From Paracyclopina nana (taxonomy: Eukaryota; Arthropoda; Copepoda; Cyclopoida; Cyclopettidae): 64,000 nucleotides of DNA. The notes beneath the pieces were generated by a model. The model did not search any database, was not told where the DNA came from, and saw nothing but the letters and a program-made list of their open reading frames with translations. Of the stretch, positions 1-64,000 are shown piece after piece; positions within the stretch are counted from its first letter, which is position 1, and the number at the start of each line of letters is the position of its first letter. Location of the stretch: contig JAGUCH010000001.1 of assembly GCA_019096065.1 (NCBI GenBank), positions 12,152,001 to 12,216,000 of the forward strand, in the 5' to 3' direction. A program made the position numbers and the translations under genes.

Positions 1-3000
1 GAACCTCTTTGAAATTACAACATAAGAACTTGCAACATTTCCTACTCCACTCTAGTTTGACAAGCATGAAAACGAGCTAAAATCAGCTGGAAAGTTATTT
101 AGCAAGCGCTTTTTGGCGTCATGCAATTCAAGCTGGCAACAGAGAGTGGCCAATTGCCAAGCAGCTCATGGGAAAGGAAAATCATTTCCCCAAGAAGAGG
201 AGTAGGAGAGCTGCTGGGTGACCTAGGCGTGAGAGAAAATCTCCTTCGAATTTTCTGCGAGGAGTAGAAAGCTGTTTAAATGCTCTGCCACTAAGAGGAA
301 TCGGCTTAGTGGGAGACATTCTTCTTCGTTGTCATCACAATTTTGACGCAATAATTTCCCATTGCCCCCCAACGTCGTAGGTTTAATATTGGCCCAGGCT
401 CTGACAAGGAGACAGCCGCGCTCTCTCTCCCCTCCAAGATTGGCGCCCAGATTCACTCGCAGTGCGCAGTCGTTGATCAAAAGCCTGTTTCGGGTCGAGA
501 TAAGAAAACTGCGGTCGCACATCTGTCTTCGTTAGAATAATTGTCGTCACAAGGGCGGGCTCGAGGAGAGTTTCATTTGGCTAGGCTCTCTCTCATCTTG
601 AGACCTTATTAGCCGAAACTTCTTCTTCTTCGTCCTCCTCATCGTCGTGAGGAGAAGGGTTAAGAGGTCCAATTATTGCGGTATGGTGGAACTCAGCCGT
701 GGATGTGAAGACGGATTGATTGAGAAAGTTGGCCTGGCAAATGAGGCTTGCAGCTAATGTCAGTCTTGTTTGCAAACTCTAAATACTACTCCACCATATT
801 TGATGAGGCCGCCACCACCACCAACCATTCTGTGCATTTTTTTTTCGGCTGCCGTGACACAAAAGTTTGCTAGTCAAATTTCCACAACTCTGGTTGTAAA
901 TGGCGAGCCTTGAATAATCGGGCCCATAACAACTGTGCATATACACACATACACATAGTATATAGCCTCAGCACGTGCGTTCGTAGCACCAGAAGTAGTT
1001 GCAGTGGCTACTACAATCAAGACTGAAATTAAGGCTTCTAGAATTACAGCATTTGCATGACACGAATGCATTTCATTTTGCATTGCTACAAAGACTGAGT
1101 AGTGGCAGAACTGAGTTGTTGCCGTGGAGGAGGTCTACGTCAATTCCAGACAAATGAAGCCATTCCAGTAAGTAGCGGAAACTACTTTGTAACTATAAGC
1201 AAGGAAAGCTCCACACGAGCTACTATATACATATTTCTATTAATGTGCACCCCTCCAGACTCGGAGTGGGAGGAGGAAAACAGGTTAATTCCAGCATGGG
1301 TGTGTGTAGCGTGAGCTTTCGTGATTACCAAGAAGAAGAGCAAAAGCAAGCAAAAGGGGGGACGCGACCTTGGAAGGGGAAATTAGTCTCCAAGCTCTTT
1401 TTTTTAAGTTTGTTATAAGAAAACTTTGCCTAGGGCTGCTGCCAGCTCAAGCTAACTAAAGCTACGATAGCAGCAGCACCTGCCTGCTTTCTAGCAGCAT
1501 TCGACTATAAAGTTGAGCAAACACAAAAGGCAAAGCTGTAAAGAACGATTTTCATGCGAAAAGTTTGATATGCTGCTAGCTGCTTCCTCTCCCGCTACTT
1601 GTGAGAATTTATGGCTTTTAAAATGTTCCTCTGAAACAGCTTTGGCAACTGGCATAATATAATAAGAATATGGCACATTTCACTTTAACGCGCGTCTTTC
1701 ATATGAAGACATAACCGACATGCAGAGTACAGCAGAGAGTGACTACCATGCAGAGCAAAGTTGTGTATGGACTGCAGTAAAAAGCACCTGATGTAGTGCG
1801 GGGAAAGGCTGACCCCACAGCTAGATACAGCTTTAGGTTCCTTAATTATGCAGGCTATAACATGCGCGGGTTAGAGGCTCTAAAGTTTGTGAGCACTGTA
1901 GATCGTCCTCACGTTGGTTTTTTTGAGCACCACAAGCCTCCGCGGCGGCCCTTTAAGATCACTACGACTACATAAATGTTGGAGGTTCTGAGGCTGCGGT
2001 GGCTTTCCCCCACTGAAAACCCATTTTAAAAGTGCTCAGCATCAGTGGTGGAGGAGGCTGAACTTTGCTACTTCCAAGATGAAACAAAGATGATGCAAAA
2101 AAGCTTCCACACCAGCTAATGTGGAGCTCGGGACATAATGGCAGCTTTCTTTTCTCTCGGATGCTGAAACGAGTCTGGTTCACACAAGGCACGCGGCGGC
2201 ACAACACACATCTATATAGGGCAGCACTATTTTTGGCGGCTCTAATGAGATTCTGAGCTTTGTCACAACATGAATGTGCATGATGATCGCATGCTCTCCT
2301 GCTCGCTACCATTTATGCAGTTAGCTATGGCAGTAGTATTTAAGGGAAGCAGGAAGTGGGGCCAAAGAGTTGTGGCTAAAGTTTTGTCTCGAGAGAGATT
2401 TTGGGCATTGGTGGCCTCCTCCTCCTCAGCCGCATATGTATTTATGTACTAAAAATAAGAGAATTATGTCGCCTTTGGGAGCCACAATTTTTCAGCAATA
2501 TAACTTGTGCGCGTATAAGTTGTTATGGCCCTAAACAAAGCTCAGCAGCGAAAGGGGAAGTGAATTGGTTCTTCGAGGCCATAAACCTTTCAAGATAACG
2601 CTACTGCTGCTGGCGGAGCCAAAAGTGAGGATCCTTTGGTACATCTCCATAAATTAACAACCGTATTCATGCGCTTTGGCCTCATTTTCTTGATCGTCGT
2701 CGTTGGAAAAGGCAACATGTGTCTCAATCTTTGTGTCAACGTGTCCTCGCGGCAGCAGCTAGCCTGCTTAAGGCCACTTTTTATTGGCTTCCATAAAAGC
2801 TAGTATGGTGCATGGTGGTGGCCATGTTTCCATTTTTTGCGCCTCAGCCTTTCGAAACACAATCCCTTCAAGCTTCTATGGAAGGGTCTTGTCGATCGTC
2901 ACTCTTCATTGCGCAATAACCATAACACACACATGGGGAAGTAAAAAGCTGCTGCTCCTACCTTCCACTGCTGCTCCTAGCTACTACACATTCCAATTTA

Positions 3001-3116
3001 AAGACCAAGACAGTAGTCCCATACAGAGACGCTGGCCTTTTTTCCTCTTCTTTCTACAGAAGAAAATCCGCCTCTAGTGCTGCTGCTGCTGCTGCTGCTG
3101 ATGTAATGGGTGCCAT
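1..3116. other. Gene-poor AT-rich intergenic DNA
   Basis: I see no supported gene here. The longest open frames are about 60-115 codons, have no recognisable domain and overlap on both strands, as expected by chance. The stretch ends in a (CTG)n microsatellite just before a foldback element. A short match to the miR-124 core near 2186 was examined and rejected. Confidence 0.6.
3078..3102. repeat. (CTG)n microsatellite
   Basis: An uninterrupted run of about eight CTG units lies directly upstream of the left arm of the foldback element. It is a simple trinucleotide repeat with no coding frame around it. Confidence 0.9.
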
Positions 3117-4146
3117 CATTTTGTCCGAAAATTTGCGGTATAGATGTACTTTAATCGAAAAGATTTGCCTAGTTGTTTTTAGTCCGACTCATTTTTGGTG
3201 ACAGGTAGCATACTTTCTCCGGCCAAATCTATCTAGTTGTACTATCTTCGAAAAATCTAGTTGTACTTTCTTCGAAAATATTTGCCTAGATGTATTTGCT
3301 CCGAAAACATTTCCTGTAGCACACAGCTTTGGTCTGCACATAAGAAGGACCTGATCAACCTGGCCTATCAACTCTCAACTCTCACCTAATTTTGGTTTCT
3401 CAATTTTTCCAAACACCCATCATAAAATCAAAAGGGCTAACTTTTTTTATTTCATAAGCAAATCGCTATAATGGTCAGGAAAGGAGATATGGAGTGCCAA
3501 ACTTTACATTAAATTGTTACAAATGTTCCGCTACTTAAAAATGGTCCCTCTGTATCTCTTTTTCAGGTAATCCTAGCAACTTGCTTATGAATTTTAAAAA
3601 GTTAGATCTTACAATTTTGTTGGGGGTTATAGAAATGCATGAAAGTAATAAAACAAAGTGATACTGAGCTAGAAGTTTTTCAAAAGTTTATGTTATGGGA
3701 AGCCATTGCATAGGCCAGGATTTTAAAATTAACGCCATGCAAGTCCCCGTGAAATAAGCTTTTAGAATATGTATGGCTTTTGGAGGTTGAGAGAGTTTGG
3801 GTGAAGAAATCTACCAAGTCAATAAGACAGGATAAGGACAGGATATGATTTGTTGGCAAAAGTTATTTTTGATAAAGTTCTTGAAATAGATTTAACCCCA
3901 TAAAAGGCATATATGGTAAACTCAATTCGGAGATAATACAACTAGAAGGGTTCGGACATTTTACTACTGTACAAATTATTTCGGAGGGAGTACAACTAGG
4001 CAAAACATTTCGGAGATAGTACAACTAGGCGAGTTCGAACATTTTACAACTATGCATAATTGGTCGGATATAGTGATACTCAACTTTTCGGAGATAAAAC
4101 TACTTAACTTTTCGGAGATTTTACAACTAGATTTTCGGACAAAAAA
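3117..4146. mobile_element. Foldback-type element with long repetitive terminal inverted repeats
   Basis: The left end has TTTTGTCCGAAAAT at 3119-3132, and the right end has its reverse complement at 4131-4144. Each arm is built from imperfect copies of a ~20-bp unit, TTCGGAGATAGTACAACTAG. On the right it is seen near 3926, 3980, 4009 and 4111. On the left it occurs in the opposite orientation between about 3142 and 3310. Deeper inside, 3439-3493 and 3551-3603 form a second inverted pair around CATAAGCAA/TTGCTTATG, so most of the element can fold on itself. There is no open frame of transposase length, so it is non-autonomous. I could not fix a target duplication, so the ends are accurate to a few bases and the superfamily is not assigned. 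Confidence 0.72.
3439..3603. repeat. Central imperfect inverted repeat of the foldback element
   Basis: The segment 3439-3493 (beginning AACTTTTTTTATTTCATAAG) is mirrored at 3551-3603 (ending CTTGCTTATGAATTTTAAAA followed by AGTT), with about 55 bp between them. Matching includes the CATAAGCAA core and a weaker GGAAAGGAGATA-type stretch. It marks the inner fold of the element at 3117-4146. Confidence 0.6.
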
Positions 4147-7100
4147 TGTTTCCCCGATGTAATCTACTGCTGCCACAACCACCAACTTTTGGCCTCTTTT
4201 TCCAAGACCAGCTTCCCTAATCTGCATTTGGTGAAGAAAAAGACCCACCAGCTGACAATAAAGAGAGGCATTCAAACGGCTAGAAAGCCCCACTTCTGAA
4301 TGCTATGTACGAACGCCATCTGAACTCAAAAGATATGCTTGTTTCCAAAATGCCAGTCAAAGTAAGCTGATTTGAGCATAAAAGAAGAAATTCCTCCGAG
4401 CATTATTATTATGCCAGCTCTCCTATTGAAGAGGCGCTCAAAGCAACCTTAAAACGCATATTTGCTGCGCGCAATGGCGGCCATTTAAATCCTCTTCATT
4501 TACATACGAGTTAATTACACCACCACAGCACTGCCACTACTACACCGATGGTGCTTCACAGATCAATAAAAATTGTAGATGTACTGCACCCACATAACCA
4601 TTAGAGCATGGTATAGAAGAAAATGTAGATTTCGCCGAGGACAATTCCTCTTCTTGTCAAAATGCCTTGAACCATATCCAACCATGACAATATATTCGAA
4701 GCTTCTTCACTAAAAGTCAGCAACTGTTGCTGCAACTGCTGATTTATGAGAAGGAATTCTGGAGCAACATTCTTTTCATTTCGAAAAGATTTTCCTGTCG
4801 AAAAGTGAAGCATACACATCTGCACACATAACTTTGAACAACCCAAATGTGATGATGATGATGACGATGTCGAAAATGGACTGACCTTCTTTACGAGATC
4901 TCTGCATTGCATTGTAGACCTCGTTTTCTCTCATTTTTGTGTGTTATGCACTACTTTTCCACCTGTCAATGGGCGTTGCACTACACACATATTGTGAGAT
5001 AAGCCTTGATAGCTAAACAAGACAGAGCACTTCTACAAGTTATGCAAAGAGAAAAAAAGAATTCCCAACAATAACTTACTACAGGGGTCGAATGCCAGCT
5101 TATAGTACCTTCATTGAAGTAGTATACGCGTATTGTATATTTATAGTGCAGGTTTTATGCGAAAAATGTGCGAGCTTTTTTCTTATCTGGGAGCTATTAA
5201 AGTAGCAGGCAGGTGCCTAGCCTGCAATCAAACCAATTGTTTCCAAACGGGTGACCATGACCCTGGGTAGGGCCAGATTTTTTGCAGCTCACCTACCAGC
5301 TGCCATATTTCTTTGTTAAAAGCACACACAAAGCTTCAAGACACTTCGAGATAATGAGGACAAAAAAGCTGTTGACACTACGAGTGTAACTCGATCTGGC
5401 TAGCAGAGGCTTGTCAATGAAAATTGGAGCATTTGTCACTTGTGCATTTTAACTCCTTGCGAGATTGCAGCTAAATAGCGAGACCGACCTCGATGGCGCC
5501 AGCTAGATGAAATTAATGCACTACTCCACTTGGCAAACCAGGATATTATCAGGGACAAGTTTCACCAGCAGCAGTCAGTCCTCCCCCTTCCTTTCTCTGC
5601 AGCAGTAGTATTTGTAATCAATACTCGTAGACACTTAGACACATCATCTGAATTTTTCAGCTTTCTTCTCCAGCTCTGCTGTTAGAAAGCATTTCTGAAA
5701 TAAATTGGATTTTTCCAACTCTCATGATCCATCAATATTTTAGCTGGCTCGCCAAACTTGGATTTGCAAGGATGGCAAATAAAAAAAACAGCTAGAAATG
5801 CTTCTTTTTTTCCTTCAAAACAAGCTCTAATCAATAATGTACAGAGTATTGCGAGAGAAAGCTTGTGTAATCATATGCACCTTCAAGGTAATTCTCTCGG
5901 GATGTTGAGTTTTAAGAGATTCGCATCTTGAGCGTAAGCATCGTGATTATCAAAATGGCTGAAATGTCGGGATCACGACTTCATCTCATGAAGTAGAAGA
6001 TGCTTTCTCGATGTCTCTGTATTGGACCGAAAAGAAGAAGAGGAGAGCTGAGCTTTCTAATCTCATCATGACGTGACGACTGCAACAGCCAAAGCTATAA
6101 TAGCAAGGACAATCGGACAAGAAAATATACGACGATGAAAGAAAGAAAGGGGGAAGAATGCAACTAGAGGGCAATGACATTTTTCCAGGAATCACTTGCG
6201 TGTGCCCTCAACGAGATTTTAGAGCTGTGTATAAGCACTATTCTGGGAACGCTACGAAATTGCTAATAGTGTCACTTTGTAGGCACGGCAATAGCAGTTG
6301 CGGGGGCCTCGTGATGAAACAGTGTTTATATAAGAGCAACGAGCTGCATGAGTGGCAAACACCCAAAAAAAAGAAGAAAAGCAAACCCTTAGAATATTTT
6401 TATAGAGCAAAGATTTTTGACACGAATTCACAGCTGACAGCTTGACGCAACTTCTAGGCCTGAATCTGCGCGTCGGTCAATCCTGTCAACGTAATGTGAG
6501 CGCGCGCGCGCATTCCTGCGGGCTAGTCTCAGCGCGGTGGTCAACAACACGGCGACAGAATGACTACGGCGACCTTTTCTTAACAGTTTTCCCTTAAGAA
6601 ACTTTATTTTTCATTTTTGATCGAATTAGGGTTGTCAAATGCAATGTAATGTCGCAATTGCCCTCCTTTTAAAACGCCGAAATGCATCGAGCTTTTTTTT
6701 TATTATTTATCGATCTTTGATAATGACCAAATGACTTTACTGGAGCCTAAATTGGACTGACAGGAAATTGAATACTAACATGATGATATACTACTTTATA
6801 GGTTCACTATGTACGCATATATACACGTACATACACACAAGTAGTGCAAAGTTGTTGCGTGCTCCATACACATCAAGCTAATTTGTACCGCAGTGGAGCA
6901 TTAGACAGCCACTACACTACAACTACTACAGCTGCTCTCTCGCTACACTAGCTAGCAGCTTTTTCACAAGCTGCAACCGAAGGTTAAAGCCAAGAAATGT
7001 GGCGGATAAGTTAAGTAGGCAAAAGAAGCAGCAGATTCGTTTGATAAATTTCCCGTCGGATTTTTATGGCTCGAGAATCCCAGCCTACATTTGTCCTAAT

Positions 7101-10100
7101 TTATGGGCAAACGTCTGCGCTATCAATATACGCTAGTACAGCAGCAGCAGTACGAGTCACTATATGAAAATCGTTCCATGTCCAAGCCATCATTCGTCAT
7201 GTTTTTTGACTTCCCCTTTTTTACGAAACTTGCTAGCAGAAGAAGCATATCCGTAGCTGAGGAAGGAGGAGGAGAAGGAAAAGTAATGACAAACGGCTCT
7301 CTCGCATGAATGTGGATTAGTACCTGCATTTCGCAAAGCTATATAGCTAGCCGTCGTAATTTCAGGGAAATTGGAGTTTATGGCCTCTTGGCATATGGGC
7401 CCACGACGATGAGTCCTCGCACAACAAAAGGTGAATGACACTTTTCAGCCTAGTCAAACATACGAGAGAGGGTCTTGGCCAACAACGGCATACTACATAC
7501 AGAGCTGTGCGTTGTGCATTCGAGGTCCCACAGGATCGATTTTCTACCCAAGCTGATGTGTGTTATTATATAGCGTTAGTTTGGTATGTTATGTATTACG
7601 ATAGTGGTTATGCCGCACGACATATTAGAAAGCATGTCTAACAAAATCTGTCAAAAAACCGTGCAATGATGGCACACACATGCATACACAATCATCGATT
7701 TCTAGCAATAAACTTCAACAATAGGCGTGTGTTCGTTTGCTACATCTCACACAGCAGGATATTGCTGTATCAATTGCGGGAGTGCTGGTCATCACCAGCA
7801 TTCCCTACTAGTTATTTGTGCCCATTCTACCAGAATACAAGCTGCTTCTCATGTACTCACAGTAGCACAAATTCAGAAAAAAAACATTTGCCATTTGACT
7901 GGCGCGAGATTTATGGCCGGAAAGCAAGTTGCGACTTTCACTGCTGCCGCTATAGTGCAGCAAAGCCGTATAGTGCCTCTATACTACTGCTATTACTACA
8001 GTATTCACATATGTGAAAGCTGCAACTTTAAAACACGACGATGATGCCAAAAAGGTCTTTTGGTCTTCTTCGGAGCAAGATAGCAAACGCCAACGGCACT
8101 TGACATGTTTTCGCTTGTGTTTTGCACTATACTACTACCATTCTGCCTATACAACTGCAAATGAAGTGCATCTCTTACAGTGTAGATGACAACGACGTAC
8201 GCGCGATGTCTCTGGCTAAGTAGTGGCCATAAACAAATGCTGCTGCTTGTGTGTTTGAAGAGAGGGTAGGACTTTTGGCTCTGGCGCCAGAAATGAAGCA
8301 ATTACAACAAAAGAGAACCAGGTCATATGCTAATCTCAAGCTCATGATGATGATCCTGATAAGATGGAAATCTCTCACCACCATGACTTCAATTTGTCAA
8401 GGTGGAAGATTTGTGGTGACGGCTCAGTGACAAACATGGCCGCTCTTAATTGGGGCCCATGCCACCAGCTAACCGAGCCAGCTAATAAAGAAGTGAAATG
8501 CACTTTCAGCCTCATCATCAACAACACCACGTGGTCCTTGCCTACAAATTAAAACATTCATCCAACTCCTGACAACACGAGACCTAGCATTAATTTTCAC
8601 CATCATCATCGTGGCTGCTGTTGGATTCAAATTTCACTCGACGAGATCTTGGTAGCTTGATTGCGCAAGCTGGTATAATATTATTTCATGGATTGGGAAC
8701 AGCTCCTTTTTCTCTCCCCTATAGTTGTGACAGCTGACCTCGTTCATTGTAATGTCAGCTCTGTAGCACAGCCAACTCTGCAGAGGCAGAAGAAAATTTC
8801 ATGCCAACGAACTCAAAATGGGCTCAAAAGCATGACATGGAAAGAAGGATAGGCGCAAATTGCTGGTCAATGTGAGCTAACTTCTAAAAGAAAACTCTTA
8901 ATGGACAGCATCAGGACAAGCCTGTTATTCCAGCAAACTATCCTAAATTTGCGAAACGAATTTCATCATGTTTCCTTACTAGTTTGTAGCCAAACTCTAG
9001 CATATTTTTGCAGACCTGCCAGTACTACATACTACCCAGTGCGGCCCTTCGTACACTACTATGGAAAGTTGGCAGAAAGTTTTGCTCCATGGCTTATCTC
9101 GGCTGCATCATCATCCCCAAGTGAGTATCGCATTCAGGTACGGTGCATTATTTTTGTGGCTGTCACATTCAATTCTTAACCGATTTCCTCCTGCATAGCA
9201 GCTTGTACGAAAAGGAATTTCTGGGCTCATCATGACATCTGTGATGAGCCAGCATCATCATCATCATTTGTGATGATCACGTTCAAGCATTAGTATGCTA
9301 TATTTTCAACTCGCAGGCAAAGATTTGAATCTGTCTAATTTTTCAGTGGAATCGTGGGTGGGCTGCCAAGAGGCCTTCTGCAAAATTCCCTGCAATTACC
9401 GGTCATTTGTGGCTTTGGAAAAGTAAAAACAGATAAACTAGCTACTAGAACAAGCTAGCTCTCAACAACAAAAGCAATTTAAAATTAAACTCGCAAAGTT
9501 GGCAGAAACTCGATATCAACAGTGGCATGCAGCACAAGCCTCTCAAATGAACTTTATTCAAAAATTGATGCAGCCCCTTTTAAACTCGAGAAAAGCGTCA
9601 CGGTGATGGGGGATGGTGGGGGGAGGTGCAACCAAATGTCGTCTTTGTAGAAAATCACAGAAGACCCTAGAGCTAGGAGTAGCTAGTTGTACATACACAC
9701 ACTAAAGCTAACGTGACACGTCGGCTCGAATCGTGAATGCATGGTCGGGTCTGAGAGCACAGCAAGAAAAAACTGCGCAAAAAACGCCTTACAGCTCGCG
9801 CTCCTAAACTGGTGCGGCTAAAGGTGTTGCAAAAAACGGCCACTACCAACAGTGCTTTTTAGTATGTACATAGGCCATGGGAGAAGACTTTGGCATTAGC
9901 AGAGCAGTCTTCCAAGACGAATAGATTCAACCAAGTTTGCCATCAGCACTCTTGCACACAGTTCAGCGGTTCCTAGAGGCCCCGCCAAGATTACTTTTCC
10001 CCCCTACCTAAACTGAAAGTATTCTGATTCCAATAAAGCTCATTTTCAAAGAGGAGGAGTATTGGCGATAAGCTCATTCTCGTATTCATAGAAAAGTTTA

Positions 10101-13100
10101 GTTGAGAGCCCTTTAACGAGTCCTCCTCCACGCCGCGGGTTTGTTTACCTTAAATGCCACTTGGTGGTCCTGGTGAATTGAACTCGTGCTAATAATAACT
10201 TTGTTGGCAGAAGCGCCGTCTAGGTGAAGCTATCAAATTAAGTTACTGCATGAAAGAGTTAGGGATGGAGCAAATATTTTGAAAAAAGATGTGAAAAGCG
10301 CTAATCCCAGCTGCCTTGAATTGTCAATTGACATCAGAGGCAGGAGAAGGAGGAGAAAAAACGAAGCTGATTTGCATGACAATCGATGCTAATGCAGTAG
10401 TCTAGTAAAACGTGCAGAAGCCAGCGCGCGCGTTCCAATATCATTCACAATTTGAGCTGTCAAAAAGGATCTGGTTGCTGTAGTCCTCCGTATAGTAGTC
10501 ATCTCATTAACATTCATTGAGCTTCGGACATTTCTGTCCAGCATGGCAGCATCCGAAGGGGCAATCACTGTAATGTACTACTAGATCTTCTTGGCATCGT
10601 CTTGGGAAATGTTCAATGCTGCCAGAAGAGGAGGAGGAGGAGGATCTCAAATCAAAGTGGTGACCACCATTTCTCAGATTGTGTTTGCCATTCATTGATC
10701 GAGATTATCGCCACCAAGTTTTTTGCTAGCAGCTCCCGCGCGCGCGTGAGGATCATCATCATATCTTGGAACGAACCAAGAAAACCATTAGAACTGGTAT
10801 AGTAGGAGAAAGCCAAAGAATAGTGCTGACTTTGCAGCTCAGAACCGATGCTAAATGGGCCGTGTGAAAGAAAGGTAGAAGAAGAAGTTGCTGCTGCACT
10901 TTCCATCCAGAAAAACGACCAAGACGACTGCTACAAACTTTCTTCTATACCAGATAATTGAAACTACGACGAGCAGGAGGAGCAGTAGGACACACGATGA
11001 TATTACGGAAACTCAACGAACTGGAAGTCGTCGACAATGCATCGGGATTACGCTTAATAGTGATAGGATATCTTTAATATAAAGAAGTGACGACATTTGG
11101 AAAGCCAGCTAACGGCAGCCCCCTTCAGGCAAAAACGAGGGGATCGTGTTTCATTGTCATCGCGAATGTTGGACAATCTCAGTGCGCGAGCCTAATTTAA
11201 TCATCGGAAAAGAGATTGGAATATAAATTACCTTTTCCTTGCCACATAATGGAGGAGAAACTGAAATTAGATCAGTTTTTGCTCATGCAAGAAAAGCTTT
11301 CCTAGCTCCCTGGGGCGAGCCAGTGTGGGCGAGAAGTAGCCTTCGACGAAAAAAATGGAAATTAGGCGGAATAAAAGAAGGGGGCGGAATAAGAGGTGTC
11401 GGCTAAAAAATTCATCTTCAGTCGCATCTGTCAGACTGATTGCGTTCCTCTGGTGAGACGACACTAACTACGAGGGTCCAAACTTGAACCACCAAGCCAG
11501 CAAGGATTGGTATTGGGCTAGATGCTGAGATAGTGCTGAACTGGTCGAATGGGAACCAGGAGATCAAGTCGAACAAATCTTGCCAATAATCTCAAAAGAA
11601 TGGCGAGCCAAACTGTTTTTATACGGTATGATGCTGATGATAGCCACTTGAGTATATATTCCAGAGAAAGTTCTCTGATGGCACAACCACGAAACTGTCA
11701 AGAATGAGAGATTGACCGATCCATCGTAGCAACGCAAGCTCTGGGGATCAATTGGAGAGGAAGACTTATCTTTTCTTCTGTGTGTGTGTGTGCCATGCAG
11801 TTCTAGGTACAAATAATGGTTTTGATAGAAGAACCACCACACCACCGCCAATGAAAGAAGACGCATGAATGCAAGTCATAGTTGTTCCTTCCTAGAGTTG
11901 CCACTACTACTTCTTCTTCTTCTTCGATGCGAGCGCTGTTGTAGGATAATCTCAAGAAGGAGAAAGCTACTTCATGCTTCTACCAGCTACAACTAGCCCA
12001 ATAAATTGGGGGGAAATGAAAAGCACATAACTGGAAATGGTCATTGCAGCAGCATATAGCAGAAGAAGTAGCAGCCACTAGCGTGGGAGAGAGCTTATCT
12101 CCCGAGATAAACGGTTCCCATGGGAGTTCGATTTCTACTAAGGGTCGCATTTGGGTCCGCGCTGCACACGCCCTTCTGATGAGTAGGGATAGAAAAAGTG
12201 TCGTTAGCGTTCTCAATTTAATGCACTTAATCTGATTTACGGACAGGTGATTAAGCGTGCGGAGCTTGTTAGAAAGCTGTTTGATCTACGGAAGGCTTCC
12301 TCCCTTCAAAAGAGAAATACTATGTGCCAGTACTGCTATCTATAGCATTGCAAAATTACACACGCATGGTGCCGCTCCACTGCATAAAGGCCTTGATTGA
12401 ATTAGTTGCAACTGGGGAAAACTGGTATTTGATTTAGGGCCAAGATACCACAAGAATACGTAACTATGACTCATCGAAGGCTGGCTAGCTGCACAGAGGA
12501 GGTGAAAGCACTGTAATTGGGAAGGTTGCAGCACCAACTGAGGGGCTAGGGAGGCGAAATCCCCAGATTCTGCAAATAAAAGTGACGCATGCGGCTAAGC
12601 TAGAAAGCACGACATGACGCATCATAATCGAATTAAGTCACTACCAAGCAGAGATCGAATTACACAAAAATCCTGTTTACTTGTCAGTCACAGATTTTTC
12701 CTCCCTGCGCTCTTTGTTTACCACAGCACCAAAATTGGAAAATCTCGTTCCACCCCCCGCAAAAAAGCTACCATTTTTCATCTGGGAATCACATTTTTTA
12801 GATCTCTTTGATCAACAACAGCTTTTTGCGTCTAATTGTAAATCATCTCCCCTTATGTTTAGAAATTGCCACTTCCAGATATTCTCATTTTTTGCCTTTG
12901 AACAAACAAACTTGAGCGTATCATCGTGGGAAAAAAGATTTTAATCAAGTTAAAAAATTCCCTACAGTATAAGGTTTCATAATTGAATCGAACATGACCC
13001 CATTCCACCTACTATGCAGAAGTAGGAACAAAAAATATGTTTACATCATAATACTACTATTATACTAGTAGTAGTCACACAATTGCCAGAGTATTTTTAA

Positions 13101-16100
13101 TTAGAGGAGCCTCGCTGTTGTGATCTTCAAAAGTTCACGAAAAAGTTTTCGAGCCACCAAAAAAAGCAATGAGGATTCAGCTGTAAATAATTGAAAGGGA
13201 ACAGGCAATGTACCACACATTTTTAGGTCATCACGCTGGGAAAATATGAGGAAATGCGATGAAAGGAACTTCATTAAGCCAGCAAAAAAAAGCTCGGAGG
13301 AATCATCTATCACTTTTAAATGTAATTGCACGCCAGCACACTAATCTATACGCCGAGGCCGATTATTACATGGCAGTAGTACACTTTGTAAGGGCGGGGG
13401 CCGTGTGCACGAGTAGCGAGCAGCAGCAAAAAATAGTAGGCCCGCAAAAAAAGGCTGGCAGCAGCCTCTAATGACCTAAATGCGGCCAAGGCCCATTGAA
13501 AAAAATGTGAAGAGGCCTAAAAATGGGCCTGTCGGAACTAGGTCTCTCTGTGCATTGTAGCAAGTCATTGACATAGAAAGAGGCCCTCGGGAGAGAAAGA
13601 ACCAAAAAACGGAGAGGCCTACGAACAACATGCATGCAAAAGACATGACCTTAATTGTGAACTTGACACAATTCCTAGCGTGCCAACTACAAAAAAGGCC
13701 GCAAAAAATAAGGCCTAGCTGGCAACGATAACATGTTTTGCCTTCGTTATTTTTCACCGAGAGGAGGGAACGGTGGGGCGTTTTTTGATCATAGGGATGG
13801 TATATAGCTTTACGTGTACTTTATGCCACTAAGCAGCTAAAGCTTCTTCGATCGATCACTGTGAAGTACTGCACTGAAGTAGTGAAGAAAGGCCATTGGC
13901 CTTTTATGGCCCTATTATGCCCCAGAGTGATCCGGAGGCCTCATTTCAGTTTTTTTGTGCTAAGATCCCCACATTGCTGATGGCCTACTTTCCTAGCCAT
14001 GCTAAACTACGACGGTAGCCATTCGATTACTTTTTTTGCGCGCGGAGAGGCTTTTTTCTCCTTGCCAACATAGGAAACAATACTGCTACGGATACATCAG
14101 TAATTTCATTGGAAAACTTCTAATTGCTCCTCAGCTCCTGTGCTGTTGCTGATGGCAAGAAATATAAAGAAAAAGATAGGAAAAAGTCTACACGTCGTTC
14201 GTTTGACTTGTCGGCTGCTTTTGCCCAAAACGTGAACTTTGTTCATCCTATCATCTTCGAAACTTTTTGACGGTTCAACAATGTTGTATAGTATTGTGTG
14301 TTCTTCGGTATTTTTGTGACTTTTCGCCAAATTCTATTTGGAGGAGGAGAAAAACTACTGCTGCCACGTACAGTTGGAGATACTGCTATATAGGTAGGGG
14401 AAACTTTTAATCATACTTTGGAGCAACTCATGGCTATTCCCCTCGTCTACATCAGCAGACTTTTTGTATTGGACGTATCTTCGTTTTTCTCCATCGCCAA
14501 ATGATTTAGGGAGGGAGAACCATTTGTGGCGGGGCATTCTTAATTCTCCCATTATTATGACAATTTTGTCAAGCCAACCGAAAGCACTTAGCTAGCAAAA
14601 CTTTGTGCCTTCCACTCGAGCGAGTTGGGATTAGTTTCATGTGCAAAAATCAACCAGTGACTCAGCACTTTCCCGCATAGATTTTCGCAGCAAACTACAG
14701 CTCTCTAATGCTACATTATGAATAAACCAAGGGAGGCCTTAATTACCAGGTAATGAGGAAAAACCCAGCTCTGGTTTGGCAAATGCTACACATTACACTA
14801 ATGAAGATAAATCATTCAGGATCGAAGCCATTTTATGGTCGAATGCCCCACCGTACGTAGAACGCGAGTACTGCCCTATTTGCGTAATGTTTTTATGATG
14901 GCACGTGTTCAATTCTCCAGCACGTTCGTAGTAAATGCGATTTGCCTAACTAGCTAGATAATAGTTGCAGTGCGTTGTTAAAACGATCTACTTTTGATTA
15001 GTACTTGCAATATCCTGCTGCAGCAGTTGGGAAACACCTTTAATGGTGTACTGCTAAACTACAGTACTATGCGTAACAGTTACCGATCATGTAGTAGGTG
15101 ATGCTTGTTTTGAACGGAAATGCATGAATCATCTGACAAAAATCTCGATAACACCCCACAATTATGAATCTATTCAAAACAATAACAGCAGTTCGCCGTA
15201 GGAGTATGCGCTCCTCAATGTTTCGTGAAATTGCCAAGGACAGTGGCATGATTTGTGATTTTGTGAAACATTTATGTGTGAAGAAGACCCCTCCTTAGAA
15301 AAGCAATGAAAAAAATCGTGGAATAAGACGTTGACAGCCAGATGGCCGCCGAATCGTTCCCCCAACTTTGATACGAATGAAAACACTTAAAATGCATTCA
15401 CAGAGATCAGCTCCAAAAATTCCGAGATAGTACTCTATAGTAAAGTGGAGGAAAAAACACTCACCACATCGTGCATGCTGCTTGTGGAAATGAAATTCAT
15501 TTTTCGTGGAAAATGATGACAACGCGGCCATAAAGCTCTTGAGTTAAAAAATTGTCCAGTTTCCTCCTTCAGAGCGAATTTATCACATTTTTTCTCCACT
15601 GAATTATCACTTCAAGTGCTCAACACCGAGCGTGCACGAAACTGACGTGATACCGCATTCAGCTGAAGAAACGCGAACTGAGACTTTCGGAACTTGAGCG
15701 GCGTGGACCTACGCAACCTTTCCCGTTTGATACGCTTTACGGGTCGTAATAATAAATGAGAGACCTTCTAACCTTTCTTGCTTCAGCACTTTTCGTGCTC
15801 AATTAAATTGTCAATTAAGCAGCCGCGCGTTTTGAAACTTGAATAAGGTCAGCATAATTAGAGCCTGGCTTAATTATCCCATGTTGTTGATAAGTACATC
15901 ATCGAAATTCCGGCGTTGTTTTTCGGTGTCATCCCAGCATAAGTTTTGAGTCATCATGGGTGATGGAAAACAGATTTGCGGATTCTAAGGTTGCTCCTCC
16001 TCATGTTCAGTTGTGTGATAAATGGGAGTTTCCACTTCAATTTTTCATGTTTTCTGCTAGTTTCCACAGCCGCGCGCATTTTTTCAATTTACTGCTGCTG

Positions 16101-18863
16101 TTGCTCTCCTTTTCCAAAGAGAGCCTAAATTAAGCTCGTAATGATGCAGGAGCGGCAGAAACCTGATTGATGGACCCTTCAGTTCGGCGACTCTTGAATA
16201 ATGTTCTTGGGAAATTGCTTGATGATGAGACAGGCATGACCATCATCATCTCGAAAAAGTTCAAATGGAAAGGGCAGCAGCGACTTCCTAATTATGCTCA
16301 TCTTAAAATAGGAGGTGGCCAAAGAACTGGGTCGTGGTTCCAACTTGGAAGAGCCATAACTCAGATTCCCTCTCTCTCGCTCTCAATTTTGGAGAATAAT
16401 TTGGTTTTGGCTACAAAAATCTGTCGTGATAATCATGCGTGTCGTCGTCATCCTCTTTTGGTTTAGTCTATAGAAGTAGCACCACTGCAACTGTACACCA
16501 TTGAGCCAACAACAACAATAATGATGATGTGATACACATATACTACACAGCATGAAAGAGAGCCAACATTGAGATCCATGTCACAGAAATCTCTGGCGGC
16601 CATAATGAGTCACTGTAGAGGAGGAGGATATTAGTGCACGCAGAACGTGTACACAATAAAGTCTCTGACTAAAAGTGTGCACTTTGACTGTCGTGGAAAA
16701 ACAGATGCAAATTTAACCACTTCTTCTGGCCGACTAGACTCAGCAAAATCGAATGGAGGAATAGAAGAAGAAGGGAGTGTCAGGAGGCAGCAGCCGTGAA
16801 ACTTTTATATTGGAAAGCCATCTGATTTCCCTCCTTTGCATAGCAGAGGAGACAGTGCGACTTTCAAAAAGTGGTGCGAAGTGGGAAAAGTGGAAAAAAC
16901 ACATCATTTACTATGGATGCTCCCCGCGCATTGATATCGTCAGCAAGATGATAAGCTCGCTTTGGACTCTGCAAATGTAATTAGCTTACACAGAACCTTT
17001 TTCATGACATGTGGCTGACTGTGGCTCGGTGCCATTTCAAAGACCTTTTTGACTTCAAAAGGCTCACTCATGTTTAAAGTAGTAGCAAAATATTTGGGGT
17101 CACCAACCACGCGGCTGCTGCAACTTTTGGATCCAGTATACTACTGCTATTTGCTTCGATGCGTATAGCAAAATAGCTACAACCATCTCGCGCTCTGAAG
17201 GATATTGAATTTCAAGCACAATTGAAAACACCCTAGCTTTGCTGCGCGCCACGACCCTTTAGCAATTTGGGAAAAAATACTAGTCTTTGTGGTCCTGATC
17301 CACACAGCCAAAACATCTGCCATGCTTCTTTGATGACCACTATTCAATGCAAAACATTCAAAAAATCAGTCGCTTTTTCAGAGCCAGCTCACCTCAATGC
17401 AGCTCACGTAGTGAAGATACAGGGCACATGCAAAACACGTCGCAGTTCTAAAATGAGACGGTATACTATACATACTACGACGTACTACAGCAGTCCAAGA
17501 ATGTACTACTACTACATTTTTAGAGGGTATGCTATTCAAATCATATTTTCATCTATAGAAATGAACTGACAGGTGGCGACATGCACCTGCTTATTTTAAG
17601 AGCTGCTCCGGAAAATTAGCAAAAAAACCTTTGCAAATTGCCTAGTCAATTTCAAGTGACACTTGACAAGAAGAGTTGTGCTTCGGAAAAAGGGGCCGTG
17701 ATTATCATGGCACAATTGGAGCCAGCAAAAATAGCATTTTACTCTTTGCATTTTTTTTCATTTGCCACCTGTCAAAACAGCAAATGAGTGGCACATCCAG
17801 AGCCTTCTTGGGCGAAGCTAATTCTTCAATTGCCAGGTTGTGGTTTTTTTTGCACATTTGACTGACAGACCTGCGGTTTTCGCAAAGCTGGGCCAATTTA
17901 ACTCCGATATCACCTGCTGCCTGTCTGGCTGATTTTTTTAGTAACCATGACAGACAGACACTCAGATGAGTGACACTCAACTTGTCGTCGAGTAAAATGT
18001 GCTAAAGTAGCCAGGAAATTGCATAGTAGCTGTGTGCAAAAAATCCAAATTGCAATGGTCAGTATGTAGCTGTAGTTCATGAATATAAAAAGGCCTGCTT
18101 GTCAATTTAATGCGAGGAGGGTCAGTGGCCTACTTTCCACTTACTGCACAATAATTTGGGCAAATCTGCTAGGTAAATGAGTCATCTAGTCTGACCATGC
18201 ATGAGTCATGACGATTGTGAAAAATGGCAAAAACAGAAAAGATCCCCGCCGCCACAAAATGGGCCAAGTTTTAACAGATGCGAGCTGCACACCCAGTGTG
18301 GCCCAATCCCAGTTTCCGGTAGATTAAATCCCACGTGAGCCATAAAACCCAGGGCAATAACATTTCATTCCCTCTTCTTTGAAGGAAGCCTGTCTTTTGC
18401 ACTATGGCTGGCAAAAAAAAAAGATTTTGAAGCAATGATGTTGATGATGGCGAGAGCACTGTCAGATACACAACACAACAACTGCTCTGTACGATGTTGG
18501 TAAAAACTTAATTAGAACTGCTCACACTTGGGAAAGCCGTGTCGTTTAGCCAACAAAAGCAGCCAGCTAGGCAGCTTCTTTTACTACTTCTGCTTACGAT
18601 TATGAGGCCCAGCAGACTTCCTGAAGCAAAAAGCATCCACTTCTTTATGTTAGATGCAGGCTTTTTAGAGTGTAGTAACTATACGCTTTTGAATTTGAAA
18701 CAACAGCGCATGCAGACTACTTCTATGATAGTACTTGTGTGCAGCGTAATTACGCAGTCAACCTCAACTTGGGTCGTTTTCATAGAGCAGCTAGGCCTCT
18801 ATAGCTTTGAAAATAGTGGAGCGAAGCAAACGCAATTTGCCTTACTTCGTTGTAGCACACAAG
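4147..18863. other. Gene-poor AT-rich intergenic DNA
   Basis: No gene can be supported across this stretch. Open frames are short, lack domains and have no plausible splice partners that I can recognise. What can be seen is simple-sequence texture: a short CG-repeat tract near 6501-6512, CTACTAC and CATCATC runs, GAGGAGGA runs, and a cluster of AGGCC-containing words at about 13490-13950. Confidence 0.55.
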
Positions 18864-18906
18864 GTGTAGCGCAGATAACGCATTCAGCCCCGAGATGGCG
18901 CTACAC
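18864..18906. repeat. Short perfect inverted repeat (hairpin)
   Basis: GTGTAGCGC at 18864-18872 is exactly mirrored by GCGCTACAC at 18898-18906, with a 25-base loop. It is short and may be a fragment of a small interspersed repeat or a chance hairpin. No gene is attached to it. Confidence 0.45.
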
Positions 18907-21900
18907 GTTATTACGAGTACGTTAGAATCGGGCTGGCTCTGCAGCTCGCTTGAGTGCGTCAATTGTATATCGTTCTCGACTAGCCAGCCCATGCAGTCTT
19001 ACCCAAGCAGAGGAAGAATTTTTAACTTCTGCCGCAAAATGCTGACCAGTATGCTGAAGCTGCGTGCTGTTTAAGAGGCTGTAATAAACGAGGCGAAGAT
19101 GCTAAATGTAATTAGTGTACCAGATCATATTAAGCATGGGGGAACATCGTAATAGCTGCCAGGTTGACTAGACACAAAGTGCTTCATTTTGGCTTTTAAT
19201 TGCAACTTATGACAGGGTTTAAACGCGCTCCGGTCAAGTAGTGACTTAAGCCAAATCAGCCCAACTTGCAGCCGGTCACTCAGGCCGGCGCTAGAATTTG
19301 CCCCACGAGCAGACGCATTCTCGACGCACTCTCTTATTAATCACTTCAGGTGCAGCTGCCCTGAGCGCGCACTCTCACTAACTCTGAGCTAGTCAGAGTA
19401 GCAGGCTTGGCTTTTTATGATGTGAGGCTTTTGGGGTTTTGGCACTTTCTGCAATAGATCGACTTGTTTTACTAAATCCTAACATTAACTCTCATAAAAG
19501 ATAAATACGACAATTTGGCGATTCAAGTGCTTCAAAATCATTAGAAAAAGTTCCTCAAGTAGCCCGCTAGGCCAAATGTGACAATCCAAACTAACCGAAA
19601 GGTAAGACTTACTTTCAGATTTAGCTAATTACCACCCCATTTGTAGACCGGTTAATATGAAAGCAGAACTTTATATTGGGTCATTTCTGGTGCACCAAGC
19701 GGCCCTCAATATAGTGTTGTGAGTAAATGGATGTTTCCTGCAATTTTAAGCTCATTTGCAGCTACACCACTTTAGATGTGACAGCGCCATACTATATAGT
19801 GTATACTTCTCCACTCCTCCGCTGTGGTGGCAAATCTAATTTTGATACTAGGTTTCCCAGACCACTTTTCGTGTTTCATGGCCACTGTATGTATGTAGCA
19901 AGGATAATGTACTACACTTCTGTATCATAGCAGTATCTGTTGAAAAAGAAGATGCATCGGCATTAATCAGCCCGATTTTTTCTCTATGTTGTATCGCATA
20001 GTAGGAGCAGCAGCAATCCCAGACTTAGCCAAGATTTATCTCTTGATTATGGCGAGCACGTCTTTTTGGTTTCCATCACCATGATTAACTTTCAGTCTGT
20101 TGGCAAAAACGAGATACCAATTTGTCTCTCAAGAGGGCCAAAAGAAAGGGAAAACATTTGTTTTACCCTTCATATATGGCACCAGTGTACTCTACTAGCT
20201 TACTATGATGCTGGCAGAAGCAGAAGCAATTTTCCTCAGTATTTTATCATTTGTGAGCAACAAAGGCTGCTTCACCACAGTAGTAAGAGCGTGATTTTAG
20301 CTCCCTAGCTCTCGAATAAATCTCATATAAGTGAAACGGGGAGTCTCAAACAAAGGTTAAAGGCTGGAGGCTAAAGACAACAAAGCAATCACCCTGTATC
20401 GACACTCTACACGTAAAAAAAGGGGAGAAGCCAGGTTTATTTGAGAAACCCCCAATTTGAGCATCATCCCTTCTATATACCAACAGCCAAGTCTCAAGGG
20501 TTTACCCACCACCTCAGCTCCGTATTTCGCGAACAAAGACTGCACACGGCAACAGCAGTAGTAAAAAGTGAGATTGCGAAATGGTTTTTCCACCTCTCTC
20601 CTTCTGGAATTACATCCATGGGGCTTTCTATTTGAGTAAAAAGTAGTGAAGTGGCTTTCTGAAATCGAGTTTGGCACAACCCCCCCTAAGGACAACCAAA
20701 GCTCACTACATTTGGAGCTTGTGCCATTATCACCAAAGTCAGGACTGTCGACCTTTCTTTTCCTCTCTGGAGAAATGACCAAAAGGTACACGCTATAAAA
20801 TCTCCAGGTCCTGCTGCTACATAAAAACAACAACCAAGCAAGCTTTCCTGTACTATGTAGCTACACTACTGCGTAGTAGTATCGAAATTCGAGCACTTTC
20901 CTTGCACACATGTTCGAGATGTCAAGGTATCCACTGCGGATTTGGAGACGTTTCTTAACTGCATTTGCAGCAGTGGACTAGCTCTTCTTCTGCTTCTTCT
21001 ATTGGGACAGTTTTCACGATAAAAACTTGGTCATGGTCGTTAGTGCAGAGAAATGAGCCCAATCTTTGTTGGAAAGTTCCCAACGCATCGAGCCTTGCAG
21101 CACGCAGGAATGTAGTTAATTTTTCAGTTCTGACACGGCGTACAAAGTATTACATACCGAGCTAGGCTTTTCTGATGAATATTCAATCTTCTCAATTACT
21201 ATGTGGTAAAAGTTCCATCAGTGGAGCGAGAGAGATATTACCTTTCGGCAATAACAGCTCACGAAATGGATTTACTATACGTATTGCTGCTGCTATCATA
21301 ATGCATGGTGTAATGAAACAATCTAAGCTTTTTACGACAGGGAAACCTGCTTTTTATCGACATTATTGACGTCAACTGTGCCTCTTAGAATCGAGGACTT
21401 TCCCGAACTTCGTCGTTCGTCGCTTTTTTTTTCTTTACGTTGCGTCGTTAGGTGCAAAGATTTTTGGCAAAAACTGTTGTAAACGCGCGAGAGCACTGAT
21501 ATGCCTTTCTCACCTATTTTCTGCATGCATCTTAGCACATATACGCTGTGCAATGGCAAAAAAACGGTGAGTTCAGTTGAACTAGAATAAGCTGGCAAAC
21601 ATCATCAGCAAAGAGTTAACGTGTATGCATGCACGAATAGAGGAAGCTTTCAAAACTCTCAGTTGTTAGTTAAGACGAAGGCAGCTGAGGCGTAATTTCA
21701 GTAACAATTGTTACATGATACTAACAGCAGTAGTAGCTGCCTGGGCTCATTTCAAGGACTGCTTATTTTCATGTTTACAGCTAGTTGCTCGAGTGGAAGT
21801 CAGCCGAAAATCATTAGGGAAAATCAAAGGATTTGCTTAGCTCTCCTATGAGTTGCCACTAATTAGGATCAATTAACAGAGTGCATTTGACCACCATCAA

Positions 21901-24900
21901 TTACTCCTTACTTTTTGCAAGTGGGAGCCAAAAGTGTGCAAAAGACAATTTTGGTGCATGGAAAAGTTATTTACGACTACAGATATTCAAAACCCCTTTT
22001 CAGTGCTGTAGCACAATTACTGAAGAAGCAGGAGAAGCGGGGTTTTGAGAGTATTTGAACAGGAGAGGAGGAGTGGCAATCATAAATAGCTAGAGCTCGC
22101 ACAAAAAAAGGTGAAACGTCAGTCACACATAAACTATGCACACATTCAACATACACTGGGATTTGAACTGCGTTTTGCTGACCTTAATAGAATTAGGCCT
22201 TCCCCGAGCTTCATGCGCAATAGCACCTTGTAGGAAGCAAGATAGCTCGCAAAAACGTTTACTATGAGAGTACTTGGGCTGTGGCCAACACTTCTTCGGA
22301 ATAAATACATAAAAGTACGTAAGTAGGCCAAAATGTGCGAGCAAGAAAATGAGTTTTGCGGGCCTATAGGCCTGTGTAAGCCTAGTTGCAAAAAGAATAG
22401 TAGTACATTCTCACGGCCCTCAGTCAAAACTGAGCTTTGTTGCCACGCAGGGGAAGGAGTGCAAAGTAGTTGCTAAAAATGAACTGCAGCTAGTACGACT
22501 ACTACTACATGATCTTATTACAGTCTTGAGACTCGCGCGCATTTTCTCATAAAAGCAGGATCCAGCAGAGTCTGCGAATAAATCAAGTGAAAAAGTTTCC
22601 TGCTAGAACCACTCTGGAGACATAACTCAACCGATTTCTTGGAATTTTAAGCAGTTGTTTTGGCGAAACGGAAGGCCAGGGCTATTTGGTGATTTATGCC
22701 TTGAGAAATGTATTCAGGCAGGTTGGTTTTCTAATGTCCCAGGAGCAGAAAAAATTTTGCTGTTTCCCGAGCAGTTGCTGTCGTGGCCAAGGATTAATTT
22801 GATTCGAGCTAGCTAGTAGTATTGCATGATTTACTGCCTTATCAAGGCCGCAGTCTCGTAACTCTTGAAGGCTGTCATATCCAAGGTCTCATCTTGTTTT
22901 CCTTGCCTCCTCCTCTTTTACGAATTACCACTTGTAATGTAGTATAACTTGAGTATGTAGGCAGCTGCGGCCAAAGCTAAGACTTTGCTCATGTGCCCAC
23001 GGGTTATAAAGCTGCATCTCCGGTAACTGCTTACCATTTTGCGAAGGTAGCGCAATTACGTGCTTCTGTGCGAATGTGGGAACAGGCTACAATCAGATGA
23101 TCTGGGCGCTGGAGAACACACTTCTACGAGGACACGGCGCGTGAAAGCATGCGATAGCCCTACTTTATACATCATCAAGTTGAATTTCAGCATTTTGGGA
23201 GGCATGACGAAGATGTCAACCTGTAGTAGTCGTAGTAGGAGGAAGCCTTGAGAAAGATGCATTGCGCTCAATCATTCAACGTCGACATTTCAAGTCAGGC
23301 TTGCACATCAATATGATAGCTACGAAGAAGTAGTAGATTATGGTGGAAAGTTGCAGCTTTCACTTCTTGGCTAGCGCAGAAATGAGAAAATGTTGAAAAT
23401 TTTAGCTATTGTGCTTGATGATCCCTAGCATCCGTCTGTCGAAAGCAGAAGGTGTTGCCACAACTCTCGCGAGCAGTAGCGAACAAATGAGCTTTCACAT
23501 TACAGGTACTACATCGTCCGCCGAGCGTTTTTACTTAAAAGTGTAACTTTCTGCACTTAAGATAATTGAACCATAAATTACGACAAGTTGGATTGACTGA
23601 TGTGCCATGACATTTGGCTTGTCTTCCACTAGCAGAAGCCTTTCAGATATATTGGATCAACAAACAGTTTGCAGGTCACTGTATAGTACGCAGCCTTTCA
23701 AGTAGTGCTACTTTGAAATGTTGTCAGGTGCCAAGAGGGGCTTAACTTTTTGCGCCGCCGTATGTACTGCACAGTATGTGCTTTGGTACGCTCAACTGCA
23801 CACTTGCGCGTATACTCAGTGCCCAGAAAATCGATGTCGTAGCACACCTAGCATTGATTCTAAATCGCATGCCATTATGCTATTTTGCCTTAATAACGGC
23901 CGTTCGTCATCAAATAGTCTAGTAGAAGTTGGCACACGCAAGTTTGCAATGCGGCAAATGCCTAGGCGCATTTTTTGTCTCGTCGTCCAAGACCACGCAA
24001 GCATTTGCCAAAACGCCACCATGTCATGGCTACCAGGGCCAAGACTCTTTTTTGAGATTGATGTGTTTGCACAATTTCTGTTTGGCAAAATTCAAATTGG
24101 ATTTTCCTGCTGCTGCTCGAAGATGAGATGCTGCTATACCTAGCTTGCTCGTGCGCGCGCGCGCGTGCTCTCGTGAGCTTTATAGACCTCAATTTGAAAA
24201 GTTAGCCGAGCTTAAAATACTGTAGAAGGGAAAGCAGATAGTCTTCTTTGATCTTTCTACTTCCAACTGGAATTTAGATGGTGTCATTAGCAATCTTCTT
24301 TGTGTCAATTCCCAACTTTGTTCCTCATCCTCCTCATTTCAGCTGAAGAAACTTTCCTATAATGGAATGACCGAAATCTGTTACTCCTCGCGTTTTTAAT
24401 GTGCTGCATTTTAAAGAAGAGCCAAGCTAAGCCCTTTAGTATACACTCATATAGAGTATACAGATTAATAACCCAGAGGGCTAAGTACATGGTATTGCAC
24501 CTAGCTAGCTGGTTGGCGGCTGGCTGTAATATCCAGATCTACCAGCAAACCAATAATTTTGTTCACGAGCACCGAGCGACTAGGAGTGATTTACGAGTCG
24601 TCGACAAAAGGGGCTTTTTGCATTCGTTCGTACAGGATTTTACTGCTTTTGCAATTTAATGCCTCCTTTAAATGGGCCAGCAGCAGTTGGACCGAGCTTG
24701 TTCACATGCTTGAATAATGGCTCTTAGCTCGGATTGAGCCCAAGTTTAGCATATACTTTGTGTGTGCACACAGCCTTTTTCGAGACTTATGCTTAAAAAT
24801 AGCCAGTGCAGTTCTAAAGTAGCCATATTGTTTATGGGTCGCGCAACGTTCCAGTTAAGGTACTATTGCATTTGAGTAGTATGGTAGTAGCTTTGCAAAA

Positions 24901-27900
24901 TCGATTTTAGCAAGCCCTAAACTATGCAAAGAGCTGGCTGGCTGACTGCAAATTAGTCCTCCTCGCGCGATTCACTTAAGAATGTGGTATACATTTACTA
25001 TATTCAGCCAGCTAGCCAGGCGTGTCTTCTGTTCCCCATTATGTGGTACACACACACACAGTGTACTCTACTTTTCATACTATACCCATTCCGACCGAGA
25101 TAATTTTACGAGCATTCAATGCATAACCATAAAAGACTCCCCTCTTCTAGCACATAGCACTTCTGCGCTGTGACAGCGAAAAATGGAGCATTTTTGTGCG
25201 AGCTGCGACATAGTCGGCAGTATCGAGATCTTCTAATGATTAGCAATAGAATGCAAACTGAAAGGAGGTTGCAGGCGTAGTCACATCAAAGTCATAACTT
25301 GTGAGCACAAACTTTCCTGCTCTCTGTGCATTATGTGCTATATACACACTTTCCCTGTTAGTCAATATATTGTAGTCAAATCTACTTTATACGCAGAGCG
25401 CAACAGATCAAAGCTTTTACTTCGATTAAGCCTGATCGGAAGGTGCTCTTTGATTTTCCCACCTTCATATGCTCAAGCTGGCTGCTTTCCATATTGGTCA
25501 CTAATATTGGGCAAAAGTGGAAGTTTGCGAGGAGAATTCCCCAGACGTCCATCAACGTTTGCCGCAAGTAAATAAAATGTACTACTTCTTCAGCTGCAGT
25601 GGCCAACCAATTTGTACCGTATTTGTCCAGCTCCAATTAGTACCCAATCTTCATTTCCTTTTGGCAAATGTCAGCAAAAAGCGCAATTATTGCAGTTTTC
25701 CCCCACTATTGTAGGCATCCTCACCTAGCAGTTGGCAGCTCACAAAAACCAGTCAAATTCCTCTGTGTAATGAAAACTGCTGCTTCAGAATCAAAGTTAA
25801 TGAAGGAAGGCACGAGTCTTGTTCTTGTGTGCGCAATAAACTCGGCAAAGTTGAAATGTCTGCTCAAGATGTTACAAGCAACGCCGCGCGCTGCTCATCA
25901 GTGAGGATCGTGAGGACGTTAAAATATTTCAGCATACTGCTGTGGCATGTTAAATAATTAGACCAGCTTTTGAAAGAACTTGCACACGAAGGAGAAGAAG
26001 AAGAAGGAGACGAAGAAGTTTCTACATCGTCCTACTTGAGAGACATTTGCTTTGGCAGTTGTCAACTCAGAAAGGTATCTCATTTCCCTCCAGAAGCTCT
26101 CTAGAGCCTTCTTCAGAGAGGCCCAACTTCCTTCTTCAAACGTAGCAGTGTATATAGCAGTGCTACGGCGCTTAGAAAGTCGGTGTTTTTTGAGCCTGAA
26201 AAAGCAGTTTTTGAAAAAAATGTTCAGCCTCATGCACGTCCCATGGGACATCTATGACACAAGAGAATGCACACCCAAAATACCTACATATTGCCATCTG
26301 AAAAATTATCCCGAAAATGTGGTCACTGACAGAACACTACTATTGTGTTACTGCATAGTGTCAGTCAGCCGGCGGCATGCTTTCAGTCTTCTGATTTGTT
26401 GCATGCCACTAATGCCCTTTTCGTGTCACAGGCTCTCTTGATTGATATAACATTAGATATGCCTCAGTGCAGCAGTGCCTAGCTAAAAAGGGGCTATAGT
26501 GACTAAATTAATGATGGAATGGGTCGCTTCTATGTATGGCTATAATTAGAATTCCACACTCTCTGCAGTACTGAAAGATTGTTATCTTATAGGAAACAGG
26601 ATGGGAACTTATCTCGTTATTTAAAGGAAACTGCAGAGATATACTATGCAGTTACTATGACGAGGGGCAAAGAATTGCTGGAGTGCTGCTCTCCATCTAC
26701 ATGGCAAATTATTTAAAACTCGAGAGGTGATTTATGCAATCAATCCTCCGAAGCATGGAGGCAGATTTGCTTACAGGCATATAGAGTACGCGTACTTCAT
26801 ACTTAAGTAAGTGGCATCAAGATTTGCGCGCGTAAAGTTTGGATCCGGATGCAATGTCAATAACGCCTTGGGGCTCACCCATATGGGGATTTTCCTGTCT
26901 GGAGAAACGACGTCTTATGCGTCTCACGTGTCAGGTCATTTTTCAGCATGTGTTCAGTAGAGGCAGAGCGCAACCCGTTGTTCAATTACGTTTTACTTGA
27001 CGAAGAACGCTTTACATCATGAAAAAAGTTGCTGCTGCTGCTGAATGCATGCGTATTTTATGCCAAACTATGCAGTAGGATCGATTGCTATGGGGCAATG
27101 TGCCGGCAGATGTTGCAAACATTGAAGACATTTGCATATTATTAGAAAAGATGCCCTAAAATTGGATTTCGATCAGCGATGGCGGAGCAAAACAACGGCT
27201 TTAGTCATCATTAGCCTTCAAGGCCACTTGTATGCGGCGAACGGTGTGAAAAATACAGCGCATTGGTCACGCATTTCTATGTTTTGTTTAAATGATGACC
27301 AATTTCCGCCGTGCTGCTGCGTTACGTTATTTGCGGCTGAAATTAGGCATACTTGTGCTTTTTATTAAACAACGTCGTTTTTAACAAGACGCCACATAAT
27401 AGGGAAGATTTTGTGGCTATCAATTACAGAAGATAACCAAAAAGGTACGTAGCCAAGAAGTAAGAAGACGCTTCAGTTTTTTTCTGGCCCTATAGTTTAG
27501 GGGCTTCCTGTAATTAGAAAGATTTAACGACTCCACTTCACGTTCTCCGCATTAATAGTCACAAAATGATGTTTACGCGGGCTTAATTATAGAATATTTT
27601 CTATGCTATATGCATCTGCTGGAAAAAGAGCAGCGAGAGCATCTTTTTCCTCACTACTGTTCTACTATATACACTGCTATTTTGTGCACATCAGCCAAGA
27701 TTTGCATGCATTATTCTCTCCCATGCATGCGTGCCACCAACATTCACCAACAGTATACCAGCTTTGTGATATGTGTAGCTTTCCATGTAGCAAAAAATGG
27801 GGAAGAAGAAAAATGATAAACAGTTCCATTTCAAAGCCGCATACCACCACCACAAGACTCAGCACTTTGTGGTAAAAATCGGTAAAAAGATCTGTTTGAC

Positions 27901-30600
27901 TCTCTCGTCAACCGACTTCGATTTCAGTGGCCATCTTTGCTGGGTGCTGGTGGCCATAAAAGTTTTTTGGAAGCCGTTTTTGGTGGTGGTGTGCGCGCGT
28001 TGTTGAATCCCAGACCCTCCTTTGGGCAACTCTTGAGCATCATTTATTTTACCCCCACATAATTATTTGACAAGTGTTCGCGTTGCAAAAGACAGGCGAC
28101 TTTTTGCTGCAGAATCCGAGGCGAAACTGGAGGGAACCAAACGCGCTTTTATGCTTCGCTTGGCTCGAAATCGCATTGACCAAATAGTGCAGTAGTCCCG
28201 AATCTGCCATAAATGCCATGGTTGAGAATCCATGACATTTACCTTTTCAGCAACGTTTCCCGGCCATGAAAGTCAACTAACGGCCGCGAGAGTCATTATT
28301 CCACACAAACTGATGTGAATGAGCTTCTTTTTAGGATGAATTACACTGCTACATGTATAGCTTAGTAGCTCTGGGCCAAGAGCATTCATTCAAGCGCGCC
28401 ATATTCTGCTTCCAAGCAGCTATGCTAGTGCAATATTTTTGGATGAAAAAGCTCACATCATTTTCACCCCGAGTTTTGGCAGCATCCTCGTGCTCTATGT
28501 GATAGTGCTACATGGAGCAGTAGTTGAAACTCTGAGGAGCCAAAAGACTCCATATGGGGTGCTAATGAGGCAAAACATCATGCATGCTTGCGTGAGCAAA
28601 CTGAATCGACATGAATAAGAACAATCATCCGACCAAAGCAGCAGCAGCAGTTATGCGTTCTGCATTATCGTGCTCATTGTTCAAATCTTGAGGAGTAGCA
28701 AGTTTCTATTATAATTCAAAATGTGAAAAGCTAGCCAGAGAGGAGGAGCATGATTTGCCCCCATTCTTTGGCCGCCGTAAGAAAAAGTTGCCTGCCGTTT
28801 CTAGGTTAGCGTTGCGGTCGTCTTCTGCCAAAATAGGTTGCGCGACTTTGTTTCGGGATCGCCAATGTATACGTTGCGCGTGAGCGTAAACATGCCAGTT
28901 TGGGATACATAGCAGCTGCAGCTCAGTTTGACAAATTGCCGGAGCCTCTTGACACGCCTCCAAGCTTTCTTTCTCAAGATGATCGTGATAACAAGCAGTG
29001 TGTGTGTGTTGTTGTTGTTGTATAATACATTTTCGGGCTGAGGGAAAGAGAGCAAACAACATCTTGAAATTTCAGATGCGATAAAATGTGCGGTTGCTGC
29101 CATTGTTGTGTAGCTGCACGCTGCCATATAGCAGTAGTTTGGAAACTTTGTCTCCTCTTATCTAGATTCCCTAAGTAGCTATCTTTTGATTAAGTTGAAC
29201 AAAAGCCGAAAAAGTTTTCTGCCTTCTCCCTCGACTGATGGATTTCTCGAGACATTTTTCGAAAGCAGGTCGTTAACAAACGTTGGTCGATGGATTTGCC
29301 ATGTCATGTGACTGCAGCTGTAGCTCAGCCTCTGAGAGGAGAAGAAGAAGCCATATTCGAGCACCACATAAGAGCCACTACAGCTACTAGGGCTAACGTA
29401 ACATAAAGAGAAAGAAGAAGACCTTCTCGGATGAGAGCCAAGAAAGATGCTTTCGTCATGATTATGGATTGATTCCACGTTGGCCTACGACCGAAGACTT
29501 TGACGAAAAGAATTTGCCGCCTCATTAGGCGTAAAACATGTCCTCAAACTGTCGGCCATAACTGGTAATGTCGTCATGAACTGGAGTCACTGGAGCATGG
29601 CCGCTGGGTCAGTTGCGATATAATTACATTATCAGGAGATGAATTGGCTACAGCGGCCATTCAAGAGCTTGACAAGGATTGATTTTTAACCGAGGCAGGA
29701 GCAAGTGAATTTGGTAAATGATGAGGGCCATAGTGATAGGACCCCTATTTTTGAATGCTGCCTGCGCCTGAAAAATGGGCCATTATGCTTGGATGATGGT
29801 GGCAGCAGCAGCAGCAGCAGCGTTATCCATAAATTCTCACATCATTTTGGTTTTTATTCTTGCGCGAGCTGAAGCAAGGTCAAGCTTGGCGCAAGTGATG
29901 TGCCCTATTGTAAACGTGGACGAAGCCATTATCGAAACTGTGTGTGTGTGTGTAGTATGTACACAGCTAGATCGACCAAGTTGTGGGCATTTGCTGCAGT
30001 ATACCGAAATACTACAGGGTGTCTCATATTGGACAACATGACCTTCTTCGATACACATCTTCTCCTCATTGTGCTAGGTGCATTGAATGACCGGGGAGAA
30101 ACCGAAAATACTTTTCCCAAAGGCCTTCGAAGCCAGCTATACCAGCAGCCTTAATATGCAACAGTGACCATTCTGTGCCAAGGCCTAACCTACTTAATCC
30201 GGCAAAGCGCGAGTCCGAATCCTCGCATAGCCTCCATCAAACTTTTCACCACCTTTTTTCACCGCGAGCGGTAGGGTGATTTTTTTGGCGAAAACACTCA
30301 CAGAAATGGATCCATTGGCATTCCACGATGGCAGCTAGCTGGCAAATTATTGCCATCGCAAATTTGGCTGGTGCTGATTGTGTGGAGCTGCTTTTGAAAC
30401 CAGAGCTGCCATTGCTGCTGGCCTTAGCGCACAATGTCAATGGGGTCACGGGTCACGACAAGCTCAGCACTATTTCATATGCGCGCGCTCGCGCGCAGCA
30501 GCAGCAGCTAAAAGAGAGATTTGCAGAAAGAGATCTGGCTCATTTCGGCACATTCTTTATAGAGTCACGATTCTAGGGAAAAACGAGGCGCGTTGATAAG
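18907..30600. other. Gene-poor intergenic DNA upstream of the SoxC island
   Basis: I find no supported gene. The longest frames (158 codons on the minus strand at 20357-20833, 141 codons on the plus strand at 23718-24143) have no family resemblance and no coding-like composition. Visible structure is limited to a CG-alternating tract at about 24150-24168, a short TG run at about 29939-29953, and CAG/CTG runs. Long gene-poor flanks are common around developmental transcription-factor genes. Assigning enhancer content here would be inference. Confidence 0.55.
24150..24168. repeat. Alternating CG tract
   Basis: A run of GCGCGCGCGCGCG flanked by GTGC and TGCTC forms an alternating purine-pyrimidine tract of Z-DNA-prone type. 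It is a local simple repeat with no gene nearby. Confidence 0.7.
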
Positions 30601-32875
30601 GGTCATGCATGCGCCATGCAAAATGCGCGTTGCCGCATCCAGCAAACCGCGTGTGTCATTTCGCCGAGCTCGGCACCAACTGCCACATTACCTTTTGCCT
30701 CGGTCATTTGATATGTATCGGAGGGCTGGGAAGGCTATAATAATATCTCCTTGGCATGTTTTCGACTAAGTGGAGAATGGGAAAACGCTTGAAAAATCCC
30801 GTTTTGGCGAGTCATTATGCTTGTATGCGTCATGTTTGGGTAATTTATGGCCCGACTGGCTCAGCCTGGTCCCCTCTCTATCGACTAGACTCGCTTCGAG
30901 CACCGAGGAGGTGTTTTTTATCTTCACCCTGTGGATGAAGCATCCAAATGTAGTAGAATGCCCGCAGTTATGCCGTGGCTATAATTTACTATCGGAGCAA
31001 AAGACACAACAACAATGGCCCAGACGTTGCTCCCCTCTTTCCAGCCGCGCGTTGCAACCTGCGTGCCTCGTTACCCGCGACTTTTTCAAAAAGGCTTCCA
31101 TTTCCGCAAAGTCGGCCTCATCGGCTTCCGCACCCAATTGGCTCCGACGCGGAGCGTTGGAATGTTTCGCCGCGGCAACTGAGAAAACGCGGACGGTGCA
31201 AAAATCGAGGAGCGAAAGGTCATTGAGCAGATGCTAAAGTGTCGCCCCTGGCCGCGCGAGAGAGTTTGGAATGCTCTCCGAAGTCTCCTCAAGCTTTTTC
31301 CTCCTCCTTCTCCGGCTACGGTAGGGATGGGAGCCGCGGCATGGCGGACGCGCGGGCTAGCCTTGCGCTTCGAGGGGCTGAAAATGGCCCGCGGCATGCG
31401 AAGCTCGCTTGGCTTCGGCGGCTGTTGCTATCCAACGCGCGAAGCCATTAAGGGGTGTCCCTCGGAATGCCTAATCGAGTCATCAAACATTTACGCGCGG
31501 ACCGAAATAAGCGTAACGGCGCATCGATCGGCTAGGTACGCTCTTGGTACCGGGCGCAGGGGGAAAAAGCTAATGACAAGCACCCTTGGCCTCGCCTAAG
31601 CATGTGGACGGCTTCTCATGGTGACGATTCGCACGTGCGCCTCTTCGCACGTCGGTGGATTTCTTCCATTTATGCCGCGTTCAATTTGATTTGGGAGCGA
31701 TGCGTCGTCGTGACGGTGGAATTTTGTCTCCTGGCTAGCGCACCATAAATCTAGGCGAGGCAAAGGGGGGATTCATTTTACATGACAAAAGGCTTCTTGG
31801 TCCGATAAAATCTGGCAGGCTGCTGGCGGCTGCTGGCACCGAGCTATCATCGCATTGTTTAGCCCGGTCGGCTGAGGGCGGGCAGCGGCAGCGCTGCCAT
31901 CCGCCGCGTCCGGAAGTGAAGTGAATTTGATTTATGCACGCGGCCGCGATCGATGAAAGCAAGGGTTGCGTCCGAGCGACACGCGAGCCACCTTTTATGC
32001 AAATCCACGTTTGCGGGGTGGAAATTGGAGAAGACGGCCGAGAAGTAGGGCTTTCTTTGCCGTGGTTTTCGAGTCAAAAAAGCCAGCGCCATCGATCGTC
32101 CGTTCCCCCTTGGCAACAGTCGTTGCAGATGCACCCCCTCGAAAATTTCCGGCCGTTGCCATCTGGCTGTGACGCTTTTCATTCATCGCGTTGCCGCCGC
32201 CGAAGCTGCCCGCGGCATCGACCGACCGGGCTAGCCGGGCGGCACCTCATCTTGCCGGATGGACGCGCGAGGCCCATCCTCATCCACCCCGGTGTGGGGA
32301 CCCCGGTGGTGGGGATCGAAGGCGGCCGAGGCAGCGGGGGGCATCAACCTCGTCTTCATGGAGCCACAACGCGCGTGGATGGAACAGACGCCCGCTTTTT
32401 CGTGGCACCACGGCACTTCTGCATGCGCTAGGCCATGCTACGTGGATGCACTTCCCCCGTTCGGATTTTTTTCCAGCGGCCTCCTCGGGGGGCGAAAACG
32501 ACCTCATCGAGGCCGATCGGAGCCCCGCAAAGAAAAGCGCTTCGACTCACCCTCCGTTTTGCCTGGATGTGTCATTTGGCTCTGAACTGAGGAAGTGGTG
32601 GCCGGCCAGCTGGAGCAGCGGGAGCAGCAGCAGCAGAATAAGCAGCGTGAGCTGCAGCGTGAGCAGAGCCGGCGGCCTGGCGTGAGTCGTCGTCGTCGTC
32701 GTCGACGTCGTTTGAGGCCAGAGTGGGACAGTAGAAGCATGACCGTCAGCGAAGCCACTGACAGCTGCAGCAGCCGCAAGTAGACGTCAAACGCGATCAG
32801 CTGAGCGACCTCGCTACCATGCAGAGCCCGCTAAGGAGGAGCAGCAGCCTCTGAACCCTCGCTCGCGGCCTCCGG
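30601..32875 (+). promoter_or_regulatory. GC/CpG-rich island and probable 5' region of SoxC
   Basis: Composition changes from AT-rich to strongly GC- and CpG-rich about 2 kb before the SoxC start codon. Long open frames on both strands here (for example 30770-31237, 31934-32431 and 32191-32685 on plus) are a by-product of few AT-rich stop codons and match no family. The last part holds GAGCAG-type and TCG-type simple repeats (about 32610-32712) and an in-frame stop at 32852 before the SoxC ATG. I infer promoter and 5' UTR, possibly with an unseen 5' intron. No TATA box or transcription start can be fixed by eye. Confidence 0.5.
32688..32712. repeat. (TCG)n microsatellite in the SoxC 5' region
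   Basis: About seven TCG units with one substitution lie some 165 bp upstream of the SoxC start codon, within the GC-rich island. This is likely transcribed leader or promoter sequence. Confidence 0.7.
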
Positions 32876-34360
32876 ATGGGTCCCCTCCGACGGCTGCCGA
32901 TCGACTCCACCCATCTCCTCGGCGGCCACGCCCTCTCCACGCCCAACCACTCCGCCCCATTCCGCCTCCTGCGGATCGTGCGAAGCCTGGCCCCCAACGC
33001 GGGGACGGCCGTCACCGCCACCGTCACCACCAGCCCCATCATGCTCCGCACCCTCAACATGCCGGGCCAAGAAGTCTTTCGATCCATGCAAGTTCACACC
33101 TCGTCCAAGACGCCCTACTCGGACGCCACCCAGGTAAGCCCGGCTTTGTTAAATGACCCTCTCGGGTCCGTCCCCCGGGCCCACGGGCCCCACGGCTCCG
33201 CGCCTCTCCGCCCAAACTGAGCACTGACGTGAGCTCTCGCTCCGACCGCGTAGAGTCTCGGCAGCTGAACAGCTGTTCTCACAGCTGATCGCTTTCCCTG
33301 TTACTAAGCTGATATGCTTGCCTTTCAGACGAAGAAGCACAAGCTGAACCACATCAAGAGGCCGATGAACGCCTTCATGGTCTGGTCGCAGCTCGAGCGG
33401 CGCAAGATCATCGAGGTCACGCCCGACAAGCACAACGCCGAGATCTCAAAGGAACTGGGCCGGAGATGGAAGCTCCTGCCCGAGGAGGCCCGCCAGCCCT
33501 ACATCGAGGAGGCGGAGAGGCTGCGCATCCTGCACCAGAAGGAGTACCCCGACTACAAGTACAAGCCGCGCAAGAAGCCCAAGCCCTCTAGCCCGACAAT
33601 GACGACGAGTCCGACGACGACCACTACCGCCGCGCTTTCCACTTCACCCACGTCAGCCAACAACGCCATGAGGGGCATCAGCGACAAGTCGCGAGGCCTC
33701 TTCAAAGCCAGCAGCCTCGAGGTGGCCAGCATCACGTCGGGCGGCCCCAAGATCTTGTCGGCGCTCGACAACAAGCTGAAGCTGAAACTCACCATCGACC
33801 GCAAGTTCAAGGAGGCCGTGGTGAACAAGCAGCCCCCCGCGGCCGCCTCCAGCATTTCCTTGGACAGCTCCTTCTACATGGATTGCAGCGAGGACGATGC
33901 GCCGCCCAAGAAGCTTTTGTCACTGGCGGCCGAGGCCAAGTTGGCCGAGGAGCCTCCACCTCGGCCGGCTCAGCAGCAGCAACAGCCTCCGCCTGTGATG
34001 CCCAAGACTGAGATGATGGTCGACAACAACAACAGCATTGTGAACAACACGATGGTGCCTCAACCCAAAACATGCTCGTCGCTGGTGAAGAACGTGACCG
34101 TCTCGGCAGCGGCCAACCCCAGCAGCGTGATCAAGACTGAGCCGAGCGGCCTCGACTTTGAGGGACTCACGGAGCTCTTTATTGCCGGTGATCAGATCAA
34201 CTTGGACGCTTTAGACACGCTCGACACGTGGGAGTCGGGCAGCAGCTCCTCGGGCTCCCACTTCGAGTTCGCCTGCACCCAGGACGAAGTGTCTGACATG
34301 CTCTCCGACATCGCGGTGGCCGGCGAGACAGACTGGGTGGACAATCTCATCGCGATTTAA
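32876..34360 (+). CDS. SoxC: SoxC-family HMG-box transcription factor
   Basis: This is a two-exon gene, coding 32876-33133 and 33329-34360, predicted at 429 aa. It is a nuclear DNA-binding regulator; by family knowledge SoxC (vertebrate Sox4/11/12, fly Sox14) controls neuronal and tissue differentiation. The HMG box spans about residues 95-169 and starts [13 protein letters not shown], the Sox signature that binds the minor groove and bends DNA. The box is followed by a basic KYKPRKKPK stretch. The middle is low complexity (Ser/Thr, a Gln-Pro run). The last ~32 residues ([16 protein letters not shown]... to WVDNLI) match the conserved SoxC C-terminal activation tail. The intron is phase 0, and exon 1 ends TPYSDATQ, joining directly to [12 protein letters not shown]. 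The first ATG is chosen because the 55 codons before the alternative ATG at 33041 are almost all G/C-ending like the rest of the gene, and a stop lies just upstream at 32852. Starting at 33041 (374 aa) remains possible and has the better start context. Confidence 0.93.
33134..33328 (+). other. SoxC intron
   Basis: This is a 195-bp GT-AG intron. The donor is CAG|GTAAGC at 33133/33134 and the acceptor is CCTTTCAG|ACG ending at 33328. Splicing is phase 0 and places TPYSDATQ directly before [12 protein letters not shown], the expected run into a Sox HMG box. This confirms that the ATG at 33314, just before the box, lies in the intron and is not the start. Confidence 0.88.
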
Positions 34361-36190
34361 TTGCTGTCAAAACACCAGGTTTCGAAATATTACTACTTTA
34401 CTGCATGATGATTTCATAATGATCCCGCCCTCCCATGATGAAAAGTTGGAGCAGTGACCGACGACGATGACCTCCGAGGTCGTCGCGCTCGCCTTTTATC
34501 TCACACACATCTTGAGCTGCTGCGCACCTTGAATTAGCGCTGCTGCGAGCTAAAACAGAAACACATAAAAGAAGAAAAGTATATATCTAAGTCTGCAGAT
34601 TGAAGATCTCATTGAGGCTCATCTGAATCCCGATTTTTTTTCATTTGTTGAACCGTACATGCTATGATGTAACAATACATGCATTACTATTGCTCCCCCC
34701 AATCCAACTGAAGACTAAATATTAGAGTTTACCGATTGTCTTTCGAAAACAACAACAACAACTGCTGTTGGCTCACTCCCAACCACAACCTCTTACTATC
34801 TCTCATTCTCTACAGTAATATATATCCATATATATATCTATATATACATATATATGCTTGATGACTCGCGCGCGCGTATATCCAGTTCGAGAGCAATTAA
34901 GGCCCCACCCATGCAGATGATATCCTCAGCAGCAGCAGCTTCTTCTCACAAAACTATTGAGCTCAGTCATACTCGAGCGCCGCGCGTGTACTATTTCGGC
35001 AGACAACCCGGCCCACAAAGGTGGGGGGAATTTGCCTCTAAAAAACGATAGTGTGCTTGCTACTATTCGAGTGTTTCCAAGGTGTGATCAAATCATGCTC
35101 GTTCGAACGTATTAATATCTCCTTGAGTTGTACTTCTACTACTAGAGCACATCATGCACGCGCGCCTGAAAAGACCCGCGAAAACATCATTCGTGCGAAA
35201 TTTGGCACACAGTACTGTGTTAGATCATCAGTCACAACGAACCTTCTGATCTTCAAGAAGCAAGTGCTATTATTCCCCCCTCTTTGCTTATTACTGCTAC
35301 AATTCACGATGACTACTCTAAAGCTACTGTTGCGCAATCCCCGTAAATAGAACAACAACTCAAAAGACTGATTGCTTTAGACAGAGAGAACCCCTCCCCA
35401 GATTGAAGATGATTATATGAAGACGATGCTGGTTGAACATTGGAACCAAAATGTTGTGTTTCTTAAAACACTTAGCGCCGCTCCCCCATCAAAATAAACG
35501 AATATAATCAAAAGCTATAGTGATACTCTCCTACTCTTTCATTTTGTGCTGATGCAGCATTGAGCTCGCGCGCACGCACACACACACACCAAATTCAATC
35601 TTACAAAAATGCATATATATTGATTTGAAAACGCTGCTGATCCCCGTCCTCTTCTTCAACACCACTTGAGAGGAAGACCACCTTGCTACAGCCCCGGCCG
35701 ACTTTCATTCTATTAAAAAAGAGACTCCCACCAAATATGACGAAAAAGACTTCGATGATATACTAATGCGCGCGCGCGCTGCAGATGCTCGCTGCTGTCA
35801 TAATTCTACGTGTGTACAATATCCATTCAGTTAAAAAATCCGTGTTTTACTTGAGTCAACCCTATATCTATGATTAAGCTTCACGAATTGTGACACTGAT
35901 CGTCATCAAGAAATATGCTAAAACGTTTCAAGCCACGACTGCATACCATATACTGCGAAGAAACACAATTGGAGAAATGCTTTTCTTCTACATATGCGCT
36001 ACCACTATAATAACTACAACTCTGATATGATCGTTTTTATCATCATACGTTCAATGATCGATCGTGGTTTCCTTTCTTTCTCTCCTCTCTCTCTATCTCT
36101 CTCTGTTTCTTTCAAGGATACGAGAATCTGTACAGTATATTTAGATATATTTTGTATGTATGTGAATAAATGTTGTTTCGCGATGCAATC
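34361..36190 (+). other. Probable SoxC 3' UTR
   Basis: After the stop codon the sequence becomes AT-rich, with TATATA, CACACA, CTCTCT and CGCGCG runs and no supported gene. AATAAA signals occur at 35493-35498 and 36165-36170. The second is followed by a GT-rich tract (TGTTGTTTCG) of the sort found at cleavage sites, so I place the main 3' end at about 36185. Use of either site is inference; RNA reads would settle it. Confidence 0.5.
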
Positions 36191-37689
36191 CAGTGACCAA
36201 ATGGTTTCTCACGTGAAAGTTTCGAACGAGTTTCTCTTTAATTGCCGGTCTAAGCAATTACAAACGGGGCCATCGTGAGTCGTCGGGTTGTCGGCCGGCG
36301 GTCGGCGCCTTGCCCATGATTGATACAAATGAACATTGGGCTTGATCGAAAAATTCCTCTCCACCACCACCAGGACTTGATAAACAACAAACCATTTTTA
36401 GGCTTTCGAGGGTCGCTCTCGCCAAATGGAGCTCAGCCAACCGTGAGTGGGTTGGTGGCGATTTCCTGTTGTTTGACACGACGATGGTCAGTTGATTATG
36501 GAAAGATCCAATGGAGGAATGCTTTTGTCGCGGAGCTGCATTTATGTGCTATATGTACCATAATGCTACAACCCTCTCTACCTCAGGTGCATAGTGGTAT
36601 AATGATTCTCCAGTCAATGCATTTATGTGCGAGGAGGCTGAGGATGCTGCGAGGAGGCCACTGCCGAATAATGGCCACTTTCCTGAGTGCAATCTAATCC
36701 TCTCATTCAGGAGGACACGGTCCATTGAAAACTGATGATGACTGCAGTGGCAGGAAGAACTAATTACAATGATCCCCGGTTGCCATCAAGCAAAAATCTA
36801 TAGTCCGCTCCTCGTATTTTTAGGCTAGGTGAAAATCAGCTGCTGCTGCTGCACCCGCTCCTCCTGCTGCAGCGGTTATCAGCAGTCCACATCACTCGAT
36901 TTTCACCCACCAAGCATGACCTAGAAGTAGTTTGGTAGCATACATAGTTCATGAGGTCCACGCTTAAAAAACTGTCACGCACGGTGGAAATTCGAATCAA
37001 AGCCTAATAAAGCTATCAAGTTATGGGAATTTGCTGCCCATATCAGCATTCGCAGCCTGGCACCGCAGTACATGTAGGACTGCATTTACCAGTGCAGGGC
37101 AACCATCAAAATCTCCCATGGAGCACCATGCTAGCTCTTGTCTTTTGCAGCTAGCAGGTATTTACTAGGGTTCAGCAGCTGCTGCTGCTGCTTGGCTTGC
37201 TTGGCCGGCCACATAAATTGAGGTGGAGATAGACAAGCCCAACATGAAACAACTCCTCTAAGCATAGAAAATGATAATTGTGGCCGAGGTGACTTTGTAC
37301 TATTTCAGGTCAGCGGCAGCGCCATTGCCATACCAGTGCCAGCATGAATTGGAAGCAATATTGAGCTTTGGCTGCTGCGCATGCAAGCAAGGGCGGGTCG
37401 CTGCGACCACCATCCATGAGCAGTTTCAATTCTGATGATGGAGCCCTCATCAAAATGTGATTTTCCAAATTGGAGTGCATGGAATTTGTTGATCGTCGAG
37501 CCAGCTAGCATAGCGCTCATTTGCATTTTGCCATTTGCCAAGCGCCCCTAAGTGATGTCGTGGTACATCATCGAAATGAATTCAACGGAGGAGAAGAAGC
37601 TTGGCCTGGATTCACGGGGTGTCGCCTCTCAATAAATCAATAATCAGCCTTCCCGATCTATATACGTATACGACGACCGTTTCTCAGCA

Positions 37690-37732
<43 letters not shown>

Positions 37733-40700
37733 GGAGTCGATAGCCGAGTCCATTTTTGATGAAAGATCCTTATCCTCAGTGTGTGCTGCTGCGGAGATTC
37801 TTTCGAAACCACCTCTTTTTAGCCCGCCAGAGCTGCGGAGCTAGGCTTGGCATGACAAATTCCATTTGGAAAAAGAAGTGGTAAATCGCCTAATGACGCA
37901 TAAAATGGTCAAGAAATATGGCTTTTAGCTTATCTGGTGTTTTGATCGCAGCGTGTTTAATGAAAGACCCTATCAGTCATTAGGCTTTGGCCGCCTGCCT
38001 CAGTCAAGGTGTGTGCGCAGTCTACCTACTCCGCTTTTGGTTAGCCCCGGCCATTCCTTCCACTGCTATGGCCAATTGAGTGAGTGACTGGTTCCAAATC
38101 GATCTCGGTTCCAGATGTGTTTAAATCCAGAGGGAGATTATTTGACATACAACTCCATCTGCTAAAACTGCGCGCGAGCTATACATGGAGCGTAGCATAA
38201 ACGATGTACATATTTGATGCAAGCGGATGATGTCGGGCTGGAAAACGACTCAAAACGACGATCGTGGAGAACAAAAGCTCATTCAATCAAACGCACCACT
38301 CCAACTTGTGCAGCTCTACTAGTGCATATGCCAAGTTGACTTGTAAATCATCGCGGCATATGGTGACATGTTTGCTTTCCAGCCGACGGCATTGTTGTCC
38401 AACAACTGTCATCTAGCTACGACTCCATGGCTAATGTGATTTCTTGACCCCCCCTCATTTCTGCGCATGCCACTTTATTTCACACAATTATTAGCTATGA
38501 AAACCACGAAAAGGAATGGCAGCTCCGCAGCACCGTCGGCGCAGCAGGTGATGGCAATCATTAGACCACGAATTTCCACGCTGACGGCACATTATATTTG
38601 CCGTAATGATAACGACAACAACAACAATAACAAAGCGGAAGATTGTCGCGGAATGAGGCCAGCAGCATTAGCCGCAGTACGTAGCAAAGCCCAAAATGAC
38701 CAACTTTTTCTCCATTCGCTCGGAACCGTTCCCAAGAGGTTCCGATATCCTTGCTGCCACGCCGTTCCGCCAACTGACGCTCTGCATTTGTCAAACGCTC
38801 GGCTGAGAAAGCACGTGGTTTTGTTTACCTCATCTTTAGCGCATGCTTGCGCGCGCTCACGCATCCATCTCAGCCCTAATGCGAGCTGCGCGCGGCAACT
38901 GGCCGCGGTTATTCTAAATAGGAAATACCGGCTGAGCTGGAGAACGAGCGATAAATAAACCTGGAATCATGGACGCCTTCTTTTTTCCTTTTGTGCCCCT
39001 CGTCAATGGCAATTCCTGACCCCAATAGCATTCCAGGATCAGTGGAGTTTGCCATGAGGTTTTTTCGCCATGCCAACCCACCGCATCAGTGGGAGGGCGA
39101 GCCGGAGGAGCAACGGCAGCTATGCGGGTCCGAAAAAAGCTCCGCGTTTATCGCGCCAGCGTCCGCAGATATTGTCATTTCGCTTTTTTGCTTACACTTT
39201 TGAACCATGATTGATTCCCGCCAGACCAGGAAAATTATATTTAAGCCGGCCGTACGTCGGACCATCATTGCCGCGTTCGGGGCTTACTCAAGCTGAGCGG
39301 AGCGAGTTTGTGGAACCTACGCGTTTTTCTCCCTCTAATTATCATTCACTCTGCCGGGCTGGGAGATGCTATCATCTGTAATCTAATTTGGTCGATTGGC
39401 CGGTTGAAGCTGGAGCTCACGCACAACTCTCACAAATAAAGCGTACCACTCAGAAATGGCTTCATTAATGGAAAAATTGCCGCTGCTGCAGCTGCCTAGG
39501 TGGCGGCCAACGTGAACGAAAGAGGAGTTGGGGCGCTTTAAAAATAGCCATTTTTTGACCACACACAAGCGAGCTCGCATGATGAGCCCGTCTAAAGATG
39601 GCGAGGACTGATCTCAATTTTGCAGCGGCAATAGCCCATTCTCGCTTCGAAAACTTGCCCCCGGGCCATGGATGAAGGAAACTTCATGCAGTTGTCGACG
39701 CATTTTTTACTCGTTTCCATCCCGATTAGGGTTTAGCTTTGAAATGCTAATACACGATGCGATGAGGAAAAAAACCGAGATCAATGAACTGCAGTAACGC
39801 TGACAATATTTATTCCGCTGCAGCTTATGCTTTTCACCGATACCGCTATGATAGAAATAATAATAATGATAAAAGGGGTCCGACGAAATCGTGACAGTTT
39901 TTACCGCGTCGTGTGGATCATCTTGCAGCGCATTTCATGAGCTGACAATTGAAATCACTTTCGCAATTCATCTACCGCAAAGGAAGTCGTAGCGCTGCTG
40001 CACTAATTCCGCCATCAGCAATGTGGGTGAAATTGAGTTAGTATAGGAGCTAGACCCCCCTCCCTACGTACGACGTAGTATAATGCACTATGCGTAGATC
40101 CCCTTACCAGCTTCTCGAGCCTAACAGCTAAAAATGCTACAAAATGGGATTCAATCAAGTCACTGACCTCGCAGCTAGCTAGTCCGGTGAACAATTGTAG
40201 CTGGGCTAGGCACAAAAAGTTCATCCGGAAACAAGTTTAAACCATGGCCGACGTCGTTTTTGTCATCCTGCAGCAGGTAGAGTATTATGGAGCCAGCTAG
40301 GCCCTAGAAAAAACTTTCGGCTCGCTAAGCTTCATCGCTACAGCTGCGAAAAGTTGGTTGTGTGTGTATACTAACCAGTCAGTCGAGTAGCCGCCCAAAA
40401 TGACCTTCATTTTTTGTGTGTCAGTTGTAGTATGAGCAAACATGGGATCAAAAAGTTTCACCACCACACTTTTCTGTACACATACTATTTAGGTTATGCA
40501 GTTATGCTGTGGCTAGGAGTTCCATTTTTTCCTCCTATCGACAATAATTAGACAAGGTGGGAAATGAGTCAAGTGAATTACAATAAATCTTCAATGCTTA
40601 ATAGGACCACTTATAAGACCTCCGCTGCTGCTGCCACTTTTTCCCATCTAAATTTCGCAACAATTCAAAACGCTTGTGAACGGTGCTGGCATTCGTCGTG

Positions 40701-43700
40701 AAACGACAAAGTCTCCTCTCGTTATCTTTTGGTATATTGTAGCATGGTGGAAGCTTGCGCTCAGCAGTGGTGGATCACATGGAGCAGCAGCACATAAGCG
40801 TCACGTCCGCTTTCCATTTATCACGTCATCCAGACATCCAATTCCCATCCAGTATTTTACTCATAATTCAGCCAGGACTAAAAATCCGCCACTTACTTTT
40901 TTGGTACAGCAGTAACTCGACACCATGGCTGCGTGGTCAGTCACAACTGCAGCAGGGACAATCCAGAGTTAATGCGCGCCCATCTTTCTTTCCAGACTAT
41001 TGACCAGCTCCAGCTCAAAGAGAAGAAATTGAGTAGCTCAACTGACCTCAATTTTCAGCAAGTCTTAAAAATGTCCAGCAGCAGAAAACGCACGGTGAAA
41101 GGCATCATTTTCGTAATTGCGCGCCTTCAAACAATTCTGCGAAACGCGTGTCATCATCAATCTGCAGCCGCAATATGTCCCACTGAAACTGGAAGGTGAA
41201 TACTGCTGGTGGGACATTTTCCATACTGTGTAGCATGATAAAGTATTTATCATAGAGATATTTAAGCAAGGGAATATAGGGTATGCCGTTTCCATGGCAC
41301 ACCTTGGGGCTGTTCTAGAACTGTTTGGCTCACAGTGATGTCTTTAAGCTGCCACCAGGCCTTTTTTTCAATTTAAGAAATTGCACTGCAAATGAATTCT
41401 GTGTAGTGCATGAAAAAAGAGGGAAACTTCATTTGTTTCCAACAAATGTTCTGCTGCTGGCGCAAATGATCCAGTTTGACGACGACGATTCAAAGTTACT
41501 TGGTTCAAAGTTGGATAGGGTGAAAAATAGCATCCCATTTGCATTACTTTTTTCACACACACACTCACACAGTGCTCCACACATCCCCGGATGTTTTTTG
41601 TACAATGATGATCATCTCAGCCCATAATACCCAAGAGGTAGAGGAGGAGGAGGAGAAGAAGAGTATTGGAATGAAAAAGGGGGATTTGCTCGATCTGTCG
41701 ATTCCCTCGAAGAAGGAGCAGAAAAATCCCACCACAACCAACCAACAATGCTTTTCAATGTGTCTCATCTTACAGAAAATAGTAGTAAGTAAAATTCATT
41801 CAGCATTGCCAATCAGCCGTAAGACTCTTATCTTTACAGCACGTCGTGAGCTCACGTTACCAGCTTGCAGTTGACGACTATTGTTCAAATTGTGACTCAG
41901 TCGATTCATTGCTTCGTCTTCTTTTTCTATGGTTTGTTTGCAGGCAAGCTAAGAAAGAATATTTTCCCCTCTCTAGTGTCCCAATTATACACTTCAGTAT
42001 ACTGCAACACACGACTGGTGAGTTACTTTTCAATTGTAATTGGAAGGGGTAGCAGCTATACGTTCATTAATTATAATTGCCTCTTTGTGGAGACCTCTGT
42101 GATTACAGCAGTATGAAATTTTAAAATGCTATTGATTCTCTCTCTCTCACTGCAGCACTAGAGTCGTTACTCCTCGGAGGAAATCTAATTTGGCGGCCAG
42201 AATGACCACGCTGTCGGTGAAGTGCAGTGTTATTAACACAAAAAAGGAGGCTGAATTGCCTCCTCATTGTTAGGGGCTACTATAAGCCAAAAAGGCAGAG
42301 CACACGCGTTCGTATCAAAAAAATTCAACAGTCAGCTTACTTGCAATACATCGTTGAAGAAGAGATAATCTAGAAGCATCGGTCAGGCTAAGCTGGACCA
42401 GAGAATGACTTCCATTGCAAGTAACTGATAAAAAGGAGCTGGGGCTCTGGTTTTGGCTGTATTGAGAAAGAGAGTAGTACAGTTCCATTGATGGGACGAG
42501 ATAGGGAGAAAATCAGGGAGGATATCGACTTGCCAAAAAAAGAAATCCAACTAGCTACATTAAATGGAGAAAAATACACTGGTTTCCAGCATATAGCGAA
42601 CATTTTAACCCTTTTCCTATGTTTAACAACTTGCAAAGCTCTCCTCTCTGATTCCTTTCACTTTGTCACAGTCACAGGTCTGGCACATTCTGTAAAAGCG
42701 GCCATTTGTCAATTCACCTTCATAGAGGATTGTCTTAGCATTAGGGAAAATTCCCTTTATTTCCCCTGCTGCGTCGCATTTTTTGCGGCTTTGACCTTTC
42801 TTCGCCAGCAGTTTTTTTCGATATATCCATCCGCCACAACGACTACGACGGACGCGCACGTTCAAAAGCATTATCATGTTGTCTGAATGCTGCTGTGAAG
42901 AGAGCCAGAAAAATGCAGCAACAAAACTTTGCAGATGGTCGGATACGAAAGTGGCAAAAAGTCTGCCTCCCATTTCAAGCTCGAATTGTCATCCTACCAT
43001 GCTACTACAGCTTTGGTAGCGAGAAAGCCAAGCTCAGATCCTAAGAAACTTTGCTAATTATTATTGCACTTCTAAGATTCTTCCCCCTGAATTTAATTAG
43101 TTAGAAAGTTGAAAAACCTCGATTGTGCCCTTCTTTTCGCCACTCCACCTAAGGTAAAAGTACGTGTGCTGCAGGAGTGACCAGTCGCCCACATATGTTG
43201 GCAAGTAAAAAAAGTGGAGCACTGGGCTTTCTTCATATCTTTTTTGGTATAATAGCAAGCATCTAGGTTAACTGCTGCCACTACAGCAACAACCCCAAAA
43301 GCGAGGAGAGCGCAGCCATAGCCGAGTGGTGGCCATTTTTCACTTGGCCTGAAAGCTCTTCATATGCTCGCTAGGTATACTATATAGTGCAGTGGCAGTC
43401 ACGGAAAGAGGGAAAAGCTTTCTAAGTGATCTGTAGCAAGGTTTTCTGAGGAGAAGCAATGATTCTTGGTGGAATCTAAACGACCAAGTGTACCAGCTAC
43501 TTCTATGGGGGGCTATAGCTCGCTTCTCATCACAACCGGGGGATCTTGGTTGCACCATCGTACTAGAAACCTCATTTCCTGCTATTAACGTGGCCAATCG
43601 TGGCCAAAAAGCAGCGTTGCACCGCAAAAAGGCTGAAACGGGCACTTTTCGGCCATAATCTCAAGCGCACCTCGGGACAGCTGAATTTTGTTTGTTTTGT

Positions 43701-46700
43701 TGTTGTTGTTTTTACGGAGCAGAGCATGGAGGAATTTCATCAAGGCCGTTTCCAGGGCTTTAGGAGATGACCTGGAGCCAACTCCGAGGAGGAGTAAATG
43801 GGAAAAGGTAATCGTATCAAGTGAGGGGGCCACCGCCAACAAAACCAAATCCTCTGGGACTTTTTGCGGAAAGTACTGCACAAACAGCAGTAGTCCTGAT
43901 GGTGAGTGAGCCTGTTTTACTTCTTCTCGATGACCCAAGGCTACAACGCTTTCTTATGGCAACTACCACTACTTCTGCTACTATTGGCTCTTCTCCCAAG
44001 ATTTTATCCACTTTCCTGCCGACATCCCATCGGCCCAGCGCAAAATTATCGTTTCGAAACGAGGCTTTGCATCGACTAGCGGTATGTATAGATTAATTAG
44101 GCCCTACATTGACGCAGCCCCCTTTTTTGAAGCCTCCCATGGGGCCCATCGGTGAACTCCCTTAATCATATTGCATGTATATATTACTATACATGTACAT
44201 GCTGCCAGGGCCATTATTTGAGATGGGAAAATCTTGTGCTACCATGTATCGGCAGATGGATGGATAGGCCACTATGATGGAAAAGCGATGGAGAGATCAG
44301 GCGACGACCCCTTGGAAAAAAATGATGAAATGGGTGGGGCCTACTCTCGCTGACTGCCAACTTTTCGATATATACTGTATGCCTCGATGGACATTGAAAA
44401 AGTTTTACAATATAGCGGAACTGTGCAGCAGGATCACATCGAGGAAGCTTTTTCCGTTTTCAGCCTGCAACCAGGAATGTGGAATCTATATCGGGGAAGA
44501 GTACATTATGCATTATTCATGCAGCATTCAGGCCACCACAGCTCCACGACCGACCACCTCGAAAAAAGGGAGCCAGAATCACCTAAGCTTTGAAAAACGT
44601 GTACACAAATAGAGGAGCAGCGTGGTACGTAGCGGTGCATTTCCCGAGAATTTGTGCAAATCACTAACTTGGCCCTGTCATAACAACAAATCGGAATTGC
44701 GTGAAATGTCCCAAGACCTACTTTGTGAAGAAGAAACTTTTCCTCGTGGAGGATGACTGCAAATTGGATGAACTGCTGCTGCAAAAAGGAGCCATAAATA
44801 GATAATAATTTCCGTGAAGTTGCGGCCGAGCAGAGACTAATCAAGTGGAGTACTTTCTTTGCTTGCGTTTTATGGCCTACGCGCTATTAACTGACTTCTG
44901 GATGAAAATAAAGGGGTTAGTAGTTAAAACGACTGGTGCATGAGCTGAGAAGCTAGGGGAATACACACACCTGCCTACTTCTAGCTCTAGCTGCTCTTTA
45001 AGAGTTGTGTGTGTACGTATATGGCATATTATTAAATTACGAGAAACTTACTCTATTGCTATACGTGGTGTGGCTCAGCTACATAGCAGACAAGAAAAAC
45101 ATGGCCTGCCAAAGAGCTCGTAAATATGCACGCTCGCACGAAATTCGCGTTTGATTGCCTAAAAGTAGTCCATATGATGTTGGTTTTAATGTGTGAGAAA
45201 AGGGGCGGGATGAAACTGGCTGGGTCCGCTGAACACATCTGAATGTGGAGCTGACACGCAAGCCTGACAAATTATACTAAAAAATTCCCTCTTAAGAACA
45301 ACAAGTTTCCCTTTTTACGCTTTACGTCAAGATGTGATTTACCTCCTACTCTCAGATGCATGAGCTGGCAAATTAGCCGGATTTGTAGCTACCATAAAAG
45401 CTGCTCGGCGAAGCGACTTGGAGCGCGCGAGTGAGCCATTTTAATCAATCGATGACTTCCAGGCCATGTTTCGCCTGGGAAAAACACATGATAAATGAGT
45501 ATGAATGAGTTGAACTCGAGGTAATTGAGCCCTACCTGCTGCCATTGTCATAACCAATGAGTGATCAGGAGGTGCATGTCATTAAAAATGCCGACCATGA
45601 TTTGTCTCCTATGATTTATGGGCCAATTTCCTTTTGGTGCTCCGGAGGAGTTCGCTGGTACACGATATGGAGGTCTGCTTATTGCTGTCATCAAAACCTC
45701 GTAAATGATAATGAGCGATATGAATGGTTATTACGCTTACCGTCCGCGCTGAAATTGGTTTTCCATTTGGGTCAAAAGGCTGCTGCTGTCCTTTTTTCAC
45801 TTTGGCAGCGCTCCTGACATTGGCAGCCGAAATCCTTCCCGATGATGGCCGACCATTTGTTTACATAATGACACCCAACTGTCAACCTCCCCAGCCATCA
45901 GCATTCAGCCCAGCTTCCACTGAGAGTTATTTAGCGAAAATCGGCCGTAATAAGCACTCTGCTGCTGCAGCATTCAGCTCCGGATCGGAATAATGACACA
46001 TGATTGATTTTCGCTCTCACTCCGAAAATTGATTTCGATCAGACTTGAACTAGCTTTGGCCATCCCCACCCCTTTGATTGCCGGGCAGCAGCTACAAAAG
46101 CAGCATGCGCATGCTGATGTGTACCGGGTGTCCCTCCGATTTTGGCACAGTTTTTTCGCGAGCTAGAAACTCCGGGACGAAGTCTGACTTTACCCAGGCC
46201 AAACGAATCAAGACTTTTTTGCCATTCTTTTCACGCAGTCACACGCCAATTGTGCATGAATGCCAGTCACCTCACGAAGCTGATGATGGTTTTCACTCTT
46301 TCACATTGAGCTGAGCAGCCCCTTTTTTTGCGGCTCTCACCCGGCCCATCAGGAACCATGATCAATGGACCGTTTCTTGAGGCCGCCCCCAACATGGTGC
46401 TAGGCTGCTACCATGACCAGGCTTTACTTGCCACCAGAGGGCAGAAATTTGCCAGAAAAACGGACGAAATCGGACAGGGTGCCAGAATCCATCAAAAAAA
46501 GTTCTCCCCTCTTACTTCTTTTGCTATGATTAATTGAATTTGCGGCAAGAGCCTTCCTTGTTGCTGGGGAGCAATTCTTTATTCATGGAAATTCAGGATC
46601 GGATCGGCGGTCCAGTTATGGCTGTAAATCAGTATGTTAATGCAAGGTCAGGCTAAAACTGGGGGCCAAACCTTTGAGAAGAGAAACGTAATTTGCTTAG

Positions 46701-49700
46701 GTCAAGTCGGCTTTTGGCATTTAACAGCTCCAATAAGTCATCCCCATGGCATTTAGGAGGAAAGAGGGGAAAACATTGACCACTAACCTCAAATTGAACG
46801 TTCAATTCTGCACACAGACCTTCAAATATTTGCTCTGCAATTGATGCCCAAAAACATGCCATTCGGATGTGTGACGAGGGCACATGTTATCCCAAAAGAG
46901 ACCTTCTGGAGTGCGCCTCTCATCTTTTGCATTAGCGAATGTTTATGTTACGAAGGAGCTTTTCGGTCGTTACCAGGCTGTGAAAATTCAATAGTCACCA
47001 CGTGTTGAACTAAATTCCCCAAATCGGGGGTATTTTGGCAAAATTGTGGCACAGTGGCAGCTGAAGCGTTTCCAGTCGCAAGCAAGGTGAGCTCGACCGT
47101 CTCTTTTCGTACGTTTTGTAGCATTTCACCCTGCTTGGCCCGAAAACCAGCCCTTTCTGGAGCCAGTTCGGCAGCTGACGACGTCTAATTGGGCAAAGAA
47201 CAATTGCACCGAGTCTTGCCTTGTTTTAAAGAGATTTGTTAAAGTCGTTACGTCACCTTCGCAATAGAGGCGATTTGGTGAGGAGCAATTTTGGTGTATT
47301 TTCATTAGCCATGAGCTGCATGTAATTTGAAGCAGGGTCTGTCCTCCACTGCGCGATTGCCTCACCACGGCCCCTCACTCACCGGGAAGAACTACTCTAT
47401 ATATGCACTACAACATGGCATACTACATACAGTATAGTGGTAGTAGGTTGAAGAAAAAAGTTGGTCGTAAATCTCGTTCCCCATGCAATGCTTTTAGGCT
47501 GCGCGTAAGACTAGCTCGTCCAGCTGCAGACGACGAGAGATGAATGAGAGTAGCTGAAAAACGGTATCCCAAGACCTGTCTGGCATTGCCAATGATTTGA
47601 TTGACCAATTTTTGGGCAGTTGACAGAATGGGCAAAGAATCGTCGTGCTGATGATGATCATCAGTAGCCGTGATCAATTGTTGAGGGAAAGTGACGCACA
47701 AATTGCCCATCGTTTTTTGCCCACCGTGACATCCGTAAAGATCATCAAAATTGTATGGAGTAACGAGCTGAAGGTTAGCTACTGCGAGCTGCTGCCATCA
47801 TTATTGCCCCCTTCTTTATGCCATTACAGTCGGAATTGCTGGGTTAGACTTCCTTCTCTTACAGCGGCAGGAGAAAAAAAATCAATTCCATTTCATACCA
47901 CCACCATCCAATTCCTGGGACTGAAGAGTGACAGCATTTTTCCATGCTCCAACATGCAAAAGATGAATTGTCACGCCAACTGTGCTGATAATGATGCACC
48001 ATGTGATGGTCAAAGATTACCGGGAAGCTGATCTCATTTCCTATAACTGTGGCATATCCACTCACATTTTATGCCATCATGAGGCAAAAAACCAGGTCAG
48101 TTACCTTTTTCAAAAAGCTAGCTGCTGCGGCTGCGGCTGGCCCAACAACCAATCTTCGGGGCCACTCGACATGACTCTTTTTACCTAGCTTGGCTCAATA
48201 CCTCACATAAAAGGTTCTCTCGAAGTTGGTACATAGCAGTATATCGCAAACGGCGCCTCTCACTCATTAGGCATTGTTGCTCGCCATTAATGGCTATTGA
48301 AAGGGCGACATGCATGCAGCGAATTTAGCTCGCTTCTTGATCATAATGAGCCAGCAGCTGTTTGTTCTCCACTCACCCATAAGGCAAACACAAGCCTTGG
48401 TTCTACTATCGATCAACTTTTTAACGACATTCACAGCTTACTATCATCGATTTTCCACCCAAATACATGTTTGTTGCTGCCTGCCTGCCTGCTGCTGCTG
48501 GATGGATGGATGGACCTTGTGTGCGCAACTTGGCCAATTCAAAACCAACGACATGAGACTAATTTCTCGCGACATCATCGCAAACTACACTTTGTGGGAG
48601 AATTCGGGCGCTTTTTCTCAATCTCCCCCTAGTTGAGCTCAAAACGTAGTAGCAGTGTGCGAGTCCCCCTCAGCCTTCTCCTATTCCTCCTCCGGATTTA
48701 AAAAAGAAAAGAGAACCTTCTACCTCGAGAACGCCTCATGCCAAAAAGTGTATTCCCAATCAACTAAAAGAGCCGTGGTCGTTGTAGTCCAGCCAAGAAA
48801 ACAAACGAGGGAAAAAATGCCTACTAGCTCGGTTTTCTCAAGATTGCTTCTTGGTAGCCAGACGAAAGCTAAATCTATTGATTGTTGGGTAGCTGCGATG
48901 AGGAAAGCAGCTAGCCTTGATACTTTATAACATGGCGGACCATTAGAAGATGGCACAAATCATCGTGACGACGTCGGCTAAAGTTGGGTCAAAATGAAAG
49001 TTTTCTTGCTGCAGCAAATCTTTGGCCCCCAGGTTTTATTATTCGATGCACTACAAAAGGAGGGATTTCTTAATGGGATTGAGGCCACGGATCAGCCACG
49101 CCCATTTTGGCCGAGCTGTAGCATTCAAACTGGAAAACCGACGACCCAAAGCTCATATATCAAAGGAATTTTCAAAGAACACTATGCAGACTTTGCCTTC
49201 AGGAGCAGACAGTTGGGCCGCTCGCCCGCGTTCAAGAACCATGAAAAATAAATCTCGACCGAGCTTGATTTCGCTCCCTTTTTCTATAATTACCGAAGGA
49301 GAGGAGAAAATGTGTCAGCCTCGGAAGAGGCCTTCATTTCTGTCCGTATTCTGCGCGCATCTAATGGCAAAGCCTGTTAGGTACAGAACAGCATAATTCT
49401 AGTAGGTATACTGTATCGAGCGGCCACTTCTTGCTCGGGAGGACTGTAGCGATGACCAGCTGCACTTCGGCTGAAAGGAGCAGCTATGGCAAGACATAAA
49501 TCATGCAAATCGAGTCTATGTCATCACTATGTGTGTATAGCATGCACAAGATTAGACCATTCCAAAATAGCGGCAGCGCAAGAATTTGTTCAGTAATGTA
49601 GCTTGAAATGGGATCATCATCGTGCAAGCCTATCTCTTCTGGCTGTCAACTGCGCGTACTAGCGGGCTTTGGCATCATCATATCCACTGCAAGCTCTCAG

Positions 49701-51118
49701 TAGACCTCCTTTTGGCTTCCCCGTAGCCAAGCTGACAGCTCCCTCCTAACAACGTAGCTTCTTCTCCTAATGCTGATGCTGCTGGTGTGTTTGCATAAGC
49801 AGCATTCTCGTTCGTCGTTGCCCTAATTGAGCAGCTTCTTTCGAATTCGGGAGAAATGGTGGAAATGGCGCGTCACACATACTTATATAGATTGCTGGGC
49901 TCCTTCTCCTCGTCGTTATTGTCGTAATGGCCGTTTACTGCGGGCAATAATGATGTCTGGAGCAAAGTAGCCACCCATGAAGACCAGACACCACCGCAAA
50001 CGTAGAGGGAAGTAGTAGTGTCCCCTTTTTGCCATGTTGCTCCTTATGGCGTGCCATAAAATCTGGAAGCCATTTGCATTTTCACACTATTATGCCACAA
50101 CGCGCTGCATGCGTCAAAAGGCACAAAAGCAATGTCAGGCCATCTTGGCAGAGTCCTCATTGATAAGCCGAGTCAGAGCAAAGACCACTGGAAAACGACG
50201 GCTTTCCGCGCTCGTACTACTGCACTGTAATCCGCTCGTAATTAGGCCGCGACTTTCTTGTGTGGGAGAATCGCGTGCGTCGGATGTAGTAGGAAAGTGC
50301 AATCAATCTGGTGGGGAGCGATTTTAATTGGCCCGCGACTTATAGACATTCACCAGCTACGACGAGTCAGTTGTACGCAGTCAGAGATGCGGAGGGCGAA
50401 ACCAATTTGAAAGCTAATTACTCATTTGTGGAGATGGCTGCACACTTTTTTCTTCGAGTCACCCTGCTCCTCGACACGCCAAGTCATCATCATCCGATGC
50501 TGCCAGAGTCGAGTCAGCGGCAAACCAATATAAAATGTGTCGTTGAACGGTCGAAGACGAAGGCACACACAAGCCTCTGGCCATCATTATAGCCCGAGTC
50601 TACATTCAAGTCCGAGCTGCCCGCATGTATGAGGCAATAAATGGAGGTCAACCTGATATCAAAGCGAATGGAGATGTCACCGCGCGCCAATATCCTCTCT
50701 TCATTTCCTCTCATTTTTTACGATCCCCCAGCTCATGACACAAAGCGCACGAGGATTTGCGGTTGAACTGCATTATTGCTAAAACGAACTTGCGTCGCCA
50801 TTGCGCACTAAATAAAAAAATAGAAGTCACCGCACTAGGATATAAACACGTGTGTGTGCGTACTATGGCAATTGCGTTCTTCGCCATAGTAGGTCATTCG
50901 AGAAAAAATGTGGGAATAGCGTTTATTTCTTCTCCCGTTAAGCAAGTGGCAAAAAGAAAAATTGTCACTTCTCAAATTATTCTTGTGAATTGGCATCACG
51001 CTGAGTCGACTTCCTCGCGCGACAGAACATGGTAAACTTCTAGATATGTATTATTTAGAGTCGGTCGCAAAGCGTTGAATGCTGCGGGAAATGGAATCAA
51101 TTTAGGTGATGATGATGC
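36191..51118. other. Gene-poor intergenic DNA between SoxC and the LTR element
   Basis: No gene can be supported. The longest frames (163 codons at 38467-38958, 132 codons at 42488-42886) have no domain or family resemblance. Visible items are a long GA microsatellite at 37695, a small perfect hairpin at 42246-42265 (AGGAGGC, 6-base loop, GCCTCCT), and scattered CTG/CAG and GAT runs. Confidence 0.55.
37695..37728. repeat. (GA)17 microsatellite
   Basis: An uninterrupted run of about 17 GA dinucleotides, the longest pure dinucleotide repeat in the window. GA runs of this kind can bind GAGA-type factors in arthropods, but no specific role can be read here. Confidence 0.92.
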
Positions 51119-51122
51119 ACTT
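51119..51122. repeat. Left target-site duplication (ACTT) of the LTR element
   Basis: ACTT precedes the TG of the 5' LTR and is repeated as ACTT at 57513-57516 directly after the CA of the 3' LTR. A 4-bp duplication fits LTR-element integration and argues that everything between entered as one unit. On its own a 4-bp match has a 1 in 256 chance. Confidence 0.75.
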
Positions 51123-51387
51123 TGTGTAGGACTTTCTACGCTCGAGGCCGAGGCTGAGGCCGGAACGGAGGCCAAGACGAGACGTCTAGACGAGAGGCCA
51201 CGATGGAGGCCGCAACGGAGGCCGCACCCGAAAGTCTAGCTATAAAACCTCTCTACACTCACACACTCACGCTCACTCTTTCGTACACGCTTATTGGACC
51301 ACCTTGGAACGCAAATAAACATCTCACTATTTCAACTAGCCTTCCCTTTTCGTAGCGGTAAGACGAACCTGAAAAAGTCTCTATACA
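51123..51387 (+). repeat. 5' LTR
   Basis: The LTR is 265 bp, begins TGTGTAGG and ends CTATACA. A GGAGGCC-rich U3 segment is followed by a TATA box (TATAAAA, 51241-51247), a CACTCACAC tract, a poly(A) signal (AATAAA, 51314-51319) and a strong splice-donor-like site CG|GTAAGA at 51357/51358 in U5. The TATA-to-AATAAA spacing implies a short R region of about 60-70 nt. It reads the same as the copy at 57248-57512. Confidence 0.92.
51241..51247 (+). promoter_or_regulatory. TATA box of the 5' LTR
   Basis: TATAAAA stands about 70 bp upstream of the LTR poly(A) signal, as expected for an LTR promoter. Transcription would start near 51270. Confidence 0.75.
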
Positions 51388-51550
51388 AAACTGGCGATCC
51401 GGACTATTCCGCTAAGAGATCGCTAGTTTGAGATACAGACTTTTTTGCATGAATAATTGTACGCAAGAATACAATAATTAGAGGAAATTTTAATAATGAT
51501 TGGAGTAAACGAGATAGAAAGGCAACCTTTGAGAAATGAGGATGTAGCAG
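51358..51550 (+). other. Possible leader intron starting in U5
   Basis: CG|GTAAGA at 51358 is a near-consensus donor inside the LTR. A matching acceptor may be GTAGCAG|AAATCC ending at 51550. The exon that follows opens a clean reading frame, while the leader exon contains no ATG after the presumed start site. Such a spliced subgenomic message is known from retroviruses. Here it is only a sequence-based proposal. Confidence 0.4.
51392..51409 (+). other. Primer-binding-site-like tract
   Basis: Four bases after the 5' LTR the sequence reads TGGCGATCCGGACTATTC. PBS sequences begin TGG because they pair with the CCA end of a tRNA, and TGGCG is frequent in insect LTR elements primed by tRNAs ending CGCCA. 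I cannot assign the tRNA by eye, so this is a positional and partial sequence match. Confidence 0.5.
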
Positions 51551-51617
51551 AAATCCATCATGTTCGAACGCCATCGAGGCATTCGTCAAGGCACTCGTCA
51601 CGAGCTTTTTGGTAGAC

Positions 51618-53091
51618 ATGTACCACTATGCCATGGATGACATGGAGGAGGACTCTTTGGTGCCAGTGCACAATTCGCTCGCTTGTGCGATTTCGGTTGC
51701 ACTTCGGCTACCAACGGCTACAGTAGAAGAAAAGGTAATCGCCAAACGGCAGTTAAAGGCCCACTAGAGCTTAACAAATTTAAGGGATATAGAGAACGTT
51801 GTATAAGAGCCTTACACTTGGCGTCTGCATGCAGAATCTTTCTTGATGAGGCAAAAAACTAATTAATCCTCAGGCTTACAACGCAGATTTGCCTGAGATA
51901 AATGTAATTTCAGCTTTTAACGCAAAATATTTTAGCAAAAATATCCAATTAAACCTATCAGTAGAATCTTCTGATGTAAAACTGGAAAACGAGCCAATAT
52001 GCGAAATAAGGGCTCAAAGAAGAAAGAAAAAAGCCTCGAGAATATATGGGATCTCGTCTCTCTACATGTTAGTGTGTATAGCAGCCAGCTCTGCAGTTTT
52101 CGCTGAAAGCCAACTTCAAGGAAACAAGGCCGCCAGGGAAAGAGAGCAAAATCCTTCTTGGCAAAAAATGGAGCTCCACTCGAGGCTGGAACGAGACATG
52201 AGAAAGCCCGAAAGCAATTTCCTCTTCGCAGTCTCCAGCTCAAAGGAGAAAGGCCATTATGTGAGGCCCACACGCAATCTTGAAGCCCATAAGACGCCTC
52301 TGCCTCAAGGCCGAGAGGGCTTACTCGCAATCTCGACAAAGGAAGCCTTTTTCGCAATGCAGCATTTTCAGCAAAATGAGCAAAAAGGCCACCTTTCCTC
52401 TCCTCGGTCAAAAAGTATAAATAATCTTGATGAAAAATTGCGAATGAATGAGGTGCTTAAAAATAGAGCAAGAAGCAGTGAAACTCATGTAAAAATAAAT
52501 ATAATTGCATGCCTTCTAGTAATAAGGGTAATATACATAGTATGTAAGATAATGATATTATTAAAGGCCAAATATATGTGTGCACAAGGAGAAAAAATAA
52601 ACAGGAAAATATTTGAGAGCCTCCGCGGATCGAGGCGGATATTTCGGATTTTTGAGAATAAAAAAGTACGTTTTCCACGGAGGAAAAACAAAAAACTGTG
52701 TTTTACGATTTTGCGGAAACAAAATAAGGTTAAAAAGAGTACTTGCATAAAAAAAATGCTGACGACAAATAAACAAAAGGAGAAATTTCGAATCCAAATG
52801 ATGAAATCAAAACTCAAACAGGTGAAAAAGAGCATCAACATTGCAGAAGCAGGAATAATTGATTCTGATTTTCGTGGCCAAGTCATGCTTTTTTTGCGCA
52901 AAATAGGTATTGAATTGAAATACAAGAGAGGAGACTCTTTGGCTCAACTTATGATCATCCCAAACTACATGGGTCGAGTCGAAAATTGTGAAAACTTACC
53001 TAAAGAAGAAGAACAGCATACCCACGAGGGCTTTGGTTCCACTGGGAACTGCCCAAATGTAGACTTTACTTTCGAGGAAAATCAGAACTAG
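51618..53091 (+). CDS. Sense-strand ORF with C-terminal partial dUTPase-like domain (spliced model)
   Basis: The model joins 51618-51734 and 51874-53091 (444 aa) through a 139-bp intron. The donor is AAAG|GTAATC, the acceptor is TCCTCAG|GCT, and splicing is phase 0. The second exon is open without the first from 51850. The last ~90 residues carry trimeric dUTPase motifs. These are motif 3 AGIIDSDFRG (52849-52878) with the catalytic Asp, motif 4 KRGDSLAQL (from 52924) and the Gly-rich motif 5 EGFGSTG (53026-53046). A weak motif 2 (RIQMMKSKL) is just upstream. Motif 1 (AGYDLY-type) is not found and the middle is Lys-rich and AT-rich, so the enzyme fold looks incomplete or diverged. Two hydrophobic stretches (about 52050-52110 and 52500-52560) are of unknown role. 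AATAAA follows at 53205. By family knowledge dUTPase hydrolyses dUTP to dUMP and limits uracil in newly made DNA; some retroviruses and Ty3/Gypsy elements encode it. Activity here is doubtful. Confidence 0.6.
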
Positions 53092-53204
53092 ATAATATGT
53101 GCATGCTTATAAAGTAATAATACCGTAAAAACAAAGTTGACTTGGTATCATTTCACTTAAAAAATGGCCATTATTCTTAAGAGAAACGAACCGACTTCAC
53201 TTTA

Positions 53205-53210
53205 AATAAA
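53205..53210 (+). terminator. Poly(A) signal of the sense dUTPase-like gene
   Basis: AATAAA stands 114 nt after the stop codon, overlapping a second near-copy (AATAAAATAAA). If used, it would end a sense transcript long before the 3' LTR. That is odd for a retroelement genome and fits a gene-like unit. Confidence 0.5.
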
Positions 53211-53380
53211 ATAAAAATCTCATCTTTCCAACCACTTCAGCTTTGCATGAAAAAATAGCAAATAAACCTTGCAATTAAAAATAAACAACTAGCAGAAAAA
53301 TTGGCAAAAACAAACGCACACAAAATAACTTTAGTTGGAAACAAAAATGATACCAAACAGAATTTCATTAAAAACCTAGA

Positions 53381-53386
53381 TTTATT
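53381..53386 (-). terminator. Poly(A) signal of the antisense coiled-coil gene
   Basis: On the minus strand AATAAA lies about 26 nt after the TAA stop of the gene that ends at 53412. It faces the sense-strand poly(A) signal at 53205, so the two transcription units converge in a ~170-bp gap. Confidence 0.7.
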
Positions 53387-53411
53387 GCAGCATAATCTGA
53401 TTCAACTATGC

Positions 53412-54683
53412 TTATGAGTTTTCAGTTACGTTGACATCTTGATGAATGATATTTTCACCACCATGATTCACGAGTCTTTGGGTGCAGACATACATGGAGA
53501 ACGCACACCACACCAAAACCAGGGCAACCAGGATGGAAATGACAAGTAGAGGCAAAAAAATAAGCAAGCAAGTATTAGGGTTCCCAGCGCAAAATCTTGA
53601 CCAACTTATGTTCATCAAAGTAGAATCACCAAGTAGTAAATTGAGACCAGTCAGCTCACTTTTGCACGATGCAAGTGAGATTTTGGATTCGTTGAAACAT
53701 AGAGAAAGCTGATTCTTCAAAATTGAATTTTCCAGAAAAAGTGAGGCCTTTTCAGCAACCAGAACGGATATATCAGCAGCAAATTCGCCATTTTTGTGCA
53801 CAACATCTTGGCAAAATTCATCCAATTTGACATTCGATTTAATGGCCTTTTCCAATTCAACAGTGCAATTAAAAACGTCCATTTGGCAGTTATCCAGGAT
53901 ATGGCTTTGATTTCTTGAATCAGCTTGAAATTGGTCCAGGAAATGAGACAAACTACCATTCAATTTTTCCACATCAGAAATGCAAACTCTAAAGCGATCT
54001 TCGGCATGGTCCAATTTCGCGTCACAGGCAACCAAATCTTCACGCAAATTCGAGGTTTCCAAGGATTGGCCAGCAAATGACAATTTCAGCTCGTCGAAAG
54101 AATCCTGGCATGAGCGCAAATTTTCGTCAGTAAATGCAGCAGCAGCAGCTCGTTCGTCTCTGGCAATTTGGCAATGAACAAAATCCTCTTGGCATTTTTC
54201 GTACATGCCAGAGATTTTCGAGAAATTGGCTCTCAAATCCGTTTCACTCTGAGCAGAAAGACGAAATTCACTTTTCAAAAGGCTTTCCGATTCGCTCAAC
54301 TTTCTAAAATCGATTCGCAAATCTCCAAGTTTTTCCAAGCAGGCTGAATTCTCAAAACGCAATTCTTCAACTTTCGTATTCAAAAACGCTTTGCCCATTC
54401 GAACCAATTCCAATTCTTTCAACAAATCTGCAAAATGCCAAGTTGCTCAATGTTCCAACTTTTCGACAAATGTAAACAAAAACAAACCTTCGTTGGTGCA
54501 ATTGCAGAAACACGCAACCTCATCTGCGACGGCAAAAGCCGACTCGCACTTTCCAAGCGAGGCTCGCACGTCTTTCAAATTCGTCTCGCACTCTTGCAAA
54601 TCAATTGCCAACATAACATGTGGATTAATTGCAAAAACACTTTCAGTAAATGCAAAAATGCAAAAAAGCTCCAACAAATGCAT
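53412..54683 (-). CDS. Antisense gene C: secreted-type coiled-coil glycoprotein with C-terminal membrane anchor
   Basis: Two exons (54683-54488 and 54427-53412) give 403 aa. The N-terminus MHLLELFCIFAFTESVFA is a plausible signal peptide. The long central region is heptad-like and charged, with about a dozen Cys spaced through it and several N-glycosylation sequons (NCT, NGS, NQS, NES, NIS). A single strongly hydrophobic segment near residues 345-370 (LLIFLPLLVISILVALVLVW) is followed by a short ~30-residue tail. The topology is therefore type I: a large extracellular stalk, one anchor, a short cytoplasmic end. This resembles the general plan of a surface or envelope-type glycoprotein, but I recognise no family. 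The start is the first Met after a possible acceptor (CCATTAG) and is supported by the signal peptide. A canonical AATAAA follows the stop. Confidence 0.78.
54428..54487 (-). other. 60-bp intron in antisense gene C
   Basis: On the minus strand GAAG|GTTTGTTT opens the intron and CATTTTGCAG|ATTTG closes it, restoring one frame across both exons (...CTNE-D-LLKELELV...). Its GT-AG direction proves the gene is transcribed antisense to the LTRs. An intron this small matches the 55-bp intron ahead of antisense gene A. Confidence 0.82.
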
Positions 54684-55286
54684 GTTGACTAATGGAACAA
54701 AGTTGGCTTACTAAAGCACTGATAGCAAATCAGCAACTTAGCAATGCGAGTCATTCATCTGTAGCAATTATCAAAGTTGCCAATTTGTCGACAAAAGCAT
54801 TCAGCTTTTTTTCTTTCCTCGAGACCTTAAAAATTTTCTAAATGACTCATTTCATGAAATTGTCCATAGTATAATCAAAGATTATACACCAGAGTTTCAT
54901 ATCATCTGTGTTGCCCGATGGGCAGGGAAAAAAAAAGCCAGCGTTTTCGTTGTTAGAGTAAAAGAGGTGCATGTCAGACATGGGAACATATCTGACTTCA
55001 AAACTCATGGCACAAAAGAGCAAAGGCCTATGAGTGAGCCCATCTGCGACCATGACAATTTCCTTATCTTAGGAACCATGATTATAGTCTAGATAAATTA
55101 TTTGAGGTACTGCAGAAAAGAAATCCCGCGCACAATTAGCGAAAGCAGAAACGAGCGCGAAAAGCGAAAATGCCTAGTCACAAAAATGCGCGACGGAGAA
55201 AAGAGCTGCAGGGCTGACACGAGTTGCTCGTAACGTGAAAAAATTGGCCTTTAACAAAATGCCCCATGAAAAAAAAAAAAAAACAT
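54684..55286 (-). other. Spacer between antisense genes B and C
   Basis: About 600 bp. It includes a possible 68-codon minus-strand ORF (54847-55053). A run of 15 A on plus (T on minus) at 55269-55283 falls directly after the poly(A) signal of gene B. Nothing else is recognised, and a promoter for gene C may lie here. Confidence 0.5.
54847..55053 (-). CDS. Possible small antisense ORF D (68 aa)
   Basis: An ATG-initiated frame begins MVADGLTHRPLLFCAMSF and ends NFMK, with an in-frame stop shortly upstream, so the start is fixed if the gene is real. It lies between genes B and C on the same strand, and its composition reads like coding sequence (mixed hydrophobic and polar, few rare residues). 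There is no AATAAA soon after its stop, and no family is recognised. It could instead be part of the 5' leader of gene C. Confidence 0.35.
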   Translation of the reverse strand: MVADGLTHRPLLFCAMSFEVRYVPMSDMHLFYSNNENAGFFFPCPSGNTDDMKLWCIIFDYTMDNFMK

Positions 55287-55292
55287 TTATTT
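55287..55292 (-). terminator. Poly(A) signal of antisense gene B
   Basis: On the minus strand the sequence after the TAA stop reads GGCAAAATAAATG. AATAAA is therefore within 12 nt of the stop, followed by a long T run. Confidence 0.7.
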
Positions 55293-55296
55293 TGCC

Positions 55297-55806
55297 TTAA
55301 ATTTGACCAGTTGGAGACAAATGATCAATAATTTGATCCACCAATGCATGGCCTTGATTGCCGCGAGTACCATTTGATGACGAAAAGGGGTTGTTTGCAC
55401 CTACACCAACGTTAACATCAGCAGCAACAGCAGCACCTTCACTTCCAGTAGCACCAATGTTTCCGGGTTCAACAGGCAAAGTAGTTGGCAAAACAGCTCT
55501 CCTTGTGCAATTGCAGCATACTTTACTAAGCAGCCAAGCAAAAGAGAAAAATATGCCATATAATGGCCACATCCATATAATGGCACCATAGCAAAGGCTT
55601 TTCAGCACCAATTGAGCACAGGTTGAGCCACGAGAAAAGTCACCATGGGCAACAATAAAGGCAATTATCAAGCCAAAAAGAGCCACAGCCAGAACGACGA
55701 GAGTTCCCAGAAAAATATTCTCCTTCAAAACATTGCTGCTTTCTTGGCCAACGAGGTCATCCAGCTTTTGGTTGATCTCAAGGAGATCAAGTGATCCTCC
55801 ATGCAT
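55297..55806 (-). CDS. Antisense gene B: small two-pass membrane protein
   Basis: The protein is 169 aa from the ATG at 55806, which sits immediately after a splice acceptor (TTGTTTTCAG|ATG). A polar N-terminus (~30 residues) is followed by one hydrophobic segment at about 32-56 (ending LFGLIIAFIVAHG) and a second at about 67-96 (CYGAIIWMWPLYGIFFSFAW), then a CCNC cysteine cluster and a Gly/Ala/Val-rich tail with GNQGHALVDQIIDHL near the end. Both ends are probably on the same side of the membrane. No family is recognised. Its AATAAA nearly overlaps its stop. The frame could be extended seven codons upstream, but that would read through the acceptor, so I prefer this start. Confidence 0.72.
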   Translation of the reverse strand: MHGGSLDLLEINQKLDDLVGQESSNVLKENIFLGTLVVLAVALFGLIIAFIVAHGDFSRGSTCAQLVLKSLCYGAIIWMWPLYGIFFSFAWLLSKVCCNCTRRAVLPTTLPVEPGNIGATGSEGAAVAADVNVGVGANNPFSSSNGTRGNQGHALVDQIIDHLSPTGQI

Positions 55807-55846
55807 CTGAAAACAAAGAAACAAAATGAATTGAAAGAGCTTTATT
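55807..55846 (-). promoter_or_regulatory. Operon-like junction: poly(A) signal then splice acceptor abutting an ATG
   Basis: On the minus strand the AATAAA of gene A (55846-55841) is followed only ~31 nt later by a pyrimidine-rich acceptor ending CAG at 55807, and the next base is the A of the gene B start codon. No cis donor is obvious. Such spacing is typical of polycistronic units split by spliced-leader trans-splicing, known in nematodes, flatworms, tunicates and some crustaceans. An unseen cis leader exon is the alternative. Confidence 0.55.
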
Positions 55847-55874
55847 CACAAAGCAGGCAAACACTTTTTTAAGC

Positions 55875-56411
55875 CTAAACAAATTCAAAATGCTCCAAAA
55901 ACAATCGAAAAATAAGCCTAAAAAAGCCCTCATCCGGATCTGCCATAAGGCCAAAATAAATAAGCACACTTTCAAAGTATCCAGGTCTCCCATGGGACCT
56001 CAAAGCCAAGTACAAAGTCCAAATCATAAGGGCAAAAATGCACTTTTCATAGCCACGTTTTATGCAAGCAAAAATCACAAAAGCGCCACAATAAATCAGG
56101 CCCCAAAGGGACACAAAAAAGAAATGAATTGCGTATTCAATGGCCAAGCCAAGTACTTTAATTTTGAGGTAATCAGCAGTAGAAGGATGGGGTGGGAGCG
56201 AACGTAGCCAATAGCATTTTAAGCAGTACAAAAACAGCGCAATTGCAAGGAAAAACATAGCAATTTTTGGCCCAAACGACCCCATAATGGCCTCCAACGT
56301 AAGTAACAGCAGCAGAAACAGACGAAGAAAATCCTCGGAGAAAGGGCAAGAGCCATAAACCCGCACAAAGGCCTGCACAACATCAGATGTATCAAAGGAA
56401 AATTTGTCCAT
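55875..56411 (-). CDS. Antisense gene A: multi-pass membrane protein
   Basis: The protein is 178 aa, starting MDKFSFDTSDVVQAFVRV. Four hydrophobic stretches can be seen: around residues 27-42 (LRLFLLLLLTLEAIM), 45-66 (MFFLAIALFLYCLKCYW), 82-114 (a long one including FFFVSLWGLIYCGAFVIF) and 120-135 (CIFALMIWTLYLAL). This makes it a probable four-pass membrane protein. The C-terminus is short and polar-aromatic (FLEHFEFV). I recognise no family. The start is supported because the spliced leader has an in-frame TAA two codons before the ATG. It heads the antisense cassette, and its poly(A) signal falls just before gene B. Confidence 0.72.
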   Translation of the reverse strand: MDKFSFDTSDVVQAFVRVYGSCPFSEDFLRLFLLLLLTLEAIMGSFGPKIAMFFLAIALFLYCLKCYWLRSLPPHPSTADYLKIKVLGLAIEYAIHFFFVSLWGLIYCGAFVIFACIKRGYEKCIFALMIWTLYLALRSHGRPGYFESVLIYFGLMADPDEGFFRLIFRLFLEHFEFV

Positions 56412-56413
56412 AC

Positions 56414-56468
56414 CTAAAAAGACAACCGTGATCATTCATTTTTATCAATTAATCTTGTTCAAATTTAC
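56414..56468 (-). other. 55-bp 5' UTR intron of antisense gene A
   Basis: On the minus strand ACACG|GTAAATTT is a good donor and GTCTTTTTAG|GTATGG a good acceptor. Removing it leaves the gene A ATG two bases into the exon, behind an in-frame stop in the leader. An AG acceptor this close to a start codon could also receive a trans-spliced leader. Confidence 0.55.
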
Positions 56469-56469
56469 C

Positions 56470-57233
56470 GTGTTATGCTTGAGTTGCAGATGCAGAAAAA
56501 CTTCGTTGCGCCTAGGTTGGCCTCACTTTTCGCCCTCGTCGTCGTCCTCGGCCGTCGCGTTCAACCACACCATGAGCCCTTGAACGCACGCTCCCTTCAA
56601 ACCTCGTCAACGTTTCCGATGGGCAGCCTCCACTGCAAACGCGTTCACCGCGGCCGAATTGCGCAGCAGCTGCGCCGGGTTTCACCCTCGTCGTCGTCCT
56701 CGGCCTTCGCGTTCACTGTCGAACACTCGCAGCGCCGGTTTTCACCCGAAAATCGCCCAAAGCGAAGCTGGTCCACGGCCTTCACGTCCACCGACGAAAA
56801 ACTCGCAGCGCCAAAATGCCGACACCTGACGCACGAGATGATAGGAAAACGGGAAATCAACCAGACAGCAGACTTACCAGCACCAACAGCCTCGACACAG
56901 CCTCGGAACAACCTCAAAACGGCCGACAATGGAGTGGAAACTCAAAACCGGAGCAACGAAAAACTTTTCACGTCGTTACGCACGAACGGGAAAAACGGAA
57001 TGAGCGAATCTCAGCGCGAGGGATGATGATCAGAGTTACCAGAAGAAGACGAAAAGAAAAAGCCAAAAACGAACGAAAATAGCCCAAAAGACGAAGGGGG
57101 GTGGGATTGGCATTGGAGCCTCGTGGTCAACACCCAAACCAAATCCTGGAGCCTCGCGATCAACACCCAAACCAAATCCGGAAGCTTTTGTAGATACGCT
57201 TTTGGTCACACCAAAAATCGTCGTTCACCCTGT
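56470..57233. promoter_or_regulatory. GC-rich repeat-bearing region upstream of the antisense cassette
   Basis: This is the stretch before antisense gene A and inside the 3' LTR. It contains a 34-bp sequence starting TCGCCCTCGTCGTCGTCCTC at 56530-56563, repeated with two differences at 56682-56715. It also contains two tandem 33-bp units (GGAGCCTCG...CACCCAAACCAAATCC) at about 57117-57180. A 183-codon plus-strand frame here looks like a composition artefact. The antisense promoter and leader probably lie here, but no core element is recognised. Confidence 0.45.
57117..57180. repeat. Two-copy 33-bp tandem repeat
   Basis: GGAGCCTCG, then GTC or ATC, then AACACCCAAACCAAATCC occurs twice in direct tandem, differing at only a few positions, in the non-coding end of the element about 70 bp before the 3' LTR. 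Confidence 0.7.
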
Positions 57234-57247
57234 GGGCGGGGAGGATT
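57234..57247 (+). other. Polypurine-like tract before the 3' LTR
   Basis: GGGCGGGGAGGATT directly abuts the 3' LTR. A purine-rich tract here primes plus-strand DNA synthesis in LTR elements. One C and the terminal TT make it imperfect, but the position is exact and it fixes the element's plus orientation. Confidence 0.6.
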
Positions 57248-57512
57248 TGTGTAGGACTTTCTACGCTCGAGGCCGAGGCTGAGGCCGGAACGGAGGCCAA
57301 GACGAGACGTCTAGACGAGAGGCCACGATGGAGGCCGCAACGGAGGCCGCACCCGAAAGTCTAGCTATAAAACCTCTCTACACTCACACACTCACGCTCA
57401 CTCTTTCGTACACGCTTATTGGACCACCTTGGAACGCAAATAAACATCTCACTATTTCAACTAGCCTTCCCTTTTCGTAGCGGTAAGACGAACCTGAAAA
57501 AGTCTCTATACA
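57248..57512 (+). repeat. 3' LTR
   Basis: A 265-bp copy of the 5' LTR with no difference that I can find by reading, TGTGTAGG to CTATACA. TATAAAA is at 57366-57372 and AATAAA at 57439-57444. The latter would end full-length element transcripts. Confidence 0.92.
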
Positions 57513-57516
57513 ACTT
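57513..57516. repeat. Right target-site duplication (ACTT)
   Basis: ACTT follows the 3' LTR, matching the ACTT at 51119-51122 that precedes the 5' LTR. Confidence 0.75.
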
Positions 57517-58050
57517 GAAAAAAACCGGTCTTTTTTATTCGTGTCTCTGGGAATGTCACTAAAAGTCGAAAATAGCTGCCTGAAATTCTATAGAGTTCAA
57601 TGAGCTGTGAGGCCAGAGCAGCTGAGTGTAGAGCAGCTGTTGATGATCCCCCACCATCCATCCATCCAGTTATTAGAAGCTGTTCGAGATAAAGGCAGCT
57701 CTGGCTAGCACCGGCACCGGCAAAAAAACGGACAACTTCACCTTTGGCTGCCAACCTCACCTGGTCTTCATCATGAACTAGGCCCAGGATCACGACTCGC
57801 TTTTCGCGCCTTTTTCCAGTGCGTTGTTCTCCAGACCATTTTTTTCGACCAGCACCACAGTAAGGCACACACTTAGGCCCCCATTGATGGCTGGCGGTCC
57901 GTCCCAGACAGAGCTGGGATTTTTTGCCTACGTCTGCGATCTGCGAAAGGCCAACGTCCTCCAAGTGCAGCGCAGAGCAGCCGCCCAGCCACTCTGATTA
58001 TTCACGATGTAAATGAACCCATCAAGGCCAAGGAGGGAAAAAAAAGATTT
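57517..58050. other. Intergenic DNA between the LTR element and the tRNA gene
   Basis: No gene is supported. A 152-codon minus-strand frame across 57506-57964 overlaps the LTR end and matches no family, so I do not call it. Confidence 0.5.
58038..58045 (-). terminator. RNA polymerase III terminator of tRNA-Leu
   Basis: An eight-base T run on the minus strand begins six bases after the tRNA 3' end, the usual Pol III stop signal. Confidence 0.75.
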
Positions 58051-58165
58051 TGTCAGAAGTGGGATTCGAACCCACGCCCACATTCGTGGACCAGAAAGCT
58101 CACTTCAGAGAAGCGAAGAGTCTATCTCTTGAGTCTGGCGCCTTAGACCGCTCGGCCATCCTGAC
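58051..58165 (-). tRNA. tRNA-Leu(CAA): tRNA-Leu(CAA) with a 31-nt intron
   Basis: On the minus strand the gene starts GTCAGGATGGCCGAGCGG (A box) and ends TTCGAATCCCACTTCTGACA (B box, acceptor stem, discriminator A). The anticodon stem CCAGA/TCTGG encloses CTCAAG..T with anticodon CAA. The intron follows the base 3' of the anticodon, the canonical place (exons 58165-58128 and 58096-58051). The long variable arm (GTCCACGAATGTGGGC) is typical of leucine. CCA is not encoded, as normal for eukaryotes. It reads as an intact gene, since all stems pair. Confidence 0.96.
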
Positions 58166-58478
58166 ATTCATAGAAGGTGCTATTAATTAGGGTTCTTTAT
58201 TCCATTGCGGTGTAATTCTCACACACAGCATTCGAGCGTTTAAAAGCCGCCATTGCCATTCCTGCCAGCGCTGGGGAATCATTTGAAAGGGAACTTTTTT
58301 TGTTGTCCTGTGAAATCGACAAGCTGCATTCACACCAATACAAATTCCATGAATAGAATATAACCCCTTCTGAATTTTGATCTGAATGGGACAAAAATAG
58401 TAATTGTACACTCCAGCCATCACTCAAACCCGGCAGAGAAAAAAGGGATAAGAGCCATTCTCTGAACTTTCCCTAGCT

Positions 58479-58515
<37 letters not shown>

Positions 58516-61500
58516 TACAAATGACAATCTCTAAGCTAAACTCCAATGAGGGAGCAACCCTAAAAAATCTGGTTCATGCCATGCAAAAATCCCATTGGTC
58601 AGAGCAAAGTGGACAGGCTTTGGCAGCAGGGTCATCGTTTGTACTGCGCGCTCTTTTGACGAGGCAAAATGAGCAAAAAAGTTTGTCGACGTGGCGCAAT
58701 GCGATGCTAGGCCGGATAAGGCCATTTATTGCCGGCTCTTGACTCGGTAATGGCGAGGTCTAGCTTGGCAGCAACTCTTCCGAACATCTCGTTCTGGATG
58801 AGCTAATTAATCCCTGCTGCATTGCATTTCGTGTTGTCATGAGCACGGCTACATTGATAATAGATCGTCGTTCGCGAGCCTGGGCCTGAGTGACCTTCAG
58901 ACATGTGTGTGTGTGTGTCTGAAAATGTAGTGTAAAAGGCCCGGGACTTACAACATCTTCTGGCCAATGACCCGAGCTGCAGAGCACTACGATAAACTTG
59001 TGTGTTTGAGTTGTGCTCAATGTTTACCCAGACTTTTGAGCTGATAAATGCCTGAACAAACGTACTCCGTCGGGGAAAAATAGTGTCAGCGTTAGAGGTT
59101 GAGTGGGGCAGCTTGAGAGGAAAAAATCAATATCTCTGCTACAACGACCGAACGTAGCAGTACATTAGCTATGCAGATTTATTCAGGGGGGCTGCTTTTT
59201 GTCCTGCCTAATGAGTCACAAAACTCATTATATGGGCTTGATTATAAGCAAAAATGAGGCATATAATAGTACAGCAGCGCATTGCGCCGAACTCTCACGC
59301 AAGTATATTACTACTCCCCACAACATAGCACAGTTTTTGCTGCTCTAACGTCCATTCCAAGAAACGTGTCAACGCTGCTGAAGGGTATTTATATTGTCAA
59401 AAGGGACTTTTTTTCGTCGCTCAATCAAATATCAATCAACGCAGAGGTTGGACCTTCATATTGGCAAAAACCATGACGTTATTTGTCGTATGCTGCTCCT
59501 CTTTGTCCTCGTTCATTACCTATTCAGATATCATCGAAATTGTTGCCAAAATAATTGTCTCTTTGTCATGCGGGGAGTGGACATTGCTTCGGTTCCCTCC
59601 TACTCGGCTCTCTCGGGATCAATTGCACGCGACGACGAATAATGATAATTAACCCATCCGAATCCCGAGGGTGCGTGAGTTCTTCCTTGGACAACCAAAG
59701 TTCCGACCGCTCATAACAGCGGCACTTCATCAATTTGTTTACCAAAGCTGCCTTAGCGTGACCATCGCGGAGTGCGTAGTGTGTGCGCGAAGCAAAAAAG
59801 TATTCGATTTATTTTGCACCTTCCTCGGCCGAAGCAAAAAGTCTCTTAGCTTGAGTGAATTTTTGGCAAACAGAAATAATACATATTGATAGATAGGGTT
59901 ATCCTCCATTAGCAGCTCCTCCAAAAAAGCAGTCGTCGTTTTGGTCCTCCAACAATCGATGAAAGAGGAGCTTTTTGGGATTTTTTGCACCAATCCTGAA
60001 ATGGATGGCGAAGCGGTGAAGCAATACATTGCTCCCCACTTTGTCTGATGAGACATGGGACGCCGCCGCCAAGGAAGGAAGAGAAATGTGTCCCACAAGT
60101 GGGCAAGTGCTTTCCTTTATCTACACTTGATCATCTCAGGCCCATAACTACTACATTTTACAGTCTACTACTTTGGCGGAACTCGACCGTTTTCGATGAG
60201 CATCGTGCTCTAAAATTCGGCCATCACCCAAATGTGAAGGGAGGAAAGGTTCGGTGAGTTTTGCTCCCTACAGTTTCCTTGTATTTTTTCCACTTCTGCT
60301 GCTGCCTCTGCTCTGGGGAGAAAAACGAATACATCTCGCGTGGGCAAAGTGATTGCTCTGTTTGTATTCGAGATAGCGGCTAATACAGCGTTATGCCGAA
60401 TATTGCTCTCCAAAGACCCATAAAGTTTTTTCTCAATCTGAGCCTCAGTGAGAGCTGCTCCAGAGTGTCATGTCGTGGAATTGTTGATACAAAAGGACCA
60501 GCCAAGCATCCGTCCGGTCATCTTTGCCCAATACATTTATATAGCCTGGTGCAAAGAAAGAAACCTTTGAAAAAAGCCATGTGCGCAATTGGAGCAAGAA
60601 TAGAGGAAACGCGGCCTTTTATTCTGTCGCCTCGAATCAGAGCCTTTTTGTGCTTACCATAGAAAGAAAAGGCTTCTTGATTAGCACCTACAGTGACGTG
60701 CATCGCGATGGCAGGTCGAGCTTGACATTTTAACAAACGGCAATGCATTACACTAAATATAGAAAACGTCCAAATCAGATAATAACTAATGTATACGATG
60801 CCTCTACTATGTTGACATTTTTTCAAATGTGTCCTTATCTGTACAACCACATTGTTTTGCCAGCTTCCAACTGGTTTTGCAGCGTCGTGTATTGAATGTC
60901 ATGGAATTAGTAAATCAAGCCACTTTTATCGGATGCCATTATAAATTGAAAGCCATTATAGCCAACGACGACGAGGGCTAGTTTCAACGAGCTGGTCACT
61001 GTATAGTATATAGCGTTTTTTGCACATATTCTGTAGCAGAGCGCAGAGTGGTATCTAAAGTAGTTCTCGCTTCTGCGCTCGTCCGATTTCAGAATAATGT
61101 TAAAGCAGACGAAAATCAAGGAGAAATCGATAAGTGTGATATATGGATGTGTATGAAATTTTCCTTGGATAATGGCTCTAAGAAGAAGTCAACAACAAAA
61201 CTGGCAGGGCGGAGTACACACACCACCAAACATTTTGACAGACCTAGTGGAGCACACGTGCTTGCCTGCTTGAAAAAAATAATGATCATTCGGAAAGTGC
61301 GCCCGAGGCGCTTGTTCATCAAGAAGTCTTTTTTGGTGTGCTTCTTTCCCATGACATTTCCAACTCTTCTTCTCCGTCATGATCAAATTGGATTTGCGTT
61401 ACTTTCTGTGCGCTTGATATTCTCGCAGAATGCTACTGCTATATTCGGTCAAGAAAACTAGCATGCGTGTGGGCTCGCTGGCTGCTTGTGGAGCATGTAA

Positions 61501-64000
61501 TTTCATACACAAGGCTAATGTGCTACCGAGACGACAATACATAGTACCTTGTAATAATTACCTTTCGCCACCATTATAAATGGTACGTTCGTCCATCCCA
61601 AGGCTGTTTCTTAGGTAAAATCACGAGGTAGTAGCGCGTAAGCGCAGCTCGTTGCTTGTACAAGCCAGGTTTGACTGTGAAATTTTCCATTTCCTCTTTT
61701 CACGAGGAGGCAGATCACTCGTGTGACAATTAAAAGTTGGAAAACATGTCCTCAATAAAAGGCGGCCAAGAGAGTGCGACGACGATTCGAGGATGTTAGT
61801 CATATGTAACGGTGCATTGTGTGGAAAAGTGATTGTCTTTTGGTGGATCTGCGACAGGAAACTCGGATCCAAGGACTCTGCATGGCATGTGGATCGTCAT
61901 AATTGCATTCGTACTTGAACAGAAGGAAATCCTTTTTCTGGGGGTCAGCAGCATTGCAGCTACGCAAGGATTTCGTGCAACTCTTGCGCACAATTCATAA
62001 TTCATACGCTGCCATTTGAGAAGGAGGAGGAAGTGGCTGAAAGTTTCAATTTGATTTTTCTTTCAAAAGCCAGCTAGCTGTGGTTATAATGACACGGCAG
62101 CAGCTTTAGACGCTGCAGCATGGCTATAATTATTTGAAGACTTTTTGCACACAGCTCTCATGTCATGATGGCAATCAGGTAGCCGAAATTGAAAGAGCTC
62201 CTTTCAATTCCAGGAGTACTGCAGCAGTTGTGGGGCTCGTTGATAACATGATGGGCAGCTAGCTACTTTTCAGTGTAGCTTGTGGCACATTTTAAAAACC
62301 ACAAATTGAACGGAAACGAGGTCAGTCCTCTGGATTTCTCCTTTTACGACTCATCATTATTATAAATGTCGTGGGATTGACCCCCAATCCGACGCAGGCC
62401 CACTGATGATTAATCTACATTGCATATTGGCGTGTGCTACTTCCCGATAGCCTGTGGTAGCTGTGATTGTGGTTTTTCCCAGAAGATCGAGTACGAGATG
62501 ATCTATAGCACGTTTCCATCCAAGAAATTCGTTCTGAGCTATGTATATATCAGCGGCAGCTAGGCAGCAGCTTCTTGGGGGAAGCCATTAGACTCTCTCC
62601 TCATTTCGACACGCTAACATTTTTCCTAGCGTGATAAATTAAGACCAGCCATCCTTTATGACTGCTCATGAAAACCAAGAAGATGCGCGACTACTCTTGA
62701 CCTGATGGTGGCGATGATGATGATGGGCTAATTACGACTGTCATTTGAGCATGGAAACATGGCTCAGGTATTGGTTATGGCTCGCAGTTCCCGCGCGCTC
62801 TGATAATAATAACAGTAACGGCCACCCAGTATAAAGTGCTGTTGGAAACATTATATCTGTATGGCATTGAAAAGGGCCATTTTGGGGGCAGTAATGACCC
62901 CACACATTGCCCTGGTAGCAGCAGCAAATTGCATCGAGTCTTCTTGGACTTGTGTGATTACAGTCTCTGCTTCCTACTCGGTGTGCTAAGCAGCAACTAC
63001 GGTATACACTTTACATGCAGCAAGCCCCATCATCATTACGCTCATATGAATGACGGAGCTCGTTTTTTGCAAACAACAAGTAAGTGGTTAACGAGGCTCT
63101 GAAATCTAGCCACCATTCAGGAAGACGAGATGGTGCCTGCGAGGCAAGAGGAAAATATTCATCACCACCAGTACTTTGGCTGAAGCTTGGTACTCAATTT
63201 AAAGAAGCTCGAGGAAATGGACAATTTTTATCATCCGATCACTGAGCTGATAAATCCATCCTCCAGGATCATTGTCTATACCGGCAAGTCCAATGCTTTT
63301 AAAGCTCATTTCCTGTGTGGACGTCATCCAATCATTATCATAGTACATGCCAGCGCACGTCCAAGAGATAATTGTCAAGATAAAGAGAGAAGAGAGCTAT
63401 ATTGTAGCTCACTCAAAGCTATGGCGGCATTTTTTTTCGCAGACTAATCTAATGCTAGTACATGGGATTTAGATTACACTAATAATGATAGGGCACCCTG
63501 TCAATTTCTACACTGCAACTGTACTCGTCGACCATTCATCCTCTGCAGCTTGGCTCGGCATGAAATTAAAGCATCCGCTCGCGTCAAAAAGTGACAAAAG
63601 TATAGGTTGGTCACTCTACCACCATTTACCACATATTTTAACAATGACTTGGACAATTTTCGACAGGTCACACCGCAAAGCTACTTGCTATGCCCGTGAG
63701 GTGGCGCAGAGATAGGCTTAGCATTTTCATCTTTATCGACTGCTTTCTCTTTATGCTAGGATTTTTTTAATAGCGTGAGAAAAATCCTGTGTGTCACGTA
63801 TAGTTCTCATGAAAAGAAAAAGATATTAAAGATTCGCGTTTGATGACGATGAGGCCCGCTCCATCAAATGATCGAGAGAGTGCATTGCAATTAGCCAAAA
63901 GCTAGCTGGTGGTGCTGCAGCTGAAGATTACTTCCTTTGCAGTCAGTCTTTTGTCATGATTTATCATTGTGATGTCAGTCCACAAAACCACCACTGTCGT
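58166..64000. other. Gene-poor intergenic DNA to the window end
   Basis: I find no supported gene; frames are short (up to ~137 codons at 61048-61461) and unrelated to known families. Visible structure is a (TC)n(AC)n microsatellite at about 58481-58515 and a short TG run near 58903-58918. Confidence 0.5.
58481..58515. repeat. Compound (TC)n(AC)n microsatellite
   Basis: About six TC units run straight into about eleven AC units, an uninterrupted compound dinucleotide repeat some 320 bp upstream of the tRNA-Leu gene. Confidence 0.88.

Follow-up and report, generated by a model that had tools for sequence, protein, structure and literature searches.

In the window analyzed here (64,000 nucleotides of the copepod Paracyclopina nana; positions 12,152,001 to 12,216,000 of contig JAGUCH010000001.1), we found a single LTR-bounded insertion that is both real and unusual. 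The element spans approximately 6.4 kb, with an interior of 5.86 kb, and contains the following features (positions are those of the window).

51119–51122, unstranded: left target-site duplication ACTT, read from the sequence
51123–51387, plus: 5′ LTR, 265 bp, TG..CA, 100% identical to 57248–57512
51241–51247: TATAAAA in the 5′ LTR
51314–51319: AATAAA in the 5′ LTR
51371–51446, plus: U5/PBS/leader hairpin, −32.1 kcal/mol, z −5.66; inverted repeat
51392–51402, plus: primer-binding site (PBS) TGGCGATCCGG, pairs with tRNA-Arg(ACG) plus CCA (paired by hand)
51850–53091, plus: sense ORF D, 413 open codons, with a C-terminal partial dUTPase domain
53381–53386, minus: AATAAA downstream of gene A, read from the sequence
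53412–54427, minus: gene A exon 2, probable coiled coil and C-terminal membrane stretch
54428–54487, minus: predicted gene A intron, 60 nt, GTTTGT..GCAG, placed by reading frame
54488–54683, minus: gene A exon 1, signal-like N-terminus
55286–55291, minus: AATAAA right after the CB stop, read from the sequence
55297–55806, minus: gene CB exon 2 (alternatively, ORF B as a gene by itself)
55807–55880, minus: predicted 74-nt intron linking ORFs C and B in frame
55881–56411, minus: gene CB exon 1 (alternatively, ORF C as a gene by itself), ATG at 56411
56414–56468, minus: predicted intron in the CB 5′-UTR, GTAAAT..TTTTTAG
56469–57247, minus: candidate promoter and 5′ leader on the antisense strand, rich in G+C and CpG
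57238–57247, plus: polypurine-like tract GGGGAGGATT, upstream of the 3′ LTR, read from the sequence
57248–57512, plus: 3′ LTR, same as the 5′ LTR
57513–57516, unstranded: right target-site duplication ACTT, read from the sequence

Matching TG..CA LTRs and a target-site duplication, the marks of any LTR retrotransposon, are both present. The repeat search returned a single 268-nt pair with 100% identity (51121–51388 and 57246–57513), and the LTR limits were set by trimming these repeats to TG..CA and the duplicated ACTT, which left 265 of 265 positions identical. The initial annotation had proposed one insertion with identical 265-bp LTRs and ACTT flanks; this was borne out, and its coordinates were exact to the base. 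Two solo LTRs are ruled out, as ACTT lies outside the pair only: the inner flanks, AAAC 3′ of the 5′ LTR and GATT 5′ of the 3′ LTR, both differ from it. Together, LTR identity and the target-site duplication imply one round of reverse transcription.

A PBS beside the 5′ LTR and a polypurine tract beside the 3′ LTR had likewise been suggested, and both are present, with the former matching tRNA-Arg(ACG). The PBS starts 4 nt past the 5′ LTR and is short, with an 11-nt pairing that includes one G:U, and TT lies between the purines of the polypurine-like tract and the 3′ LTR. A genome search with the tRNA pattern gave 11 matches vs. 15 for the reversed control, i.e., no excess, and ARAGORN identified tRNA-Arg(ACG) genes with an identical 3′ end at three of the five loci tested out of these 11. 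For the U5-PBS hairpin, none of 200 shuffles folded equally well. The inverted repeat at the PBS prompted us to consider self-priming of the Tf1 kind, which is less likely than tRNA priming because the PBS matches tRNA-Arg; the hairpin itself stands.

The interior was described initially as having no visible gag/pol, and this was upheld by a Pfam search of 25 interior frames, in which no gag, RT, RNase H, or integrase domain was found. Of the 23 interior frames that reach 60 aa, 22 are in this set (the exception being a 62-aa frame at 55401–55589). The lack of these domains in the 25 frames fits a non-autonomous element. The sole Pfam family above the cut-off was dUTPase (PF00692), and matches below it (e.g., Filament, 0.03; Pox_A14, 0.048; dsRBD2, 0.018) included no retroelement domain. 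With NCBIfam and PHROGs, D was again identified as dUTPase and the other ORFs had nothing above the cut-off. The stop-to-stop ORFs have lengths of 413, 344, 202, 186, 182, and 174 codons. In 300 dinucleotide shuffles the longest ORF reached at most 230 codons and the fourth-longest at most 135; the interior ORFs are longer than chance.

ORF D was claimed as a dUTPase-like sense ORF facing the antisense ORFs. It is present and convergent with them, but only the C-terminal half of the domain is there: the match covers profile positions 61–129 of 129 (E = 6e-7), a region that we take to be motifs 3–5. A functional dUTPase has all five motifs, and the half with motifs 1 and 2 is absent, so D is probably not an enzyme. 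Its first in-frame ATG (52066) opens a hydrophobic signal-like stretch, and a second hydrophobic segment is present. A structure model of D made without an alignment had a mean pLDDT of 44.9. The host dUTPase (L063) shares 35% identity with D over 68 residues, which rules out D as a recent copy of that gene.

On the antisense strand, gene A has a predicted product of 403 aa, with a signal peptide-like start, a helix-rich body that is probably a coiled coil, and a C-terminal membrane stretch, followed by AATAAA. The coiled-coil and signal-peptide labels derive from hydropathy, the SMC match, and the helices of a poor model. The NCBIfam match of A to SMC_prok_B is weak (E = 6.9e-5; 20.8 bits, where the cut-off is 567) and most likely reflects a coiled coil only. 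The model of A exon 2, made without an alignment, had a mean pLDDT of 45.6.

At least three antisense membrane-protein genes had been proposed. Antisense ORFs of membrane-protein type are present, but two genes, A and CB, are the simpler model, with three possible, as the ORFs at 55875–56435 and 55297–55824 can be joined in frame via a 74-nt GT-AG intron. The predicted CB product has 346 aa and about five membrane segments. Upstream of it, the region 56412–57247 has a GC content of 0.525 and a CpG observed/expected ratio of 1.32, compared with flank values of 0.77 and 0.80, and a donor-like CTG|GTAAGT is found at 56877 in the leader region. As to the claim that the antisense genes have their own introns and poly(A) signals, AATAAA does follow both A and CB, but all the antisense introns are predictions with splicing placed by frame only, and the splice sites are weak (coding-intron donors GTTTGT and GTTTAG). 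A scan of the antisense strand found four GTRAG donors and three strict acceptors, none of them at the two coding introns; the acceptor at 56414 fits the 5′-UTR intron. The donor scan of a host locus was limited to GTRAG and thus gives no fair yardstick for the donors of the element.

The strand that corresponds to the genomic RNA is A-rich across the element. The mean AT skew was +0.199 in 22 composition windows of the element vs. +0.020 in 223 others; two of the latter reached the element mean and 29 reached the element minimum. At third codon positions, the antisense frames are T-rich (AT skew −0.22 for A exon 2, −0.52 for C, and −0.39 for B) and sense ORF D is A-rich (+0.20), such that the A-richness is continuous across both gene directions. 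This bias fits a long residence in a retroelement. Among 13 host control frames, few for such an argument, picked by length and mostly unchecked as genes, 10 had third-position values of −0.11 to +0.08, a Sox gene in the window (presumably SoxC-like) had −0.18, and two had −0.37 and −0.52. Five other LTR elements had span AT skews of +0.06 to +0.19 and longest-frame third-position values of −0.12 to +0.18. Furthermore, codon position 1 shows an enrichment of G in A exon 2 and B, and a smaller one in C.

The occurrence of the element elsewhere was searched for in the 92-Mb host genome, with searches that pass over very common words. The 265-bp LTR matched its own two copies only, and the 5.86-kb interior matched only itself. 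Of the suggested travelling cassette, this leaves the one implied round of reverse transcription. No copy with the LTR was found elsewhere in these 92 Mb; the antisense genes were not seen to travel with the LTR at other loci, an outcome that the initial annotation had named as part of what would speak against it. A protein search of the genome with four ORFs (limit E = 0.1) gave two weak extra matches only, to A at L039 (E = 0.083) and to C at L041 (E = 0.023). The latter lies in a frame with two stops, and its locus also has a nuclear-receptor-like exon, which we take to be E75-like. Among the top-scoring candidates drawn from 5.8 billion proteins, none was homologous to A or CB, and no relative of D or A exon 2 was found in virus contigs. 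A fresh transduction of a host gene is rejected: the DNA and protein searches of the genome (A exon 1 being covered as DNA only) found the interior at this locus only and no source gene for the cassette.

An autonomous partner sharing the LTR was not found in the genome by searches for the LTR, the LTR end, the PBS, and the full tRNA-Arg(ACG) PBS, which skip very common words. The LTR-end pattern had three non-self matches at three mismatches vs. one for the reversed control, none with convincing further LTR similarity. The 18-base PBS pattern includes CCA and therefore tests for relatives of the element, not for tRNAs, because CCA is absent from nuclear tRNA genes; PBS-like matches were found at L035, within what is presumably a UDP-glucose epimerase gene, and at L036. 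The genome has many RT genes: of 658 candidates, 150 were scored and all 150 were above the cut-off, with 30 loci read at approximately 3.5 kb, five at 7–7.5 kb, and LTRs delimited in one (L046). When the element was compared by BLAST with 53 non-self loci, mostly RT slices without an LTR, only a 20-nt match emerged.

Taken together, the locus is probably a recently inserted, single, non-autonomous (helper-dependent) LTR retrotransposon with antisense accessory genes. Pol II would start a sense RNA at the 5′ LTR; this RNA would form the U5-PBS hairpin and be primed by tRNA-Arg(ACG), with Gag, RT, and integrase presumably supplied in trans by another LTR family of the host. The cargo would comprise a single sense ORF, in which half of a dUTPase domain is present, and the antisense genes A and CB, both of long standing; these genes are probably driven by a promoter of their own close to the 3′ LTR and would rely on poly(A) signals of their own. 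Introns in antisense orientation survive the reverse transcription of a sense RNA, and those of A and CB would not be spliced from the genomic RNA because both genes are antisense. The putative membrane proteins may aid the element in movement between cells or in regulation. LTR identity, the target duplication, the tRNA-Arg(ACG) PBS, the hairpin, the lack of a retroelement domain, the ORF lengths, host RT genes that could act in trans, searches of the genome that found no source gene, and the continuous strand bias speak for this reading. Against it stand searches that found neither a partner with a related LTR or PBS nor an A or CB homologue, the single copy, the weak splice sites, the half dUTPase, and the few controls for the strand bias.

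Other explanations were weighed against the same evidence. Horizontal transfer or introgression from a species that holds the autonomous partner and sister copies is compatible with a helper-dependent element and seems unlikely; one copy with identical LTRs and neither relatives nor partner in the genome would be expected from it, but A and CB found no match in the protein search. That the PBS matches a tRNA-Arg of the host itself is neutral in this respect. Rather unlikely is a satellite retroelement, in which a helper would provide Gag-Pol and the element's own antisense, intron-bearing membrane-protein genes would confer a means of entry, or of transfer between cells, not available to the helper; lying antisense would preserve the introns and separate gene expression from the genomic RNA. 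It is quite improbable that the interior of an ordinary gag-pol element was later replaced or remodelled in place, with A and CB as host orphan genes and a present form that never moved. The single copies of LTR and interior, and an LTR end shared with no partner found, agree with this, but the PBS, hairpin, and polypurine-like tract adjoin identical LTRs, no other copy of the A and CB genes was found in the genome, the strand bias is unbroken across both gene directions, and a swap of approximately 6 kb within such a young LTR pair seems unlikely. Finally, a defective copy, with D as a decayed sense-gene remnant and the antisense ORFs as chance openings, is very unlikely: stop codons are sparser on a strand rich in A and poor in T, the dUTPase is half a domain, no homologue backs A or CB, and the splice sites are weak, but the 413 and 344 codons observed exceed the shuffle maximum of 230, G is enriched at codon position 1, and A has an ordered series of features from its signal-like start to its AATAAA.

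LARDs and other large non-autonomous LTR elements have LTRs, a PBS, and a PPT but no enzymes, and LARDs are non-coding and multicopy. The element resembles LARDs in the former respect and differs in its long ORFs and single copy. HBZ is a spliced gene for a regulatory nuclear protein. HTLV HBZ and other retroviral antisense genes belong to LTR elements whose 3′ LTR provides an antisense promoter (PMC10186651); HBZ sits in a full retrovirus, whereas here we found two membrane-protein-like genes and no gag-pol-env. The antisense cassette had been called unusual, which holds for the element, but antisense ORFs are known in LTR elements (Retand, Grande, and RIRE2, as well as retroviral antisense genes).

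As described in two reports (PMC7264820; PMC11963269), plant Retand, Grande, RIRE2, and PvRetro13 have antisense ORFs, mostly of unknown origin, which lie downstream of pol and before the 3′ LTR. Gene23 of Grande is driven by a promoter of its own, non-autonomous copies exist among Retand elements, and SMC domains are reported in PvRetro13 and 11 Retand antisense ORFs. Like these, the present element has antisense ORFs before the 3′ LTR and an SMC-type match in A, here weak and most likely a coiled coil only. Typical members carry gag-pol, none of which was found here, their antisense domains are DNA-associated (TRP28, SMC, and others) whereas A and CB are membrane-protein-like, and Retand clusters have 1 to 180 copies against the one found here. 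Also, the word intron is absent from the main text of both reports, and introns are predicted in A and CB. Retand elements are marked by an antisense TRP28 and a gypsy-type pol; A, C, and B have no Pfam domain above the cut-off and no pol was found. The element may work like plant Retand and Grande, and we have not filed it as a member.

In bdelloid rotifers, Juno, Vesta, TelKA, and TelKA2n have extra ORFs with membrane features and a dUTPase domain, one env-bearing family lacks the gag end and most of pol, and TelKA2n is non-autonomous (PMC5408684). The main families there keep gag-pol with the dUTPase between PR and RT, unlike this element, and the lone mention of "antisense" in that paper concerns small RNAs, not genes. 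LTR elements of the MDG1 group (Drosophila 412) encode a small membrane protein, sORF2, which assists the passage of capsids from cell to cell; it has 63–107 aa and is forward in all reported candidates, within gag-pol elements, unlike A and CB (PMC11952523).

Should no further copy exist, the element is a curiosity. Should the antisense genes prove to be expressed and other members of the family turn up, it would be an animal LTR element consisting entirely of cargo, with no engine, and would clearly illustrate how intron-bearing genes can pass through reverse transcription; a role of antisense membrane proteins in retroelement transmission would then become testable. The stable U5-PBS hairpin, the 11-nt match to tRNA-Arg(ACG), and the A-rich genomic-RNA strand over both gene directions are newly observed here.

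The element at window positions 51123-57512 is a single LTR-bounded insertion, and this structure is real. Its two LTRs are identical, measure 265 bp each, start with TGTGTAGG, and end with TATACA. Each contains TATAAAA followed by AATAAA in the correct order, and ACTT lies on the outer side of both. The initial annotation, which described identical 265-bp LTRs with matching ACTT flanks as one insertion, is therefore borne out. With 0 differences in 265 bp, the upper 95% limit of LTR divergence is approximately 1.1% (rule of three, our own arithmetic), such that the age of the insertion is bounded only.

For the priming region, the sequence TGGCGATCCGGAC starts four bases past the 5′ LTR. Three host genes called as tRNA-Arg(ACG) by ARAGORN have the 3′ end CCTGGATCG ahead of the added CCA, and the primer-binding site (PBS) pairs with this end over 11 nt, including one G:U pair. 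This pairing agrees with the PBS-like tract proposed earlier. Furthermore, the LTR end, the PBS, and the leader form a single hairpin of -32.1 kcal/mol (z = -5.66), and none of 200 shuffles was equally good (mean -15.6, sd 2.9). Outside of the element, a 115-nt tRNA gene was found by Rfam on the minus strand at window 58051-58165, approximately 540 bp from the 3′ LTR, and was missed by ARAGORN in its bacterial setting. Because of its length, this gene probably contains an intron.

The longest stop-to-stop frames in the element have 413, 344, 202, 186, 182, and 174 codons, and the maximum in 300 dinucleotide-preserving shuffles was 230. The 413-codon frame (D) lies on the sense strand, namely, that of the genomic RNA. 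The 344-codon (A), 186-codon (C), and 182-codon (B) frames are all antisense, and C and B can be joined in frame (CB). The 202-codon frame, identified by length, is the sense frame overlying the CB leader, where T is scarce. Pfam gave no match for the ORF of 183 aa in this frame, which is not called a gene here. Two repeats were observed within this G+C-rich antisense leader: a direct repeat of 36 nt (56528-56563 and 56680-56715; 94%) and a tandem repeat of 33 nt (57114-57179; 94%). Among the 25 interior frames compared with Pfam, no gag, RT, RNase H, or integrase domain was detected, which confirms that the interior has no visible gag/pol.

The C-terminal end of D matches the dUTPase profile (Pfam, E = 6e-7), and its PDB matches fall on the same part. 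The earlier description of a dUTPase-like sense ORF thus holds for the end of D, but the match covers profile positions 61-129 only. A hydrophobic, signal-like stretch follows directly from the first ATG of D at 52066 (ORF 52066-53091), so this half dUTPase may belong to a membrane protein. Hydropathy analysis found two segments in D and five in CB. For A, it found the N-terminal start and two adjoining C-terminal segments, where predicted exon 1 provides a signal-like N-terminal start and exon 2 a membrane stretch at the C-terminus. Exon 2 of A probably also carries a coiled coil, and A has a weak SMC match (E = 6.9e-5) that is far under the cut-off. As for the expected three or more antisense membrane-protein genes, the antisense orientation and the hydrophobic segments of A, C, and B were found, but C and B can be joined in frame.

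For homologs, we searched the best word-sharing candidates out of 5.8 billion proteins at a threshold of E = 0.1. The predicted spliced proteins A and CB had no match at this threshold among 7,993 and 7,998 such candidates, respectively, and neither matched any entry in PDB. D had one weak match, a dUTPase-domain protein (E = 0.056).

The plus strand of the interior is A-rich, with an AT skew of +0.20 compared with +0.01 and 0.00 in the flanks. In 1-kb windows, the element has a mean of +0.199 (range 0.079 to 0.309, n = 22) and the sequence outside has a mean of +0.020 (n = 223), with 29 of these 223 outside windows at or above the element minimum and two at or above the element mean. At third codon positions, the antisense ORFs are T-rich whereas the sense ORF D is A-rich, which indicates that the bias tracks the RNA strand rather than gene direction. 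In our reading, this A-richness of the genomic-RNA strand suggests that the sequence has long resided within a retroelement. Among the 13 host control frames, which are few and partly unclean, 10 have a third-position AT skew between -0.11 and +0.08; the others are the Sox gene (-0.18) and two frames at -0.37 and -0.52. An HMG-box gene (HMG_box, E = 4e-24) occupies one ORF in a G+C-rich stretch at window 33314-34360 and is presumably SoxC-like.

Antisense ORFs in plant LTR elements (PMC7264820, PMC11963269) and antisense genes in retroviruses (PMC10186651) have been described, and dUTPase has been described as rare among retrotransposons (PMC5408684). In the literature searched, which left most subscription papers outside, we found no animal LTR element composed of a half dUTPase and antisense membrane-protein genes alone.

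The host genome assembly (91,952,342 bases in 10 contigs) was searched for the LTR, the interior, and the element proteins. The layout was proposed to allow mobilization of the antisense genes, and separate searches did not show a traveling cassette: the only two LTR matches were the element's own, and the interior matched once. That the antisense cassette is mobile is a proposal based on this single insertion. D and B each had one match; A exon 2 and C each had one match plus an extra one, at E = 0.083 and 0.023, respectively. Two dUTPase loci were found, namely, the host gene and the element. The assembly also has RVT_1 genes (658 candidates, 150 scored), so the enzymes could be supplied to the element in trans.

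Among other RT-bearing loci, L042, L043, and L044 were read by eye as having an extra ORF located 3′ of pol with a hydrophobic start; these ORFs are perhaps envelope-like. Another locus, L046, has identical LTRs of 231 bp and the PBS TGGTGGCAGCC, unlike that of the element, and is nested in a second direct repeat (169 bp, 85%).
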